A DNA stretch of 64,000 bases from NCBI RefSeq assembly GCF_023517775.1, contig NZ_CP082904.1, positions 2,294,001 to 2,358,000 of the forward strand, read 5' to 3'. The first letter of the stretch is position 1. Each line of letters begins with the position of its first letter. Shown here one piece after another: positions 1 through 64,000 of this stretch. This DNA comes from Mixta hanseatica (lineage in GTDB: Bacteria; Pseudomonadota; Gammaproteobacteria; Enterobacterales; Enterobacteriaceae). Below the pieces are notes generated by a model. That model was not told where the DNA came from. It worked only from the letters and a program-made list of their open reading frames with translations, and did not search any database. The translations under genes were made by a program, and so were the position numbers.

Positions 1-102
1 TGTTATCACCGAACATTCTTTGCTGCTGCGCAGCGCTTGTTGCAGGATAGCCATGCCGTTCTGACCCGGTTTTACCGCATTTTATTTCGCTGGGTTGGCT
101 AA
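1..102 (+). CDS. 3' end of an unidentified upstream gene (partial)
   Basis: Frame 1 is open from the window edge to a TAA at 100-102, giving 33 residues ending in a short aromatic/basic tail. It stops 18 bp before the ATG of the next gene, the spacing expected of an operon. The fragment is too short to identify. Genes of the family that follows (CMD, Avi_7170 type) are often found beside flavin-dependent monooxygenase and ABC-transporter genes, so such a gene may lie to the left, but this is inference. Frame 2 also stays open to about base 62, so even the coding frame is uncertain. Confidence 0.3.
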   Translation, partial: CYHRTFFAAAQRLLQDSHAVLTRFYRILFRWVG

Positions 103-120
103 CTTGTGAAAGGAATGAGC

Positions 121-1260
121 ATGGAACCACGCCGTTATTCCGGCAACAGCCACTGGTATCATGAAACTCAGGCCAGCGCGCGCGCTGAACAAACGCCCCC
201 GCTTTATCCTGAAGCCGCAGAGGTTGAGGATCGTTTCTTGCTGGGACTGCAGCAGAATGAATCGATCCTGACGCCGCTTTTCCAGGCTTGCCGTCCGCTG
301 CTGTGCGCGGGACAAGCCCTGAGCCTGCTGTTGTTTCCGGACAGCATGACGCCAACGCTTACCCATACGCTGACGCTCTATGACCGACTGGCGATCGCCC
401 TGACGGTAGCCCAGGTAACTGGTATTCAGCGCTTGTGCAATCACTATGCGGCGCGGCTTAATCCTCTGCCCGGCCCTGACTCCTCACGCGAAAGCAACAA
501 CCGTCTGACCCAACTGACCCAGTATGCGCGCCAGCTGGCTGGCCAGCCGGCGGTGATTGACGCCGCTGCGCTGCGCCGGCTGGATGACGTGGGCTTAACC
601 ACGCCGGATATTGTCACTCTGAGCCAGATTGTCGGTTTTGTTAGCTACCAGGCGCGTATTGTCGCTGGTCTACAGGCGTTGCTGGGGATGCCGGTGTGCT
701 GGCTGCCCGGCCTCAATGAGTGCATTGATGCCCCGGCGCACTGCTTTGCGTTAGCTGGCGAGTACCATTTTCGCCTGCCGCCGCTGGAGCGTCGCTACGC
801 CAGCGAGCAGCAGCTGACGGCGATAGCGGCGGCGCAGGCATTGCCTGAGCTTGCCGACATCGTTTGGCTACTGGCGCATGATGCGCCTGCCCTGCACGCC
901 TGGAGCCACCTGCAAAGCTTGCCGCCCGCAGCAGCAAACGCCGAAGAGAGCCTGGCGCAGGCGGTAGCCGCGCGGATTAACGGCAGTCCGGTCTGTTTCC
1001 GGCGTTATCAGGGAGATTTTTTATTGGCGCTGCAAAATGGGATTGATGAAGCACTGGCCGCCAGCCGCCGCCAGCCGTTAAATCATGCAGTGATTCAGCT
1101 GGCCGCCCAGCTAACGCGCGCGTCGGATCGCCTTAGCGCCGCGCATCTGCAACCGCTGCTGACGCAGGGCATGACGCAGCATCAGCTGTTTAACCTGATC
1201 CAGCGGGTAGCGCTGGCAAACTGGCATAACCGGCTGCAGCAAACGCTGGGGGAGTGTTAG
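121..1260 (+). CDS. CMD (AhpD-like) domain protein, Avi_7170-type
   Basis: A 379-residue protein resembling the CMD-domain family TIGR04029 (Avi_7170), which are relatives of carboxymuconolactone decarboxylase/AhpD. The recognisable core is near residue 180: a helical segment with the pattern TPDIVTLSQIVGFVSYQAR, typical of the all-alpha AhpD fold. No clear CxxC peroxidase pair was seen, so peroxidase activity is not supported by the sequence. I chose the ATG at 121 because AGGA lies 6 bp upstream; the in-frame GTG at 106 and ATG at 115 lack a properly spaced site. The stop codon overlaps that of the convergent LysR gene. The substrate is unknown. Confidence 0.75.
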   Translation: MEPRRYSGNSHWYHETQASARAEQTPPLYPEAAEVEDRFLLGLQQNESILTPLFQACRPLLCAGQALSLLLFPDSMTPTLTHTLTLYDRLAIALTVAQVTGIQRLCNHYAARLNPLPGPDSSRESNNRLTQLTQYARQLAGQPAVIDAAALRRLDDVGLTTPDIVTLSQIVGFVSYQARIVAGLQALLGMPVCWLPGLNECIDAPAHCFALAGEYHFRLPPLERRYASEQQLTAIAAAQALPELADIVWLLAHDAPALHAWSHLQSLPPAAANAEESLAQAVAARINGSPVCFRRYQGDFLLALQNGIDEALAASRRQPLNHAVIQLAAQLTRASDRLSAAHLQPLLTQGMTQHQLFNLIQRVALANWHNRLQQTLGEC

Positions 1261-2156
1261 CCTTCGCTGAGGATGCGCCGTACTTCATCAAAAAAGTGCT
1301 GTGATAGCGGCGTGGCGCGCCCCGGCTCGGCAATCACCACTGCGGCATGACGCGCCATTGGCGCAATGGCCAGCGGTCTGCTGTGCAGATCGGGGTTCAT
1401 ATCCGGCAACAGATGCCCCACCGGGGCTATCAGGCAGCCCAGCCCCACCTGCACGCCCTGTAACAGCTGAAAAATTGAGGTGCTTTCCAAAATTACGCGT
1501 TGGGTTAAGCCCGCTTCGCGGAAGCTGGCATCCAGATAGCGGCGGAAGTAACGCGTAGGCTCAGCCAGACAGAGCGGCAGCACAGCAATATCCTCCAGCC
1601 GCAGGCTGTCGTAACTATCCAGTTGAGGAAAGTGCGCAGGATGATAAACCAGCTCGACGCCGTTATCCGTTAGCGACTCTGCCTGGAAATGCAGTTCACG
1701 CAGCGTCGCCAGCTCAAAAAAACCGATCCCGACGTCTACGGTATGGCTGTTCAGCGCTTCAAGCAGCTGATCGGCGCTCAGCACCGCGACGCGGTAATCG
1801 AGCTGAGGATAGCGATCGCTAACCATTTTCAGCAGCAGCGGCAATGAAACGCTGCACTGAGGCACCACGCCGATACGCAAAGTCCCGTTTACGCCATGCT
1901 TGAGCGATTCCACTTCCAGTTTTAGTCCCTGATAAACAGAAACTATCTCACGCGCCCAGGCCAGTACCCTTTCCCCTTCAGCCGTAAAGCCATCAAAGTT
2001 ATTGCTGCGGTTGATCAACGACAAACCCAGCTCGCGCTCCAGATTTTTCAGGCGCATCGACAGCGTTGGCTGGCTGACAAAGCTGGCCTCCGCCGCACGC
2101 CCAAAATGGCGCTCACGCTCCAGGTTGCAAAGATAGATAAGTTGTTTGATATCCAT
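1257..2156 (-). CDS. LysR-family transcriptional regulator
   Basis: A 299-residue protein with the standard LysR layout. The N-terminal winged helix-turn-helix spans about residues 1-60 (motif HFGRAAEASFVSQPTLSMRL), a linker helix follows, and a periplasmic-binding-protein-like effector domain runs from about residue 90 to the end. Its stop codon overlaps by three bases the stop of the convergent CMD gene, so the two share a 3' boundary with no room for a terminator between them. LysR proteins often control adjacent divergent genes; here the divergent side is the S66 peptidase region, which is on the same strand, so no target is obvious. The effector is unknown. Confidence 0.88.
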   Translation of the reverse strand: MDIKQLIYLCNLERERHFGRAAEASFVSQPTLSMRLKNLERELGLSLINRSNNFDGFTAEGERVLAWAREIVSVYQGLKLEVESLKHGVNGTLRIGVVPQCSVSLPLLLKMVSDRYPQLDYRVAVLSADQLLEALNSHTVDVGIGFFELATLRELHFQAESLTDNGVELVYHPAHFPQLDSYDSLRLEDIAVLPLCLAEPTRYFRRYLDASFREAGLTQRVILESTSIFQLLQGVQVGLGCLIAPVGHLLPDMNPDLHSRPLAIAPMARHAAVVIAEPGRATPLSQHFFDEVRRILSEG

Positions 2157-2306
2157 TTATTCTAATTTCAATAAGTGACGGAAAAGGAATTTACTTAGTC
2201 CGGTTCCCGATGAATAAGGCGTGGCTGCGGCTATTTTACCCGGTCACGGAGTGGCTCATCACAAAAGCATGAAGTAATAATCAGGCTTGTTTGAGGAAAT
2301 AAAATT

Positions 2307-3425
2307 TTAACACAGCGCCATATCGCATCTTATCTTAACGGGCGGTGCCGCTACTATGGCTGTTTTTGTTAGCAAATCAAAAGCTAAAGGCGGCTGGGTC
2401 AGGCGGCAATACTCATCACCGTGCCGACAGGCAATGTTACTCTGTTGCGCGAGTATAAATGGCTGATTGGTCGCGCCATGTCCGAACGCGGGATAATAAT
2501 AGACCGGATAATCCACCCGTCTGGCAAAAGACTGAATGACCTCCCGGTAACGTTCCTTTTCAAAATCCCCTGCATTAATACGATAGAACTGACCGAAAAT
2601 AACCGCTTCCGGCAGAAAAGTCGTACTATATTCCAGTTGATGCAGCGCTCTGTCCAACTGTTTCCAGCTCACGTCGACATCTTCCAGCAACATCACCTTA
2701 TTCGCATAATGGGATTCATAGCGGGTAGAAAATAACGACTGAACCAGCGTCATATTGCCGCCGCTTAAAATTCCCTGCGCGCCCGCAAAGGCGGAATGAT
2801 TCATCGGTTCGATAGCGGTGTAGGTTACGCCATTCTGAATCGCCTGAAAAACCTGATGGATGCTGTTATTAACGCTGAGCTTTTCCGACATATCCAGCTT
2901 ATGCATCTCCTGATTATGGGAAGCCAGGATGCCATGAATACTGGGCCAGCCTACCGTATTGTTAATATAGTGGTGAATTGCTGTCACGTCGCTTAACCCA
3001 ATCAGTACTTTCGGCGAAGAGGCTAAAATCTGATGTTGGTTGGCGTACAGCCATGGATAAAGATTCAGGGCGCCCGCCCCCCCGCGGACAAACCACAGAT
3101 ATTTCACATTATCATCGAGCAGCGCCGCGATCAGAGTTTGCGCTCGCTTTTCATCGCTATTCACGTAGCCCAACAGCGTGGGTTTTTGGTCCAGCCAGGT
3201 GGTATCAATCCGATAACCTTGCAGATGAAAAGCGTCCCGGATACGGGCAATGACCTTTTCATCATATTGTGATGAGCTTGATATAAGATAGATGGTAGTT
3301 TCTGTGGCGCTATCCTCCCCGGATTGAAAATGCTGCGGTAGGACATCGCCTGCCAGGGGATTTAATGATGATGAGTCCGAGATAAGCATGGCCAACATGC
3401 ATAAAATAATAAAAGAGTAACTCAT
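2307..3425 (-). CDS. Exported S66-family peptidase (LD-carboxypeptidase/MccF-like)
   Basis: A 372-residue serine peptidase of family S66, which includes LdcA (cleaves the L,D bond of murein tetrapeptides) and MccF (microcin C immunity). The catalytic elements are visible: RGGAGAL at about 114-120, nucleophile Ser145 in GLSDVT, Glu248 in LLEDVD and His316 in FGHG. Unlike cytoplasmic LdcA, this protein begins with a hydrophobic stretch (about residues 3-15) that looks like a signal peptide or anchor, suggesting periplasmic action. AGAAGGA precedes the ATG at good spacing. It stands alone, with a 280 bp leader towards cheV. Whether it acts on murein peptides or a peptide antibiotic cannot be told from sequence. 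Confidence 0.82.
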   Translation of the reverse strand: MSYSFIILCMLAMLISDSSSLNPLAGDVLPQHFQSGEDSATETTIYLISSSSQYDEKVIARIRDAFHLQGYRIDTTWLDQKPTLLGYVNSDEKRAQTLIAALLDDNVKYLWFVRGGAGALNLYPWLYANQHQILASSPKVLIGLSDVTAIHHYINNTVGWPSIHGILASHNQEMHKLDMSEKLSVNNSIHQVFQAIQNGVTYTAIEPMNHSAFAGAQGILSGGNMTLVQSLFSTRYESHYANKVMLLEDVDVSWKQLDRALHQLEYSTTFLPEAVIFGQFYRINAGDFEKERYREVIQSFARRVDYPVYYYPAFGHGATNQPFILAQQSNIACRHGDEYCRLTQPPLAFDLLTKTAIVAAPPVKIRCDMALC

Positions 3426-3587
3426 TAGATCCTTCTAATTCAGAGTCGATATAAACTTTTTTGAAAAATGCCTTTGTCCGCGCTGATTAGCGGCAACATC
3501 AGCATTTAGTACGCCAACCGTTCCTGGTTGGCGTAGGTAAGGTAATGAAGTCACAGCGCTGCCGGCCAAAGAAGCGGCAGCGTGATA

Positions 3588-4553
3588 TTAGCCGGCGACT
3601 TTATCCAGCGCGGCCTGGATCGCCTCTGAAAGCTCGTTAATTTCAAATTTAGCCACATAGCCATCCGCCCCAACCTTACGCACGTGTTCTTCATTGGCGC
3701 TGCCGGAGAGCGAAGAGTGAATAACCACCGGGATCTTTTTCAGCGTCTCGTCACGTTTGATATTACGCGTCAGGGTAAACCCATCCATCTCCGGCATTTC
3801 CAGATCGGTCAGCACCATCGCAATGCGTTCGCTGATATGCTGCCCTGCCGCCTGCGCTTCGCGCGCAATAGTCTTAATTTTTTCCCAGGCTTCCAGACCG
3901 GTATTATGCATGAGCGCCGGAATACCCATGGTTTGCAGGCCATGCTCCAGCATGGTGCGCGCCACTTTTGAATCTTCCGCTACGATAACCACCGCGCCCG
4001 GTTTGAATTTAAAGGTGCGCTCCTTGATCTCTTTCGGCGCCGCATCGCGCACTGAAGGCACGATATCATACAGAATCTGTTCAACGTCCAGCACCATCGC
4101 CAGGCTATTGCTCTGCCCATCGTTATCCAGGCAGGCGATGCTGGTAATGTTACGGCTGCTAACGCCCGATTCAGCGGTATGTACCTGGCTCCAGTCAAGA
4201 CGCACAATATTATCTACCGACTCGACGGCAAACGCCTGGGTACTGCGCGCATATTCCGTTACCAGCAACAGATTAAGCCCGGTAGTCGGTTTACAGCCCG
4301 CAACGGCCGCCAGGTCGATCACAGGAATGATCTGCTCACGAATGTTAGCCATGCCCAGCAAAGGAGACTGCATGCCCGCCGCTTTGGTAATGGTCGGCAT
4401 TGGCACAATTTCGCGCAGCTTAAAAACGTTAATACCAAACAGCTCAGCCTTTTCGCCTTCGAGAGAAGACCCCAGCCGGAATAATAACAATTCAAACTTA
4501 TTAGATAAGGCGAGATTCGCTCTCTCATCAATATCTTTCTGGAAGTTATCCAT
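3588..4553 (-). CDS. cheV: Chemotaxis coupling protein CheV (CheW-receiver)
   Basis: A 321-residue two-domain protein. Residues about 15-170 form a CheW-like coupling domain (LFRLG, FGINVFKLREIV, GMANIREQIIPVIDL). Residues about 186-315 form a response-regulator receiver with the acidic pair Glu193/Asp194, phospho-acceptor Asp250 in VLTDLEMPEMDGF, Ser280 and Lys302. CheV links methyl-accepting receptors to CheA and its phosphorylation helps adaptation. It is absent from E. coli K-12 but present in Salmonella and many Erwiniaceae. It is monocistronic here. A sigma-28 style -10 element lies 116 bp upstream, which fits membership of the flagellar regulon. Confidence 0.93.
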   Translation of the reverse strand: MDNFQKDIDERANLALSNKFELLLFRLGSSLEGEKAELFGINVFKLREIVPMPTITKAAGMQSPLLGMANIREQIIPVIDLAAVAGCKPTTGLNLLLVTEYARSTQAFAVESVDNIVRLDWSQVHTAESGVSSRNITSIACLDNDGQSNSLAMVLDVEQILYDIVPSVRDAAPKEIKERTFKFKPGAVVIVAEDSKVARTMLEHGLQTMGIPALMHNTGLEAWEKIKTIAREAQAAGQHISERIAMVLTDLEMPEMDGFTLTRNIKRDETLKKIPVVIHSSLSGSANEEHVRKVGADGYVAKFEINELSEAIQAALDKVAG

Positions 4554-4668
4554 CTTTACCTCTGGGCTATTATTGTGGCTGGCGTAAGCTCACAATGCGA
4601 TATCTATTGGGCGCGACGGGAGCGGCTTTTCCCGGCAACATTAACGCTTATGCGTTGGCTCTAATAAG

Positions 4669-4676
4669 TTATCGGC
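4669..4676 (-). promoter_or_regulatory. Sigma-28 (FliA)-type -10 element upstream of cheV
   Basis: Read on the minus strand this is GCCGATAA, the exact consensus -10 of FliA-dependent flagellar/chemotaxis promoters, correctly oriented and 116 bp upstream of the cheV start. The expected TAAA -35 about 15 bp further upstream is only weakly matched (TGTA). Confidence 0.45.
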
Positions 4677-4791
4677 AGTAAAAAATAAAAATACAGAGGA
4701 AATCGCTTTTCTGTGCCGTTACTCACCGTTTGACTTAGCGAAACAGCGTACAGACGGGCACATCAGGTGGGATTTGCGGTAAAGACAAAAA

Positions 4792-4818
4792 AACCCTGAC
4801 GATTGCGCCGTCAGGGTT
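4792..4818 (-). terminator. Rho-independent terminator after the acidic small protein gene
   Basis: A perfect 10-bp stem (AACCCTGACG with its complement) closes a 7-nt loop. On the minus strand it is followed by a run of T (the A tract at 4785-4791). It lies 22 bp past the stop of the gene at 4841-5050. Confidence 0.85.
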
Positions 4819-4840
4819 ACGCTCAGTGGCTCAGATAAGG

Positions 4841-5050
4841 TTAATGCTTACCATCGGTATCGTAAGGATTTTCTTCATCATCAGTACTGTCATCGCGTTT
4901 ACGCGGGATTTCACCCTGTTCATCCGGCGCGCCGTTGGCGCCAAAATCATCTTCCTCATAAGGATTCGGGGCGTGAGGCGCATCTTCAGGTAAGCCATGA
5001 TGTTCGTGGTCGTCCGGGTAAGGCTTGTTATGATCGGGGCGTTCTGACAT
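4841..5050 (-). CDS. Small acidic conserved hypothetical protein
   Basis: A 69-residue, very acidic and histidine-bearing protein (starts MSERPDHNKPYPDDHEH, rich in Asp, Glu and Pro) with no predicted membrane segment. I chose the ATG at 5050 because GGAGG lies 5 bp upstream; a longer in-frame ATG at 5122 has no such site. It has its own terminator and no operon partner. I do not recognise a family. The composition suggests an intrinsically disordered polypeptide. Confidence 0.7.
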   Translation of the reverse strand: MSERPDHNKPYPDDHEHHGLPEDAPHAPNPYEEDDFGANGAPDEQGEIPRKRDDSTDDEENPYDTDGKH

Positions 5051-5172
5051 AGGTTCCTCCATTAACGCTGATACGTTAACTGAGTATAGGCGAGGATACT
5101 CTTTACTGCCTTGTTGTCGCAAACAGGCACGGATAGCCGCGCAAAACGCCCGCGCTTTGCCGCGGCAAAATA

Positions 5173-5196
5173 AAAGGCCGCCCGTGGGCAGCCTTT
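5173..5196 (-). terminator. Rho-independent terminator, minus strand
   Basis: An 11-bp stem, AAAGGCTGCCC paired with GGGCGGCCTTT on the minus strand with one G-U wobble, is followed on that strand by TTATTTT. It would end transcripts coming from the PTS gene or from the candidate RNA at 5197-5380. Confidence 0.75.
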
Positions 5197-5380
5197 CGCT
5201 TACGTTTAATTTTATTTATATAATTACTGAGTTTTGAAAACGCTTCAGTAAGGTGGTTCCCTGGTGTGACGGTATTACTATGCTGTCTACCCGCTTACGG
5301 ACGCATATTTCGGGCTGCAAGCAGCGTAGGTGTGGTTTTAACTAAAACCGGGCGAACCGTTCTCGAGTAGACGCCACCAT
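5173..5380 (-). ncRNA. Candidate structured small RNA or structured 3' UTR
   Basis: The gap between the acidic-protein gene and the PTS gene contains nested complementary pairs: GGTGG 5252-5256 with CCACC 5374-5378, ACGGT 5269-5273 with ACCGT 5356-5360, and CTAC 5287-5290 with GTAG 5326-5329. Local hairpins lie at 5291-5300, 5314-5325 and 5334-5349, and another with a 7-bp stem at 5224-5251. On the minus strand a TATAAAT-like -10 precedes the GGTGG arm and a terminator closes the unit at 5173. No ORF with a ribosome site was found. The RyfA family would be a first comparison, but I cannot assign one. Confidence 0.4.
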
Positions 5381-5456
5381 TATTTATAAAATTAATTTAT
5401 GTTTCTACTCCCCTAAAGTACAGGTCAGGCTAACAAAGCTGGTTAAAAGTCCGAAA

Positions 5457-7049
5457 TCAGGCTACGCCCAGGGCGGTCTTGACCTCGTTAGCAATTTTTT
5501 CCACCTGCGGACCATAAATAACCTGTACATCATGATCGCTGACCCGGTTAACGCCATTAGCGCCGGTAGTCATCAGGGTTTGATCCACTACCTCTTTCAT
5601 ATCTTTCACCCGCACGCGCAGGCGGGTAAAACAGCAGTCGACCTCTTCGATATTATTTTCGCCGCCCAGACCGCTAATAATGGTTTTGGTACGATCGTCA
5701 GCGCTAACCGCCTGTGCTGGCGCTTCCTGCTCTTCTGACTCTCGTCCCGGAGTTTCCACCTTCATCCGCTTGATCACCCATTTAAAACCGTAATAGTAAA
5801 GCGGCGCGTAGATCACCCCCAGCACCAGCGTCCACCACCAGTGGGTTTTTTCACCGCCGAGAATACCGAAGACCACCAGATCGATAGCGCCACCCTGCAC
5901 GTTGCCTATCATCAGATTCAGCATCGACATCAGCATAAACGAGAGCCCGGTCAGCAGCGCATGCATGATATAGAGCACTGGCGAGACGAAGATAAAACAG
6001 AACTCAAGCGGCTCGGTAATGCCGGTGGTAAAGGAGGTCAACGCCCCTGCCAGCACCAGCGCTTTTACCCGCTGTTTATGTTCAGGACGCGCAGTATGAT
6101 AAATAGCCAGCGCCGCCGCCGGCAGGCCAAACATCATCACCGGAATTTTACCCTGCGCTAAAAACTGCGTTGCTCCGCGTACGACATCGTCAGGGATGGA
6201 GCCCGGATGGGTTAGTGAGGTATTGAAAATGTTCAGGGCGCCCACGATGGTTTGATTATCCACGGTGGCGATGCCGCCAATCGGTGTAAAGCGTACGGTT
6301 TCGTTGAGGATATGATGCAGGCCGGTGGGGATCAGTAAACGTTCGCAAGTGCCCAGTAAAAATGCGCCGTACTGGCCGCTTTTACCAATAAACTCCCCTA
6401 CCCAGGCGATGCCGGCGCCAATGGTGGGCCAGATTAACGCCAGCAATACTCCAACCAGCGGCAGCACCACCACCGTAACTATCGGCACGAAGCGTCGTCC
6501 GCCGAAGAAGCTGATCGCGGTCGGCAACTGTTGGGTATAAAAACGGTTATGCAACATCACCGTCAACAGGCCGGCGATCACGCCGCCCAGCACGCTCATG
6601 TTGAAGGTGAAGATGCCCAGCATCTGAATATATTCCGCCGAGGTCATCATCGCCGTGGTTTGATCCATTCCGGCCTGCTGCAGCGCCTCCGGCGTGGTGG
6701 TTTGCGCCGTTAGCCCTTTGGCCGCCAGCGTGGCGCTGATACCCACATGCATCGCGATAAAGCCAATGACCGACGCAAAAGCCGCCGTCGGCTTTTCCGC
6801 TTTTGCCAAACCAATCGCGCTGGCGACGGCAAAAAAGACCGGCAGGTTAGCAAACAGCGCGCCGGCCACTTCGCGGATAAAGCTGATAATCAGTTGGGGG
6901 GTCTGCATATTGGCGAAAGCTTCGCCGGTAATAGCGGGGTTTTGCATGGCAGCAGCGACGCCAAGAAAAATACCGGCTGCGGCTATTACTGAAATAGGCA
7001 TCATCAATGCTTTGCCGAACGCATGAACTTTACTGGTGAAATCTTTCAT
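5457..7049 (-). CDS. PTS glucose/maltose-family EIICB sugar permease
   Basis: A 530-residue fused EIIC-EIIB transporter of the glucose superfamily. The first ~420 residues are membrane-embedded with the family signature GITEPLEF; the C-terminal EIIB domain (about 450-530) carries phospho-Cys473 in CCFTRLR. Size and arrangement equal MalX-type permeases, but the N-terminus differs from E. coli MalX, so the sugar is unknown. There is no EIIA domain, so it must borrow one such as Crr. No glycosidase or regulator accompanies it. A CRP-like site lies 89 bp upstream, which fits carbon catabolite control. Confidence 0.85.
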   Translation of the reverse strand: MKDFTSKVHAFGKALMMPISVIAAAGIFLGVAAAMQNPAITGEAFANMQTPQLIISFIREVAGALFANLPVFFAVASAIGLAKAEKPTAAFASVIGFIAMHVGISATLAAKGLTAQTTTPEALQQAGMDQTTAMMTSAEYIQMLGIFTFNMSVLGGVIAGLLTVMLHNRFYTQQLPTAISFFGGRRFVPIVTVVVLPLVGVLLALIWPTIGAGIAWVGEFIGKSGQYGAFLLGTCERLLIPTGLHHILNETVRFTPIGGIATVDNQTIVGALNIFNTSLTHPGSIPDDVVRGATQFLAQGKIPVMMFGLPAAALAIYHTARPEHKQRVKALVLAGALTSFTTGITEPLEFCFIFVSPVLYIMHALLTGLSFMLMSMLNLMIGNVQGGAIDLVVFGILGGEKTHWWWTLVLGVIYAPLYYYGFKWVIKRMKVETPGRESEEQEAPAQAVSADDRTKTIISGLGGENNIEEVDCCFTRLRVRVKDMKEVVDQTLMTTGANGVNRVSDHDVQVIYGPQVEKIANEVKTALGVA

Positions 7050-7137
7050 AAACCGCCTCTGTTGCAGGTCAGAAAGTTTCAGTATTAGTCAGTCAGGCGA
7101 TAAGCACCGCACCGGCATTCGCGGGCGCCGGATAAAT

Positions 7138-7153
7138 TTTGACCAATATCACA
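7138..7153 (-). promoter_or_regulatory. CRP-like site upstream of the PTS gene
   Basis: On the minus strand this reads TGTGA-N6-TCAAA, one mismatch from the CRP consensus TGTGA-N6-TCACA, and is 89 bp upstream of the PTS start in the divergent promoter region shared with the oxidoreductase gene. Confidence 0.45.
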
Positions 7154-7294
7154 CTTTTGCGCTGCACGATAAAGGAAAGCTATCACACCATTAAGTCAAT
7201 CAATTAGACAAAATATTTAACGCGTCGCAGACTTCCCGGCAAAAGAAGCAATAAATACTTAACAATTCATAAACACAATAAGCCTGCACCAATC

Positions 7295-9601
7295 ATGAAA
7301 TTTAAATCACAAATTAAGCCATACCAGGCCGCGGCGGGCGGCTGGGGCTCACTGGAAGCCACCACCCGTTTCGTTATTGACAGCAAACAAGCCCTGAAAA
7401 ACATGCGCAACCTGATGCGTATGAATAAAGCCAAAGGTTTCGACTGCCCGGGCTGCGCCTGGGGCGACGATAACAAAAGCACCTTCAGCTTCTGTGAAAA
7501 CGGCGCCAAAGCGGTTACCTGGGAAGCGACCCGCCGCTTTGTCGACGCGGAGTTTTTCGCTGCCCACAGCGTCAGCAAACTTTACCAGCAGAGCGACTAC
7601 TTTCTGGAATATCAGGGACGTCTGACCGAGCCGCTGCGCTATAACCGTCTGACCGATCACTATGAGCCGATCAGCTGGGATAACGCCTTCTCGCTGATTG
7701 CTCAGCATATTCATGCCATGGACAATCCCAACCAGATGGAGCTTTACACCTCCGGACGCGCCAGTAATGAAGCCTCCTGGCTTTATCAGCTGTTTGGCCG
7801 CATGGTGGGCACCAATAACTTCCCTGACTGCTCCAATATGTGTCATGAAGCGAGCGGCAGCGGTCTGAAGCGCAGCATCGGCGTGGGTAAAGGCACCATT
7901 CGTCTGGATGATTTCGATTATGCGGATGCGATCTTCGTCTTTGGCCAGAACCCGGGCACCAACCATCCACGCATGCTGCATAGCCTGCGTCATGCCGCCG
8001 ATCGCGGTGCGAAAATCGTTACCTTTAACACGCTGCGCGAGCGTGGCCTGGAGCGCTTTGCCGATCCGCAGAAGCCGCTGGAAGTTGTGACCTCCAAAGC
8101 GGGCACCATCAGCTCAACCTATTATCAGCCGAACCTGGGCGGTGATATGGCTGCGGTACGCGGTATGGTCAAAGCGCTGGCGGAAACTCACCGCGCACGG
8201 ATCGCTGCCGGTGAGAAAGGCCTGTTTGACGAAGCCTTTATCAACGCGGCGACACAGGGCGTGAATGATTACCTGGCCGCGGTAGACGCCACCAGCTGGG
8301 AGCAGATTGAACAGCAGTCCGGCCTGAGCGAGCAGCAGCTGCGTGAAGCGGCAGCCATCTACCAAAGCGCCGATCGCGTGATCTGTACCTGGGCGATGGG
8401 CATTACCCAGCATAAACACTCTGTGGATACGGTGCGTGAAATCGTTAACCTACAGCTGCTGTTTGGTCAGCTAGGCAAAAAAGGCGCCGGCCTTTGTCCG
8501 GTTCGCGGCCACAGCAATGTGCAGGGCAACCGCACCATGGGCATCGATGAAAAACCGTCTCAGGCTTTCCTTGATGCCATGGCGAAGCATTTTGACTTTG
8601 AACCGCCGCGCGAGCCGGGTCATAACACCGTTGAAGCGCTGGAAGCGATGCTACGCGATGAGATCAAAGTACTGATCGCGCTGGGAGGCAACCTTGCCGC
8701 CGCCGCGCCGGACAGCCCGCGTACCGAAGAAGCGATGCAGCGCTGCGGCCTGACGGTGCATATCAGCACCAAGCTGAACCGCAGCCATCTGGTGCCGGGT
8801 CAGGAAAGCCTGATTCTGCCGACGCTGGGCCGTACCGAACAGGATATGCAGGCTACCGGCTCGCAGTTCATCACCGTGGAAGACTCCTTCAGTATGGTGC
8901 ACGCGTCTGAAGGCGTAGGTAAACCGCTGGCCGATACGCAGCGCTCAGAAACCGCCATTGTCGCGGGCATCGCAAATGCGGTTCTCAGCAGCTTTAAAGT
9001 TGACTGGCTGGCGCTGGCGGCGGATTACAACAAAATCCGCGATCATATCGCCGCGACGATTCCTGGCTTCACCGACTTTAATAAGAAGTGCGAACAGCCT
9101 GGCGGTTTCTATTTAGGTAACGCCGCGGCCGAGCTGCGCTTTAATACCCCTGGCGGTAAAGCGCACTTTAGCGCGGCAGCTCTCCCCACCTCGCTGTTCC
9201 CGCAGCTGGGCGATGTGAAGGTGCCGTTTACGCTGCAGTCGCTGCGCTCGCACGATCAGTACAACACCACGATTTATGGTCTTGATGACCGCTATCGCGG
9301 CGTCTACGGTCAGCGTGAAGTGCTGTTCATTAACCCGGAAGATATGAGCGAGCTGGGCTATGAAGCCGGGCAAAACGTGGATATCGAAACCCTGTGGAAC
9401 GATGGCATTACCCGTCGGGTCAATGGCTTTAAGCTGGTGCCTTACAACATTCCACGCGGAAATCTTGCCGCCTATTATCCGGAAACCAACCCGCTGGTTC
9501 CCCTTTCCAGCTTTGGCGACGGCAGCGGCACGCCGACGTCTAAATCAGTGCCGGTAAAAATTTCTTTATCAGCTGAAGTGGTCACGCAGCGTATTGCCTG
9601 A
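7295..9601 (+). CDS. FdhF/YdeP-family molybdopterin oxidoreductase
   Basis: A 768-residue protein closely resembling E. coli YdeP (759 aa), a predicted molybdopterin-dependent oxidoreductase related to formate dehydrogenase and connected in E. coli with acid resistance. Shared motifs include YQAAAGGWGSL at 10-20, FDCPGCAWGDD near 49, NNFPDCSNMCHE, GQNPGTNHPRM and RGHSNVQGNRT. There is no obvious N-terminal CxxCxxxC iron-sulphur site as in true FdhF and no selenocysteine. It is monocistronic, divergent from the PTS gene, and closed by a strong terminator. The substrate is unknown. No Tat signal was seen, so a cytoplasmic location is likely. Confidence 0.88.
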   Translation: MKFKSQIKPYQAAAGGWGSLEATTRFVIDSKQALKNMRNLMRMNKAKGFDCPGCAWGDDNKSTFSFCENGAKAVTWEATRRFVDAEFFAAHSVSKLYQQSDYFLEYQGRLTEPLRYNRLTDHYEPISWDNAFSLIAQHIHAMDNPNQMELYTSGRASNEASWLYQLFGRMVGTNNFPDCSNMCHEASGSGLKRSIGVGKGTIRLDDFDYADAIFVFGQNPGTNHPRMLHSLRHAADRGAKIVTFNTLRERGLERFADPQKPLEVVTSKAGTISSTYYQPNLGGDMAAVRGMVKALAETHRARIAAGEKGLFDEAFINAATQGVNDYLAAVDATSWEQIEQQSGLSEQQLREAAAIYQSADRVICTWAMGITQHKHSVDTVREIVNLQLLFGQLGKKGAGLCPVRGHSNVQGNRTMGIDEKPSQAFLDAMAKHFDFEPPREPGHNTVEALEAMLRDEIKVLIALGGNLAAAAPDSPRTEEAMQRCGLTVHISTKLNRSHLVPGQESLILPTLGRTEQDMQATGSQFITVEDSFSMVHASEGVGKPLADTQRSETAIVAGIANAVLSSFKVDWLALAADYNKIRDHIAATIPGFTDFNKKCEQPGGFYLGNAAAELRFNTPGGKAHFSAAALPTSLFPQLGDVKVPFTLQSLRSHDQYNTTIYGLDDRYRGVYGQREVLFINPEDMSELGYEAGQNVDIETLWNDGITRRVNGFKLVPYNIPRGNLAAYYPETNPLVPLSSFGDGSGTPTSKSVPVKISLSAEVVTQRIA

Positions 9602-9619
9602 TAGCCTGTAAGCCTGTGT

Positions 9620-9645
9620 AAAAAGCCGGATCTTTCCGGCTTTTT
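9620..9645 (+). terminator. Terminator of the YdeP-like gene
   Basis: An 11-bp perfect stem (AAAAAGCCGGA and complement) with a TCTT loop, ending in a T run. It begins 18 bp past the stop codon. Confidence 0.9.
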
Positions 9646-9725
9646 ACGTTTATTACACCTTGCCGGGCGCCAGCGAATCGCGTAAAACTGTCTGCCGCTC
9701 TTAGGCCACGAAACTGAATTCAACT

Positions 9726-11657
9726 ATGTTCCAGGATAACCCGCTGCTCGCGCAGCTTAAAGAGAAGCTCCACGCCCAGACACCGCGTGTGGAAGGGGTG
9801 GTAAAAGGCACCGAGAAAGGTTTCGGTTTCTTAGAAGTAGACGCGCAGAAAAGCTACTTTATTCCGCCGCCGCAGATGAAAAAAGTCATGGCGGGCGACC
9901 GCGTCATTGCCGCGGTGCAAACTGATAAAGATCGTGAAATCGCCGAACCGGAAACCCTGGTTGAGCCGTTCCTGACGCGCTTTGTTGGCCGGGTGCAGAA
10001 AAAAGATGACCGCCTCTCTATCGTTCCCGATCATCCGCTGATCAAAGATGCCATCCCCTGCCGTCCGGTACGCAGCCTGCAGCATGACTTTCAGGCCGGT
10101 GACTGGGCCGTGGCGGAAATGCGCCGCCATCCGCTGAAAGGCGACCGCAGCTTTTATGCTGAGTTAACTGAATTCATTACCACCGGCGACGACCATTTGG
10201 CGCCATGGTGGGTGACGCTGTCACGCCACAACCTTGAGCGTGAAGCCCCAGCGGAAACCTTCAGCGAGATGCTGGAAGAGAAGCTGGAACGTGAAGATCT
10301 CACCGCGCTGAATTTTGTCACTATCGACAGCGCCAGCACCGAAGATATGGACGATGCGCTGTATGTTGAAAAACTGGCGGATAATGCGCTGCGCCTGACT
10401 ATCGCCATTGCCGATCCTACCGCTTATGTTGCCGCTGACAGCAAGCTGGACGCCATCGCCGCCGAGCGTGCGTTCACCAACTATCTGCCGGGCTTCAATA
10501 TTCCGATGCTGCCGCGCGAGCTCTCTGACAATGTTTGCTCGCTGCGCCCGAATGAGCGTCGTCCGGCACTGGCCTGTCGCGTGACTGTTGGTCAGGATGG
10601 CTCGCTGTCTGATATCGCGTTCTTTGCCGCCTGGGTCGAATCGAAAGCCAAACTGGTCTATGACGAAGTCTCCGACTGGCTGGAAAACCAGGGCGAATGG
10701 CAGCCGGGCAGCGAAGAGATCGCGCAGCAGATTCGTTTGCTGCATCGTCTTTGCCTTTCCCGCGTGGAATGGCGTCAGCAACATGCGTTGGTGTTTAAAG
10801 ATCGTCCTGATTACCGCTTCCTGCTGGGCGAAAAAGGCGAAGTGCTGGATATTATCGCTGAACCGCGCCGTATCGCTAACCGCATCGTTGAAGAGGCGAT
10901 GATCGCCGCCAATATCTGTGCGGCGATGGTACTGCGCGATAAGCTCGGCTTCGGCATCTATAACGTGCATCTGGGCTTTGACCTGACCAATGCCGAACAG
11001 GCTGCCGCCGTACTGGCTAATCACGGCGTGACCGCTGACGCGGCCGCGATGGCGACGCTGGAAGGCTTCATCAAGCTGCGACGCGAGCTGGATGCGCAGC
11101 CGACTCAATTCCTCGACAGCCGCATACGTCGTTTCCAGTCCTTTGCTGAAATCAGCACCGAGCCAGGTCCGCACTTTGGTCTTGGTCTGGAAGCCTATGC
11201 CACCTGGACTTCGCCGATTCGTAAATATGGCGATATGGTAAACCATCGTCTGCTGAAAGCGATTATTCGTGGCGAAAGCGCCGCGCGTCCAAATGATGAG
11301 GTGACGCTGAAGATGGGCGAGCGTCGTCGTTTGAATCGCATGGCGGAACGCGACGTGGGCGACTGGCTGTATGCCCGTTTCCTCAACAAAGCGGCCGGCA
11401 CCGATACCCGCTTCAGTGCGGAGATTATTGATGTTTCCCGTGGCGGCATGCGCGTACGCCTGCTGGATAACGGCGCCGTAGCCTTTATCCCGGCACCCTT
11501 TATCCATGCGGTGCGCGATGAACTGGTGTGCAGCCAGGAAAACGGTACGGTACAGATTAAAGGCGAAGTAGCCTACCGCGTGACTGATGTGATTGACGTG
11601 ACTATCGCTGAAGTTCGTATGGAAACACGCAATATCGTGGCGCGTCCGGCAGCCTGA
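9726..11657 (+). CDS. rnb: Exoribonuclease II
   Basis: A 643-residue RNase II (E. coli 644), a processive 3'-5' hydrolytic exoribonuclease for single-stranded RNA in the cytoplasm. Domain order is as expected: N-terminal cold-shock domains (about 1-190), the catalytic RNB domain (about 190-530) with the acidic metal-binding segment [15 protein letters not shown], the active-site stretch [13 protein letters not shown], and a C-terminal S1 domain (about 560-640). The ATG at 9726 matches the E. coli start. In E. coli the neighbours are pdeR and yciW; here a CstA-family operon sits between rnb and pdeR. Confidence 0.97.
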
Positions 11658-11668
11658 TAATGCGCTCA

Positions 11669-11692
11669 ACGGGGCGGCCTGCGTCGCCCCGT
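11669..11692 (+). terminator. Terminator of rnb
   Basis: An 8-bp GC-rich stem (ACGGGGCG and complement) with an 8-nt loop followed by TTTTATT, 12 bp after the rnb stop. Confidence 0.85.
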
Positions 11693-11858
11693 TTTATTAC
11701 CCGCCTCTGATATTAATCATTTCTTCGATTACATTTCACAATTAAAACGCCTGCCGCCTCACACTTCTCTTACATTTTCCTTTCTCTAACAAAACTTTAA
11801 ATTACTTTTACCTTGCTTCACCCTTTTCCTTTCCTCTGGATTCAGCAAGGAGTAAGTC

Positions 11859-13925
11859 ATGAAAAACGTCAAGACCGGTTTAATCTGGTTAGCCGTGGCG
11901 TTGATTGGCGCGTTTGCCTTCGCCATGCTGGCGATTAACCGCGGCGAGCCGGTGAACGCCGTCTGGCTGGTGGTGGCGGCTGTCGCCTGCTATAGCATTG
12001 CTTATCGCTTTTACAGCCTGTTTATCGCCAGGAATATCTTTGAGCTTAACGATAGCCGCATCACGCCTGCGGAGCGCTATAACGACGGACTCGACTATGT
12101 GCCGACCAATAAATGGGTGCTGTTTGGTCACCATTTCGCCGCGATCGCCGGCGCCGGCCCCTTAGTTGGCCCGATTCTGGCCGCGCAAATGGGCTTTCTG
12201 CCCGGCACCATCTGGATTCTGGTTGGCGTTATGCTGGCAGGGGCGGTGCAGGATTTCCTGGTGCTATTTATCTCAACGCGACGTGATGGGCGCTCACTGG
12301 GCGAAATGGCGCGTCAGGAGCTGGGCGCTTTTGCGGGCGTGATTACTATGCTCGGGGCGCTGGGCGTGATGATTATTATCCTCTCGGCGCTGGCGCTGGT
12401 GGTGGTAAAAGCGTTAGCCGACAGCCCGTGGGGCCTGTTTACCATCGCCGCGACCATCCCTATCGCCCTGCTGATGGGCATCTGGATGCGCTTTCTGCGC
12501 CCCGGGAAAATTGCTGAAGTTTCGCTTATCGGCTTTGTGCTGATGATGGCGGCGATTATTTACGGCGGCGATGTTGCGCAGCATCCTTACTGGGGACCGT
12601 TCTTTACCCTGAAAGGCACTACCCTGACCTGGGTACTGGTGGGATATGGTTTTATCGCCTCAGTGTTGCCGGTGTGGCTACTGCTGGCGCCGCGCGACTA
12701 TCTCTCAACCTTTTTAAAAATCGGCGTCATCGTGGGGCTGGCCGTGGGAATATTGTTTGCCATGCCGGAAATGAAGATGCCTGCCGTGTCGCGCTTTATT
12801 GACGGCAGCGGACCGGTGTTTTCCGGCGCGCTGTTCCCTTTCCTGTTTATTACTATCGCCTGCGGCGCCATTTCCGGGTTTCATGCGCTGGTCTCCAGCG
12901 GCACCACGCCTAAGCTGGTTGAGCGGGAAAGCCATATCCGCTTTATCGGCTATGGCGCGATGCTGATGGAATCCTTTGTGGCGATCATGGCGCTGATATG
13001 TGCCTCGGTTATCGATCCCGGCGTTTACTTCGCAATGAACTCTCCGGCGGCGCTGATCGGCACCACGGCGGAGAACGCCGCGCAGGTGATTAACGGCTGG
13101 GGATTCGTGGTTACCCCGGAGATGCTGACGACCATCGCCCGCGACGTGGGTGAAACTTCGGTGCTGTCGCGGGCCGGCGGCGCGCCAACCTTTGCCGTGG
13201 GCATGGCGCATATCATTACCGACGTTTTTAACAGCCGCGCCATGATGGCGTTCTGGTATCACTTCGCCATTCTGTTTGAAGCGCTGTTTATCCTCACTGC
13301 GGTGGATGCCGGAACGCGCGCCTGTCGTTTTATGGTGCAGGATCTGGCTGGTACGCTGGTACCCAGTCTGGCGAATAACCGTTCCTGGCTGGGCAATATG
13401 GCTGGTACCACCGTCGCCGTAGCGGGCTGGGGCTTTTTTGTTTATCAGGGCGTAGTCGATCCGCTAGGCGGCATCAACACACTGTGGCCGCTGTTTGGCA
13501 TCGGCAACCAGATGCTGGCCTCAATGGCGCTGATCCTTGGCACCGTCGTGCTGTTTAAAATGAAAAAGCAACGCTATGCCTGGGTGACGATTCTGCCGAC
13601 CGTCTGGCTATTTATTACCTCAATGACGGCGGGCTGGCAGAAAATTTTCCACGAAAAACCGGCCATCGGCTTTCTCGCACAGGCGAAGAAATTCAGCACG
13701 GCGATTGATAATGGCACAATTATCGCCCCGGCTAAAAGCGTGGCGGATATGCAGACCATCGTGCTGAGCAATCAGATTAACGCCGCCCTGTGCGCTTTCT
13801 TTATGCTGGTTGCGGTGACGATGCTGATTGCCGCCTTCTTCGTGATTCGGCGGGCGCTGAAAAGCGAGCGCCCAACCACGCATGAAACAGAGCCTGCGCT
13901 ACGTAAGGAGGTGCGTCATGTCTGA
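11859..13925 (+). CDS. CstA-family inner-membrane transporter (pyruvate/peptide)
   Basis: A 688-residue polytopic protein of the CstA/BtsT family, which take up pyruvate and have been linked to peptide uptake on starvation. Family hallmarks are present: GHHFAAIAGAGPLVGP near 90, GAVQDFLVLFISTRRDG, FITIACGAISGFHALVSSGTTPK, and FILTAVDAGTRACRFM. It is somewhat closer to CstA than to BtsT (for instance in RDGRSLGE) but diverges from both, so it may be a paralogue in addition to a standard cstA elsewhere. AAGGAGT lies 6 bp before the ATG. Its stop overlaps the start of a YbdD/YjiX partner, the normal arrangement for this family. Confidence 0.9.
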   Translation: MKNVKTGLIWLAVALIGAFAFAMLAINRGEPVNAVWLVVAAVACYSIAYRFYSLFIARNIFELNDSRITPAERYNDGLDYVPTNKWVLFGHHFAAIAGAGPLVGPILAAQMGFLPGTIWILVGVMLAGAVQDFLVLFISTRRDGRSLGEMARQELGAFAGVITMLGALGVMIIILSALALVVVKALADSPWGLFTIAATIPIALLMGIWMRFLRPGKIAEVSLIGFVLMMAAIIYGGDVAQHPYWGPFFTLKGTTLTWVLVGYGFIASVLPVWLLLAPRDYLSTFLKIGVIVGLAVGILFAMPEMKMPAVSRFIDGSGPVFSGALFPFLFITIACGAISGFHALVSSGTTPKLVERESHIRFIGYGAMLMESFVAIMALICASVIDPGVYFAMNSPAALIGTTAENAAQVINGWGFVVTPEMLTTIARDVGETSVLSRAGGAPTFAVGMAHIITDVFNSRAMMAFWYHFAILFEALFILTAVDAGTRACRFMVQDLAGTLVPSLANNRSWLGNMAGTTVAVAGWGFFVYQGVVDPLGGINTLWPLFGIGNQMLASMALILGTVVLFKMKKQRYAWVTILPTVWLFITSMTAGWQKIFHEKPAIGFLAQAKKFSTAIDNGTIIAPAKSVADMQTIVLSNQINAALCAFFMLVAVTMLIAAFFVIRRALKSERPTTHETEPALRKEVRHV

Positions 13926-14211
13926 GTTGCTTCGCCCGATAGCCGTGCCACGTCAGCTGGCAAAAATTCAGCGCTGCCGTCCGCTGGCGTCCTTTAACAC
14001 CCTGCCGCCGCAGGGCTGGCGGCTGATTTGGCAACGACTGGTGCAAAGCTTTCGTCTGATGGTGGGCGTACAGGACTACCAAAATTATCTGCGTCATATG
14101 CAACAGCAGCATCCTGCTGCGGTACCCATGACGGAAAAGGCGTTTCATCGCTATTGCCTTGAGGCGCGCTTTCCGGCAAAAGACGGCAAAATGGGGAAAT
14201 GCCCCTGCTAA
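13918..14211 (+). CDS. YbdD/YjiX-family small partner of CstA
   Basis: A 97-residue protein ending in a short Cys-rich tail (GKMGKCPC), the signature of the YbdD/YjiX family always found behind cstA or btsT. The preserved centre includes MVGVQDYQNYLRHM. The family is usually about 65-70 residues, so this one has about 30 extra residues at its N-terminus. I chose the ATG at 13918 because TAAGGAGG lies 7 bp upstream; it overlaps the transporter stop by 8 bp, implying translational coupling. The function is unknown; it probably acts with the transporter. Confidence 0.8.
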   Translation: MSELLRPIAVPRQLAKIQRCRPLASFNTLPPQGWRLIWQRLVQSFRLMVGVQDYQNYLRHMQQQHPAAVPMTEKAFHRYCLEARFPAKDGKMGKCPC

Positions 14212-14440
14212 ACTATCAGCAGCTGTAACCTTTTCCCTGGGGCTGATACTATCGGCAGGCAGAGCAAACTTTCAGGCGCCCTAAAATGGGCGTCTGGTTA
14301 ACGATCTTTAGCCTTTAGCGCGAAATGTTCATTTTTTACGGAAAAAAATCGCTTTTAGAATGCATAATGCTTATGTATTCCGTCATAAAGTGTTACTAAA
14401 CTAATGATAGTCGCGCGATCTGCTTAACAGGATGGTTTGT

Positions 14441-16426
14441 ATGCTTGAAGATCAGGGTCAAACATTGCTCTTTACACTGTTTGGTACCCGTAGCCCTTAC
14501 TGGCAGCTTACCTCCGACAGTGATGCCCTAAAACTTTCCCGGGAAGAACTGGCGGAAACGAGCCTGGCCGTCCCACTCACCGCTTCGCAGGCGCAGCTGC
14601 TGCGTGCCATGACGGTGGTCACCACCAGCGTAAACCTGGTGATAAATTTGCGTGGCGAAGAATTACCGATGCATTTTGTCGGACGTAAAGTTAATCAGGG
14701 AGAATGGGCCGGCACCGCGTCGGCATGGGGTGATACCTCCTCCGTGGCGCGCGATCTCACCCAGGGGCTCTCCTTCGCCGAGCAGGTCGTTTCAGAAGCC
14801 AACTCGGTTATCGTCATTCTCGATCAGAACGGCAACATTCAGCGCTTTAACCGCCTCAGTGAGGAGTACACCGGTTTAAAAGAACAGGAAGTTATCGGTC
14901 GCAATGTGTTTCAGCTTTTTATGACCCGTCAGGAGGCGGTGGCCTCACGCCGCAACATAACCGGTTTTTTCCGTGACGGCAGTTCGTATGAAGTGGAACG
15001 CTGGGTTAAAACCCGTAAGGGCCAGCGCCTGTTTCTGTTCCGCAATAAATTCGTGCACAGCGGCAGCGGGAAAAATGAAATATTTCTGATCTGTTCCGGC
15101 ACCGATATTACCGAGGAACGTCGGGCCCAGGAACGCCTGCGTATTCTGGCGAATACCGATACCATTACCGGCCTGCCGAATCGTAACGCTATTCATCAGC
15201 GTATTAGCGAAGTGCTGGAAAAACGTGAACAGCAACAGATCGGCGTGGTCTATCTGGACCTCGATAATTTTAAAAAGGTTAACGACGCCTACGGTCATAT
15301 GTTTGGCGATCAGCTGTTGCAGGCGGTATCGCTGGCGGTACTTACTTGCCTGGAGTCCCAGCAAACGTTGGGCCGTCTTGGCGGCGATGAGTTTATCGTA
15401 CTGGCGGAAAACAGTTCGCAAACCGCGCTGGAAGCGATGGCGCTACGTATTTTGACGCGCCTGCGCCAGCCCTTCCGTATCGGCCTGATTGAAGTCTATA
15501 CCGGCTGTTCGCTGGGCATCGCGCTGGCGCCGCAGCATGGGGAGGATCGCGAAAGCCTGATCCGCAATGCCGATACTGCGATGTATCACGCCAAAGAGAG
15601 CGGCCGCGGTCAGGCCTGTGTCTTTTCCGCTGAGATGAATCAGCGCGTCTTTGAATATGTCTGGCTGGATACCAATTTGCGCAAAGCGCTGGAGCAACAG
15701 CAGCTGATTGTTCACTATCAGCCTAAAATCAGTGCTGGTGACGTTGTAACGGGCGCCGAAGCGCTGGTGCGTTGGCTTTCACCGGAGCGCGGCCTGATTC
15801 CGCCCAATGAATTTATCTCTTACGCTGAGGAGTCGGGTTTGATCGTGCCGCTTGGCCGCTGGGTCATGCTTACGGTGCTCCAGCAAATTGTCGCCTGGCG
15901 TCGCCAGGGGATCTATTTGCGCGTGGCGGTCAATGTTTCTGCGCGCCAGCTGATCGACCAAAGCATCTATAACGACCTGAAGCAGGCGCTGCAGCTGAAC
16001 GGCATGAGCACCAGCCCGATTGATATTGAGCTGACGGAAAGCTGTTTGATTGAAAATGAGCAACAAACGCTGGCCTTAATGCATCAATTCCGCGAGCTGG
16101 GCGCCGAGGTACATCTGGATGATTTTGGCACCGGCTACTCATCGCTGTCACAGCTGGCTCGCGTGCCGATTGACGCTATCAAACTGGACCAAAGCTTTGT
16201 CCGTGATGTCTACAAACAGCCGATTGCCCAGTCGCTGGTACGGGCGATTGTGGCGGTGGCTAAAGCGCTGAATCTGCGGGTGATTGCTGAAGGCATTGAG
16301 AACCAACAGGAAGAGGCGTTTTTGCTGGATAACGAGGTGGACGAACGTCAGGGCTACTATTATGCGAAGCCAATGCCCGCAGATAAAATGGAGCATTGGC
16401 TTGCTCAGCGTCCTGCCAGATCCTAA
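14441..16426 (+). CDS. pdeR: PdeR/RpfR: PAS-GGDEF-EAL c-di-GMP enzyme and DSF receptor homologue
   Basis: A 661-residue protein, the same length as E. coli PdeR (YciR/Gmr). Residues 1-105 form the N-terminal domain that in RpfR contacts RpfF. A PAS domain follows (about 110-225), then a diguanylate cyclase-type domain with intact GGDEF at 314-318, then an EAL phosphodiesterase domain starting with EALVRW at 440 and containing DDFGTGYSSL. In E. coli it controls csgD; orthologues next to rpfF are named RpfR and change c-di-GMP turnover on binding cis-2-unsaturated fatty acids. I chose the ATG at 14441 (AGGA at 8 bp) over 14432. It converges on rpfF, which supports the RpfR role. Confidence 0.94.
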   Translation: MLEDQGQTLLFTLFGTRSPYWQLTSDSDALKLSREELAETSLAVPLTASQAQLLRAMTVVTTSVNLVINLRGEELPMHFVGRKVNQGEWAGTASAWGDTSSVARDLTQGLSFAEQVVSEANSVIVILDQNGNIQRFNRLSEEYTGLKEQEVIGRNVFQLFMTRQEAVASRRNITGFFRDGSSYEVERWVKTRKGQRLFLFRNKFVHSGSGKNEIFLICSGTDITEERRAQERLRILANTDTITGLPNRNAIHQRISEVLEKREQQQIGVVYLDLDNFKKVNDAYGHMFGDQLLQAVSLAVLTCLESQQTLGRLGGDEFIVLAENSSQTALEAMALRILTRLRQPFRIGLIEVYTGCSLGIALAPQHGEDRESLIRNADTAMYHAKESGRGQACVFSAEMNQRVFEYVWLDTNLRKALEQQQLIVHYQPKISAGDVVTGAEALVRWLSPERGLIPPNEFISYAEESGLIVPLGRWVMLTVLQQIVAWRRQGIYLRVAVNVSARQLIDQSIYNDLKQALQLNGMSTSPIDIELTESCLIENEQQTLALMHQFRELGAEVHLDDFGTGYSSLSQLARVPIDAIKLDQSFVRDVYKQPIAQSLVRAIVAVAKALNLRVIAEGIENQQEEAFLLDNEVDERQGYYYAKPMPADKMEHWLAQRPARS

Positions 16427-16435
16427 TTAATCCTG

Positions 16436-17302
16436 TTAACTTACTTTACGCAGCTGCGAACTGAGGCGGTTCTGCAGCTGTACCAGACGCTCCATATAGG
16501 CCAGATCTTTTTCCTCAATGGTAAACGCGTAATCCACCCAGTCTTCCGTGATATCCATCAGCTCGCCGCGCGTAAGCTGTAATACGCGCTGACGCGCTTT
16601 TAGCATCGCCTTTACACCGTTGAGCTTGGGACGCAGCGTATCGATAAAGGTACGCGTAGCGCGATAGCCCTCGCCCTGCTGGAACAACCGATCAACCAGG
16701 CCGCGCGTTTCAAACCACTCGGCGGTATGGCTTTCTCCCTCACAAATCAACTCTTCAGCCAGTTTCATACCGGCGCGGCGCGCCACCAGCGAATAACCGC
16801 CCATGCCGGGGAACAGGTTAAAGGCGATTTCCGGAAAGCCCATGCGGGCATTATCTTGCGCCAGTATAAAGTGATGGGCTAACGCCGCCTCGAAACCGCC
16901 ACCCAGCGCGCTCCCCTCAACCATGGCGATGGTCACCGCGCCGACATCAAAACCGCGTGCCGCGGCATGGATGCAGTCAACGCAGGCACGCGCATAAGCG
17001 CGTAGCGCCTCGCGACGACCATTTTTTATGCACTCTACAAAGAATTGCAAATCACCGCCAGCGTTAAACATCGCCGGAACTAGCGACCCCGTTACCCAGA
17101 AATCGATAGGTAAACCCGAGCGCTGAGCGGCATAGCGAAGATTCATGATTTCTTCGATAAGCGCATGGTTAAAAGAAGGCCGCGGTTCCGCACGTAGCAT
17201 CATCCACATCGTGCGCCGCTCTTCTTCATACCAGGCATCCAGCTGAGTGGTTTGTCCAGATTCGGTAAACAGTCGGCAAGTAGGTTGGTTCATTAATGAC
17301 AT
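16436..17302 (-). CDS. rpfF: RpfF-type DSF (cis-2-unsaturated fatty acid) synthase
   Basis: A 288-residue crotonase-fold protein matching RpfF, which acts on acyl-ACP as both dehydratase and thioesterase to make diffusible signal factors. The diagnostic features are FNAGGDLQFF at 79-88, and two catalytic glutamates: Glu138 in ALGGGFEAAL and Glu158 in GFPEIAFNLFPGMGGY, equivalent to Glu141 and Glu161 of Xanthomonas RpfF. Ordinary enoyl-CoA hydratases do not share this set. GAGGA precedes the ATG at 17302. It lies tail to tail with pdeR/rpfR (9 bp apart), the receptor partner. E. coli retains pdeR but has no rpfF. Confidence 0.88.
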   Translation of the reverse strand: MSLMNQPTCRLFTESGQTTQLDAWYEEERRTMWMMLRAEPRPSFNHALIEEIMNLRYAAQRSGLPIDFWVTGSLVPAMFNAGGDLQFFVECIKNGRREALRAYARACVDCIHAAARGFDVGAVTIAMVEGSALGGGFEAALAHHFILAQDNARMGFPEIAFNLFPGMGGYSLVARRAGMKLAEELICEGESHTAEWFETRGLVDRLFQQGEGYRATRTFIDTLRPKLNGVKAMLKARQRVLQLTRGELMDITEDWVDYAFTIEEKDLAYMERLVQLQNRLSSQLRKVS

Positions 17303-17406
17303 AATCTCATCCTCAATATAGTTGATGCGTTAAACGCAACACCAGCCTAATGCAGAGTGAGACAACACTGAATGAGCGACTGATTTTTAAGATAAAATAT
17401 AAAAAA

Positions 17407-17426
17407 AACCCCGCCGTAGCGGGGTT
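17407..17426 (-). terminator. Terminator of kdgT
   Basis: An 8-bp stem, AACCCCGC with its complement, and a 4-nt loop; on the minus strand it is followed by eight T and lies 16 bp past the kdgT stop. Confidence 0.9.
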
Positions 17427-17442
17427 GAATTTTTAAGCAGAA

Positions 17443-18426
17443 TTATTTGATCGCTGCGCGCTGACCTACGGCTGCACGATAACGTTTGACCTGCTTCGAA
17501 TAAAGCGCAGTAATGATTGGCACTAACAGCGAGGTAACGATAACCGACGTGGCGACCAGCGCCGTCGCGGCTGGCGCTATTGGCTTAAACTGCGGCACCA
17601 TCTCAGCAATCAGTACCGGCGTCGCTACCGCCGCACCTGCCGAACTGGAGGCCGCGACGCCGGCAGTGCCGTCACCGCCGCCAATCAGACGATCGGCAAT
17701 GATCAATGGGATACCGGTTACGATGATGACCGCAACGCCCAGCATGATGCCCAGCAGCCCGGTTTGCGCGATGACTGCCAGATTAATAGTGTTACCCAAC
17801 GCAAAGGCAAAGAACGGAATCAGCGTTTGTACCGCCTTGCTGAAAAACTCGCGTAGTTCGGGATCGAGGTTGCCTAAGGTAAAACCGACCAGGAATGGTA
17901 GCACCGCGCCGACAAAAACGTGCGGCTCAAAGGAGGCGATACCGGCAGTGCCTAAAATCACCATTGTCATTAACGGGCCCGACTCCAGTGACATCAGCAC
18001 GAAGGCGCCCGCCTCTTCTTTAGTCCCATACTGCTGCATTAATGAGGCATAGAGACCGCCGTTGGTCATATCCATCGCCGCGACCAGTGCCAGCGTTGAC
18101 AGCCCGGCCAGCATCCCCACTTCAAAACCGTTCTCCGGGATCAGTCGCGAGGCGATGGCAGCCACTACCCAGGCCACGGCAATTTTGGTTATCACCAGCG
18201 TGCCCGATTTACGCAGCACGGTACCGGTGGCGCTTAATTTTATCGACGCCCCCATACAAAAGAACCAGACCGCCAGTATAGGCACGGTTCCGCTCATTAA
18301 TCCGTTGGTAAAAGATCCAAAGTACTTACCTGAATCGGGAGCAAACGTATGGCAAAGCGCCCCTAAAAACAGGGGCACCAGCATCATCCCACCCGGAATT
18401 TTATCGATAGCTCGTTTAATTTGCAT
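17443..18426 (-). CDS. kdgT: 2-keto-3-deoxygluconate permease
   Basis: A 327-residue inner-membrane permease, identical in length and close in sequence to E. coli KdgT, which imports 2-keto-3-deoxygluconate (a pectin/hexuronate breakdown product) with protons. Characteristic stretches are [19 protein letters not shown] near the start, [18 protein letters not shown], and [18 protein letters not shown]. The ATG at 18426 has GGTGGA at 7-8 bp; an upstream in-frame GTG at 18438 is not needed. A 15-bp palindrome resembling a KdgR box lies in its promoter region. The neighbouring gene is araD, so sugar-acid and pentose functions are side by side. Confidence 0.95.
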
Positions 18427-18542
18427 GCTGCTTTCCACCCTTGTTGAGCAAGATGTTTGAATAATCCTGCAGCGCCCATCGGGGCAATGGATAGCAACAT
18501 AGCGTGATTATTAAGAGGAAAAAGTGATCCTCTCGATATTTT

Positions 18543-18557
18543 TGAAACTACGTTTCA
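18543..18557. promoter_or_regulatory. KdgR-like palindrome upstream of kdgT
   Basis: A perfect inverted repeat, TGAAACTACGTTTCA, 117 bp upstream of kdgT. KdgR, the IclR-family repressor of pectin and hexuronate catabolism, binds TGAAA/TTTCA half-sites of this type. The assignment is by motif likeness only. Confidence 0.5.
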
Positions 18558-18594
18558 TTTTTAAAGAAAGCTAATTTTGTTTTTGCGCGAGACA

Positions 18595-19296
18595 TCAACT
18601 TTTTTGCCCATAATAAGCATTAGCGCCATGCTTGCGCAGCCAGTGTTTATCCAGCAACGCCTGTTGCATGGCAGGCAAGGCCGGCGTGATTTGTTGGCTG
18701 AACAGCGCCATATAGGCCACCTCCTCCAGCACCACGGCGCTGTGCACCGCGTCTTTAGCGCTTTTGCCCCAGGCGAAAGGCCCGTGAGAATGCACCAACG
18801 CAGCGGGAATCGCCAGGGGTGCAATATCGCGCTGCCGCAGCGTTTCAATAATCACCTGACCGGTTTCCCACTCATAGCGTTCGGCGATTTCGTCATCGCT
18901 CATCATGCGTGTACAAGGTATCGGACCATAAAAGTCATCGGCATGCGTGGTTCCCCAGGCAGGAATATCACGTCCAGCCTGGGCCCAAATGGTCGCGTGG
19001 CGGGAATGGGTATGTACAATGCCGCCCACGTCCGGCCAGGCCAGATAAAGGGCACGATGCGTGTCGGTATCGGATGAAGGGCGTTTATCGCCTTCGACAA
19101 TGTCGCCGCTTTCCAGCGCCACAACCACCATATCGTCGCGCTTCATCGCTTCATAGCTGACGCCGGAGGGCTTAATCACCAGCAGACCGCGCTCACGATC
19201 GATAGCGCTAACGTTGCCCCAGGTAAAGGTCACCAGTTTGTGTTCAGGCAGCGCCAGGTTGGCTTCAAGCACCTGCTCTTTGAGTTCTTCCAGCAT
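18595..19296 (-). CDS. araD: L-ribulose-5-phosphate 4-epimerase
   Basis: A 233-residue zinc-dependent class II aldolase-fold epimerase, close to E. coli AraD (231 aa). It converts L-ribulose 5-phosphate to D-xylulose 5-phosphate. Metal-binding histidines are visible in [14 protein letters not shown] and HSHGPFAWG, and the C-terminal [10 protein letters not shown] matches AraD. The ATG at 19296 (GGA at about 8 bp) aligns with AraD; the longer in-frame start at 19311 is less likely. No araB or araA lies nearby, so the gene is isolated here, and SgbE/UlaF-type use of another pentulose phosphate pathway cannot be excluded. Confidence 0.88.
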
Positions 19297-19691
19297 AATC
19301 TTTCCATCCACGCTTCTGTAAATACACTATTGTTATTGGGCTGGTGCGATAACGGTATGGAAGCGCTGGCTGATTAGATAGCACGATCTGGCTAAGAAGA
19401 GGATTTTGTGCAGTTAATTAGGAGTTTTTAACCTGTTGTAACTTTTGGTAGTGCCTATAATTAATCAAGGCAATTGAACCATGGGTGATAATTAGCACCC
19501 TTAGTTTTAGTGAGAGCAATTGCTGTTCCTGACGTAAATAGACGATCGGAAATGCATGATTTTTTGCTATCGCCACGGCTAAACAAGGACGTGTTCCGAT
19601 CTAAAAAAACGGTCAGCGAACCTGAGACGCAGAGCAACCCGACTATACTTAAAGGGTTTCCTCTGTGAGCAACAATTAAGGAGAAGTAATT
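19297..19691. other. Intergenic region between araD and osmB
   Basis: A 395-bp region holding the divergent promoters of araD and osmB. It contains a GGGTG/CACCC stem at 19483-19500 flanked by AATTG-type palindromes. GGAGAAGTAATT precedes osmB. No ORF or RNA gene could be supported. Confidence 0.5.
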
Positions 19692-19907
19692 ATGACTAAC
19701 AATGCAAAACGCATTTCCGCTACCGTGCTGGCTGTCGTCGTCGCCCTGTCTTTAACCGGCTGCAGCAACTGGTCTAAACGTGACCGCAACACGGCGATTG
19801 GTGCTGGCGCAGGTGCTATTGGCGGCTCTGTGCTGACCAACGGCAGCGGTCTGGGCACTATCGGCGGCGCGGCTGTCGGCGGGATTATTGGTCACCAGAT
19901 CGACTAA
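19692..19907 (+). CDS. osmB: Osmotically inducible lipoprotein OsmB
   Basis: A 71-residue outer-membrane lipoprotein (E. coli 72). The signal peptide ends in the lipobox LTGC (Cys24), followed by SNWSKRDRNTAIGAGAGAIGG and a glycine-zipper segment, nearly as in E. coli. In E. coli it is induced by hyperosmolarity and stationary phase through RpoS and Rcs. A hairpin terminator follows directly. Confidence 0.96.
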   Translation: MTNNAKRISATVLAVVVALSLTGCSNWSKRDRNTAIGAGAGAIGGSVLTNGSGLGTIGGAAVGGIIGHQID

Positions 19908-19961
19908 GCACTACCATAACAATAATTCAAGGCTACGCAGCGCATCTACCTGTACGACAAG

Positions 19962-19990
19962 GCCGTTCATCGAACGGCTTGTTTTTTTAG
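19962..19990 (+). terminator. Terminator of osmB
   Basis: A 7-bp stem, GCCGTTC with its complement around an ATC loop, followed by TTGTTTTTTT. It abuts the stop codon of convergent yciH. Confidence 0.88.
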
Positions 19991-20310
19991 CCGCCAGCCA
20001 GTTTGACCTTGAATCCTTTCGCTTCCAGCAGGCTTTTTAATTCGTCGCGTTTGTCGCCCTGAATTTCAATCAACCCCTCTTTTGCCGCCCCGCCGCAGCC
20101 GCATTTTTTCTTTAGCTCCGCCGCCAGCTTGTTCAGCTCTGCATCTTCCAGATCCAGTCCGGAAATAATGCAAACGCCTTTGCCCTTGCGTCCGCTGGTC
20201 TGGCGCTGGATACGGACAATGCCGTCGCCTTTGGGACGCGCAGCTTTGGTTTCCGGCTGAGTAATGCGGCCACTGTCGGTAGAGTAAACCAGCGGATTGT
20301 CTTTACTCAT
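19987..20310 (-). CDS. yciH: SUI1/eIF1-like translation factor homologue YciH
   Basis: A 107-residue SUI1-domain protein (E. coli 108), homologous to eukaryotic eIF1. The domain occupies the C-terminal two-thirds, with [17 protein letters not shown] and [13 protein letters not shown]. In E. coli it affects initiation fidelity and the stress response in vivo. Its ATG overlaps the pyrF stop by 4 bp (ATGA), so the two are translationally coupled as in E. coli. Confidence 0.96.
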
Positions 20311-21029
20311 GCTTCCTCCCGCAGTGAAGTCAGAATGGCCTGTAAGGTAGCGGCCGGATCGGCAGATTGGGTGATCGGACGACCGATCACCATATAGTCC
20401 ACGCCCGCCTGCTGCGCCTGAAGCGGCGTCATAATACGGCGCTGATCGCCCGCCTCGCTGCCGACCGGGCGTATTCCCGGCGTAACCAGTTTAAAGCCGG
20501 CGCCGAACTGCTGCTTAAATGCAGAAGCCTCATGGGCGGAACAGACCACGCCGTCCAGCCCGCACTGCTGCGTCAGACGCGCCAGACGCGCGGCATGCTC
20601 TGCCGGCGTGGCGGTAATGCCCAGATCGTGCAGATCGGCGGCCTCCATGCTGGTTAATACCGTTACCGCAATCAGCAATGGGGCATCTTTACCAAAAGGC
20701 ATTAATGCTTCACGCGCGGCATTCATCATCCGCGCCCCGCCGCTGGCGTGAACATTCACCATCCACACCCCCAAATCGGCGGCGGCGGCAACTGCATGCG
20801 CAGCGGTATTGGGAATATCATGGAATTTTAGATCAAGGAATACCTCAAAACCCCGCTGATGCAGATCGCGAACCAGCTGAGGTCCGAAAAGCGTGAACAT
20901 CTCCTTGCCGACCTTTAAACGGCAGCTGGCTGGATCGATACGCTCGACAAAGGCTAGCGCACGGTTACGATCGGCGTAATCAAGCGCGACCAGAACAGGC
21001 GAATCAATTCGGGTTTGAGGTTGAGACAT
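20307..21029 (-). CDS. pyrF: Orotidine 5'-phosphate decarboxylase
   Basis: A 240-residue TIM-barrel enzyme that converts OMP to UMP, the last step of de novo pyrimidine synthesis. The catalytic signature [11 protein letters not shown] (the DxKxxDI motif) and the phosphate-binding stretch TPGIRP...GDQRRI are present. The ATG at 21029 has GAAGGA at 7 bp; an in-frame GTG at 21053 is not needed. It forms an operon with yciH, with a 4-bp overlap. Confidence 0.97.
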
Positions 21030-21253
21030 GTCTATTCCTTCAATAATGGGCACCGCACGGCGCAGGAGAAAACGGCAAGCATTCTACCTGCCACGGGCGG
21101 AGGAAAACAGCCTTAACCTGTCGCCTAAACGGACATAACCGCCCTGTCTGACGAAATATTCTCTGCTGTCCGGGCGGTCTCTTTGATTTAGCTCATTAGT
21201 ATGTTGTAACTAATTAGGAGCGTTCATCGGCTAATAAATTTCACCGTACAGCT

Positions 21254-22423
21254 CTATTGTCCGTCCAGCCCGCGTATCGGCTTAACCGTTGACCAGGCGC
21301 GGCAGGAAGGACAATGCCAGTAAAGCGCATGCGCCGTAAAGCCGCATTTTTGGCAGCGATAGCGCGGCTTGGTGCGGATCTGCTCGCCTACCATGTCCCG
21401 CAATACCATCAGGCTCTCTTTGGCGCGACCATCCTCCGCCTCATGCAGGTGGAAGTCCATCAGGCGATGGAAAACGCGCATGGTAGGATGCCGTTGCAGC
21501 TGACGGTTAATATAAACCTGCGCTACCTCTGCGCCCTGTTCGCGCTCCAGAATATCCGCCAGATAAAGCTCTGCCAGCGCGCCGGTATTCTCTTCGACGC
21601 AGCGGCGCAGATAATCAGCCCAGGCGAGCGGTTGCCCCAGCTGTTGATAACAGGTTTCCAGCATATCCAGCGTTTCGCTGACCAGCTCTTTATCCTGTTC
21701 AATGACGCGTTGCAGATGTTGCGTGGCGCGTGCGTAGTCGCCCTTCGCCATAAAAATGCGCCCCATCATAATGGAGACGCGTGCGCTCTGACGATCGGCC
21801 GCCTCACCTTTTTTAAGCAGGTTCAGCGCGCGATCCAGATCGTCGCTGCTCATCGCCAGCAAGGCCAACTCGCAATAAAAGTGGGCGATTTCCATCTGAT
21901 AACGGCTTTTACCCAGCTTCACCAGCCTTTCCGCCACGTCGATCGCTTTCTGCCAGTCGCTGGTGGCCTGATAAATCACCAGCAGCTGCTGGAGCGCGCT
22001 AAGGCGAAAATCGGTTTCGTCAGTAAGCTGGCCGAACATCTCTTCTGCCCGATCGTACAGACCCGCCGCCATATAATCGCGGCCCAGCTGCTGTACCGCC
22101 AGCAGACGCTGCTCATAACTCAGGGAGGCGCTTTCCATCAGGGATTGATGGATGCGTATCGCGCGATCCACTTCGCCACGCGAGCGGAACAGATTGCCCA
22201 GCGTCAGGTGTGCTTCCACCGTGCCGCTGTCCTCTTTCAGCATATCCAGGAAAAGATCGACCGCTTTATCCTGCTGGTTTGAAAGCAGAAAGTTTACGCC
22301 GGTCACATAGTCGCGTGACAGGCGATTCGCCTCCTGCTGCTTATCCTGCTGCGCACTTCTACGCCCCATGTACCAGCCATAGGCAGCGGCCACGGGCAGT
22401 AACAGAAACAGCAGTTCCAACAT
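21254..22423 (-). CDS. lapB: LPS assembly regulator LapB (YciM)
   Basis: A 389-residue protein, the same length as E. coli LapB. An N-terminal membrane anchor (about 1-20) is followed by a long array of TPR helices (about 35-340) and a C-terminal rubredoxin-like metal site with two CxxC pairs (RCQKCGF and HCPSC). It works with FtsH to degrade LpxC and so limits lipopolysaccharide synthesis. It lies 6 bp downstream of lapA, and the two are one operon. Confidence 0.97.
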   Translation of the reverse strand: MLELLFLLLPVAAAYGWYMGRRSAQQDKQQEANRLSRDYVTGVNFLLSNQQDKAVDLFLDMLKEDSGTVEAHLTLGNLFRSRGEVDRAIRIHQSLMESASLSYEQRLLAVQQLGRDYMAAGLYDRAEEMFGQLTDETDFRLSALQQLLVIYQATSDWQKAIDVAERLVKLGKSRYQMEIAHFYCELALLAMSSDDLDRALNLLKKGEAADRQSARVSIMMGRIFMAKGDYARATQHLQRVIEQDKELVSETLDMLETCYQQLGQPLAWADYLRRCVEENTGALAELYLADILEREQGAEVAQVYINRQLQRHPTMRVFHRLMDFHLHEAEDGRAKESLMVLRDMVGEQIRTKPRYRCQKCGFTAHALYWHCPSCRAWSTVKPIRGLDGQ

Positions 22424-22429
22424 CAGAGG

Positions 22430-22735
22430 TTATTCCTTGACGACAGGCGATGGTGACGGCGTCACGCTTTCGGTCTGCGCAGTTTGCTGCTGCAGACGCT
22501 TGAGCTTACGCTGCGCGTTAGCCAGCGATACGCGGACGCGCAGCCAGAAAAGACCACAGATTGCCCAACCCAGTACAAACCCGACGCCGAACAACGAGGC
22601 CAGTAAAGTGGAGATACGGTATTCGCCCTGCGCAATCAGAAAGTTAAATGAGACCACCTGGTCGTTATGAGCGCCAAGCGTCACGGAGATGATGAATATC
22701 ACCAGAACCAGTAAAAAGATCAGTAAATATTTCAC
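22430..22735 (-). CDS. lapA: LPS assembly protein LapA (YciS)
   Basis: A 101-residue inner-membrane protein (E. coli 102) with two transmembrane helices (about 1-20 and 43-65) and a C-terminal coiled region. It is the partner of LapB and is encoded directly upstream of it. Its 5' side carries a 14-bp inverted repeat separating it from pgpB. Confidence 0.95.
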   Translation of the reverse strand: MKYLLIFLLVLVIFIISVTLGAHNDQVVSFNFLIAQGEYRISTLLASLFGVGFVLGWAICGLFWLRVRVSLANAQRKLKRLQQQTAQTESVTPSPSPVVKE

Positions 22736-22794
22736 ATTTCGTCCTGTAATTCGGTGTAAGCCAAAGGATTATGCCAAAAATGTTATAAGGATGC

Positions 22795-22830
22795 TTGCTG
22801 AGATAGCGGCTAAAATCGCTATCTCAGCAA
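22795..22830. repeat. 14-bp perfect inverted repeat between pgpB and lapA
   Basis: TTGCTGAGATAGCG and its exact complement flank an 8-nt spacer. On the minus strand it lies 49-84 nt beyond the pgpB stop and about 60 nt before lapA. No T run follows, so it is not a classic terminator; it could stabilise pgpB mRNA or reduce read-through into lapAB. Confidence 0.8.
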
Positions 22831-22878
22831 AAATCTGTTATCTCGTTGAGGTTATGGGGGCAAAACGCGGCTTTACAA

Positions 22879-23649
22879 TCAACTTTCTTTGTCCTGCTCG
22901 CGTTGGGCGATCTCCTGATGCTCATCGAGCGGGATAGTCAGCGGGCCGCACAGGCGCTGCGCCAGCCAACAGGCCAGCGTGACTAACAGCCAGCTAATCC
23001 ACGTCGCCACCAGCAAATCACGCGGCCAGTGCATGCCTAACAGTACGCGACTGCCCATCACCGCGGCGGCCCAGATCATCAGGATCACTACGGTTTTACG
23101 GTGGCGACGCGGCCACAGCAGTCCCACGCCCAGCAGCGCCCAGCTGGCGGCAAACATGGTATGCCCTGAGGGAAAGGCAAAGCCGGTTTCAAATGCCCAG
23201 TGACGCTTCAGCCATTGCGGAATAAGGTTATCATCCGCGACCAGCCGTTCTACCATCTGGCCACGCGCCTGACGATCCAGTTGATAAAATTCATCGCCGG
23301 GAATGCCGTGGGTTTTCTCCAGCCACAGCACATAAGGGCGTGGCTCCTGAACATGCGCTTTAATAAAGGATTTGGTGTACTGCCCGGCCAGAATAGCGGC
23401 AATCATAATCACCAGCAAAAACAGCGCCGGCTTTAAACGAAAGCGCAGGCACCATAAAAACCAGGCGCATAAGATCGCGCTGGTCACAATTCCCCATGGA
23501 CGCGTCACGGTTTCCGTCATCCAGAACAGCAAACGCAGCCCCAATCCACTGGCGCCGGGTTGCCATTGCCAGTCGGCCAGCCACATCAGTAAGGGCATTA
23601 CCGACAGTAACAGAGCGCCAAAGGCGGTGCGTTTTGCAATTTCCAGCAT
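22879..23649 (-). CDS. pgpB: Phosphatidylglycerophosphatase B / undecaprenyl pyrophosphate phosphatase
   Basis: A 256-residue polytopic PAP2-family phosphatase (E. coli 254). The three PAP2 signatures are intact: KSFIKAHVQEPRP (about 92-104), FPSGHT (about 160-165) and SRVLLGMHWPRD (about 199-210). The enzyme dephosphorylates phosphatidylglycerol phosphate and C55-PP at the periplasmic side of the inner membrane. It is divergent from ribA. Confidence 0.96.
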   Translation of the reverse strand: MLEIAKRTAFGALLLSVMPLLMWLADWQWQPGASGLGLRLLFWMTETVTRPWGIVTSAILCAWFLWCLRFRLKPALFLLVIMIAAILAGQYTKSFIKAHVQEPRPYVLWLEKTHGIPGDEFYQLDRQARGQMVERLVADDNLIPQWLKRHWAFETGFAFPSGHTMFAASWALLGVGLLWPRRHRKTVVILMIWAAAVMGSRVLLGMHWPRDLLVATWISWLLVTLACWLAQRLCGPLTIPLDEHQEIAQREQDKES

Positions 23650-23880
23650 GCTGCTTCCTTGTCATTGATAAACATTTACGTGATAGTTGTTAATAATAGC
23701 TTATAAATGAATCACATAACCCTGTAAGCGTAGATAATCGTGCGTTATCGCATTAATCGTCGTGCCATATTACCCGTACGCAGACGGGTTATGGCAAAAT
23801 AGAGGCTATGATTTCGGCCACATTGGCCAACAGGCGCTACCTTGATGATAGCGCAACCTAAGATGGTTCTGGAGAGTCAC

Positions 23881-24474
23881 ATGCAGCTTAAACGGGTGGC
23901 AGAAGCTAAACTGCCCACGCCCTGGGGCGATTTCCTCATGGTGGGATTCGAAGAATTGGCTACCGGCCACGACCACGTGGCGCTGGTGTTTGGTGATATC
24001 AGCAACAACGAAGCCGTGCTGGCGCGCGTGCATTCTGAATGCCTGACCGGCGACGCGCTGTTTAGCCTGCGTTGCGATTGCGGCTTCCAGCTGGAAGCCG
24101 CGCTGAACGCCATTGCCGAAGAGGGCCGCGGCGTTCTGCTTTATCATCGTCAGGAGGGCCGCAACATTGGCCTGCTGAACAAGATCCGCGCCTATGCGCT
24201 GCAGGATAAGGGTTACGATACCGTTGAGGCGAATCACCATCTGGGTTTTGCGGCGGATGAGCGTGACTTTACCCTGTGCGCCGATATGTTTAAGCTACTG
24301 GGTGTGGAAGAAGTGCGGTTGCTGACCAATAACCCGCGCAAGGTAGAGATCCTGAGCGAGGCCGGGATCAATATCGTTGAGCGCGTCCCTTTGATTGTGG
24401 GTCGTAATCCTGAGAACGCGCACTATCTGGATACAAAGGCGGAAAAGATGGGGCATCTGCTGCCTAAATCCTGA
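23881..24474 (+). CDS. ribA: GTP cyclohydrolase II
   Basis: A 197-residue enzyme (E. coli 196) that opens GTP to start riboflavin synthesis. Zinc-binding cysteines appear in [19 protein letters not shown], and the catalytic region [14 protein letters not shown] is present. The ATG at 23881 follows GGAGAG at 4 bp and aligns with E. coli; the upstream ATG at 23842 is not supported. It is monocistronic and convergent with acnA. No FMN riboswitch was seen in the leader. Confidence 0.96.
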
Positions 24475-24480
24475 TTAAGC

Positions 24481-24519
24481 CGCCGGGCATGCCATGAAGC
24501 CTTTCCTGCCTGCCCGGCG
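24481..24519. terminator. Hairpin between convergent ribA and acnA
   Basis: A 9-bp GC-rich stem (CGCCGGGCA and complement) with a 21-nt loop lies between the two stop codons. It lacks a clear T run on either side, so bidirectional termination is only plausible. Confidence 0.5.
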
Positions 24520-24524
24520 CCTGC

Positions 24525-27200
24525 TTAGTTCAGCATATTACGGATGACATAATGTAATATGCCGTCATTCTGATAGTAGGTCAGCTCATTACCGGTATCG
24601 ATACGGCAACGCGTATCCAGCACTTCCCTACTGCCGTCCGGGCGCGTAATAGTCACTTTTACCGTACCGCCAGGCTGCAAATCCGCCAGGTTTTCAATAT
24701 CAATTACTTCATCGCCGCTCAGGTTCAGGGTTTTGCGCGTCACGCCCTGCGGGAACTCCAGCGGTAAAATCCCCATGCCAATCAGGTTAGAGCGGTGAAT
24801 ACGTTCAAAAGATTCACAGATAACTACCCGCACACCCAGCAAGCGCGGCCCTTTCGCCGCCCAGTCACGGCTGGAGCCGGATCCATACTCTTTACCGGCT
24901 ATCACCGCCAGCGGTACGCCCTGCTGTTGATATACCATCGCAGCATCATAAATCGACATCTGTTCGCCGTTCGGCACCACGCGGGTCATTCCGCCTTCCA
25001 CACCGGGCACCATTTCGTTGCGAATACGAATATTGGCAAAGGTGCCGCGCATCATGACTTCATGGTTACCGCGTCTTGAACCGTAAGAGTTAAAATCGCC
25101 ACGCTCAACGCCGCGCTCCAGTAAATAGCGACCTGCGGGGCTTTCCGCCTTAATGCTGCCGGCCGGGGAAATATGATCGGTTGTGACCGAATCACCGAGC
25201 ATCGCCAGGATGCGCGCCCCTTTAATATCCTGTACCGGCTTCGGCGCTTTCTCCATATCGTCAAAGAACGGCGACAGACGGATATAGGTTGAGCCTTCGT
25301 CCCAGTCGTAGGTGGCCGCTTCGCTGACTTTAATCTGCTGCCACTCCGGTGTGCCGTCGAACACTTCAGCGTACTCTTTGTGGAACATATCACTGGAGAC
25401 CTGCTGTACCGCGGCGGTGATTTCGTCAGGCGTTGGCCAGATATCGCGTAAATAGACCGGTTTGCCGGCTTTATCTTCGCCAAGCGGCTCGCTTTGCAGG
25501 TTAATATTCATATTACCCGCCAGCGCATAGGCGACCACCAGCGGCGGCGAGGCCAGCCAGTTGGTTTTAATCAGCGGATGAATACGCCCTTCAAAGTTAC
25601 GGTTGCCAGAGAGCACCGCCCCTACCGTCAGATCACCCTCTTTAATCGCGCTTTCAATATTTTCCGGCAGCGGGCCAGAGTTACCAATACAGGTGGCGCA
25701 GCCGTAGCCTACCAGGTTAAAGCCCAGCTTATCGAGATAAGGTGTTAGGCGCGCAGTAGCCAGATAATCGGATACCACTTTTGAGCCGGGCGCCAGCGAG
25801 GCTTTCACCCAGGGCTTGCGCTGCAGGCCGCGCGTGACGGCATTTTTCGCCAGCAGGCCAGCGGCCATTAACACGGTAGGATTAGAGGTGTTAGTACAGG
25901 AGGTAATCGCGGCGATGGCTACCGCGCCGTCGGTTAACTCATGCTCCTGCTCACCGTCACGGTAGCTTACCGCATGATGATCTTTTTGCGCACGGTTCAC
26001 TTCCAGCTCGTTACTTTGCTGGAAAGCCTGCGGCACGTCGCCCAGTGAGACACGATCCTGCGGACGCTTCGGACCGGCAAGGCTGGCTTCCACCGCTCCC
26101 ATATCCAGAGCTAAGGTGCTGGTAAAGATCGGCTCTTCGCCGGGATTGCGCCATAAGCCCTGCGCCCTGGTATAGGCTTCCACCAGCGCGGCCTGTTCGC
26201 TGCTGCGGCCGGTGAGTTTCAGGTAGCCGATAGTGACATGGTCAACCGGGAAGAAACCACAGGTAGCGCCATACTCCGGGGCCATATTAGCGATGGTAGC
26301 GCGATCCGCCAGCGGCAGATCGTCCAGCCCGTCGCCATAGAATTCCACGAATTTACCCACTACGCCGTGCTTACGCAGCATTTGCGTCACGGTTAATACC
26401 AGGTCCGTAGCGGTGATGCCGGCACGCAGTTTACCCGTAAGCTTAAATCCCACCACGTCCGGGATCAGCATCGACACCGGTTGGCCCAGCATCGCCGCTT
26501 CCGCTTCAATACCGCCGACGCCCCACCCCAATACCCCCAGGCCGTTGATCATGGTAGTGTGCGAATCGGTGCCGACTAAGGTATCCGGATAAGCTATCTG
26601 CTTGCCATCCTGTTCCTCATGCCAGACCGCCTTGCCTAAATACTCCAGGTTTACCTGATGACAAATTCCAGTACCGGGCGGCACAACGCGGAATTTATCG
26701 AACGCTTTTTGCCCCCAGCGCAAAAATACGTAACGTTCATGGTTACGTTCCATTTCCAGCCGGACGTTCTCTTCAAAAGCATTATCATCCCCGAAGCGGT
26801 CAACGGTAACCGAATGATCGATTACCAGATCAACCGGTGAAAGCGGGTTCACTTTCGCTACATCACCGCCCAGACGTTTAACCGCTTCACGCATGGCCGC
26901 TAAATCGACCACGGCCGGTACGCCGGTAAAGTCCTGCATCAGCACGCGCGCAGGACGATAAGCAATTTCACGGTCGGCATGGGCCGTTTTTTGCCAGTCG
27001 GCAAGCGCCTGAATATCATCAGCCGTCACGGAACTCTCATCCTGCCAACGCAGCAGATTTTCCAGCAGAACTTTCAGGGATTTAGGTAAACGGGAGAGAT
27101 CGCCCAACTGCTGAGCGGCACGTGGAAGGCTGTAAAAATGATAGCGTTGACCATCTACATCCAGCGTGTCCTGACTTTTATCTCGCAGGGATAACGACAT
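24525..27200 (-). CDS. acnA: Aconitate hydratase A
   Basis: An 891-residue aconitase (E. coli AcnA 891) that isomerises citrate and isocitrate in the TCA cycle and is the stress-stable isoform. The 4Fe-4S cluster ligands are recognisable in [10 protein letters not shown] (about 435) and [12 protein letters not shown] (about 500-505). The substrate-binding segment [18 protein letters not shown] is in the C-terminal swivel domain. In E. coli, SoxRS, Fur/RyhB and ArcA control it; here an inverted repeat overlaps the promoter region. RBS AGGAGG lies before the ATG. Confidence 0.98.
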
Positions 27201-27253
27201 AGCTCCTCCTTTTTATAATGCGCTTAATAACCCGATGATTAACAAGGTCTGTG

Positions 27254-27279
27254 TTAAACATAGTACAAACTATGATTAA
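27254..27279. promoter_or_regulatory. Interrupted inverted repeat in the acnA promoter region
   Basis: TTAA-A-CATAGT, a 4-nt spacer, then ACTATG-A-TTAA form a 26-bp dyad centred about 65 bp upstream of the acnA ATG. It overlaps a possible -10 (TACTAT on the minus strand), which is where an operator would sit. The binding protein is unknown. Confidence 0.45.
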
Positions 27280-27358
27280 CGTTTTGATAACAACACAAAT
27301 TGACACATCGGCGCAAAAGGCAAAGCGGAGCAGCAGGCTACGGCAGGAAACAGAAAGC

Positions 27359-27389
27359 AAAACGCCCCGCTGAAAACAGACGAGGCGTT
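27359..27389 (-). terminator. Terminator after ymiC
   Basis: On the minus strand AACGCC...GGCGTT flanks an inner CTG-TTTT-CAG hairpin and is followed by TTTGCTTT. It starts 28 nt after the ymiC stop and separates this small-gene cluster from acnA. Confidence 0.7.
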
Positions 27390-27416
27390 AAGTCGGAAGA
27401 GAGTGAAAGACGTTAC

Positions 27417-27503
27417 TTATTGCATTAATAGCCAGACAGCAGCAGTCCAGACTAATAAGGAATAGGCAGAAGCGCTAAACAACGGAAACAGATTAATATT
27501 CAT
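27417..27503 (-). CDS. ymiC: Small single-pass membrane protein, YmiC-like
   Basis: A 28-codon ORF starting MNINLFPLFSA and ending in a hydrophobic tryptophan-bearing segment (VWTAAVWLLMQ), consistent with one transmembrane helix. AGAGGG sits 6 bp before the ATG. In E. coli the 31-residue YmiC lies in the same place, between yciX and acnA, on the same strand. Identification rests on position, size and membrane character; sequence similarity over 28 residues is weak evidence. Function unknown. Confidence 0.55.
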   Translation of the reverse strand: MNINLFPLFSASAYSLLVWTAAVWLLMQ

Positions 27504-27705
27504 CAGGCACCCTCTCAGGTCGATTTCCGACCAATAAGTCACTGAACAACGAATCTATTCACAAACAGCAATAGACTCTACCGAATGCTGTCATAGTTTA
27601 ATTTTATCGGGCAACGTTACAGCGCCCCGATCGGTTTGCCGATCAACAGAAAGGTCTAAATGAATATTTATTTTAATTTTTAGCTTAAATGCGAATAATT
27701 ATGAT

Positions 27706-27867
27706 TTATTTATTATTATCGAGCATTAGTTCAATAAAGCTGCGTTGCGCATCATTGAGATTCCATGACTGCGGAATCGTCACTTTGTCCTGAACTTTGG
27801 GCTTGCAACTGGCCGTTTTTAATTTGCGAGCCGGCTGCGTTTTAAGCGGCAATGCTTGTTCCCACAT
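27706..27867 (-). CDS. Small basic protein downstream of ymiA
   Basis: A 53-codon ORF beginning MWEQALPLKTQPARKLK, with a basic N-terminal half and a C-terminal segment NLNDAQRSFIELMLDNNK that looks helical. It starts 2 bp after the ymiA stop, so the two are surely cotranscribed and probably coupled. It occupies the position of E. coli yciX, but I could not confirm similarity. The longer in-frame start at 27924 would overlap ymiA and is not preferred. No membrane segment; function unknown. Confidence 0.6.
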   Translation of the reverse strand: MWEQALPLKTQPARKLKTASCKPKVQDKVTIPQSWNLNDAQRSFIELMLDNNK

Positions 27868-27869
27868 AA

Positions 27870-28031
27870 TTAACTCCAGATTTGCCAAACCATTAAGGCA
27901 ACAACTGTCCAGAACAGGCCACACGCGGCAAATACTGCCAACCAGGCTTTGCGACGGATGCTGCTGCCACTCGTAGCCACCTTGGTGGCATTACCCTGTA
28001 CGCCAGGTTGTATTGAAATTCTCATAGCCAT
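27870..28031 (-). CDS. ymiA: YmiA-family small membrane protein
   Basis: A 53-codon ORF whose C-terminal part, RRKAWLAVFAACGLFWTVVA, closely matches E. coli YmiA (46 aa), which also has one transmembrane helix near its C-terminus and ends with Trp-rich residues. It lies between cysB and acnA, as in E. coli. Two ATGs are possible (28031 and 28025), neither with a strong ribosome site, and the leader is full of hairpins, so translation may be controlled. First gene of a two- or three-gene small-protein operon. Confidence 0.75.
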   Translation of the reverse strand: MAMRISIQPGVQGNATKVATSGSSIRRKAWLAVFAACGLFWTVVALMVWQIWS

Positions 28032-28482
28032 AGTTTTTGATAATCACTCTCAGTAAAACGATTGATAAGTTCAATCAGCTTTTAGGAGAAATCCTAAACA
28101 TTTTAAGACCAAAAATCCAGCTATTTTTGTTGGTTTCAACGATAAGCACAATTTATCGTTGGTTAAATTTCATATTAGCAAACCTTAACTTCCCCATCCT
28201 TTTTTAATCTTCCTTTAAGTCAAATATGATTAAGAAAATAAACAACCGATCCAGTTAATATCTGACAAAAATTTCCTTCATCCCTTACCGGCTGCCCTTA
28301 CGGGTTCGGTTTAACTTGAGTATGAGAATTGTCCTGGCGGTGCGCAAAAAACCCCGCGTGAAAATGTGTACTGTTTCTCATTTAATTAATAACAATTGAA
28401 AAACATGTGATGAATGTTTCATTTACAGAAAAATGATCCTAAATATTCCAGAATTTGTGCAATTAGCTGGTATTAAAGAAAA
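28032..28482. other. Long structured leader/promoter region of ymiA
   Basis: The region between the cysB terminator and ymiA. It has three hairpins close to the start codon: GATTGA/TCAATC at 28060-28076, TTTAGGA/TCCTAAA with a GAAA spacer at 28081-28098, and CAACGATAA/TTATCGTTG at 28137-28161. The middle one contains AGGA/TCCT and could mask a ribosome site. Upstream there are AT-rich stretches but no ORF. Confidence 0.55.
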
Positions 28483-28502
28483 AAGGCCGCATCAGCGGCC
28501 TT
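28483..28502 (-). terminator. Terminator of cysB
   Basis: A perfect 8-bp stem (AAGGCCGC and complement) with a 4-nt loop; on the minus strand TTTTTTCTTT follows. It lies 25 bp after the cysB stop. Confidence 0.92.
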
Positions 28503-28527
28503 ATTACCCTTATATATGTAGGGCTAT

Positions 28528-29508
<981 letters not shown>

Positions 29509-29677
29509 TCATCCCGGATAAGTCACGCACTAAACCCGCGCGCGACCCGGGAAAATTCTCAGGAAAAGGCGCTTGACGGGCGAGTTATAGCGATAGGAAA
29601 TTTCAGAATTAACGCTATAACAACTATAACATTTTTGTGCCTGATGTATAGCTTTTAGCTATAAGCGAACCAAACAA

Positions 29678-29700
29678 AAGGCCAGTCAAAGACTGGCCTT
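29678..29700 (-). terminator. Terminator of topA
   Basis: A perfect 10-bp stem (AAGGCCAGTC and complement) with a 3-nt loop, followed on the minus strand by TTTGTTTG. It is 78 bp beyond the topA stop. Confidence 0.9.
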
Positions 29701-29777
29701 TTAACACTCACACCTGGTTTCCTGGTGTTTAACATTATCTTTTCATAAGCGCTAAGCAACAGTGGAAAAAATGTGGC

Positions 29778-32366
29778 TTATTTTTCCGTTACGCGCCATG
29801 CGCCATCAACATAAAAAGCTGACCAGCCGGTGGCTTTGCCCTCTTTTTCTGAGCTGACGTATTGCTGTTTGGTTTTACGGCTGAAGCGCACCAGCGTTTT
29901 ATTGCCTTTATCATCGGTGGCCGGCGCATCAGCAAGATAACGCAGCTTTTCCGGTAAGCGGTCGCGGAAACGTTGCAGCTCTTCCACCAGCGGCGCACGG
30001 GTTTCACGTGATTTCGGGAAGGTGTTAGCCGCCAGGAACACGCCTGCCGCCCCGTCACGCAGCACGAAATAAGCGTCAGATTTCTCACACGGCAGCTCTG
30101 GTAACGGCACCGGATCTTCCTTCGGCGGCGCAACTTCACCGTTGCGTAAAATCTTGCGGGTGTTTTTGCAGTCGTCGTTAGTACAGGCCATGTATTTACC
30201 AAAGCGCCCCATTTTCAGGTGCATTTCGGAGCCGCACTTTTCGCATTCTACAATCGGCCCATCGTAGCCTTTGATGCGGAACTCGCCCTGTTCAATCTCA
30301 TAACCGTCGCAGCTGGGGTTGTTACCACAGACATGCAGCTTACGATGATTATCGATCAGGTAACTGTCCATCGCGGTACCGCATTTCTGACAGCGACGAC
30401 GTGCACGCAGCGCATTGGTTTCCGCATCGTCCCCTTCCAGAATATTCAGTACTTCATTTTCCGGGATCAGGTTAATGGTCTGTTTGCAGCGTTCTTTCGG
30501 CGGTAAGGCATAGCCCGAACAGCCAAGGAAGACGCCGGTGCTGGCGGTGCGAATGCCCATTTGACGACCGCAGGTCGGACAATCAATGGAGGTCAGCACC
30601 ATCGGGTTTGGCTGCATGCCGCCCTCTTCCGGATCTTTCTCCGCCTGATCCAGCTGTTTGCTAAAATCGGCAAAGAAATTATCCAGTACCGCTTTCCACT
30701 CGGCCTGATCGTTGGCGACCTGGTCAAGATTATCTTCCATATGCGCGGTAAAATCGTAGCTCATCAGGTCGCGGAAGTTCTCTTCCAGCCGGTCGGTGAC
30801 GATTTCACCCATTTTCTCTGCATAAAAGCGGCGGCTTTCCACGCGTACATAACCACGATCCTGAATGGTGGAAATAATCGAGGCATAGGTAGAAGGACGG
30901 CCAATCCCGCGTTTTTCCAGCTCCCGCACCAGCGAGGCTTCGCTGAAACGCGCCGGCGGCTTGGTAAAGTGCTGGCTCGGATTCAGCTGCTGCAGGCTCA
31001 GCTCATCGCCAATCTCAATAGCAGGTAAAATGCGGTCTTCATCACCTTTACGCAGCGCTGGCATCACCCTGGTCCAGCCGTCGAAACGCAGGATACGCCC
31101 TTTCGCTTTCAGTTTGAAATCGCCAGCCGCCACCGTCAGAGTAGTGGAGTCATACTGCGCTGGCACCATCTGACAGGCCACAAACTGACGCCAGATAAGC
31201 TGATAAAGCTTCTGGGCATCCGCTTCCATATCTTTCAGCTGTTCAGCCTGAATGGTCACATCGGAAGGACGAATTGCTTCGTGCGCTTCCTGTGAATTCT
31301 CTTTGCTGGCGTAGGCATTGGCCGTTTTCGGCAGATATTTATCGCCAAAAGTCGACTCGATATAGCCCCGCGCCATCGCTACCGCATCCTGGCTCAGGTT
31401 GGTGGAGTCGGTACGCATATAGGTAATATGCCCCGCTTCATATAGCCGCTGCGCCAGCGCCATGGTTCTTTTCACGCCAAAGCCGAGACGGGTACTGGCC
31501 GCCTGCTGCAGCGTTGAGGTGATAAACGGCGCGCCCGGCTTGCTGCTGGTCGGTCGGTCTTCACGATCTTCTACGCGAAAACGCGCTTTTTCCAGCAGGC
31601 TTACCGCCGCCTGAGTCTGTTCTTTATTAACCGGACGGAACGGCTTCTCACCCTGATGGGTGACCTGCATTGGCAAGTCGCTGCCCTTCGGCGTGGTGAG
31701 ATCGGCGCTGAGCTCCCAATACTCTTCCGGCACGAAAGCCTTGATTTCGCGCTCGCGCTCGACGACCAGCCGAACCGCTACCGACTGAACGCGTCCGGCA
31801 GAAAGCCCACGGGCGATTTTTTTCCACAGCAGCGGTGAAACCATATAGCCCACCACGCGATCCATAAAACGGCGCGCCTGCTGCGCATTGACGCGCTCAA
31901 TATTCAGCTCGCCAGGTTTTTCAAATGCCTGGCGAATCGCATTTTTGGTAATTTCGTTAAATACCACGCGGCTGAAGCGTTTATCGTCGCCGCCAATCAC
32001 TTCCCGCAGGTGCCAGGCGATGGCTTCCCCTTCGCGGTCAAGGTCGGTTGCGAGATAGATATGGTCGGCTTCCTGCGCCAGCGTTTTTAATTCAGCGACG
32101 ACTTTCTCTTTACCAGGCAAAATCTGGTAGTCAGCTTTCCAGCCGTGCCACGGATCGACGCCCATACGGTTAACCAGCGCCGTCTTTTCATCTTTCTTCG
32201 CTTTTTTGGCAGGCCGAGCGTCAGCGCTCTTTTTCACCGTCGAGCCACTGGTCGGCAAATCACGTATATGACCCACGCTGGACTTAACCACGTAGTCTTT
32301 ACCGAGATATTTATTAATCGTTTTGGCCTTTGCCGGGGACTCGACTATTACGAGAGCTTTACCCAT
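29778..32366 (-). CDS. topA: DNA topoisomerase I
   Basis: An 862-residue type IA topoisomerase (E. coli 865) that relaxes negative supercoils. The TOPRIM domain starts at the N-terminus ([19 protein letters not shown]) and includes [13 protein letters not shown]. The active-site tyrosine lies in [12 protein letters not shown] near residue 319. The C-terminal part has several four-cysteine zinc ribbons, for example CPTCGRQMG and [17 protein letters not shown]. It is monocistronic and divergent from yciN. Confidence 0.98.
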
Positions 32367-32770
32367 ATTTACCTTTACCTGATGAATACGTCCGAATGTA
32401 ATGATGGCGTTTTCCAGCGATGCCAGTCAGCGTGTCAACCTCTATCAGCGGTTCAGAAACAATTCAACCTGACCTGATTTAGAGCAAGCAACCTAATACA
32501 CGACGGCTTATGGTACTGATTAGCAGGCGATTTTAGCCGGAACCCGACGCTTGTTACTACCTGCGTAAACCCTTTTTTACGTCCGGACACTGAAACGCCC
32601 ACACTGTACCTGATAAAATCGGATACGCAACTTAATTAGCATCTTGCCTGGTTTTACGCCACTTTTGCCGCCTATTCCCGCCGCCCAAATAACCATACTT
32701 AATTTGCGGTTAGCGGCAACAGGCCAGTAATATAGAAGAGATTTATAATCTGTCAAAACGGGGTTAAATA
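32367..32770. other. Divergent promoter region topA/yciN
   Basis: A 404-bp noncoding stretch, as in E. coli where topA has several promoters. Apart from AT-rich segments close to both genes I see no RNA gene, clear palindrome or ORF with a ribosome site. Confidence 0.5.
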
Positions 32771-33022
32771 ATGAACGCAAAAACGGTCGCGCTTTCTCGC
32801 GAAGAAATACTCGAAAAAGCTAACGCGCTAATCCATGAGCATGACGATTATTTTGCCGGTATCAGCGCCAGCGAGGTTGAACAAAAGGGTGAGCTGCTGA
32901 TTTTTCGCGGCGACTATTTTCTGGATGAAAACGGACTGCCTACGACCAAAAGCACGGCGGTATTTAACATATTTAAAGCGCTAACGCTGGCGCTGTCAGA
33001 AAAATATCATCTGGCCGATTAA
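32771..33022 (+). CDS. yciN: Conserved small protein YciN
   Basis: An 83-residue protein, the same length as E. coli YciN, with the shared C-terminal part FRGDYFLDENGLPTTKSTAV and ending SEKYHLAD. Its function is unknown; no membrane segment or catalytic motif is seen. It lies between topA and sohB, as in E. coli. Confidence 0.95.
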   Translation: MNAKTVALSREEILEKANALIHEHDDYFAGISASEVEQKGELLIFRGDYFLDENGLPTTKSTAVFNIFKALTLALSEKYHLAD

Positions 33023-33043
33023 CGCCCGGCTCAACCGGGCGTT
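33021..33043. terminator. Hairpin between convergent yciN and sohB
   Basis: A perfect 9-bp stem, AACGCCCGG and its complement with a CTCAA loop, located directly after the yciN stop and 7 bp before the sohB stop. The T run is poor, so termination strength is uncertain. Confidence 0.65.
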
Positions 33044-33049
33044 AAGGGT

Positions 33050-34099
33050 TTACAGCAGCGGCTTATCGCCGCGCTGCCATAGTTTCAGCAGCTGGCGAGC
33101 AGCGCTATCGGCGGCGCTTTGCGTAAAGCGATCCATCAGTTTTTTGCGGCGCATATAACGTACGCTGACGACGCTGAAATGCTCCATCCGGGCGATGATA
33201 ATATCGTCACTGGTGCCCAGTTCGTCAATCAACTGTTTCTCCAATGCCTGGCTGCCGTACCAGTGTTCACCGGTCGCTACCCGATCGATATCTAATACCG
33301 GACGCATTTGCTGAACAAATTGTTTAAACAGCAGATGCGTTTCATTGAGATCTTCACGAAACTTATTGCGGCCCTGCTCGGTATTTTCACCAAACAGCGT
33401 CAGCGTGCGCTTATATTCTCCGGCCGTGTGCAGTTCCACATCAATATTGTTGCGCTTGAGCAGGCGATTAAAATTGGGCACCTGCGCCACTACGCCGATC
33501 GATCCAATAATGGCAAAAGGCGCGGCGATAATGCGATCGGCGACGCAGGCCATCATATAGCCGCCGCTGGCCGCCACTTTATCTACCGCGACCGTTAGCG
33601 GAATATTCTTTTCGCGCAGGCGCTGCAACTGCGAGGCCGCCAGCCCGTAACCATGCACTACGCCGCCCGGGCTTTCCAGCCGCAGCAGAACCTCATCCTG
33701 CTTGCGCGCCACCGCCAGCACCGCGGAAATCTCCTCACGCAGCGAGGTCACTTCTCCGGCATCCATGCTGCCTTTAAAATCCAGAACATACAGCACCGGT
33801 TTCTTGTCAGCGCTGACCAAACCCTGCTTCGCCCGCTGCTTCGCCTCTTTTGCTTCCTGTTTCTGCTGTTTCTTTTCCGCTTTATGACGCAGCTTTTGTT
33901 CCTGCGGCGGCAGGAGCGCCAGCGTCATCGATTTTTTCATTTCGCGGTAGCGCTCGTTAAGCTGCGTAATCTGCAGCTGCCCGCTTTGTCCGCGCTTGCG
34001 TTGCGTAATGTTAACCAGAATCAGCGCAATTGCCGCCACGGCGACCACCACGGTCACCACTTTCGCTAAAAATAGTGCATAGAAGAACAGTAAATCCAT
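33050..34099 (-). CDS. sohB: Inner-membrane S49 peptidase SohB
   Basis: A 349-residue protein, the same length as E. coli SohB, a relative of signal peptide peptidase SppA. An N-terminal transmembrane helix (about 7-30) is followed by a Lys/Gln-rich coiled stretch (about 65-100) and the S49 domain. The Ser-Lys dyad is Ser178 in VAASGGYMMAC and Lys230 in GEYKRTLT. I chose the ATG at 34099 from family length; the longer frame from 34210 would add an unrelated basic extension. Divergent from yciK. Confidence 0.96.
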   Translation of the reverse strand: MDLLFFYALFLAKVVTVVVAVAAIALILVNITQRKRGQSGQLQITQLNERYREMKKSMTLALLPPQEQKLRHKAEKKQQKQEAKEAKQRAKQGLVSADKKPVLYVLDFKGSMDAGEVTSLREEISAVLAVARKQDEVLLRLESPGGVVHGYGLAASQLQRLREKNIPLTVAVDKVAASGGYMMACVADRIIAAPFAIIGSIGVVAQVPNFNRLLKRNNIDVELHTAGEYKRTLTLFGENTEQGRNKFREDLNETHLLFKQFVQQMRPVLDIDRVATGEHWYGSQALEKQLIDELGTSDDIIIARMEHFSVVSVRYMRRKKLMDRFTQSAADSAARQLLKLWQRGDKPLL

Positions 34100-34294
34100 T
34101 CGATCCGCCTTTGTTAATGTCCTTGCTGAGACCAGAGCGTAGTGTAGCCGAGTCGGCCCGCTTCGTCGCCTGTAAAGCGGCTTGCCGCGGGGAAATGGGC
34201 GCTGCGACATTGAACTGAAGAAATTTTTCAGGCATAACTCCCCCTTCGATCTGCTCAGCCCCGCGCTGAACTATTACTCGCCGAGGAAGACGTT

Positions 34295-35056
34295 TTGCAT
34301 TATCAACCGAAAAGCGATCTGCTTAATCATCGAATTATCCTTGTCACCGGTGCCAGTGACGGCATTGGTCGTGAAGCCGCGCTCACCTACGCGCGCTATG
34401 GCGCACAGGTGATTCTGCTGGGCCGCAATGCGGAAAAGCTACAGCGCGTTTGCGATGAAATCAGCGCGCTGGGCAAAGCGACGCCGCTGATGCGTATTCT
34501 CGATCTGGCAACGGTAACGCCGGAAAGTTGCCAGCAGTTTGCCCATGAACTGGCGCAGCAGGTGCCGCGTCTGGATGGCGTGTTGCACAATGCCGGCCTG
34601 CTGGGGGAGATCGTGCCGCTTGCCGAGCTGGCGCCGGAGGTATGGCAGCAGGTGATGCGCGTTAATGTCGACGCCACCTTTTTCCTCACCCAGGCGCTGT
34701 TGCCGCTGCTGCTGAACTCAGATTCAGGTTCGCTGGTGTTCACCAGTTCCAGCGTCGGCCGCGTCGGCCGCTCCGGTTGGGGCGCTTACGCCGTCTCGAA
34801 GTTTGCTACCGAAGGCATGATGCAGGTACTGGCGGAAGAGTATAAAAACCGTAATCTACGGGTTAACTGCATCAACCCAGGCGGAACCCGCACCAAAATG
34901 CGCGCCAGTGCATTTCCTGAAGAAGACGCGCAGAAGCTGAAAACACCGGCGGAAATTATGCCTATCTATCTGTATCTGATGGGCGATGACAGCCGCCGTA
35001 AGACCGGCATCAGCTTTGATGCGCAGCCGGGCCGCAAACCAGGGCCGGCAGAGTAA
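34295..35056 (+). CDS. yciK: SDR-family oxidoreductase YciK (TTG start)
   Basis: A 253-residue short-chain dehydrogenase (E. coli YciK 252). It carries the nucleotide-binding TGASDGIG near residue 18, NAG, the catalytic Ser in FTSSSVGR and YAVSK. Its substrate is not established. The start is a TTG: GAGGAAG lies about 6 bp upstream, the first residues (MHYQPK) align with E. coli, and there is no in-frame ATG before the Rossmann motif. Its stop overlaps the btuR start (TAATG). Confidence 0.95.
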   Translation: MHYQPKSDLLNHRIILVTGASDGIGREAALTYARYGAQVILLGRNAEKLQRVCDEISALGKATPLMRILDLATVTPESCQQFAHELAQQVPRLDGVLHNAGLLGEIVPLAELAPEVWQQVMRVNVDATFFLTQALLPLLLNSDSGSLVFTSSSVGRVGRSGWGAYAVSKFATEGMMQVLAEEYKNRNLRVNCINPGGTRTKMRASAFPEEDAQKLKTPAEIMPIYLYLMGDDSRRKTGISFDAQPGRKPGPAE

Positions 35057-35649
35057 TGGCCGCCGGGGATCGTCACCAACAGCGGCAGCAGCGGCTGAAA
35101 GAACAGGTTGATGCCCGTATCGCCGCCGCCAACGAAACGCGTGGCATTCTGATGGTGTTTACCGGCAACGGTAAAGGGAAAACCACCGCTGCCTTTGGTA
35201 CCGCCACGCGCGCCGTGGGACATCAGAAAAAGGTCGGCGTGATTCAGTTCATTAAAGGCGAGTGGCCGAACGGCGAACGTAATCTGTTGGAACCGCACGG
35301 CGTTGAATTCCAGGTGATGGCGACCGGTTTTACCTGGGATACGCAGGATCGCGCAAGCGATACCGCCGCCTGCCTGGCAGTCTGGCAACACGGCCTGCGT
35401 ATGCTGGCAGATGCTTCGCTCGATTTAGTGATCCTGGATGAACTCACCTATATGCTCAGCTTTGGTTACCTTCCGTTGGCGGAGGTGATTACAGCGCTAA
35501 GCCAGCGTCCTGTTCATCAAAGCGTGATTATCACCGGGCGCGGCTGCCATCGCGATATTCTGGAACTGGCGGATACGGTCAGCGAAATGCGGCCGGTAAA
35601 ACACGCGTTTGATGCTGGCATCCAGGCCCAGCAGGGAATCGATTGGTAA
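35056..35649 (+). CDS. btuR: Cob(I)yrinic acid a,c-diamide adenosyltransferase
   Basis: A 197-residue enzyme (BtuR/CobA/CobO, 196 in E. coli) that adenosylates corrinoids with ATP for coenzyme B12 formation and salvage. The P-loop is GNGKGKTT at 37-44, and DELTYMLSFGYL and the C-terminal KHAFDAGIQAQQGIDW are typical. The ATG shares its A with the yciK stop, so translation is coupled. A strong bidirectional terminator follows. Confidence 0.97.
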   Translation: MAAGDRHQQRQQRLKEQVDARIAAANETRGILMVFTGNGKGKTTAAFGTATRAVGHQKKVGVIQFIKGEWPNGERNLLEPHGVEFQVMATGFTWDTQDRASDTAACLAVWQHGLRMLADASLDLVILDELTYMLSFGYLPLAEVITALSQRPVHQSVIITGRGCHRDILELADTVSEMRPVKHAFDAGIQAQQGIDW

Positions 35650-35657
35650 AAAAGAAA

Positions 35658-35679
35658 AAGGCATCCCGAGGGATGCCTT
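35658..35679. terminator. Bidirectional terminator between btuR and rluB
   Basis: A perfect 10-bp stem (AAGGCATCCC and complement) between the convergent genes. T-rich on the plus side and preceded by an A tract that gives a T run on the minus side. Confidence 0.88.
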
Positions 35680-35701
35680 TGCTGCGCCAGCGCGTTAATG
35701 C

Positions 35702-36586
35702 TTAACCGCGTTTCGGGCTTTCGCCGCGCTTGGCCGGGCGACGATTGCCGCTCACCTGCGTATGGCGTTTCACCGCGCGACGGATCTGGTTCGCCTTGGT
35801 ACGACGACGATCTTTTTCCACCGGTACTTTGCTGATGGTTTCCGGCGGCAGTTCTACCAGCTCACGCAAATAGTTAACCGGCTGCAGATCCAGCTCGGTC
35901 CAGCCGCCGCGCGGCAGTCCTTTTGGTAAATTGATATCGCCGTAACGGACACGAATCAGGCGGCTTACCTGCACGCCCACCGCTTCCCACAAACGGCGCA
36001 CTTCACGGTTGCGCCCTTCGGTCAGGGTAACGTTATACCACTGGTTAATCCCTTCGCCGCCGGTGAACTTAATAGTGCGGAAAGAGGCTGGGCCATCTTC
36101 CAGCTGTACGCCCAGGCTCAGCTGACGGATTTTCGCATCATCAACCTGCCCGAACACGCGTACCGCATACTCGCGTTCCACTTCGCGGCTGGGGTGCATC
36201 AAGCGGTTCGCCAGTTCACCATCGGTGGTAAACAGCAGCAGGCCGCAGGTATTCACATCCAGACGCCCAACGGCGATCCAGCGCGCGCCGCGCAGACGCG
36301 GCAGACGATCGAATACCGTCGGACGCCCTTCCGGATCGTTGCGGGTGCAAAGCTCGCCTTCCGGCTTGTAGTAAGCCAGTACGCGACAAACCTGCTGGTT
36401 GGATTCACTAACGGAGACGACATGGCCATCGATACGGATTTTTACCGTGGCGTTGGGTTCAATACGATCGCCTAACGTCGCCAGTTTGCCGTCAACGCTA
36501 ATGCGGCCGGCAGAGATCATTGCTTCTATTTCACGACGAGAGCCATGCCCGGCCCGCGCCAATACTTTTTGTAACTTTTCGCTCAT
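35702..36586 (-). CDS. rluB: 23S rRNA pseudouridine-2605 synthase
   Basis: A 294-residue RsuA-family pseudouridine synthase (E. coli RluB 291). An N-terminal S4 RNA-binding domain (about 3-60) precedes the catalytic domain, with Asp110 in [14 protein letters not shown] as the catalytic residue. The C-terminal tail (about 255-294) is rich in Arg/Lys, as usual. It modifies U2605 of 23S rRNA. In E. coli it follows trpH-yciO; here an extra gene and a 500-bp gap separate it from yciO. Confidence 0.96.
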
Positions 36587-37099
36587 TGAGCTGCCTCACT
36601 GTCGCCTTCACAGGCGTCGTTTATTGCTTCTGTCACGGCGTGGCGAGCCATGACCTGAAAGGAGGGATTGCCCTGAGTGCGCATTTTTACCGCTACCCGG
36701 TACAATGTGGCCGCACAGTATACATGAAGTTTACCGACTTGCCTGAGTTTCCTGCACTGGAGTTTTCCGGCGCGCTGCCGATAAGGTCAATTGCGATCCT
36801 GTTGAATTTTCCACCGACCGCCACGCCACCGGCCAGCGGCGCTGTCACGGACGCAAAGCGTGCTTGCTGTGCCTGCGCTTTGTTTAGCAAAGGCGCATTG
36901 ATAAAATTAGCACCGCGATAAAAAAGTAACGTGCGGCTTCGTCAGTAAACCGTCATGTAATAAACAGCTTGTTGTTTATCTTAAAATATTTTGCTTTGTA
37001 AAAATAAACGAGCCGGCTAACCGCCGGTAATAAACGCCGATATCAGGCGATTAACTTGTATGCCGCAAATCTTTACCAGGGGTTTCAAGGCATGCCCAA
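36587..37099. other. 513-bp intergenic region upstream of rluB
   Basis: The region includes an open frame at 36725-36921 without a ribosome site, a TACAAT -10-like hexamer near 36700, and two stems: ATAAACA/TGTTTAT at about 36960-36980 and CCGGC/GCCGG at about 37013-37027. The right part is AT-rich. It may hold a remnant or an uncharacterised RNA; I cannot support a gene. Confidence 0.45.
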
Positions 37100-37744
37100 A
37101 TGGTTTTAACGATAATGAAAATTAACGCTCTGTTAGCGGCAACGGTGATGCTGTTGCTGTCGGGCTGCTCTGTCGGCAAATATGAATATAGCCGCGAAGC
37201 CATGAACCGTGTAGATATGAATTTTACCGGCATACCGACCATTTTAGGCCTCGGTACGCTCGGCACCAGCATTCCCCTTACTCCCAAATACAGCTTAACC
37301 GCGGCGCACGTGGCGAAATATTCCGTGCAACGCGTTAAGGCCTGGCACCCTTACTGCGATCTGGCAGTGGTTTATCATAAAAATGAGATGAAAACGCCGC
37401 CGATTTTTCGACCCAGCCGCGTGGGCGATAGCGTCAAAATGTATGGCTATAGCTTTATTTCCGCCATGCCGGTGGCCTCCAGCGGCGTCAATCTGGCGCG
37501 CACGGCGATTCGTAATAGCTGGAATAAAGCGCCCTGTATGGCAATGGCCTCTAACGCTGGCGTAGTACAAGGCATGTCTGGCGGTGCGGTTTATAACCAG
37601 GATGATTCTATCGGCGGGGTTATTATTGGCTACAGCAAAGAGATTAAAAATCGGCGCACCAATAAGGTGATTTTGCAGGATGTTTCCCTCTATATTCCTT
37701 ATAAAGATTTTAAGGCCTGGCTGGACGCCGCTATCGCCTCTTGA
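37100..37744 (+). CDS. Putative lipoprotein with trypsin-like protease triad
   Basis: A 214-residue protein. The signal peptide ends in the lipobox LLSGC (Cys23), so it is probably an envelope lipoprotein. The remainder resembles a small trypsin-fold domain: His70 in SLTAAHV, Asp87 in HPYCDLAVV and Ser160 in VVQGMSGGAVYN, in the right order for an S1-type triad, although the usual GDSGG is GMSGG. Two further cysteines (Cys86, Cys146) may form a disulphide. The ATG at 37115 (MKINALL) is an alternative start with a cleaner signal peptide. It is inserted between rluB and yciO, where E. coli has no such gene. Protease activity is inference. Confidence 0.72.
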   Translation: MVLTIMKINALLAATVMLLLSGCSVGKYEYSREAMNRVDMNFTGIPTILGLGTLGTSIPLTPKYSLTAAHVAKYSVQRVKAWHPYCDLAVVYHKNEMKTPPIFRPSRVGDSVKMYGYSFISAMPVASSGVNLARTAIRNSWNKAPCMAMASNAGVVQGMSGGAVYNQDDSIGGVIIGYSKEIKNRRTNKVILQDVSLYIPYKDFKAWLDAAIAS

Positions 37745-37751
37745 CGGATTG

Positions 37752-37770
37752 ACCGGCGCCTGGCGCCGGT
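37752..37770. terminator. Hairpin between convergent lipoprotein gene and yciO
   Basis: An 8-bp GC-rich stem, ACCGGCGC and complement with a 3-nt loop, between the two stop codons. No T run. Confidence 0.5.
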
Positions 37771-37776
37771 CCGGTT

Positions 37777-38397
37777 TCAGCGGAAAGGCCGGATGTCGCC
37801 GACGCCTTCACGCACCACTTCAGGCGTATCGCTGGTTAAGTCCACTACCGTGGTCGGCTGCTGTCCCAGCGTGCCGCCGTCAATAATCAGATCCACCAGC
37901 TTGCCGATACGGCCTTCAATTTCCTCCGGATCGGACTCGGTAAAGTCATTGCCGGGCAGCATCAGCGAAGTCGACATCATCGGCTCATTCAGCGTCTCCA
38001 GCAGCGCCAGCGCCACTGGATTAGACGGCACGCGCAGGCCAATGGTTTTACGCTTGTCATTCATCAAACGACGCGGCACCTCTTTTGTTCCTTTCAGGAT
38101 AAAGGTGTAGCTGCCTGGCGTATTATTTTTAATCAGGCGAAACGCACTGTTATCCACATGCGCATAGGTCGACAGCTCAGAAAGATCGCGGCAAACCAGA
38201 GTAAAATTATGGTTGCCGTCAAGCTGACGGATACGGCAGATACGCTCCATGGCGTTTTTATCCTCCAGCCGACAGCCCAGCGCATAGCCGGAATCGGTAG
38301 GATACACAATCACGCCGCCTTTATTCAGCGCGTCAACCGCCTGGCTAATCAGGCGTGGTTGGGGATTGTCGGGATGAATATGAAACATCTGACTCAT
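37777..38397 (-). CDS. yciO: Sua5/YciO/YrdC-family protein YciO
   Basis: A 206-residue protein (E. coli YciO 206) of the fold used by TsaC/Sua5 to make threonylcarbamoyl-AMP. Conserved parts are GGVIVYPTDSGYALGC near the N-terminus, KNNTPGSYTFILKGTKEVP and TIGLRVPSNP. Its own substrate is not established. It lies 13 bp after trpH and is probably cotranscribed with it. Confidence 0.96.
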   Translation of the reverse strand: MSQMFHIHPDNPQPRLISQAVDALNKGGVIVYPTDSGYALGCRLEDKNAMERICRIRQLDGNHNFTLVCRDLSELSTYAHVDNSAFRLIKNNTPGSYTFILKGTKEVPRRLMNDKRKTIGLRVPSNPVALALLETLNEPMMSTSLMLPGNDFTESDPEEIEGRIGKLVDLIIDGGTLGQQPTTVVDLTSDTPEVVREGVGDIRPFR

Positions 38398-38410
38398 AGC
38401 TAACCTCTTA

Positions 38411-39295
38411 TCACCTTTCCGCAGAAGGCATTAATGCGGGAAAACGGGACCATACGGCTTCCACGCCGCCCGGCAGCCACAGTTTTTTACCCAGCTCAAT
38501 CCACGGACAGGGTTGATGGAAATCGGATCCTTGCGACGCCGCCAGTTGATATTCCTGCGCGTAGCGTCCCAGTTGACTGCGTTCGTTTGGCGGTTGCTGG
38601 CACTGCGCCACTTCCATGGCGTCGCCGCCAATGTCGGCGAAATGGGCGATCAGACGTTTCAGCCATTTGGCCGATAAACCATAACGCCCCGGGTGCGCCA
38701 ATATCGCGTAACCACCGGAATGATGAATAGCATCAACGGCTTGTTTAATTGTACACCATTGTGGCGGCGCGTAGCCGGTTTTGCCGCGCGCCAGATAATT
38801 TTTGAATACCTGAGCCATATTGCTGGCTTTGCCCTGGGCGATCAGCCAGCGGGCGAAATGACCACGCGTAATCGCCCCGCCTTCAGCTAACGCCAGTGCG
38901 CCTTCCAGCGCGCCGGGGATCTGCGCCTTTTCCAGCCGCTCCGCCATCAGTCTGGCGCGCGCCAGGCGGCATTCCGTTTGCCCGGCCAGAAATTCGACCA
39001 GCAATGGATGGGCCGGATTGATGCCTAACCCGACAATGTGAATTTCATGGTTCTCCCACAGAGTAGAGGCCTCTACGCCATCAATCAAATGCAACGGCAG
39101 AGCATGTTGGTTAATCGCTTCTCTGGCGGCGGCCAAACCAGCCACGCTATCGTGATCGGTTATCGCCAGGACGCCAACGCGCATTTCAACGGCGCGCAGC
39201 ACCAGTTCCTTAGGGGTTAACAGGCCATCCGACGCGCGGGTATGGCTGTGAAGATCGTAAATGGGAAAGGTGCTTATCGGCTGGGTTGCGGTCAA
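38411..39295 (-). CDS. trpH: PHP-domain phosphoesterase TrpH/RnaAM (YciV)
   Basis: A 294-residue PHP-family protein (E. coli YciV 293), reported to act as a 5'-3' exoribonuclease involved in maturation of 5S rRNA and to hydrolyse nucleotide bisphosphates. Metal-binding motifs are DLHSHTRASDG near residue 14, ITDHDS, and the C-terminal GSDFHQP. It is divergent from the trp operon, so the 120 bp between them hold both promoters. Confidence 0.95.
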   Translation of the reverse strand: MTATQPISTFPIYDLHSHTRASDGLLTPKELVLRAVEMRVGVLAITDHDSVAGLAAAREAINQHALPLHLIDGVEASTLWENHEIHIVGLGINPAHPLLVEFLAGQTECRLARARLMAERLEKAQIPGALEGALALAEGGAITRGHFARWLIAQGKASNMAQVFKNYLARGKTGYAPPQWCTIKQAVDAIHHSGGYAILAHPGRYGLSAKWLKRLIAHFADIGGDAMEVAQCQQPPNERSQLGRYAQEYQLAASQGSDFHQPCPWIELGKKLWLPGGVEAVWSRFPALMPSAER

Positions 39296-39360
39296 AATAA
39301 CTCCTGAGAAACATAAAACGTCGATGCATCATAACGGATTAACCGCTATATAAAAAAGTA

Positions 39361-39400
39361 TTGACAATCCTCGCCTGAACCCGTTAACTAGTACACAAGT
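39361..39400 (+). promoter_or_regulatory. trp promoter and TrpR operator
   Basis: TTGACA at 39361-39366 and TTAACT at 39384-39389 are 17 bp apart, exactly as in the E. coli trp promoter. The operator overlaps the -10: the right half GTTAACTAGTAC is kept, while the left half, ACTAGTT in E. coli, reads ACCCGTT here. TrpR binding should therefore be centred on an imperfect dyad. Confidence 0.85.
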
Positions 39401-39416
39401 TCACGCGGGGGTATCC

Positions 39417-39509
39417 ATGATGATGTTTAAGCATAAATTAATGATGGGATGGTGGCGCGCTTCTGCTGAAGGGCGACGATGTCACGCATCTGTATTGATC
39501 ACATGCTGA
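39417..39509 (+). CDS. trpL: trp operon leader peptide (unusually long, 30 codons)
   Basis: An ORF with three tandem ATG codons after a GGGGG Shine-Dalgarno element. It contains adjacent Trp codons at 39450-39455 in the context GWWRAS, matching the E. coli leader core GWWRTS. In E. coli the stop follows at once; here the in-frame stop is 51 bp later, at 39507. A TGA at 39467-39469 lies one frame away, so a single-base difference would give a normal short leader. The 1:2 pairing (39448-39456 with 39481-39490) is present. Confidence 0.75.
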
Positions 39510-39515
39510 TACCTG

Positions 39516-39540
39516 AGCCCGCCGATGCGGGCTTTTTTTT
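39516..39540 (+). terminator. trp attenuator (3:4 terminator)
   Basis: AGCCCGC-CGAT-GCGGGCT followed by eight T, the same sequence type as the E. coli trp attenuator. It begins 6 nt after the stop codon of the leader frame. Confidence 0.92.
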
Positions 39541-39562
39541 GAGCGATTTTAGAGAACCGATT

Positions 39563-41125
39563 ATGTCGAATAGAAAACCTGGATTGAAACTGATTACCGG
39601 CTCGGCCCCCTACCGTGAAGATCCCGCAGCGGTTTTTCATCAACTGTGCGGCGCTCGTCCGGCTACGCTGCTGCTGGAATCCGCGGACATCGACAGCAAG
39701 CGTAATCTGAAAAGCCTGCTAATCGTTGATAGCGCGCTGCGCATCACCGCCCTGGATAACAGCGTGACCGTACAGGCGCTGTCGGAAAATGGCCGCCAGC
39801 TGCTGCCGTTGCTGGATGCCGCGCTGCCCGCCGAGGTGAGCAACCAGCACCGTCCCGACGGCCGCGAGCTGCGTTTTCCCGAGGCAGGCGGAACCCAGGA
39901 TGAAGATTCACGTCTGAAATCGCTGTCGGTTTTTGATGCGCTGCGTCTGATTGTACAGCTGGTTGATGCCCCGGCGGATGAACGTGAGTCAATGCTGCTG
40001 GGCGGCCTGTTCGCCTACGATTTAGTGGCAGGCTTCGAACCGCTGCCAGACTTACGTAATGAGCAGCGCTGCCCCGATTACTGCTTCTATCTGGCCGAGA
40101 CGCTGCTGGTGCTTGATCATCAGCATCAGAGCGCCCGCCTGCAGGCCAGCCTGTTTGTTCCCTCTACCGATGAGTTCCAGCGCCTGCAGCGTCGCATTCA
40201 CCAGCTGCATGAGCAGATGTTGCAGCCAGCCCAACCGTTGCCGGTCCAGCGCGTGGAGCAGATGACCCTGAGCTGTAGCCAGAGCGACGAAGAATATTGC
40301 GAGGTAGTACGCAATATGCAGCAGGCGATCCGCATCGGCGAAATTTTTCAGGTGGTGCCGTCGCGCCGCTTCTCCCTGCCCTGCCCGTCGCCGCTGGCGG
40401 CGTACGAGACGCTGAAAAACAACAATCCCAGCCCTTATATGTTCTTTATGCAGGATCGTGATTTCACGCTGTTCGGCGCTTCGCCTGAAAGCTCGCTGAA
40501 ATATGACGCCGCCTCGCGCCAGATTGAGATCTACCCGATTGCCGGTTCGCGCCCGCGCGGCCGCCATGCCGATGGTTCGCTGGATCGTGATTTGGACAGC
40601 CGCATTGAGCTGGAGATGCGTACCGATCATAAAGAGCTGGCGGAGCATCTGATGCTGGTCGATTTGGCGCGTAACGATCTGGCGCGCATCTGCGAGCCGG
40701 GCAGCCGCTACGTCGCCGATCTGACGAAAGTTGATCGCTATACCTTTATTATGCATCTGGTTTCACGCGTGGTGGGCACGCTGCGTGAAGATCTGGATGT
40801 GCTGCATGCTTATCGCGCCTGTATGAATATGGGCACCCTGAGCGGCGCGCCGAAAGTACGTGCCATGCAGCTGATTGCCAGCGCAGAAGGCACGCGACGC
40901 GGGGTTTACGGCGGTGCCGTCGGTTATTTCACCGCCAGCGGCGATCTGGATACCTGCATTGTTATCCGTTCTGCTTACGTTGAAGATGGCGTCGCCACCG
41001 TTCAGGCAGGCGCCGGCGTCGTGCTGGATTCACAGCCGCAGGCCGAAGCGGATGAAAGCCGTAATAAAGCGCGCGCCGTGCTGCGCGCCATCGCCACCGC
41101 CCATCATTGCCAGGAGACGTTCTAA
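39563..41125 (+). CDS. trpE: Anthranilate synthase component I
   Basis: A 520-residue protein, the same length as E. coli TrpE, which converts chorismate (with ammonia from TrpG) to anthranilate. The tryptophan feedback site [11 protein letters not shown] is near residue 37-47, and the chorismate-binding core includes [29 protein letters not shown] and [12 protein letters not shown] chose the ATG at 39563 from alignment; an open frame runs back to 39479 through the attenuator. Its TAA overlaps the trpG ATG. Confidence 0.98.
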
Positions 41126-41703
41126 TGGCCGACATTCTGCTGCTTGATAATATCGACTCCTTTACCTACAACCTGGTCGATCAGCTGCGTACTTTTGGTC
41201 ACCGCGTGGTGATTTATCGCAATACCGTTCCGGCCGACAGCCTGATTGAGCGCCTGCAACAGATGGAAAACCCGGTGCTGATGCTGTCTCCAGGCCCCGG
41301 CGCGCCAGCCGATGCGGGCTGTATGCCGGAACTGCTGCAGCGTCTGCGCGGTCGTTTGCCGATTATCGGCATCTGCCTTGGGCATCAGGCGATTATCGAG
41401 GCTTACGGCGGCCACGTTGGTCAGGCTGGCGAAATCCTGCATGGCAAGGCCTCCGCCATTACCCATGATCATCAGGCGATGTTTGCCGGACTGAGCAATC
41501 CGCTGCCAGTGGCGCGTTATCACTCGCTGGTGGGCAGCAATACGCCTGATGAACTGACCATCAACGCCACTTTTAATGACATGGTGATGGCCGTGCGTCA
41601 CGATGCCGACCGGGTATGCGGCTTTCAGTTTCATCCGGAATCAATTCTGACCACGCAGGGCGCGCGCCTGCTGGAACAAACTCTGGCCTGGGCGCTGGCA
41701 TAA
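41125..41703 (+). CDS. trpG: Anthranilate synthase glutamine amidotransferase subunit
   Basis: A 192-residue class I glutamine amidotransferase with Cys84 in GICLGHQAI, and His170 and Glu172 in QFHPES forming the triad. It supplies ammonia to TrpE. In E. coli it is the first domain of a fused TrpGD protein; here it ends with its own stop, 15 bp before trpD. The ATG overlaps the trpE stop (TAATG), which would couple synthesis of the two subunits. Confidence 0.97.
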
Positions 41704-41718
41704 GCAAAGGAGAAAAGG

Positions 41719-42717
41719 ATGCAACATATTCTGGAGAAACTCTATCAGGCGCAGACCCTGACCCGAACAGAAAGCCACCAGCTATTCAGCGCGATTATTA
41801 CCGGTCAGCTGGAGCCAACGCAGCTGGCGGCGGCGCTGATTGCAATGAAAGTGCGCGGCGAACGTCCGGAGGAGATCGCCGGCGCCGCATCGGCTTTGCT
41901 GGCGGACGCGCGCCCTTTTCCGCGCCCTGACTACGCCTTTGCCGATATTGTCGGCACCGGCGGAGATGGTAGCAATAGCATTAATATTTCTACCGCCAGC
42001 GCTTTTGTCGCGGCGACCTGCGGCCTGAAGGTAGCGAAACACGGTAACCGCAGCGTTTCCAGCAAGTCAGGCTCTTCCGATCTGCTGGCGGCCTTCGGCA
42101 TCAGCCTCGATTTGCCCGCTGAGCAGGCGCGTCAGGCGCTGGATGACCTTAACGTCTGCTTTCTGTTCGCTCCGCAATATCACACCGGTTTTCGCCACGC
42201 CATGCCGGTACGCCAGCAGCTGAAAAGCCGTACGCTGTTTAACGTGCTGGGTCCGCTGATTAACCCGGCGCGCCCGCCGCTGGCGGTAATTGGCGTCTAC
42301 AGCCCGGAACTGGTGCTGCCGATTGCAGAAACACTGCGCGTGCTGGGCTATCAGCGAGCGGCGGTGGTTCACGGCGGCGGCATGGACGAGGTGGCGATCC
42401 ACTGCGCCACGCAGGTAGCGGAACTGCGCGACGGCGATATCACCAGCTATCAGTTGACGCCAGACGATTTCGGTCTGCCATACCATACTAAAGAGTCGCT
42501 GGCGGGCGGATCGCCGGAAGAAAACCGTGACATTCTGACGCAATTACTCCAGGGTAAAGGCGAGCAGGCGCACCAGCACGCCGTAGCGGTTAATGTGGCT
42601 ATGTTATTGAAAATTTTCGGCAATGAAGATTTACGCGATAATGCCCAGCGGGCGCTGAAAGCGATAGCGAGCGGTCAGGCTTATGAGCGCGTGGTCGCGC
42701 TGGCAGCAAGAGGCTAG
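41719..42717 (+). CDS. trpD: Anthranilate phosphoribosyltransferase
   Basis: A 332-residue enzyme that joins anthranilate to PRPP. The PRPP-binding motif [20 protein letters not shown] is at about 78-97, followed by [18 protein letters not shown] free-standing TrpD with its own ribosome site (AAAGGAGAAAAGG) rather than a TrpGD fusion. trpC starts 2 bp after the stop. Confidence 0.97.
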
Positions 42718-42719
42718 AG

Positions 42720-44075
42720 ATGCAAACCGTACTGAATGAGATTATCCGGGATAAAGCGCTGTGGGTGGAAAAGCGTAAAAAAACGCAGCCTCTGGCGTCA
42801 TTTCAGCAGCAGCTGACGCCCTCGACCCGCAGTTTTTATCATGCGCTACAGGGCGCGCGCACCGCGTTTATTTTGGAATGCAAAAAAGCCTCTCCGTCGA
42901 AAGGCGTGATCCGCGCCGATTTCGATCCGGTGGCGATTGCTGAAGTGTATAAAGATTACGCCTCGGCAGTATCAGTGCTCACCGACGAGCACTATTTTCA
43001 GGGCAGCTTCGATTATCTGCCGCTGGTTAGCGCGGCGGTTACCCAACCGGTGCTATGCAAAGATTTTATTATCGATTCCTGGCAAATTTATCTGGCGCGC
43101 TTTTATCAGGCCGATGCGGTATTACTGATGCTTTCCGTACTGGATGATGAACAGTATCGCCAGCTGGCAGCTGTGGCGCATAGCCTGGAGATGGGCGTTC
43201 TGACCGAAGTCAGTAACGAAGCGGAACTGGAACGCGCGCTGGCACTGGGCGCCAAAGTGGTGGGGATTAATAACCGCGACCTGCGCGACCTCTCTGTCGA
43301 TCTGAATCGCACCCGCCAGCTGGCGCCGCGCCTTGGTCCCGGCGTCACGGTAATCAGTGAATCAGGCATTAGCAGCTATGCGCAGGTACGTGAGCTGAGC
43401 CGTTTCGCCAATGGCTTTTTAATCGGCTCCGCCCTGATGGGCGAAGCGGATCTTCATCAGGCGGTACGCCGCGTGCTGCTTGGCGATAATAAAGTGTGCG
43501 GCCTGACCCGTCCTGAAGATGCCCGTGCCGCCTGGCAGGCGGGCGCGGTTTATGGCGGATTGATCTTCGCTGAAGGATCGCCGCGCAAAATTGATAGCGC
43601 GCAGGCCCGTCAGATCATCGCCGCCGCCGCTTTGCGCTATGTCGGCGTATTTCGCAATGCGGCCATCAGTGACGTTGTCACGTTAAGCCGCACATTAGCG
43701 CTAAGCGCCGTTCAGCTGCATGGCAGCGAAGATCAGGTCTACATTGATGCGCTGCGTGCTGAACTGCCGCCAGACATCGCTATCTGGAAGGCGCTCAGCG
43801 TTGGCGACCAGCTGCCGGCGCGCACCCTGCTTCATGTCGATCGCTACGTTTTTGATAACGGCGCCGGCGGTAGCGGTCAGCGTTTTGACTGGTCGTTGCT
43901 CACCGGCCCGCTGGATAACGTGCTGCTGGCAGGCGGTCTAGGCGCGGATAATTGCGTATCAGCCGCGCAGCTGGGCTGTGCCGGGCTCGATTTTAATTCC
44001 GGCGTCGAGAGCGCGCCGGGCATCAAGGATGCCGAAAAGATCGCCGCAGTATTTCAAACGCTGCACGCCTACTGA
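42720..44075 (+). CDS. trpC: Bifunctional indole-3-glycerol phosphate synthase / PRA isomerase
   Basis: A 451-residue TrpCF fusion (E. coli 453). The N-terminal IGPS domain (about 1-255) has FILECKKASPSKGVIR, LCKDFIID and VISESGISS; the C-terminal PRAI domain (about 256-451) has KVCGLTRPEDARAA, FDWSLL and LDFNSGVE. It carries out two consecutive steps of tryptophan synthesis, each in its own TIM barrel. The fusion is normal for enterobacteria. Confidence 0.97.
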   Translation: MQTVLNEIIRDKALWVEKRKKTQPLASFQQQLTPSTRSFYHALQGARTAFILECKKASPSKGVIRADFDPVAIAEVYKDYASAVSVLTDEHYFQGSFDYLPLVSAAVTQPVLCKDFIIDSWQIYLARFYQADAVLLMLSVLDDEQYRQLAAVAHSLEMGVLTEVSNEAELERALALGAKVVGINNRDLRDLSVDLNRTRQLAPRLGPGVTVISESGISSYAQVRELSRFANGFLIGSALMGEADLHQAVRRVLLGDNKVCGLTRPEDARAAWQAGAVYGGLIFAEGSPRKIDSAQARQIIAAAALRYVGVFRNAAISDVVTLSRTLALSAVQLHGSEDQVYIDALRAELPPDIAIWKALSVGDQLPARTLLHVDRYVFDNGAGGSGQRFDWSLLTGPLDNVLLAGGLGADNCVSAAQLGCAGLDFNSGVESAPGIKDAEKIAAVFQTLHAY

Positions 44076-44120
44076 CAGCAAACGTCCGCATCGCGGGCGC
44101 GGATAAGGAAAATAACGTAT

Positions 44121-45311
44121 ATGACATTACTAAACCCCTACTTTGGCGAATTTGGCGGTATGTATGTTCCCCAGATTCTGATGCCTGCGCTGCGCCAGCT
44201 GGAAGAAGCTTTTGTAAGCGCCCAGCGCGATGCCGACTTTCAGGCGCAGTTTAACGATCTGCTGAAAAATTATGCCGGACGTCCTACGGCGCTGACGCTT
44301 TGTCAAAATCTGACCAAAGGCAGCAAGACGCGCCTCTATCTGAAGCGTGAAGATTTACTGCACGGCGGCGCGCATAAAACCAACCAGGTGCTCGGCCAGG
44401 CGTTGCTGGCGAAACGTATGGGCAAAACGGAAATTATCGCTGAAACCGGCGCCGGTCAGCACGGCGTCGCCTCAGCGCTGGCCAGCGCTCTGCTGGGCCT
44501 GAAGTGCCGCATTTATATGGGCGCCAAAGATGTGGAGCGTCAGTCGCCTAACGTGTTCCGTATGCGTCTGATGGGCGCTGAAGTGATCCCGGTACACAGC
44601 GGCTCCGCAACGCTGAAGGATGCCTGTAATGAGGCGCTGCGTGACTGGTCCGGCAGCTATGAGACCGCGCACTATATGCTCGGCACCGCTGCGGGTCCGC
44701 ATCCCTATCCCACCATCGTACGTGAATTCCAACGGATGATCGGCGAAGAGACCAAAGCGCAGATCCTACAGGCCGAAGGGCGTCTGCCGGATGCGGTGAT
44801 CGCCTGCGTGGGCGGCGGTTCAAACGCTATCGGCATGTTTGCCGACTTTATTGATGAGAAAGAGGTCGGCCTGATTGGCGTTGAGCCGGCAGGACACGGT
44901 ATTGAAACCGGCGAACACGGCGCGCCGCTGAAGCATGGGCGCGTGGGCATCTATTTCGGCATGAAGGCGCCGATGATGCAAACCGAAGATGGGCAGATTG
45001 AAGAATCTTATTCCATTTCCGCCGGGCTCGATTTTCCATCCGTTGGGCCGCAGCATGCGCATCTGAACAGCATTGGCCGCGCCGAGTACGTTTCCATTAC
45101 CGATAATGAAGCGCTGGCGGCCTTTAAGCAGCTATGCCGGGCGGAAGGCATTATCCCGGCGCTGGAATCAGCGCATGCGCTGGCCTACGCCCTGAAGATA
45201 ATTCAGCAGGATCCAGAAAAAGAGCAGCTGCTGGTGGTCAATCTTTCCGGACGCGGCGACAAAGATATTTTTACCGTTCACGATATTTTGAAAGCGCAGG
45301 GAGAGATTTAA
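44121..45311 (+). CDS. trpB: Tryptophan synthase beta subunit
   Basis: A 396-residue PLP enzyme (E. coli 397) that condenses indole with serine. Lys86 in HGGAHKTNQ holds [11 protein letters not shown] binds its phosphate, and Glu in AETGAGQHG is the catalytic acid. It is 45 bp from trpC, the largest gap inside the operon. Its TAA shares a base with the trpA ATG. Confidence 0.98.
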
Positions 45312-46114
45312 TGGAACGTTACGAGCAACTGTTTAAACGTCTGCAGGCCAGCAAAGAAGGCGCATTTGTTCCTTTTGTCACGCTGGGTGACCCTTCGCCG
45401 GAACTCTCTTTGCAAATTATCGATACGCTGGTTGCCGCTGGTGCAGACGCGCTTGAGTTAGGCATTCCTTTTTCCGATCCGCTGGCGGATGGGCCAACCA
45501 TTCAAAACGCCACGCTACGCGCCTTCGCCGCTGGTACCACCCCGGCGCAATGCTTTGAGATGTTGACCACCATTCGCCAAAAATACCCCGAGTTGCCGAT
45601 TGGGCTGCTGATGTACGCCAACCTGGTGTTTACTAATGGCGTCGATGAGTTTTATGCCCGCTGCGAGCAGGCCGGCGTCGATTCGGTGCTGGTGGCCGAC
45701 GTGCCGGTCGAGGAGTCGGGGCCTTTCCGTCAGGCGGCGATGCGCCATAATATCGCGCCGATTTTTATCTGCCCGCCTAATGCCGATGACGATTTGCTGC
45801 GCGCGGTCGCCTCTTACGGACGGGGTTATATTTATCTGTTGTCGCGCGCCGGCGTTACCGGCGCGGAAAACCGCGCCAGCCTGCCGTTAAAGCATTTAAT
45901 CGATAAGCTGCGTGAATATCATGCCGCGCCGACGCTGCAGGGCTTCGGCATTTCAGAACCTTCACAGGTCAAAGAAGCGATCGCCGCCGGTGCCGATGGT
46001 GCGATTTCCGGCTCGGCCATCGTAAAAATTATCGAGAAGCATCATGCCGAACCGGAAGTAATGCTGACTGAACTGAAACGTTTTGTCAGCGGCCTGAAAG
46101 CGGCCACGCGCTAA
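45311..46114 (+). CDS. trpA: Tryptophan synthase alpha subunit
   Basis: A 267-residue TIM-barrel enzyme (E. coli 268) that cleaves indole-3-glycerol phosphate. Catalytic Glu49 in [10 protein letters not shown] and Asp60 in PLADGPT are present. It starts at 45311, overlapping the trpB stop by one base (TAATG), so the two subunits are made in balance. Last gene of the operon, followed by a terminator. Confidence 0.98.
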
Positions 46115-46121
46115 ATCTCTC

Positions 46122-46150
46122 GTGCCTTGCCGTAGGTAAGGCACTCTTTA
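46122..46150 (+). terminator. trp operon terminator
   Basis: A 10-bp stem with one wobble (GTGCCTTGCC with GGTAAGGCAC) and a GTA loop, followed by TCTTTA, 7 bp after trpA. The T run is short. Confidence 0.75.
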
Positions 46151-46257
46151 ATCACGCCTTTTCCCCTGCCCGTTTGTATTTTCCGTGATTCTCGACCACA
46201 CTTAAGGTGCCGATAATCGAAGCGGTAACCGCCTTTTTCATGACAGGGAGTAGCAAA

Positions 46258-46572
46258 ATGAAAGCTGTTAAATTGTTTACCGGAACAGTGGCTGCCGCTG
46301 CGGTGGCTATGATGCTGAGCGCCTGCGCCCCCACCTCTACGCAGGAAGGAACCGGGGGATATATCGATGATACGGTGATCACTACTAAGGTGAAATCTCA
46401 GTTCCTCGGTGACGAATCACTGAAAGCGCGCGAAATTAATGTTGAAACCTTTAAAGGTCGGGTACAGCTCAGCGGCTTTGTTTCTTCGCCACAGATGGCT
46501 AACCATGCGGTAGAAGTAACGCGCCGTGTGCAGGGCGTGAAATCGGTCGTCAATAATATGCAGATCAAATAA
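46258..46572 (+). CDS. BON-domain lipoprotein
   Basis: A 104-residue protein with a signal peptide ending in the lipobox LSAC, then a single BON domain (about 35-104; IDDTVITTKVKSQFL, VQLSGFVSS, VKSVVNNMQIK) of the type found in OsmY and DolP. Such domains bind phospholipid or stabilise the envelope. GGGAG precedes the ATG. E. coli has yciG/F/E in this position instead. Envelope stress function is inference. Confidence 0.85.
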   Translation: MKAVKLFTGTVAAAAVAMMLSACAPTSTQEGTGGYIDDTVITTKVKSQFLGDESLKAREINVETFKGRVQLSGFVSSPQMANHAVEVTRRVQGVKSVVNNMQIK

Positions 46573-46583
46573 TTCACCGTTCG

Positions 46584-46602
46584 GGCCGCTGCTCCAGCGG
46601 CC
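46584..46602 (+). terminator. Hairpin after the BON lipoprotein gene
   Basis: A perfect 8-bp stem, GGCCGCTG and complement with a CTC loop, 11 bp after the stop. No T run follows, so it may be a stabilising hairpin. Confidence 0.5.
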
Positions 46603-46750
46603 TGATGGTTCGTCGCGTATCCCCCTCGCTTTTCCAGAACGGCCTTCCCACCCTCACATTTTAATCGCGGTCACAGATAGCGCATATTTTTCATACAGTC
46701 CGTTCCGGTTTCTGTAAAGTATTACTACCACCTAATACTGGAGGGCCATT

Positions 46751-46900
46751 ATGGAAGATGGTTTAACCGTTGCCTTAAGCCCGATTCAACTGGCTGCTGT
46801 TTTATCCCGCCACAACCTCACTGAAGCTGAAATGTTGGGTAATCGACTGCTGGGCGGGCTATCAACCTATCTTAAAGAATTGGCGCAGCAGGGGTATTGA
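46751..46900 (+). CDS. Small hypothetical protein (49 aa)
   Basis: A 49-codon ORF starting MEDGLTVALSPIQLAAVLS, with GGAGG 7-8 bp before the ATG, a good ribosome site. The protein looks fully helical and amphipathic with no membrane segment. It has its own promoter space (178 bp upstream) and stands alone between the BON lipoprotein and ompW. I do not recognise it. Confidence 0.6.
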   Translation: MEDGLTVALSPIQLAAVLSRHNLTEAEMLGNRLLGGLSTYLKELAQQGY

Positions 46901-47006
46901 TTCCAATATTCCGTCACAGACGGTGGCCTGCTTAATAAAACACGAGAACCTTTATGGAAGTCAGTGAATAAGCGATGGGTAATGGCAAGGTAAAGAAAAG
47001 AGAGGC

Positions 47007-47033
47007 AAAGCTGGCTATTCATCAGCCAGCTTT
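47007..47033 (-). terminator. Hairpin downstream of ompW
   Basis: A perfect 10-bp stem (AAAGCTGGCT and complement) with a 7-nt loop, 19 bp past the ompW stop. On the minus strand the following bases are only moderately T-rich. Confidence 0.65.
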
Positions 47034-47051
47034 CGGAAAAGAGTTACGCAA

Positions 47052-47684
47052 TCAGAAGCGGTAACCTAAGCCAAAGAAAAATACCCAGGGATCGATACGC
47101 ATATCGATATTCTGCTGCTGACCACCCGCTTTGAATTTGACCTCGGTATCAATATCCATATACCAGACCGACATGTTTAGCATCCAGTCCTGATCGATCT
47201 CATAATCCAGTCCTACCTGACCAGCCATGCCCCACGAATCTTTTACGCTCAGATCGCTCAGGCCTGCGTCGCGCCCGGTCTGGTTAAAATCGGAGTCGTA
47301 AAAGGTGGTGTAGTTAATACCGGCGCCCACATAAGGACGCAGCTTGCTGTTGCTGTCAAAAAAGTAATATTGCGCCATCAGCGTAGGCGGAAGCTGACGG
47401 ACGGTCGCCAGCGTCCCCGTCGCGGCAAGCCCGACTTTATGGCGGAACGGCGTAGCAGCCAGCAGCTCGACGCCAATATTATCCGTGGCCATCCAGCTAA
47501 AAGTCAGCCCAAGCTGCGTATTGTTATCAACGTCAAAAGTCCCCATCCCCAGCACGTTATCCGATCCTTCAGTAGGACGAACCGTCGCGCTCCCTGCACG
47601 CATAAAAAAGTCGCCCGCCTGATGGGCGCTGGTAATAACCGGAAAAGCCGAGAGGAATGCCAACGCTAATGCAGCCCGTTTCAT
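47052..47684 (-). CDS. ompW: Outer membrane protein W
   Basis: A 210-residue outer-membrane beta-barrel (E. coli 212) with a signal peptide cleaved about after ITSA, then HQAGDFFMRAGSATVRPTEG. The conserved interior LLAATPFRH and the C-terminal aromatic end YRF for Bam-mediated insertion are present. It forms an eight-stranded barrel with a hydrophobic channel. Two FNR-type palindromes lie 97 and 140 bp upstream, in keeping with anaerobic induction known for E. coli ompW. Confidence 0.97.
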   Translation of the reverse strand: MKRAALALAFLSAFPVITSAHQAGDFFMRAGSATVRPTEGSDNVLGMGTFDVDNNTQLGLTFSWMATDNIGVELLAATPFRHKVGLAATGTLATVRQLPPTLMAQYYFFDSNSKLRPYVGAGINYTTFYDSDFNQTGRDAGLSDLSVKDSWGMAGQVGLDYEIDQDWMLNMSVWYMDIDTEVKFKAGGQQQNIDMRIDPWVFFFGLGYRF

Positions 47685-47780
47685 AACTACTCCTTGTGTA
47701 ATTAAAAGGGATTAACCCCTACCCATTCTTAAGTAAGAAAAAAGTATCAGGAGCACCTTTTACAACGAAACCGCTGAAAA

Positions 47781-47794
47781 ATCATGTAGATCAA
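47781..47794. promoter_or_regulatory. FNR-like site proximal to ompW
   Basis: ATCAT-GTAG-ATCAA; on the minus strand this reads TTGAT-N4-ATGAT, one base from the FNR consensus TTGAT-N4-ATCAA. It is 97 bp upstream of the ompW ATG. Confidence 0.5.
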
Positions 47795-47823
47795 TTTTTT
47801 CTCCCTACTTAAAAAAGGCAACA

Positions 47824-47837
47824 TTGATTTAGATCAA
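47824..47837. promoter_or_regulatory. FNR consensus site distal to ompW
   Basis: TTGATTTAGATCAA, a perfect FNR consensus, 140 bp upstream of ompW and 115 bp upstream of the divergent YkgJ-type gene; it could serve either. Confidence 0.7.
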
Positions 47838-47951
47838 TAAACAAAGGCGTAACACCTGTGAAATTCCCGTTGCAGGAAGTAACGTGAAGGATTATTTTGC
47901 TGATCTTCCTGTGTGATTTTGGTTCGATGCCTCGGAGGGGCGGGCGATCAA

Positions 47952-48362
47952 ATGAGCGATAATTTTAACCCTTGTGTTTCCTGCTGCGCCCATTTTCGCG
48001 TTTCCTTTTACTGGGCTGAGGCTGATGACGCCGGCGGCCAGGTGCCTGCCGACTTTACCGAGCCGCTTAATTTGCTGATGCGCAATATGCGCGGCACCAA
48101 TGAGCGCGCGCCACGCTGCGTTGCCTTACAGGGCGAGATCGGCCAGTGCGTCTCCTGCGGTATCTATGAAAACCGTCCAACGCCCTGTCGTGAATTTGCT
48201 ATGTCTGGTGAAAACGGCATCTGGAATGAGGCCTGTGACCGCGCCCGCGCAAAATATGGCCTGCCGCCGCTGTTTTCTTCATCAATTCCATCGCTTACTG
48301 AAAGTTATGTAAGTCTGGGTGCCAGTCACCTGCCAGACCATGTACAATCGCCGGATCTGTAA
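47952..48362 (+). CDS. YkgJ-family cysteine cluster protein
   Basis: A 136-residue protein with cysteine groups [13 protein letters not shown] near the N-terminus and [18 protein letters not shown] in the centre, the CxxC-type cluster of the YkgJ/UPF0153 family thought to bind zinc or an iron-sulphur cluster. The start at 47952 has a GGAGGGGCGGG stretch upstream, at a rather long spacing. It precedes yciC by 25 bp and may share its transcript. Function unknown. Confidence 0.82.
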
Positions 48363-48387
48363 ACCGGTAATTACCAAAGGAGTGTAC

Positions 48388-49125
48388 ATGTCCATCACGG
48401 CGGGCTCGCTATACCGTGACACGGGGAATTTTCTGCGCCATCAGCTGGTCACTATTGTGCTGATAGCGTTACTGACGTCACTGATTACGGTGCTGATCGG
48501 CCATGCGTTAACCCCGGGCGCGGATCAGCTCTCGGTGCTGAGCGAAGGTGATAATGGCGGCGCCACTTCGTTAATTGAGATGATCCAAAACCTGTCGCCG
48601 GAACAGCAGCAGGTGCTGTTACGCGCTTCCGCCGCCGGCACCTTTGCCTCGCTGGTCGGCAATACGCTGCTGCTTGGCGCCATGCTCTGCCTGATCCCGC
48701 TGGTTTCGGCTGGTCAACGTACCAGCGCGCTGCGTGCCATCGGCGCTGCCGCCCCGCTGTTGCCGCGTTTGCTGCTGTTAACCTTTCTGATTACGCTGGT
48801 AGTGCAGTTGGGCTTTATGGTGCTGGTGCTCCCTGGCGTGATTCTGGGGATCCTGCTTTCTCTGGCGCCGGTGATTCTGGCTATCGAGAAAACCGGCATT
48901 CTGGCCGCGATGCGCGCCAGTTCCCGTCTTGCCTGGGCGCATATTCGTCTGATTGCGCCAGCGGTTATTGTCTGGCTGCTGGCCAAGATGGCCCTATTGC
49001 TGCTGGCCTCTTCCTTTACCGTCTTGCCGGCCAATGTCGCCTCTGTTCTGCTTAATGCGCTGAGCAACCTGGTTTCGGCCATATTGGTTATTTATCTGTT
49101 CCGTCTTTATATGCTGCTGCGTTAA
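48388..49125 (+). CDS. yciC: UPF0259 inner-membrane protein YciC
   Basis: A 245-residue polytopic membrane protein (E. coli YciC 247) of unknown function. Identified by [19 protein letters not shown] at the start, [19 protein letters not shown] and [19 protein letters not shown] chose the ATG at 48388 (AAAGGAG at 6 bp); an earlier in-frame start at 48319 overlaps the preceding gene. yciC-yciB-yciA keep the E. coli order. Confidence 0.95.
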
Positions 49126-49132
49126 GGTCTGA

Positions 49133-49151
49133 CGGCATACAGGGTATGCCG
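49133..49151 (+). terminator. Hairpin between yciC and yciB
   Basis: A perfect 8-bp stem, CGGCATAC and complement with an AGG loop, followed by TTATGCTTT. Possibly a partial terminator. Confidence 0.55.
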
Positions 49152-49185
49152 TTATGCTTTAGCCGGGCACGATCGGGAATTCATT

Positions 49186-49722
49186 ATGAAGCAATTACTC
49201 GACTTTCTTCCGCTGGTGGTCTTTTTCGTTTTCTATAAGCTGTACGATATCTATGTGGCCTCCGGCGCGCTGATTGCAGCAACCGGCCTGGCGCTGGTTG
49301 CCAGCTGGGTCCTCTATCGCAAGCTGGAAAAGATGACTATTTTCACCTTTGTGCTGGTGGCGGTATTTGGCACTCTGACGCTGGTTTTCCACAACGATGA
49401 GTTTATTAAGTGGAAGGTCACGGTGATTTATACGCTGTTCGCTCTGGCGTTAGTGTTCAGCCAGTTTTTTATGGAAAAGCCGTTAATTCAGAGCATGCTG
49501 GGAAAAGAGTTGCAGCTGCCACAGCATGCCTGGCGTAAGCTTAATATTGCCTGGGCGCTGTTCTTCCTGGCATGCGGGCTGGCAAATATCTACGTTGCTT
49601 TTTGGCTGCCGCAGGCATTTTGGGTTAATTTTAAAGTCTTCGGCCTGACCGGCCTGACGCTGCTGTTTACTCTACTGAGCGGCGTTTATATTTATCGCCT
49701 GATGCCGCAGCAGGAAAAATAA
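49186..49722 (+). CDS. yciB: Inner-membrane septation/envelope protein YciB
   Basis: A 178-residue polytopic protein (E. coli YciB/IspZ 179), with five or so hydrophobic segments and the signature [18 protein letters not shown]. It interacts with cell elongation and division proteins and helps envelope integrity. It lies between yciC and yciA and has a strong terminator. Confidence 0.96.
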
Positions 49723-49732
49723 TTTCGTTCCG

Positions 49733-49757
49733 CCCGGCGATTCTACGCCGGGTTTTT
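49733..49757 (+). terminator. Terminator after yciB
   Basis: A 7-bp stem (CCCGGCG and complement) with a 6-nt loop and TTTTTATT, 10 bp past the stop. Confidence 0.88.
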
Positions 49758-49782
49758 ATTCGATTAACCAAAGAACTGAGCA

Positions 49783-50211
49783 ATGGATAATAATCGCAAG
49801 CCGCAAGGCGAAATGGTGTTACGCACGCTGGCGATGCCGGCAGATACCAACGCTAACGGCGATATTTTCGGCGGCTGGCTTATGTCGCAGATGGATATCG
49901 GCGGCGCTATTCTGGCCAAAGAGCTGGCCGAAGGACGCGTAGTGACGGTTCGCGTCGATGGGATGACCTTCCTGAAGCCGGTTGCGGTGGGAGATGTCGT
50001 TAGCTGCTATGCCCGCTGTATCCGTACCGGCAGCAGTTCGATGACCATTAACGTGGAAGTCTGGATCAAAAAAGTTTCTTCTGAGCCGCTGGGCCAGTTC
50101 TACTGTACGACCGAAGCGATATTTATCTATGTCGCGGTGGATGAAGAGGGTAAATCCCGGCCATTACCGACGGGAAAAAGCCATTATCAGGCGCAGAGCA
50201 GCGCTGAATAA
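49783..50211 (+). CDS. yciA: Acyl-CoA thioesterase YciA
   Basis: A 142-residue hotdog-fold thioesterase (E. coli 132, here with a slightly longer C-terminus). The catalytic region is MPADTNANGDIFGGWLMSQMD, with the Asp and Asn typical of the YciA/ACOT family written here in pieces: MPADTNANGDIF and GGWLMSQMDI. It hydrolyses a broad range of acyl-CoA esters in the cytoplasm. Convergent with tonB. Confidence 0.96.
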   Translation: MDNNRKPQGEMVLRTLAMPADTNANGDIFGGWLMSQMDIGGAILAKELAEGRVVTVRVDGMTFLKPVAVGDVVSCYARCIRTGSSSMTINVEVWIKKVSSEPLGQFYCTTEAIFIYVAVDEEGKSRPLPTGKSHYQAQSSAE

Positions 50212-50235
50212 CCCATGGTCTGTGAGTAAAAAAGA

Positions 50236-50257
50236 CGTGTCGCGCAGGCGCGACACG
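50236..50257. terminator. Terminator between convergent yciA and tonB
   Basis: A perfect 9-bp stem (CGTGTCGCG and complement) with a CAGG loop. The A tract at 50228-50234 supplies a T run on the minus strand, so it mainly serves tonB. Confidence 0.82.
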
Positions 50258-50306
50258 TTCTGCCAACATGCGAGCGATTTGCTCTCTCGCCCTGACGGTA
50301 CGCGCA

Positions 50307-51053
50307 TTATTCGATGCTGGTACCGCCGTTGATACGAAACACGATGGTCATTGTCAGGTTGTTGCCTGGTTTGCCGCTTTCATAGCGCCACTTTCTCATC
50401 GCCTGTTTCACATCACGTTCAAACATATTACGCGGCTGCGCGGACAGAATACGGATGTTATCAACGCGTCCGCTGCTGTCTACGTCATACTGCACGCGTA
50501 CGCGCCCTTCGATACGTAAAGCAAAAGCGCGGGCCGGATAACCCGGTTTGCCCACGCTGAGCGCGCGCGGCCCGTCAGAAACGGTACGTGACGGCGCGGG
50601 TGAGGTTTTCGGCGCGGTTGAAGGCTTAGCGGCCGTGGTTTTCGCGCTATTTTCCTGGAAAGGTGAGGTCTGGCGCGGCTGCGGCTGCGGTTTAACCTCT
50701 TTGCGCGGCTTCACCACCTCTTTTTTAACCGGCTTCGGCTTCGGTTTGGGTCTTGGCTCGGGTTTAGGGATCGGCACCGGTTCCGGCTTCGGCGGCTCGG
50801 GCGCAGGTTGCGGCTCGGGCTCCGGCTGAGGTTCAGGCTCGGGTGCGGGAGCAGGCTCGGGTGTCGGCTGAGCCTGCGGTTGAACCTCCGGTGCCACCAG
50901 CGAGACGCTAATCGGCTGCGACATTTTAGGCGCTTCAACGCTCCGGTTAAACGAAGCATACAACAAAGCGGCAATCACGCTGCCGTGCAGCGCCACTGAA
51001 AGCAACATCGATACTGATAAGCGGCGAGGTAAAGGAGTCGTCAGCGTTGTCAT
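50307..51053 (-). CDS. tonB: Energy transducer TonB
   Basis: A 248-residue periplasm-spanning protein (E. coli 239). An N-terminal signal anchor (about 10-35, with the SxxxH pattern SVALHG) is followed by a long Pro-rich spacer (about 60-135) of Glu-Pro then Lys-Pro repeats, and a C-terminal TonB box-binding domain (about 165-248; [28 protein letters not shown]). With ExbB/ExbD it energises siderophore and B12 uptake at the outer membrane. The start at 51053 aligns best with E. coli, though its ribosome site is weak. Confidence 0.96.
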
Positions 51054-51259
51054 AACTATTCGCATGGTCAAGTGAGGCTGCAATTTTAGATGCAAATAGC
51101 AATCAGTTTCAACAACTGCCCTGCCACAGGCGTGAGAAAAGGCATAAAACCCGCGTTCATTGCTACAGGTCAACAAGCCATTATCTTTTCATTTGCACAA
51201 AACTTTACGATAACTTAACGTAACTGCCAAACTGACCCGCCCCTACAGGAGTAACTACC

Positions 51260-51556
51260 GTGCTGTATGTCATTTATGCTGAAGACAATGCCGATTCGCT
51301 GGAAAAGCGCGGCGCCGTTCGTCCGGCCCACCTTGCTCGTCTGCAGCTGCTGCGGGATGAAGGGCGTTTGATAGTCGCAGGCCCGATGCCTGCCGTTGAC
51401 AGTAATGAGCCGGGCGCAGCGGGCTTTACCGGCTCAACGGTTATCGCTGAGTTCCCGTCGCTGGAGGCCGCGCAGTCCTGGGCTGAGGATGACCCTTATA
51501 TTGCCGCAGGCGTCTATAAACAGGTCGCGGTTAAGCCGTTTAAGCGGGTATTTTAA
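51260..51556 (+). CDS. yciI: YciI-family protein (GTG start)
   Basis: A 98-residue protein, the same length as E. coli YciI, of the ferredoxin-like fold related to muconolactone isomerase. The His in [11 protein letters not shown] and the Asp in PAVDSN match residues proposed to be active in the family. It starts with GTG, preceded by CAGGAGT at a suitable distance, as in E. coli. Function unresolved. Confidence 0.95.
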
Positions 51557-51606
51557 ACCTGACTGGCGGGTAAACAAACGGGGGCTGAAAGCCTCAAAGA
51601 AACATC

Positions 51607-51634
51607 AAGGGAGCCAGGCCGCTCCCTTTTTTCT
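51607..51634 (+). terminator. Terminator after yciI
   Basis: An 8-bp stem (AAGGGAGC and complement) with a CAGGCC loop, ending in TTTTTTCTT. It abuts the stop of convergent yciY. Confidence 0.88.
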
Positions 51635-51807
51635 TACCAGAAATAGTTGATAAACAGTACTGAACGACGCTGCTGCTGCGCCAACTGATGGCGGATAGCG
51701 TGGATTCGCCGATAACGCCGCGACTGCCCTTCCAGCCAGCGCGCCTTTTTACGTTGGGCCTGACGCAACATACGCCAGCGAGCAACTTCATTTCTGCTTC
51801 GCTTCAT
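51634..51807 (-). CDS. yciY: Small basic protein YciY
   Basis: A 57-residue, strongly basic protein, the same length as E. coli YciY. The opening [14 protein letters not shown] and the centre [18 protein letters not shown] are almost identical in pattern. No membrane segment; function unknown. It lies on the strand opposite to yciI and clsA. The E. coli potassium channel gene kch, which lies between yciI and cls, is missing here. Confidence 0.9.
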
Positions 51808-51962
51808 CATTTTTGTCCGATTGGCAAACAACGCGGCGCATTATAGACCTTTTAGTCCGCCGGCAACATCCTTCTCTGTTGCCGATTAGCGACAAAGGGT
51901 TTCGCAGGGGGCTATCTCCACGTACACTTCCTGCATCAAAGCGCGAACCGGATTTCCACTTT

Positions 51963-53423
51963 ATGACCACGTTCTACACTCTGATTAGCTGGCTATTGTT
52001 TTTCGGCTACTGGTTACTGATTGCCAGCGTAACATTGCGTATTCTGATGAAACGCCGCGCGGTCACCTCGGCAATGGCCTGGCTGCTGATCATTTATATT
52101 CTGCCGCTGGTGGGTATTATTGCTTATCTCTCTTTTGGCGAACTCTATCTGGGTAAACGGCGGGCGGAACGCGCCCGTACCATGTGGCCCTCCACCGCTC
52201 GCTGGCTCAATGATTTAAAAAGCTGCCATTCCATTTTCGCCACCGAGCACAGCGATGTGGCGCGCTCCTTGTTTCAGCTGTGTGAAAATCGTCAGGGCAT
52301 TGCCGGGGTAAAAGGCAACCAGCTGCAGCTGTTGACCAGCACGGACGATACGATGAAAGCCCTGATCCGTGATATTCAACTGGCGCGCCATAATATCGAG
52401 ATGGTGTTTTATATCTGGCATCCCGGCGGCCTGGCGGATGAGGTGGCAGAGTCGCTGATGGCGGCGGCGCGACGCGGCGTTCACTGTCGGTTAATGCTGG
52501 ATTCCGCAGGCAGCGTCACCTTTTTCCGCAGTCAGTGGCCGGCGATGATGCGTAATGCCGGCATTGACGTGGTTGAGGCGCTGCAGGTCAGCCTGCTGCG
52601 CGTATTCCTGCGCCGGATGGATTTACGCCAGCACCGTAAAGTGGTGCTGATCGATAACTATATCGCCTACACTGGCAGCATGAATATGGTCGACCCGCGC
52701 TACTTTAAGCAAGATGCCGGCGTCGGTCAGTGGATCGATTTAATGGCGCGGATGGAGGGCCCGGTAGCGACCACCATGGGCATTATCTACTCCTGTGACT
52801 GGGAAATTGAAACAGGTAAACGCATTTTACCGCCGCCGCCCGATACCAACGTGATGCCTTTTGAACAGGAGAGCGGGCATATTATTCAGGTGATCGCCTC
52901 TGGTCCCGGCTTCCCGGAGGATATGATCCATCAGGCGTTGCTGACGGCGGTTTATTCGGCCCGCCAGCAGCTAATTATGACCACGCCCTACTTTGTGCCC
53001 AGCGATGATTTGCTGCATGCCATCTGTACGGCGGCGCTGCGCGGCGTTGACGTCAGCATTATTGTGCCGCGCCATAACGACTCATTGCTGGTAGGCTGGG
53101 CCAGTCGCGCTTTCTTTACCGAGCTGCTGGAAGCAGGCGTAAAAATTTATCAGTTTGAAGGCGGCCTGTTGCATACCAAAAGCGTGCTGGTGGATGGACA
53201 GCTGAGCCTGATAGGCACCGTTAACCTTGATATGCGCAGCCTGTGGCTGAATTTCGAAATCACGCTGGTAATTGACGACGACGGCTTCGGCAGCGATTTG
53301 GCGCACGTGCAGGACGATTATATCGCCCGTTCCCGGCTGGTGGATGCCAAACGCTGGGCGCATCGTCCCTGGTGGCAGCGAATCGTTGAACGACTGTTTT
53401 ACTTCTTTAGCCCGTTACTGTAA
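51963..53423 (+). CDS. clsA: Cardiolipin synthase A
   Basis: A 486-residue phospholipase D-family enzyme, the same length as E. coli ClsA. Two N-terminal membrane helices (about 5-60) precede two HKD motifs: HRKVVLIDN near 220 and HTKSVLVDG near 400. It joins two phosphatidylglycerols to cardiolipin at the inner membrane. I chose the ATG at 51963 by alignment; the frame is open back to 51813, with no support for the extension. Confidence 0.97.
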
Positions 53424-53466
53424 AAAGTGCGGAAAATGCTATTACGCCTGCGGGCATACGGGATCA

Positions 53467-53793
53467 ATGATGGACTTAAATAACCGTCTTACTGAAGATG
53501 AAACGCTGGAACAGGCTTACGATATTTTCCTTGAGCTGGCGGGCGATAACCTCGATCCGGCTGATATCATCCTGTTTAATTTACAGTTTGAAGAACGCGG
53601 CGGCGCAGAGCTGTTTGATCCTTCCGAAGACTGGCGCGAGCATGTCGATTACGATCTGAACCCAGACTTTTTCGCCGAAGTGGTGATTGGCCTCGGCGAA
53701 GCGGAAGGCGAACCGGTAACCGACGTATTCGCCCGCGTTCTGCTGTGCCGTGAGAAAGATCATAAGCTGTGCCATATTCTGTGGCGTGAATAA
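53467..53793 (+). CDS. yciU: DNA-mimic-like acidic protein YciU (UPF0263)
   Basis: A 108-residue, very acidic protein (E. coli 109) starting [19 protein letters not shown] and ending [14 protein letters not shown]. Related HI1450-type proteins are described as double-stranded-DNA mimics. A GGGA lies just before the first ATG, and the two adjacent ATGs are both possible. It follows clsA by 43 bp, as in E. coli. Confidence 0.95.
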
Positions 53794-53812
53794 TCCCGCT
53801 CTGCCGTCATAA

Positions 53813-53835
53813 AAAGGCTGCCTGGGCAGCCTTTT
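53813..53835. terminator. Bidirectional terminator between yciU and oppF
   Basis: A perfect 10-bp stem, AAAGGCTGCC and complement, with T on the plus side and an A tract on the other; serves yciU and the opp operon. Confidence 0.85.
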
Positions 53836-53848
53836 GTTTAGTGGACGG

Positions 53849-54846
53849 TTATAGCGGATCGACCTTCAGGCAGGAAACCGCATGACGGAAGCTACCTTCC
53901 AGCAGCGGGCGGGTTTGCGCGCACTCAGGCCCGGCAATCGGACAGCGGGTACGGAATACGCAGCCCGACGGCGGGTTGATCGGCGAAGGCAACTCCCCCT
54001 CCAGCAGCTGGATAGTTTTATTTTGCTCCCGGTCCGGATCGGGGATCGGGACGGCTGACATCAGCGCGCGGGTATAGGGATGCTGCGGGTTGTTATATAC
54101 CTCGCTATAGATGCCCAGCTCTACCGCATGTCCCAAATACATCACCAGCACGCGGTCGGAAATATGTTTTACCACCGCCAGATCGTGAGCGATAAAGATC
54201 AACGAAAGCCCCATTTCACGCTGCAGCTGCTGCAGCAGGTTTACCACCTGCGCCTGAATAGAGACGTCCAGCGCCGATACCGGCTCATCACAAATGATCA
54301 GTTTCGGCTCCAGAATCAGCGCGCGTGCAATACCGATACGCTGACACTGACCGCCGGAAAATTCGTGCGGATAGCGGTTAATCAGGTTTGGCAACAGCCC
54401 GACTTTCATCATCATCGCCTTCACACGATCTTTTATTTCCTGACGCGGCATGGTGGGATGATAGGTCCGCAGCGGCTCAGCGATAATATCGCCGATGTTC
54501 ATGCGTGGGTTCAGCGAGGCCAGCGGATCCTGAAAAATCATCTGAATATCGCTGCGCGCTTTGCGCCACTCTTCGTCGCTTTGACCAATCAGATCGCGGC
54601 CCAGCCAGGCTACGCGGCCCTCAGTCGCCTTCACCAGACCGATAATCGCACGCGCCAGCGTTGATTTACCGCAGCCGGATTCACCCACCACGCCCAGCGT
54701 CTCGCCTTCATACAGACGCAGGCTGACGCCATCTACCGCCTTCAGGGTTTTCGACGGCTGCCAGAACCACTGTTTGCCATCTTTAATATCGAAATGCACC
54801 TTAAGATCGGCGATTTCAAGCAGGACTTTTTTCTCAGCTACGGCGT

Positions 54847-54850
<4 letters not shown>
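53849..54850 (-). CDS. oppF: Oligopeptide ABC transporter ATP-binding protein OppF
   Basis: A 333-residue ABC ATPase (E. coli 334). Walker A GESGCGKST near residue 56, the signature FSGGQCQRIGIARAL, and Walker B LIICDEPVSALD are intact. The C-terminal Opp/Dpp extension carries the cysteines CVFRTRCPIAGPEC, which in relatives bind a 4Fe-4S cluster. Start overlaps the oppD stop by 4 bp. Confidence 0.98.
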
Positions 54851-55860
<1,010 letters not shown>

Positions 55861-55871
55861 CGGGAAACTCC

Positions 55872-56780
55872 TTAACGATCTTTCGGGTCGAGGGCATCAC
55901 GCAGGCCATCGCCGATAAAGTTGAAACAAAACAGCGTGATCACCAGAAAGCCTGCTGGGTAAAGCAGCAGCCAGGGCGACACTTCCATCGAATTGGCGCC
56001 GTCACTCAGTAAGGCGCCCCAGCTGCTGAGCGGCTCCTGGGTGCCCAACCCCAAAAAGCTGAGAAATGATTCAAACAGAATCATGCCCGGCACCAGCAAC
56101 GAGGCGTAAACCACCACTACGCCCAACACGTTAGGCACGATATGGCGTAGCACAATCTTGATGGTTGATACCCCCCCAACCTGTGCGGCCTCAATATATT
56201 CCTTACGCTTCAGGCTTAATGTCTGTCCGCGCACAATACGTGCCATATCCAGCCAGGAAACCATGCCGATAGCGACAAAGATCAGCAGGATGTTTTGTCC
56301 GAAAAAGGTCACCAGCAAAATCACAAAGAACATAAAGGGAAAAGAGTTAAGGATTTCCAGCAGGCGCATCATAACGGAGTCGGTTTTTCCGCCCAGATAG
56401 CCCGCCAGCGTGCCATACAGGGTACCAACCACCACCGCCACCAGCGCGGCGGCAATGCCAACCATCAGCGAAATGCGCCCGCCAATCGCCACGCGCACCA
56501 ACAGATCGCGCCCGGACGAGTCAGTGCCAAAATAGTGACCTGACTCCATATCCGGCGCCGCAGACATCATTGCCCAGTCGGTATCGTCATAGGCAAAGGG
56601 AGAAACCCAGGGGGCGATAATCACAAACAGCGCGATCAGCAATAAAATAAACAGGCTGGCCAACGCCGCACGGTTATGTATAAAACGACGACGCGCATCC
56701 TGCCATAAGCTGCGCCCTTCCACTTCCAGCTTTTCACTGAATGTATCAAGAGCTTCGCTATTTTTCTTACTCAAAATCAT
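55872..56780 (-). CDS. oppC: Oligopeptide ABC transporter permease OppC
   Basis: A 302-residue permease, the same length as E. coli OppC. It has a cytoplasmic N-terminus (about 1-35), six membrane helices, and the ATPase-coupling EAA-type loop around EYIEAAQVGGVSTIKIVLRH. The C-terminal FNFIGDGLRDALDPKDR is characteristic. It lies 14 bp after oppB. Confidence 0.98.
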   Translation of the reverse strand: MILSKKNSEALDTFSEKLEVEGRSLWQDARRRFIHNRAALASLFILLLIALFVIIAPWVSPFAYDDTDWAMMSAAPDMESGHYFGTDSSGRDLLVRVAIGGRISLMVGIAAALVAVVVGTLYGTLAGYLGGKTDSVMMRLLEILNSFPFMFFVILLVTFFGQNILLIFVAIGMVSWLDMARIVRGQTLSLKRKEYIEAAQVGGVSTIKIVLRHIVPNVLGVVVVYASLLVPGMILFESFLSFLGLGTQEPLSSWGALLSDGANSMEVSPWLLLYPAGFLVITLFCFNFIGDGLRDALDPKDR

Positions 56781-56794
56781 GGCGAGCCCCGGTA

Positions 56795-57715
56795 TTAATA
56801 ACGAATTTTCGGATCGATAACGGCATACAGCACGTCAACGATGGCATTAAACACAATAGTCAGCGTGCCGACTAAAATCGTCAGACTCAGCACCAGCGAA
56901 TAGTCACGGTTAAGCGCGCCATTAACAAACAGCTGACCAATTCCCGGCAGCCCATAAATGGTTTCGATCACCATCGAGCCGGTAATAATGCCGACAAAGG
57001 CGGGGCCAAGATAAGATAGCACCGGCAGCAGTGCGGGTTTTAAAGCGTGGCGTAACACAATACGCCGCGTCGGCAGCCCTTTCGCGCGCGCGGTACGAAT
57101 AAAGTTAGAGTGCATTACCTCAATCATTGATCCACGGGTAATACGCGCAATGCTGGCGATATAAGCCAGTGACAGCGCCACCATCGGCAGGATCATAAAT
57201 TTCAGCGCGCCGCCGTTCCAGCCGCCGCCGGGCAGCCATTTCAGGGTGATGGAAAAAATTAATACCAGCAGCGGCGCGACAACAAAGCTGGGGATGACCA
57301 CGCCGGTCATCGCCACGCTCATAACGACATAATCCCATTTACTGTTTTGATTTAACGCGGCGACGACGCCTGCCGTCACCCCCAACAGGACGGCAAAGAT
57401 AAAAGCCGCCGCGCCGAGCTTCGCGGAAACCGGGAACGAGCCGGCCACTAAATCATTAACGGTATAATCTTTATATTTAAACGAGGGACCAAAATCGCCG
57501 TGGGCCAGCTGCTTTAAATAGTCGGCATACTGCTTCCACATCGGATCGTTTAAATGATATTTCGCCTCGATATTCGCCATTACTTCCGGCGTTAAGGTGC
57601 GTTCGCCGGTAAATGGACTGCCGGGCGCCAGGCGCATCATAAAAAAAGAGATGGTAACCAGAATAAATAGCGTCGGGATTGCTTCAAGGCAGCGACGCAG
57701 GATGAACTTTAACAT
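56795..57715 (-). CDS. oppB: Oligopeptide ABC transporter permease OppB
   Basis: A 306-residue permease, the same length as E. coli OppB, starting MLKFILRRCLEAIPTLF. The coupling loop FIRTARAKGLPTRRIVLRHA is intact. Separated from oppA by 87 bp containing two stem-loops, so oppA can be expressed at higher levels than the membrane genes. Confidence 0.98.
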   Translation of the reverse strand: MLKFILRRCLEAIPTLFILVTISFFMMRLAPGSPFTGERTLTPEVMANIEAKYHLNDPMWKQYADYLKQLAHGDFGPSFKYKDYTVNDLVAGSFPVSAKLGAAAFIFAVLLGVTAGVVAALNQNSKWDYVVMSVAMTGVVIPSFVVAPLLVLIFSITLKWLPGGGWNGGALKFMILPMVALSLAYIASIARITRGSMIEVMHSNFIRTARAKGLPTRRIVLRHALKPALLPVLSYLGPAFVGIITGSMVIETIYGLPGIGQLFVNGALNRDYSLVLSLTILVGTLTIVFNAIVDVLYAVIDPKIRY

Positions 57716-57756
57716 TGCTCGTACCTGATGACTCTGGCCTCAGCCGGATAGCGAGG

Positions 57757-57791
57757 CCATTTTGCTCAAAATGGGCAGCCTGCGGCCGCCC
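57757..57791 (-). repeat. Intercistronic stem-loops between oppA and oppB
   Basis: Two stems that share two bases: CCATTTT/AAAATGG with a 4-nt loop (57757-57774) and GGGCAGCC/GGCCGCCC with a 3-nt loop (57773-57791). No T run follows. Such elements after a periplasmic-binding-protein gene commonly protect its mRNA 3' end from exonucleases. Confidence 0.65.
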
Positions 57792-57802
57792 GGAAGCCTG
57801 CA

Positions 57803-59443
57803 TTAATGTTTGATGATATACAGATCTTTATCGTGCGAATTATCCAGCGGATCTTTACCGGTATAACCGCCGACGTAAGGTTTCACCAGACGCAGGTTTT
57901 TGTAGTAGTAGATCGGCACGATTACGGAATCTTTATCCAGCAGCTTTTCCGCTTCGCCATATAGCTGGCCGCGCGTTGCTTCATCTTTCGCGCCTAATGC
58001 CTGCGCCAGCAGCTTATCGAACGCCGGGCTCTTATAGTGCGAAGTGTTATTGCTGCTGTCAGAGAGCATGGTATTCAGGAAACTGGTCGGCTCGTTGTAG
58101 TCGGCACACCAGCCGGCGCGCGCGACATCAAAGTTGCCCTGATGACGCGTATCCAGGAAGGTTTTCCACTCCTGGTTCTGCAGCTTCACGTCAACGCCCA
58201 GGTTTTTCTTCCAGATAGAGGCGGCGGCGATTGCCAGCTTTTTATGCAGATCGGAGGTGTTATACAGCAGGCTGAAAGAGAGCGGCTTATCCGCCGTATA
58301 GCCCGCTTCGGCCAACAGTTTTTTCGCTTCTTCATTGCGTTTCTGCTGGGTCCAGTTCATCCATTCCGGTTTGGTCATGGTAATGCCGTCAGTAAACGGC
58401 GGCGTATAGCTCCAGGCCGGGTCTTCGCCCTGCGCTTTGACTTTATTCACGATAATATCGCGATCGATACCCAGCTTCAGCGCGGTACGCACGCGCGGAT
58501 CGTTAAATGGCGGTTTCTGGTTATTAATTTCGTAATAATAGGTACAGAGATACGGGTCAGCATGAATTTCCTGCGGAATATCTTTTTTCAGTTTCTGGTA
58601 CAGCTCAATCGGTAAATAGTTATAGGTCATATCGCTGCCGCCGCTGCGATAGCGGTTCGCATCGGTCACTTCTGAAGAGATCGGCAGGAAGGTGACTTTG
58701 TTCAGTACGGTATGGGCGTTATCCCAGTATTGCGGGTTGCGCTCTAAAACCAGGCGTTCGTTAATGACCCACTCTTTTACTTTAAACGCGCCATTGCCGA
58801 CGAAGTTTTCCGGCTGCGTCCACTTATCGCCAAATTTTTCGATAACGGGTTTATACACCGGCGACATTGAATGATGAATAATCAGCTTATAAAAATAAGG
58901 CACCGCTTCGCTCAGCGTCACTTCCAGCGTATGGTCATCAACCGCTTTAATCCCAAGGGTATCCGGCGCTTTTTTGCCCGCGATAATATCATCTACGTTT
59001 AGCAGATGGCCGTACTGCAGATAGCTGGCATAGGGCGAGGCGGTTTTCGGATCGGCCAGACGGCGCCAGCTGTAGACAAAATCATTGGCGGTTAACGGCT
59101 CGCCATTGGACCATTTCACATCTTTACGCAGATGGAAGATCCAGACTTTACCGCCCTCTTTGCTTTCCCAGCTTTCCGCCACGCCCGGCTGGATTTTGCC
59201 GTCAGCGTCGTTAATCGCCAGCCCTTCATACAGATCGCGGCTCACATAGGCTTCCGGCACCCCTTCCACTTTATGCGGATCGAGCGACTGCAGCTCGGCG
59301 CCGTTGCCTCTGATCAGCTCCTGTTTTTCCGCCAGCTGAACCCCAGCCGGCACATTGGCCGCCAGCGCGCTGTTCACGGTTAATGCGCCCAGCGCTGCCA
59401 TAACGCCCAGTGCCGCCAGGCTTTTTTTTGTGATGTTGGTCAT
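57803..59443 (-). CDS. oppA: Periplasmic oligopeptide-binding protein OppA
   Basis: A 546-residue solute-binding protein (E. coli 543). The signal peptide (about 1-28, ending SALA) is followed by NVPAGVQLAEKQELIRGNGAE, and the SBP family 5 motif is around LQSLDPHKVEGVPEAYVSRD. It binds peptides of two to five residues for OppBCDF, and takes part in murein tripeptide recycling only through MppA-like paralogues. CTGGAG precedes the ATG. It is directly preceded by a second oppA-like gene. Confidence 0.97.
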   Translation of the reverse strand: MTNITKKSLAALGVMAALGALTVNSALAANVPAGVQLAEKQELIRGNGAELQSLDPHKVEGVPEAYVSRDLYEGLAINDADGKIQPGVAESWESKEGGKVWIFHLRKDVKWSNGEPLTANDFVYSWRRLADPKTASPYASYLQYGHLLNVDDIIAGKKAPDTLGIKAVDDHTLEVTLSEAVPYFYKLIIHHSMSPVYKPVIEKFGDKWTQPENFVGNGAFKVKEWVINERLVLERNPQYWDNAHTVLNKVTFLPISSEVTDANRYRSGGSDMTYNYLPIELYQKLKKDIPQEIHADPYLCTYYYEINNQKPPFNDPRVRTALKLGIDRDIIVNKVKAQGEDPAWSYTPPFTDGITMTKPEWMNWTQQKRNEEAKKLLAEAGYTADKPLSFSLLYNTSDLHKKLAIAAASIWKKNLGVDVKLQNQEWKTFLDTRHQGNFDVARAGWCADYNEPTSFLNTMLSDSSNNTSHYKSPAFDKLLAQALGAKDEATRGQLYGEAEKLLDKDSVIVPIYYYKNLRLVKPYVGGYTGKDPLDNSHDKDLYIIKH

Positions 59444-59609
59444 GTTTACTCCAGTTTTTTATAATTACCGCGGTCGTAACCTGCGGCTTTCCCCCGCTGT
59501 ACGGGTTACCTGCCACGCGCTCCGGAACCTGAAGCCGGACAGGGTTTGCTTCCTGTTTTCTTAGGGCTGCCATCATCTACCGCCCGTTATCGCTCTCCCG
59601 GGCAGCGAA

Positions 59610-61235
59610 TTAATGTTGGGTTATGTAGTAATTCTTAATGTTCTGTCGGTCCTGCGCATCTTTGCCGCTGTAGCCGCCCACCCAGGGCTTCACCAGCCGC
59701 ACGCTGACGCGGTAATAGACCGGCACCAGCGCTGAATCTTTATCCAGCTGCGCTTCCGCCTGTTGATATAACCCGGCGCGCTGCGCATCGTCGGCCACCA
59801 GCGATTTCGCCATCAATGCATCAAATGCCGGGCTACGATAAAAGCCGGTATTGGTTGAAGAGTCGCTCAGCAGCATATTCAGGAAAGATGAAGGTTCGTT
59901 ATAGTCAGCACACCAGGTCGCGCGCGCCACGTCATAATTCCCCTCATGACGGGTATTCAGCATGGTTTTCCATTCCTGATTTTGCAGCGTGACGTTAGCG
60001 CCAAGATTTTTTTTCCACATTGAGGCGGCGGCGATAGCCTGCTTTTTATTTTGATCGGAGGTGTTATAGAGCAGCGTAAAGGTCAGCGGCTTTTGCGCAC
60101 TATAGCCCGCCGCGGCCAGCAACTGTTTTGCTGTGGCGTTGCGTTCTGCCTGCGTCTGAGTAAACCAGGCGGGCGCGGTAAATTTAGCCCCATTAATATA
60201 GGGCGGCGTAAAGCCAAAGGCGGGAATTTGCCCTTGCCCCATAATTTTTTCAGCGATGATTTGGCGATCCAGGGTTAATTTCACCGCCGTGCGCACCCGC
60301 GCATCATTAAACGGCGGACGCTGGTTATTCAATTCATAATAAAAAGTACACAGATAAGGACTAACATGCACCTGCGCGCCCAGCTCTTTTTTGAGCATCG
60401 GAAAGAGTTCGGGGGGAATCGCGCTGTTGGTAATATCAATACCGCCGCTACGATAACGGTTGACGTCGCTGGTTTCCGAGCTGATCGGCAAAAAGTTAGC
60501 GGTTTCAATCACCGTATGCGCATTATCCCAATAGCGCGGGTTGCGCTTCAGCGTAATTTTTTCATTTACCACCCAGCTGCTCAGCGTATAAGCCCCGTTG
60601 CCCACGTAATGCTCCGGGCGCGTCCATTTATCGCCCCACTGCTCAATAGTCTGGCGATGTACCGGCCTCAGCGCGGTATTTTCCAGCATTGCCGTAAAAT
60701 AAGGCACCGGCTGACTGAGCGTCACCTGCAGATGATGGTCATCCAGCGCTTTCACCCCTAATGCTGACGGCGGTTGTTTACCGGCAATAATCTCATCGAC
60801 ATTCACAATATGCGCGTACTGGAGAAAACTGGCATAAGGCGAAGCCGTTTTCGGATCCACCAGCCGTTGCCAGCTATAAACAAAATCTGCTGCCGTTACC
60901 GGGTCGCCATTGCTCCAGCGGGCATCCGGGCGCAGGGTAAATGTCCAGACATTATTTTGCTGCTGCCACTGCTGCGCAACGCCAGGCACCGGATGCCCCA
61001 TGTTATCCGTTGAAATCAGCCCTTCCAGCAAATTAGCAATGATATCGCTTTCCGGCACCCCTTCCGTCTTATGCGGATCCAGCGAGGCGACTTCGGTACC
61101 GTTATTAATGGTAAGGATTTGATCCTGAGCTAACTGAATGCCAGGCGGCACGCTGGCCGCCAGGGCATAACCAGACAAAGTCAGGAGAACGGCGACTGCA
61201 GCTTTGCCATAATATTGATGGATTGCTGAATTCAT
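59610..61235 (-). CDS. Second OppA-type peptide-binding protein (tandem paralogue)
   Basis: A 541-residue solute-binding protein with a signal peptide (about 1-26, ending GYALA), clearly homologous to the downstream OppA along its whole length (shared WSNGDPVTAADFVYSWQRLV-type core, TRWCADYNEPSSFL-like segment written here as WCADYNEPSSFLN, KNLGANVTLQNQEWKT). Divergence is spread along the protein, so it is an old duplication. I chose the ATG at 61235 (AAAAGG at about 4-5 bp); an in-frame GTG/TTG further back adds no signal. It could be an OppA with other peptide preferences or an MppA-like protein. Confidence 0.9.
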   Translation of the reverse strand: MNSAIHQYYGKAAVAVLLTLSGYALAASVPPGIQLAQDQILTINNGTEVASLDPHKTEGVPESDIIANLLEGLISTDNMGHPVPGVAQQWQQQNNVWTFTLRPDARWSNGDPVTAADFVYSWQRLVDPKTASPYASFLQYAHIVNVDEIIAGKQPPSALGVKALDDHHLQVTLSQPVPYFTAMLENTALRPVHRQTIEQWGDKWTRPEHYVGNGAYTLSSWVVNEKITLKRNPRYWDNAHTVIETANFLPISSETSDVNRYRSGGIDITNSAIPPELFPMLKKELGAQVHVSPYLCTFYYELNNQRPPFNDARVRTAVKLTLDRQIIAEKIMGQGQIPAFGFTPPYINGAKFTAPAWFTQTQAERNATAKQLLAAAGYSAQKPLTFTLLYNTSDQNKKQAIAAASMWKKNLGANVTLQNQEWKTMLNTRHEGNYDVARATWCADYNEPSSFLNMLLSDSSTNTGFYRSPAFDALMAKSLVADDAQRAGLYQQAEAQLDKDSALVPVYYRVSVRLVKPWVGGYSGKDAQDRQNIKNYYITQH

Positions 61236-61620
61236 AAACCTTTTGCTCGTAAAAGTAACCTGCAGGCTGTAAAGCAAAATCCGTTCTCACTTTGCCAGAG
61301 TCGGAAAAATCTTTAACCGGAAGTTAACAGATGAATTTTTCTTGTGCCAAAAACAAATAGTAAAAATGTTATCTATTTCTCTTTTATCATGATCGCCCAT
61401 AACACGGAAGCGTTATTTTTTCCGATAAATTATCGCTTAACCCTTTGATAATGAATAGAAAAAGGTATCACACCCTCTCACCAGCCCTGACTAAATTAGA
61501 TAATTACCTGGAAAACAAGCAAAGAATCATAACAATTGTTTTACATAGAATGATCATCTAAAGCCCGAGCGAAATGCCTGATAAAAGCCTTATAAATGAA
61601 AAAAATAACGCAGCAACTGA

Positions 61621-61636
61621 TGTGAAAATAATCACA
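61621..61636. promoter_or_regulatory. CRP consensus site upstream of the opp operon
   Basis: TGTGA-AAATAA-TCACA, both half-sites perfect. It is 386 bp upstream of the first binding-protein gene, so a distal promoter would be needed for direct activation. Confidence 0.6.
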
Positions 61637-61718
61637 TTTTTCTGGGGGAAAGAGAAAGATAGAGAAGCATTAGCAGATAAGCTAATAATTACCCTATTCT
61701 ATTAAGCGACATGAATAT

Positions 61719-61763
61719 TTGCACCAGAAAGAGGCATACAAAGCATGCGATTGCACCAGAAAG
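61719..61763. repeat. 13-bp direct repeat upstream of the opp operon
   Basis: TTGCACCAGAAAG occurs at 61719-61731 and again at 61751-61763, 32 bp apart, i.e. about three helical turns. TGCACC is the half-site of NtrC, but the facing half is absent. Confidence 0.55.
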
Positions 61764-61819
61764 GAGCAAAAAGGAATTAAAAAGGAAAATTAAGTCGTGT
61801 TGTGAACCCAGCGGGTAAT

Positions 61820-61842
61820 ACCGATGTAATAACTACATCGGT
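61820..61842 (-). terminator. Hairpin after ychE
   Basis: A perfect 9-bp stem (ACCGATGTA and complement) with a 5-nt loop, 10 bp past the ychE stop. The following minus-strand bases, ATTACC, are not T-rich. Confidence 0.6.
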
Positions 61843-61851
61843 GTGCAGAGA

Positions 61852-62499
61852 TTAATTAAGCAGCCCCGGGAAGCTGGCTTTAAGACCGGTCACGATAAAT
61901 TCAATGCCCAGCGCCATCAGTAATAACCCCATGATACGCGTAATCACGTTAATGCCCGTTTGCCCCAGCACCCGCACCATTACCGGCGCGGCGCGAAACA
62001 GCAGCCAACAGCAAAAAGCAAATAGCGCAATGGCAATGCTAAAAGCCAGCAGGTTGATCCAGCTGTGATAGCGCGTGCTCCAGACAATGGTCGAACTGAT
62101 CGCGCCCGGGCCAGCCATTAAGGGCAACGCCAGCGGTACCACGCCAATACTTTCGCGCACCGCCGTTTCTGATTTTTCCTGTTTATTCTGCTTATCCTCG
62201 CCCAGCTTACCGCTAATCATCGACATCGCAATCGTCACCACCAGTATGCCGCCGGCGATACGGAAAGAGTCAATGGATATGCCGAAGATATGCAGAATAG
62301 CGTCGCCCAGAAACAACGAGGTCCAGAGGATAATTGCCACGGCAAGGTTCGCCGTCAGGTTGGTTCGGTTTCTTTCCGCGGCCGGCTGATAGCTGGTCAT
62401 ACTGATAAAAACAGGAATAATGCCGATGGGATTCACCAGCGCAAACAGGCCAACAAAAAATTTAATATAGCCAGATAAATCCAGTGCAAGGGTATTCAC
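61852..62499 (-). CDS. ychE: MarC-family inner-membrane protein YchE
   Basis: A 215-residue polytopic protein, the same length as E. coli YchE, with six hydrophobic segments and the family stretches FALVNPIGIIPVFI near 16-30 and PLALPLMAGPGAISS in the middle. MarC/UPF0056 proteins have no firmly known role. It sits between opp and adhE in E. coli as well. Confidence 0.96.
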   Translation of the reverse strand: MNTLALDLSGYIKFFVGLFALVNPIGIIPVFISMTSYQPAAERNRTNLTANLAVAIILWTSLFLGDAILHIFGISIDSFRIAGGILVVTIAMSMISGKLGEDKQNKQEKSETAVRESIGVVPLALPLMAGPGAISSTIVWSTRYHSWINLLAFSIAIALFAFCCWLLFRAAPVMVRVLGQTGINVITRIMGLLLMALGIEFIVTGLKASFPGLLN

Positions 62500-62685
62500 A
62501 ACCTACTCCGCCAGTGCGCCAATGAAAACCGCCCTAATTTAATGTAAATATCATCTACTTGCCAGCGCCTAATGCCAGAATAATAAGCTTAACTTTTACC
62601 TATAAAGAGACGCAAAATCTGTTGTTAACAATTTGTTTAGCCTATGATGCGAAAACCTTCCGCTATAACAGTAGATGAGAAAATT

Positions 62686-62701
62686 TGTGATTACGGTCAA
62701 A
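62686..62701. promoter_or_regulatory. CRP-like site upstream of adhE
   Basis: TGTGA-TTACGG-TCAAA, one mismatch from the CRP consensus; 271 bp upstream of the adhE ATG. Confidence 0.4.
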
Positions 62702-62738
62702 AAAGAATCAAGCTGAAAGGAGTCAGCTTTAAGGAATA

Positions 62739-62752
62739 TTGATCTAAATCAA
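62739..62752. promoter_or_regulatory. FNR consensus site upstream of adhE
   Basis: TTGATCTAAATCAA, a perfect FNR consensus, 220 bp upstream of the adhE ATG, consistent with anaerobic induction of the gene. Confidence 0.65.
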
Positions 62753-62971
62753 CAAGCATCTACCCCGTTCCAGGTAAGCTGAGTCCATCAAAAGGAATTG
62801 ATAACGATGCGCTGCAGTTCAAAAGCGCCTTCGCCATAGAAACTCTTTCAGTAAACAGCATGGAGTAAGTAAAGCGCAAAACGCGTTATTTGCACGCTCC
62901 GTAAAGCGTAACGCCCCATCTTTCATCAGGCTTGTTTACTAAAAGAGTTTAACTTCCATCAGGAGAGCATT

Positions 62972-64000
62972 ATGGCCGTTACCAATGTCGCTGAACTTAA
63001 CGCACTTGTTGAACGTGTAAAACAAGCGCAGCGCGAATACGCCAATTTCACTCAAGAGCAGGTTGATAAAATTTTCCGCGCCGCCGCGCTGGCTGCTGCC
63101 GACGCGCGTATTCCGCTGGCAAAAATGGCGGTAGCAGAATCTGGCATGGGTATTGTGGAAGACAAAGTGATTAAAAACCACTTTGCGTCTGAGTATATTT
63201 ACAATGCTTATAAAGATGAAAAAACCTGCGGCATTCTGGAAACCGACGAAACCTTCGGTACCATCACGATTGCTGAACCCACCGGGCTGATTTGCGGTAT
63301 CGTTCCTACCACCAACCCAACCTCAACCGCTATTTTTAAAGCGCTGATTAGCCTTAAAACCCGTAACGGTATCATCTTCTCTCCGCATCCGCGTGCTAAA
63401 GACGCCACGAATAAAGCCGCAGATATTGTGCTGCAGGCCGCTATCGCCGCCGGTGCGCCGAAAGATATTATCGGTTGGATCGATCAGCCTTCCGTTGAGC
63501 TCTCTAATCAGCTGATGCACCATCCCGACATCAACCTGATCCTGGCAACCGGCGGTCCCGGTATGGTGAAAGCCGCCTACAGCTCCGGTAAACCGGCTAT
63601 CGGCGTGGGTGCGGGTAATACCCCTGTGGTTATCGACGAAACCGCCGATATCAAACGTGCCGTGGCGTCTATTCTGATGTCGAAAACCTTCGATAACGGC
63701 GTGATCTGCGCTTCAGAGCAGTCAGTTATCGTGGTGGACGCGGTATATGAGTCGGTACGTGAGCGTTTCGCCAGCCACGGCGGCTACCTGCTGCAGGGCG
63801 CCGAACTGAAAGCGGTACAGGATATCATTCTGAAAAATGGCGGCCTCAATGCGGCTATCGTGGGTCAGCCGGCGGTAAAAATTGCCGAAATGGCCGGCAT
63901 CAACGTACCGGCCAGCACTAAAATTCTGATTGGCGAAGTCCAGCGGGTCGATGAATCTGAACCTTTCGCTCACGAAAAACTGTCGCCGACGCTGGCGATG
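62972..64000 (+). CDS. adhE: Bifunctional aldehyde/alcohol dehydrogenase AdhE (5' part)
   Basis: The first 343 codons of adhE (about 890 in E. coli), running off the window. AGGAGAGC lies before the ATG and the frame begins MAVTNVAELNALVERVKQ. The part present is the aldehyde dehydrogenase domain, with AEPTGLICGIVPTTNPTSTA and the catalytic Cys in FDNGVICASEQS (near residue 250). The enzyme reduces acetyl-CoA to ethanol in two steps during fermentation. The truncation is due to the window edge, not damage. Confidence 0.98.
   Translation, partial: MAVTNVAELNALVERVKQAQREYANFTQEQVDKIFRAAALAAADARIPLAKMAVAESGMGIVEDKVIKNHFASEYIYNAYKDEKTCGILETDETFGTITIAEPTGLICGIVPTTNPTSTAIFKALISLKTRNGIIFSPHPRAKDATNKAADIVLQAAIAAGAPKDIIGWIDQPSVELSNQLMHHPDINLILATGGPGMVKAAYSSGKPAIGVGAGNTPVVIDETADIKRAVASILMSKTFDNGVICASEQSVIVVDAVYESVRERFASHGGYLLQGAELKAVQDIILKNGGLNAAIVGQPAVKIAEMAGINVPASTKILIGEVQRVDESEPFAHEKLSPTLAM

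Follow-up and report, generated by a model that had tools for sequence, protein, structure and literature searches.

A predicted RpfF/RpfR module in Mixta hanseatica, and divergence of the receptor's input domains in relatives without rpfF

Introduction

A crotonase-fold gene that converges on the orthologue of E. coli pdeR in Mixta hanseatica, a member of the Erwiniaceae, raises two questions: whether the two genes form an RpfF/RpfR pair for fatty-acid signalling, and what has become of the receptor in relatives that carry it alone. We addressed both from the window, a stretch of 64,000 nucleotides (NZ_CP082904.1, positions 2,294,001 to 2,358,000), in which a first-pass annotation had proposed a complete pair that preserves an ancestral arrangement. 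The RpfF/RpfR system is already in print for relatives and is not new to enterobacteria, since the Cronobacter proteins have been published as functional (PMC4698668, available text) and a review of 2026 counts Pantoea and Erwinia as RpfF holders (PMC12838280, available text). What is new, as far as sequences can tell, is that receptors in relatives lacking rpfF, including E. coli, are often changed in the parts predicted to read the signal and not in their catalytic residues. Across the titles and opening lines of abstracts that our searches covered, we found no account of input-domain change after rpfF loss, which may nevertheless be in print.

Results

The Mixta locus

Both genes are intact open frames that converge with 9 bp between them and find their PDB matches in 6dgn, 6dgg and 6dga, so that the complete pair proposed at first pass is indeed there. 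Its features are as follows.

14441..16426, plus strand: rpfR (pdeR/gmr/yciR orthologue), 661 aa; NCBIfam NF007474 at 1190.8 bits, cut-off 782; PDB 6dgg/6dga
14444..14725, plus strand: FI (RpfF-interaction) domain; PDB 6dga, E=1e-23; residues 5-98 counted from 14432
14783..15112, plus strand: PAS domain, predicted to bind a fatty acid; PDB 6dgg, E=8.5e-61
Codon starts 14945, 14954, 14987, 14999 and 15044, plus strand: PAS ligand residues S169, N172, Y183, R187 and N202 in Cronobacter numbering (PMC6361424, available text)
15149..15610, plus strand: GGDEF domain; Pfam PF00990, 154.7 bits; GGDEF motif at 15380-15394
15674..16372, plus strand: EAL phosphodiesterase domain; Pfam PF00563, 233.3 bits; motif at 15758-15766
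16427..16435, no strand: 9-bp gap between convergent rpfR and rpfF, without a listed terminator-like site
16436..17302, minus strand: rpfF, predicted DSF-type signal synthase of crotonase fold, 288 aa; PDB 6dgn/5fus, E about 1e-125
16889..16891, minus strand: RpfF E138, glutamate at a catalytic position
16829..16831, minus strand: RpfF E158, glutamate at a catalytic position
17048..17068, minus strand: RpfF FNAGGDL motif, residues 79-85
17407..17426, minus strand: terminator-like hairpin with T tract, between kdgT and rpfF

Terminator-like sites number 8 in 14100-17600, against a mean of 4.5 (sd 2.6) in shuffled sequence. The rpfR frame has a further in-frame ATG at 14432, upstream of 14441; we prefer 14441 because residue 2 of the Cronobacter FI chain pairs with residue 5 of the longer reading in the alignment, and because an AGGA stands 8 bases upstream of that ATG. 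Counted from 14441 the ligand residues carry the Cronobacter numbers, and counted from 14432 they are positions 172-205. The adjoining genes are rnb, a cstA-like gene (under its NCBIfam cut-off), kdgT and an araD-family gene, with yciH, pyrF and lapB further out, as judged from translations and E. coli gene order.

Identity of the synthase

The top PDB match of the putative synthase is 6dgn, the RpfF of Burkholderia (E=1.4e-125 over residues 1-287; 185/287 identical), and the window's RpfF shares 99% identity with that of Mixta theicola. Phe 44 and Phe 88 are present as well, at the positions of substrate-tunnel residues of RpfF (PMC6361424, available text). The first-pass annotation had set the gene at 16436-17302 apart from beta-oxidation hydratases by E138, E158 and FNAGGDL; all of these are present, but only part of the argument survives. 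A search of the same genome found both glutamates in 2 of its 3 other crotonase proteins, so the two glutamates do not set RpfF apart, whereas the FNxGGDL-type motif found in the Mixta protein does discriminate it by sequence from the genome's other crotonases. Judged by the length of their frames, 703 and 723 aa, the two glutamate-bearing crotonases resemble FadB/FadJ.

Could the gene nevertheless be an ordinary beta-oxidation hydratase that lies beside pdeR by chance? Pfam assigns it to ECH_1, the glutamates are common to other crotonases of the genome, and the protein falls under the cut-off of the NCBIfam RpfF model NF053515 (188.7 bits vs 550), as do two order-level relatives represented by partial translations (251.6 and 256.1 bits). 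It passes the broader NCBIfam model PRK08788 at 414.7 bits (cut-off 177). A tree of 18 proteins places it with the Burkholderia RpfF and eight RpfFs of the family (support 99), and the genome's three other crotonases and more distant RpfF-like proteins fall outside this group, as the annotation's RpfF assignment would have it; the branching of these outer proteins relative to one another is weak (supports 47 and 54, on long branches). Together with the identity to the Burkholderia enzyme, the FNxGGDL motif and the convergence of 99/100 rpfF copies with rpfR described below, this placement makes the hydratase explanation extremely improbable. The Mixta locus is an RpfF-RpfR pair of an already known kind.

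The receptor and its predicted circuit

The domain order FI-PAS-GGDEF-EAL of the Mixta receptor, supported by 6dga, 6dgg and Pfam, agrees with the layout claimed for it at first pass. GGDEF and EAL both exceed their Pfam cut-offs with motif positions intact, and all five PAS ligand residues are in place. To our knowledge no signal chemistry has been described for Mixta. From Burkholderia and Cronobacter we infer by analogy that chemistry, binding and output would be the same. Mixta RpfF would make a cis-2-unsaturated fatty acid from acyl-ACP, which would enter the PAS pocket of RpfR, switch on the EAL phosphodiesterase and lower c-di-GMP, while the FI domain would bind RpfF and restrain synthesis. 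According to the available text of PMC6361424, BDSF is made by RpfF from acyl-ACP and activates the phosphodiesterase from within PAS, FI inhibits RpfF, S169, N172, Y183, R187 and N202 contact the fatty acid, and c-di-GMP rose in Burkholderia when four of the five were mutated.

A different reading is that RpfF serves as a general acyl-ACP thioesterase whose product, mainly saturated C12, would be a metabolic and not a population signal to RpfR. We consider this improbable, in that C12:0 was reported inactive and R187 and N202, the residues with extra BDSF contacts (both PMC6361424, available text), are invariant in 99/99 paired receptors.

Distribution in the family

In 392 sampled genomes of the family (rpfF at E<=1e-60, rpfR at E<=1e-150), rpfF was found in 99 and rpfR in 140, and 99 of the 100 rpfF copies converge on rpfR, 91 of them no more than 140 bp away as measured from match end to match end and the other 8 separated by 317-6285 bp; the additional copy lies 280 kb off in G538. 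No genome (0/99) had rpfF without rpfR and 41 had rpfR without rpfF: in this family rpfF depends one-way on rpfR. A set of named loci, of which 80 of 239 found were kept, gave the same arrangement, with a convergent rpfR bearing S, N, Y, R and N in 80/80. An order-level sample comprised 295 genomes, 23 of them listed in the same family. Among the 272 from other families rpfR was absent (0/272), and 9, belonging to a single genus, had an rpfF-like gene at 36-39% identity. A wider sample of the phylum, 219 genomes, turned up two rpfF-like genes at 42% identity and not one rpfR beyond the family.

E. coli, which had been said to lack an rpfF beside pdeR, does lack it in the two annotated records. 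Across 5426 E. coli genomes pdeR matched in 5372, and no place covered 80% of the rpfR+rpfF DNA query, a search that a very diverged copy could escape.

Ligand and catalytic residues in paired and orphan receptors

We compared the 99 paired receptors with 39 orphans, namely 38 full-length survey orphans and E. coli PdeR. The truncated orphans G316, G344 and G478 and the second rpfF copy of G538 were left out of the alignments, and G596 and G659, in which rpfF is truncated, were counted as paired. G502, a paired genome whose rpfR has a stop ahead of the GGDEF motif, was kept in trees and rate tests, and position counts were redone without it. The five ligand residues were invariant in 99/99 paired receptors, whereas 22/39 orphans (21/38 survey orphans plus E. 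coli) were changed at at least one of them and 17/39 kept all five. Among the survey orphans, S was changed in 7, N172 in 11, Y in 2, R in 2 and N202 in 0; E. coli PdeR keeps S, N, Y and N and has R187L in the aligned record, and the L-bearing motif recurs in 8/8 E. coli records, K-12 among them. Parsimony required 12 changes, all of them on orphan branches in one of the equally short resolutions. Some arose in parallel, S to A four times over the tree, or three times plus a reversal, and N to Y twice. Orphan branches make up 22% of the catalytic branch length, and the probability that all 12 would fall there under equal rates is about 1e-8, a figure that assumes uniform rates and is not lineage-matched.

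The 14 motif positions of GGDEF and EAL, which we take to be catalytic, were the same in paired receptors and 38/38 survey orphans, bar one A to S in the EAL of G547. Mean identity to the window was lower in orphan than in paired receptors for FI (0.40 vs 0.52) and PAS (0.82 vs 0.86), with GGDEF at 0.77 vs 0.76 and EAL at 0.69 in both. Positions invariant in paired receptors varied in orphans at 8/15 in FI, 22/59 in PAS, 6/52 in GGDEF and 9/74 in EAL (8/15, 22/59, 6/53 and 9/74 without G502). As a control, paired clades were drawn 200 times so that each draw summed to 3.2-3.8 in catalytic branch length, the draws holding 17-65 genomes; the mean (maximum) proportion varying was 10% (25%) for FI, 4% (12%) for PAS, 10% (18%) for GGDEF and 9% (17%) for EAL.

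Rates of domain change

The ratio of FI to catalytic branch length was 3.55 in orphans and 1.45 in paired receptors on the full topology, and 3.63 and 1.44 on a second topology built from GGDEF+EAL. It exceeded that of paired sisters in 10/10 orphan clades (p=0.002), or 10/12 on the second topology (p=0.027), p-values that are optimistic because the sister sets overlap. For PAS as a whole domain the excess over sisters was not significant (6/10, p=0.19; 8/12, p=0.23), so the PAS result rests on specific positions and not on overall rate.

We read these patterns as suggesting that loss of the synthase releases or retunes the inputs of the receptor, in FI and at the PAS ligand positions, with the GGDEF/EAL active sites kept. 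Alternatively the contrast might be a lineage effect, in which one branch of the family has fast-evolving input domains for reasons unrelated to rpfF. In its favor, FI ratios are raised in the paired sisters of orphan clades too (1.25-3.9), making the raw FI contrast partly one of lineage, and the PAS branch test was not significant. Yet no ligand residue is changed in the 99 paired receptors, and the orphans G364 and G635 have ligand changes though their genera include sampled paired members, and for this reason we regard a pure lineage effect as unlikely.

Loss of rpfF

Scattered amid the paired receptors, the orphans fall into 10 clades on the full topology or 12 on that of GGDEF+EAL. The pattern is consistent with repeated loss from an ancestor that had the pair, on trees that have neither root nor outgroup and under the assumption that no lost copy was regained. 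Loss is also favored by the constant convergent position and by scraps of rpfF in one orphan locus (G188), where the start and end of the gene are kept and the middle is gone (residues 18-39 and 271-289), and whose genus-mates G166, G248 and G638 have rpfF. This was the only remnant in a search of the 38 survey orphan loci and the E. coli locus with 99 RpfF proteins as queries (E<=1e-3), the E. coli locus giving none. The genomes G596 and G659 may be in the course of losing the gene. Most likely, therefore, the rpfF-rpfR pair is the older state in the family and rpfF was lost about 10-12 times. The ancestral pairing claimed at first pass is upheld to this extent, within the family; given that rpfR occurs in 0/272 and rpfF-like genes in 9/272 genomes of other families, the family ancestor may itself have acquired the pair.

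Two further candidates were rejected. The small protein YmiD, encoded in E. coli convergently to pdeR at the very place where rpfF would end, had no significant similarity that would mark it as an rpfF fossil. Replacement of lost rpfF by the partner DgcM did not give a clean pattern: in the 42/99 paired and 38/41 orphan genomes covered, DgcM (1e-60) was found in 11/42 paired vs 20/38 orphan genomes, and an MlrA-like protein (1e-30) in 78/80 of both kinds together.

Discussion

Taken together, these comparisons lead us to hold with high confidence that Mixta has a complete and ordinary RpfF/RpfR module, that the pair is probably the older state in its family, and that receptor inputs drifted or were retuned where the synthase disappeared. 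The locus adds Mixta to the RpfF/RpfR holders, and the comparison amounts to a natural experiment on the fate of a receptor once its signal maker is lost.

For E. coli we give roughly even chances to the view that PdeR, a central switch of biofilm formation, is a former quorum-sensing receptor whose FI has drifted and whose PAS site has been re-cut, ancestral-type binding being gone in favor of another ligand or none; the same view takes the re-cutting of the ligand site (S to A, N to Y, R to L) to have run in parallel across the family after repeated synthase loss. Waldron et al. point out that the receptor occurs in E. coli without the synthase and name C12:0 as a possible regulator, and the available text of that paper holds no mention of R187L that we found (PMC6361424). 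A more doubtful, though possible, idea is that orphan receptors eavesdrop on the DSF of other species, synthase loss then not meaning input loss. The 17 orphans with all five ligand residues would suit listeners of this kind, as would the GGDEF and EAL motifs, whose residues persist in 38/38 survey orphans apart from the A to S in G547; the changes in the other 22, partly parallel, and the L for R187 in 8/8 E. coli records speak against it. The comparison gives specific and testable grounds for supposing that E. coli PdeR takes an input other than its ancestor's fatty acid, and with the five residues one could class genomes as probable senders, listeners or former listeners.

Comparison with known systems

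The closest models are Cronobacter turicensis and Burkholderia cenocepacia (BCAM0581/BCAM0580), with which Mixta shares the same domains and ligand residues. Mixta RpfF is 64% identical to that of B. cenocepacia, where rpfF and rpfR are likewise convergent (PMC4504480, available text), and the FI domain has diverged from the Cronobacter FI chain (87 bits across 94 residues). E. coli PdeR (Gmr, YciR) is the rpfR orthologue adjoining rnb and aligns over FI, PAS, GGDEF and EAL, at 40% identity to Mixta RpfR in FI and 79% in PAS; unlike Mixta, E. coli is without rpfF and its PdeR has L at R187. There PdeR is a trigger enzyme acting with DgcM and MlrA (PMC5635695, available text). Mixta has an MlrA homologue (54%) and no DgcM match at 1e-60 was found in it, so the curli switch of E. 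coli cannot simply be carried over to it. The Xanthomonas-type RpfF-RpfC-RpfG system has the RpfF synthase in common with Mixta (PMC4504480, available text) and differs in its receptor, which is a hybrid kinase with an HD-GYP regulator where Mixta has a PAS-GGDEF-EAL protein.

Variation at the rpfR-rpfF locus

We found that the distance between rpfR and rpfF varies among the sampled genomes, being 1.4-1.7 kb in five of them (G112, G140, G348, G589 and G646; loci L140, L141, L155, L211 and L227), and that in G524 the two genes are separated by a fimbrial cluster containing usher and PapD-type chaperone genes (locus L194, 2916-8521). The genes themselves also vary. In the paired genome G502 (locus L191), rpfR carries an in-frame stop at residue 309, ahead of the GGDEF motif, and its rpfF has no internal stops. 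A second, full-length rpfF copy was observed in G538 (G538:C7:1005864-1006724), 280 kb away from the rpfR-rpfF pair, such that this genome holds two rpfF copies but only one rpfR match.

Genomes with rpfR but no intact rpfF

In the orphan genome G188 only the two ends of rpfF are left, at 3492-3620 of locus L100, the interior having been deleted, and all three other sampled members of its genus have kept the gene. In E. coli the expected rpfF site is occupied by ymiD (locus L247, 2648-2776), which is convergent to pdeR and overlaps its 3' end, but ymiD of another E. coli strain lacks similarity to RpfF.

Another feature of the window

The window also contains a tryptophan operon leader at 39444-39540, which matches Rfam RF00513 with 46.3 bits.

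An RpfF relative in another family

An RpfF relative with 36-39% identity is present in genus g27 (nine genomes), which belongs to a different family of the same order. At the one g27 locus read (G138, locus L242, 5866-10465), its gene is convergent to those of a receiver-HD protein and a hybrid histidine kinase with HisKA, HATPase, receiver and Hpt domains, and in this combination the locus resembles the rpfF-rpfC-rpfG type of Xanthomonas.
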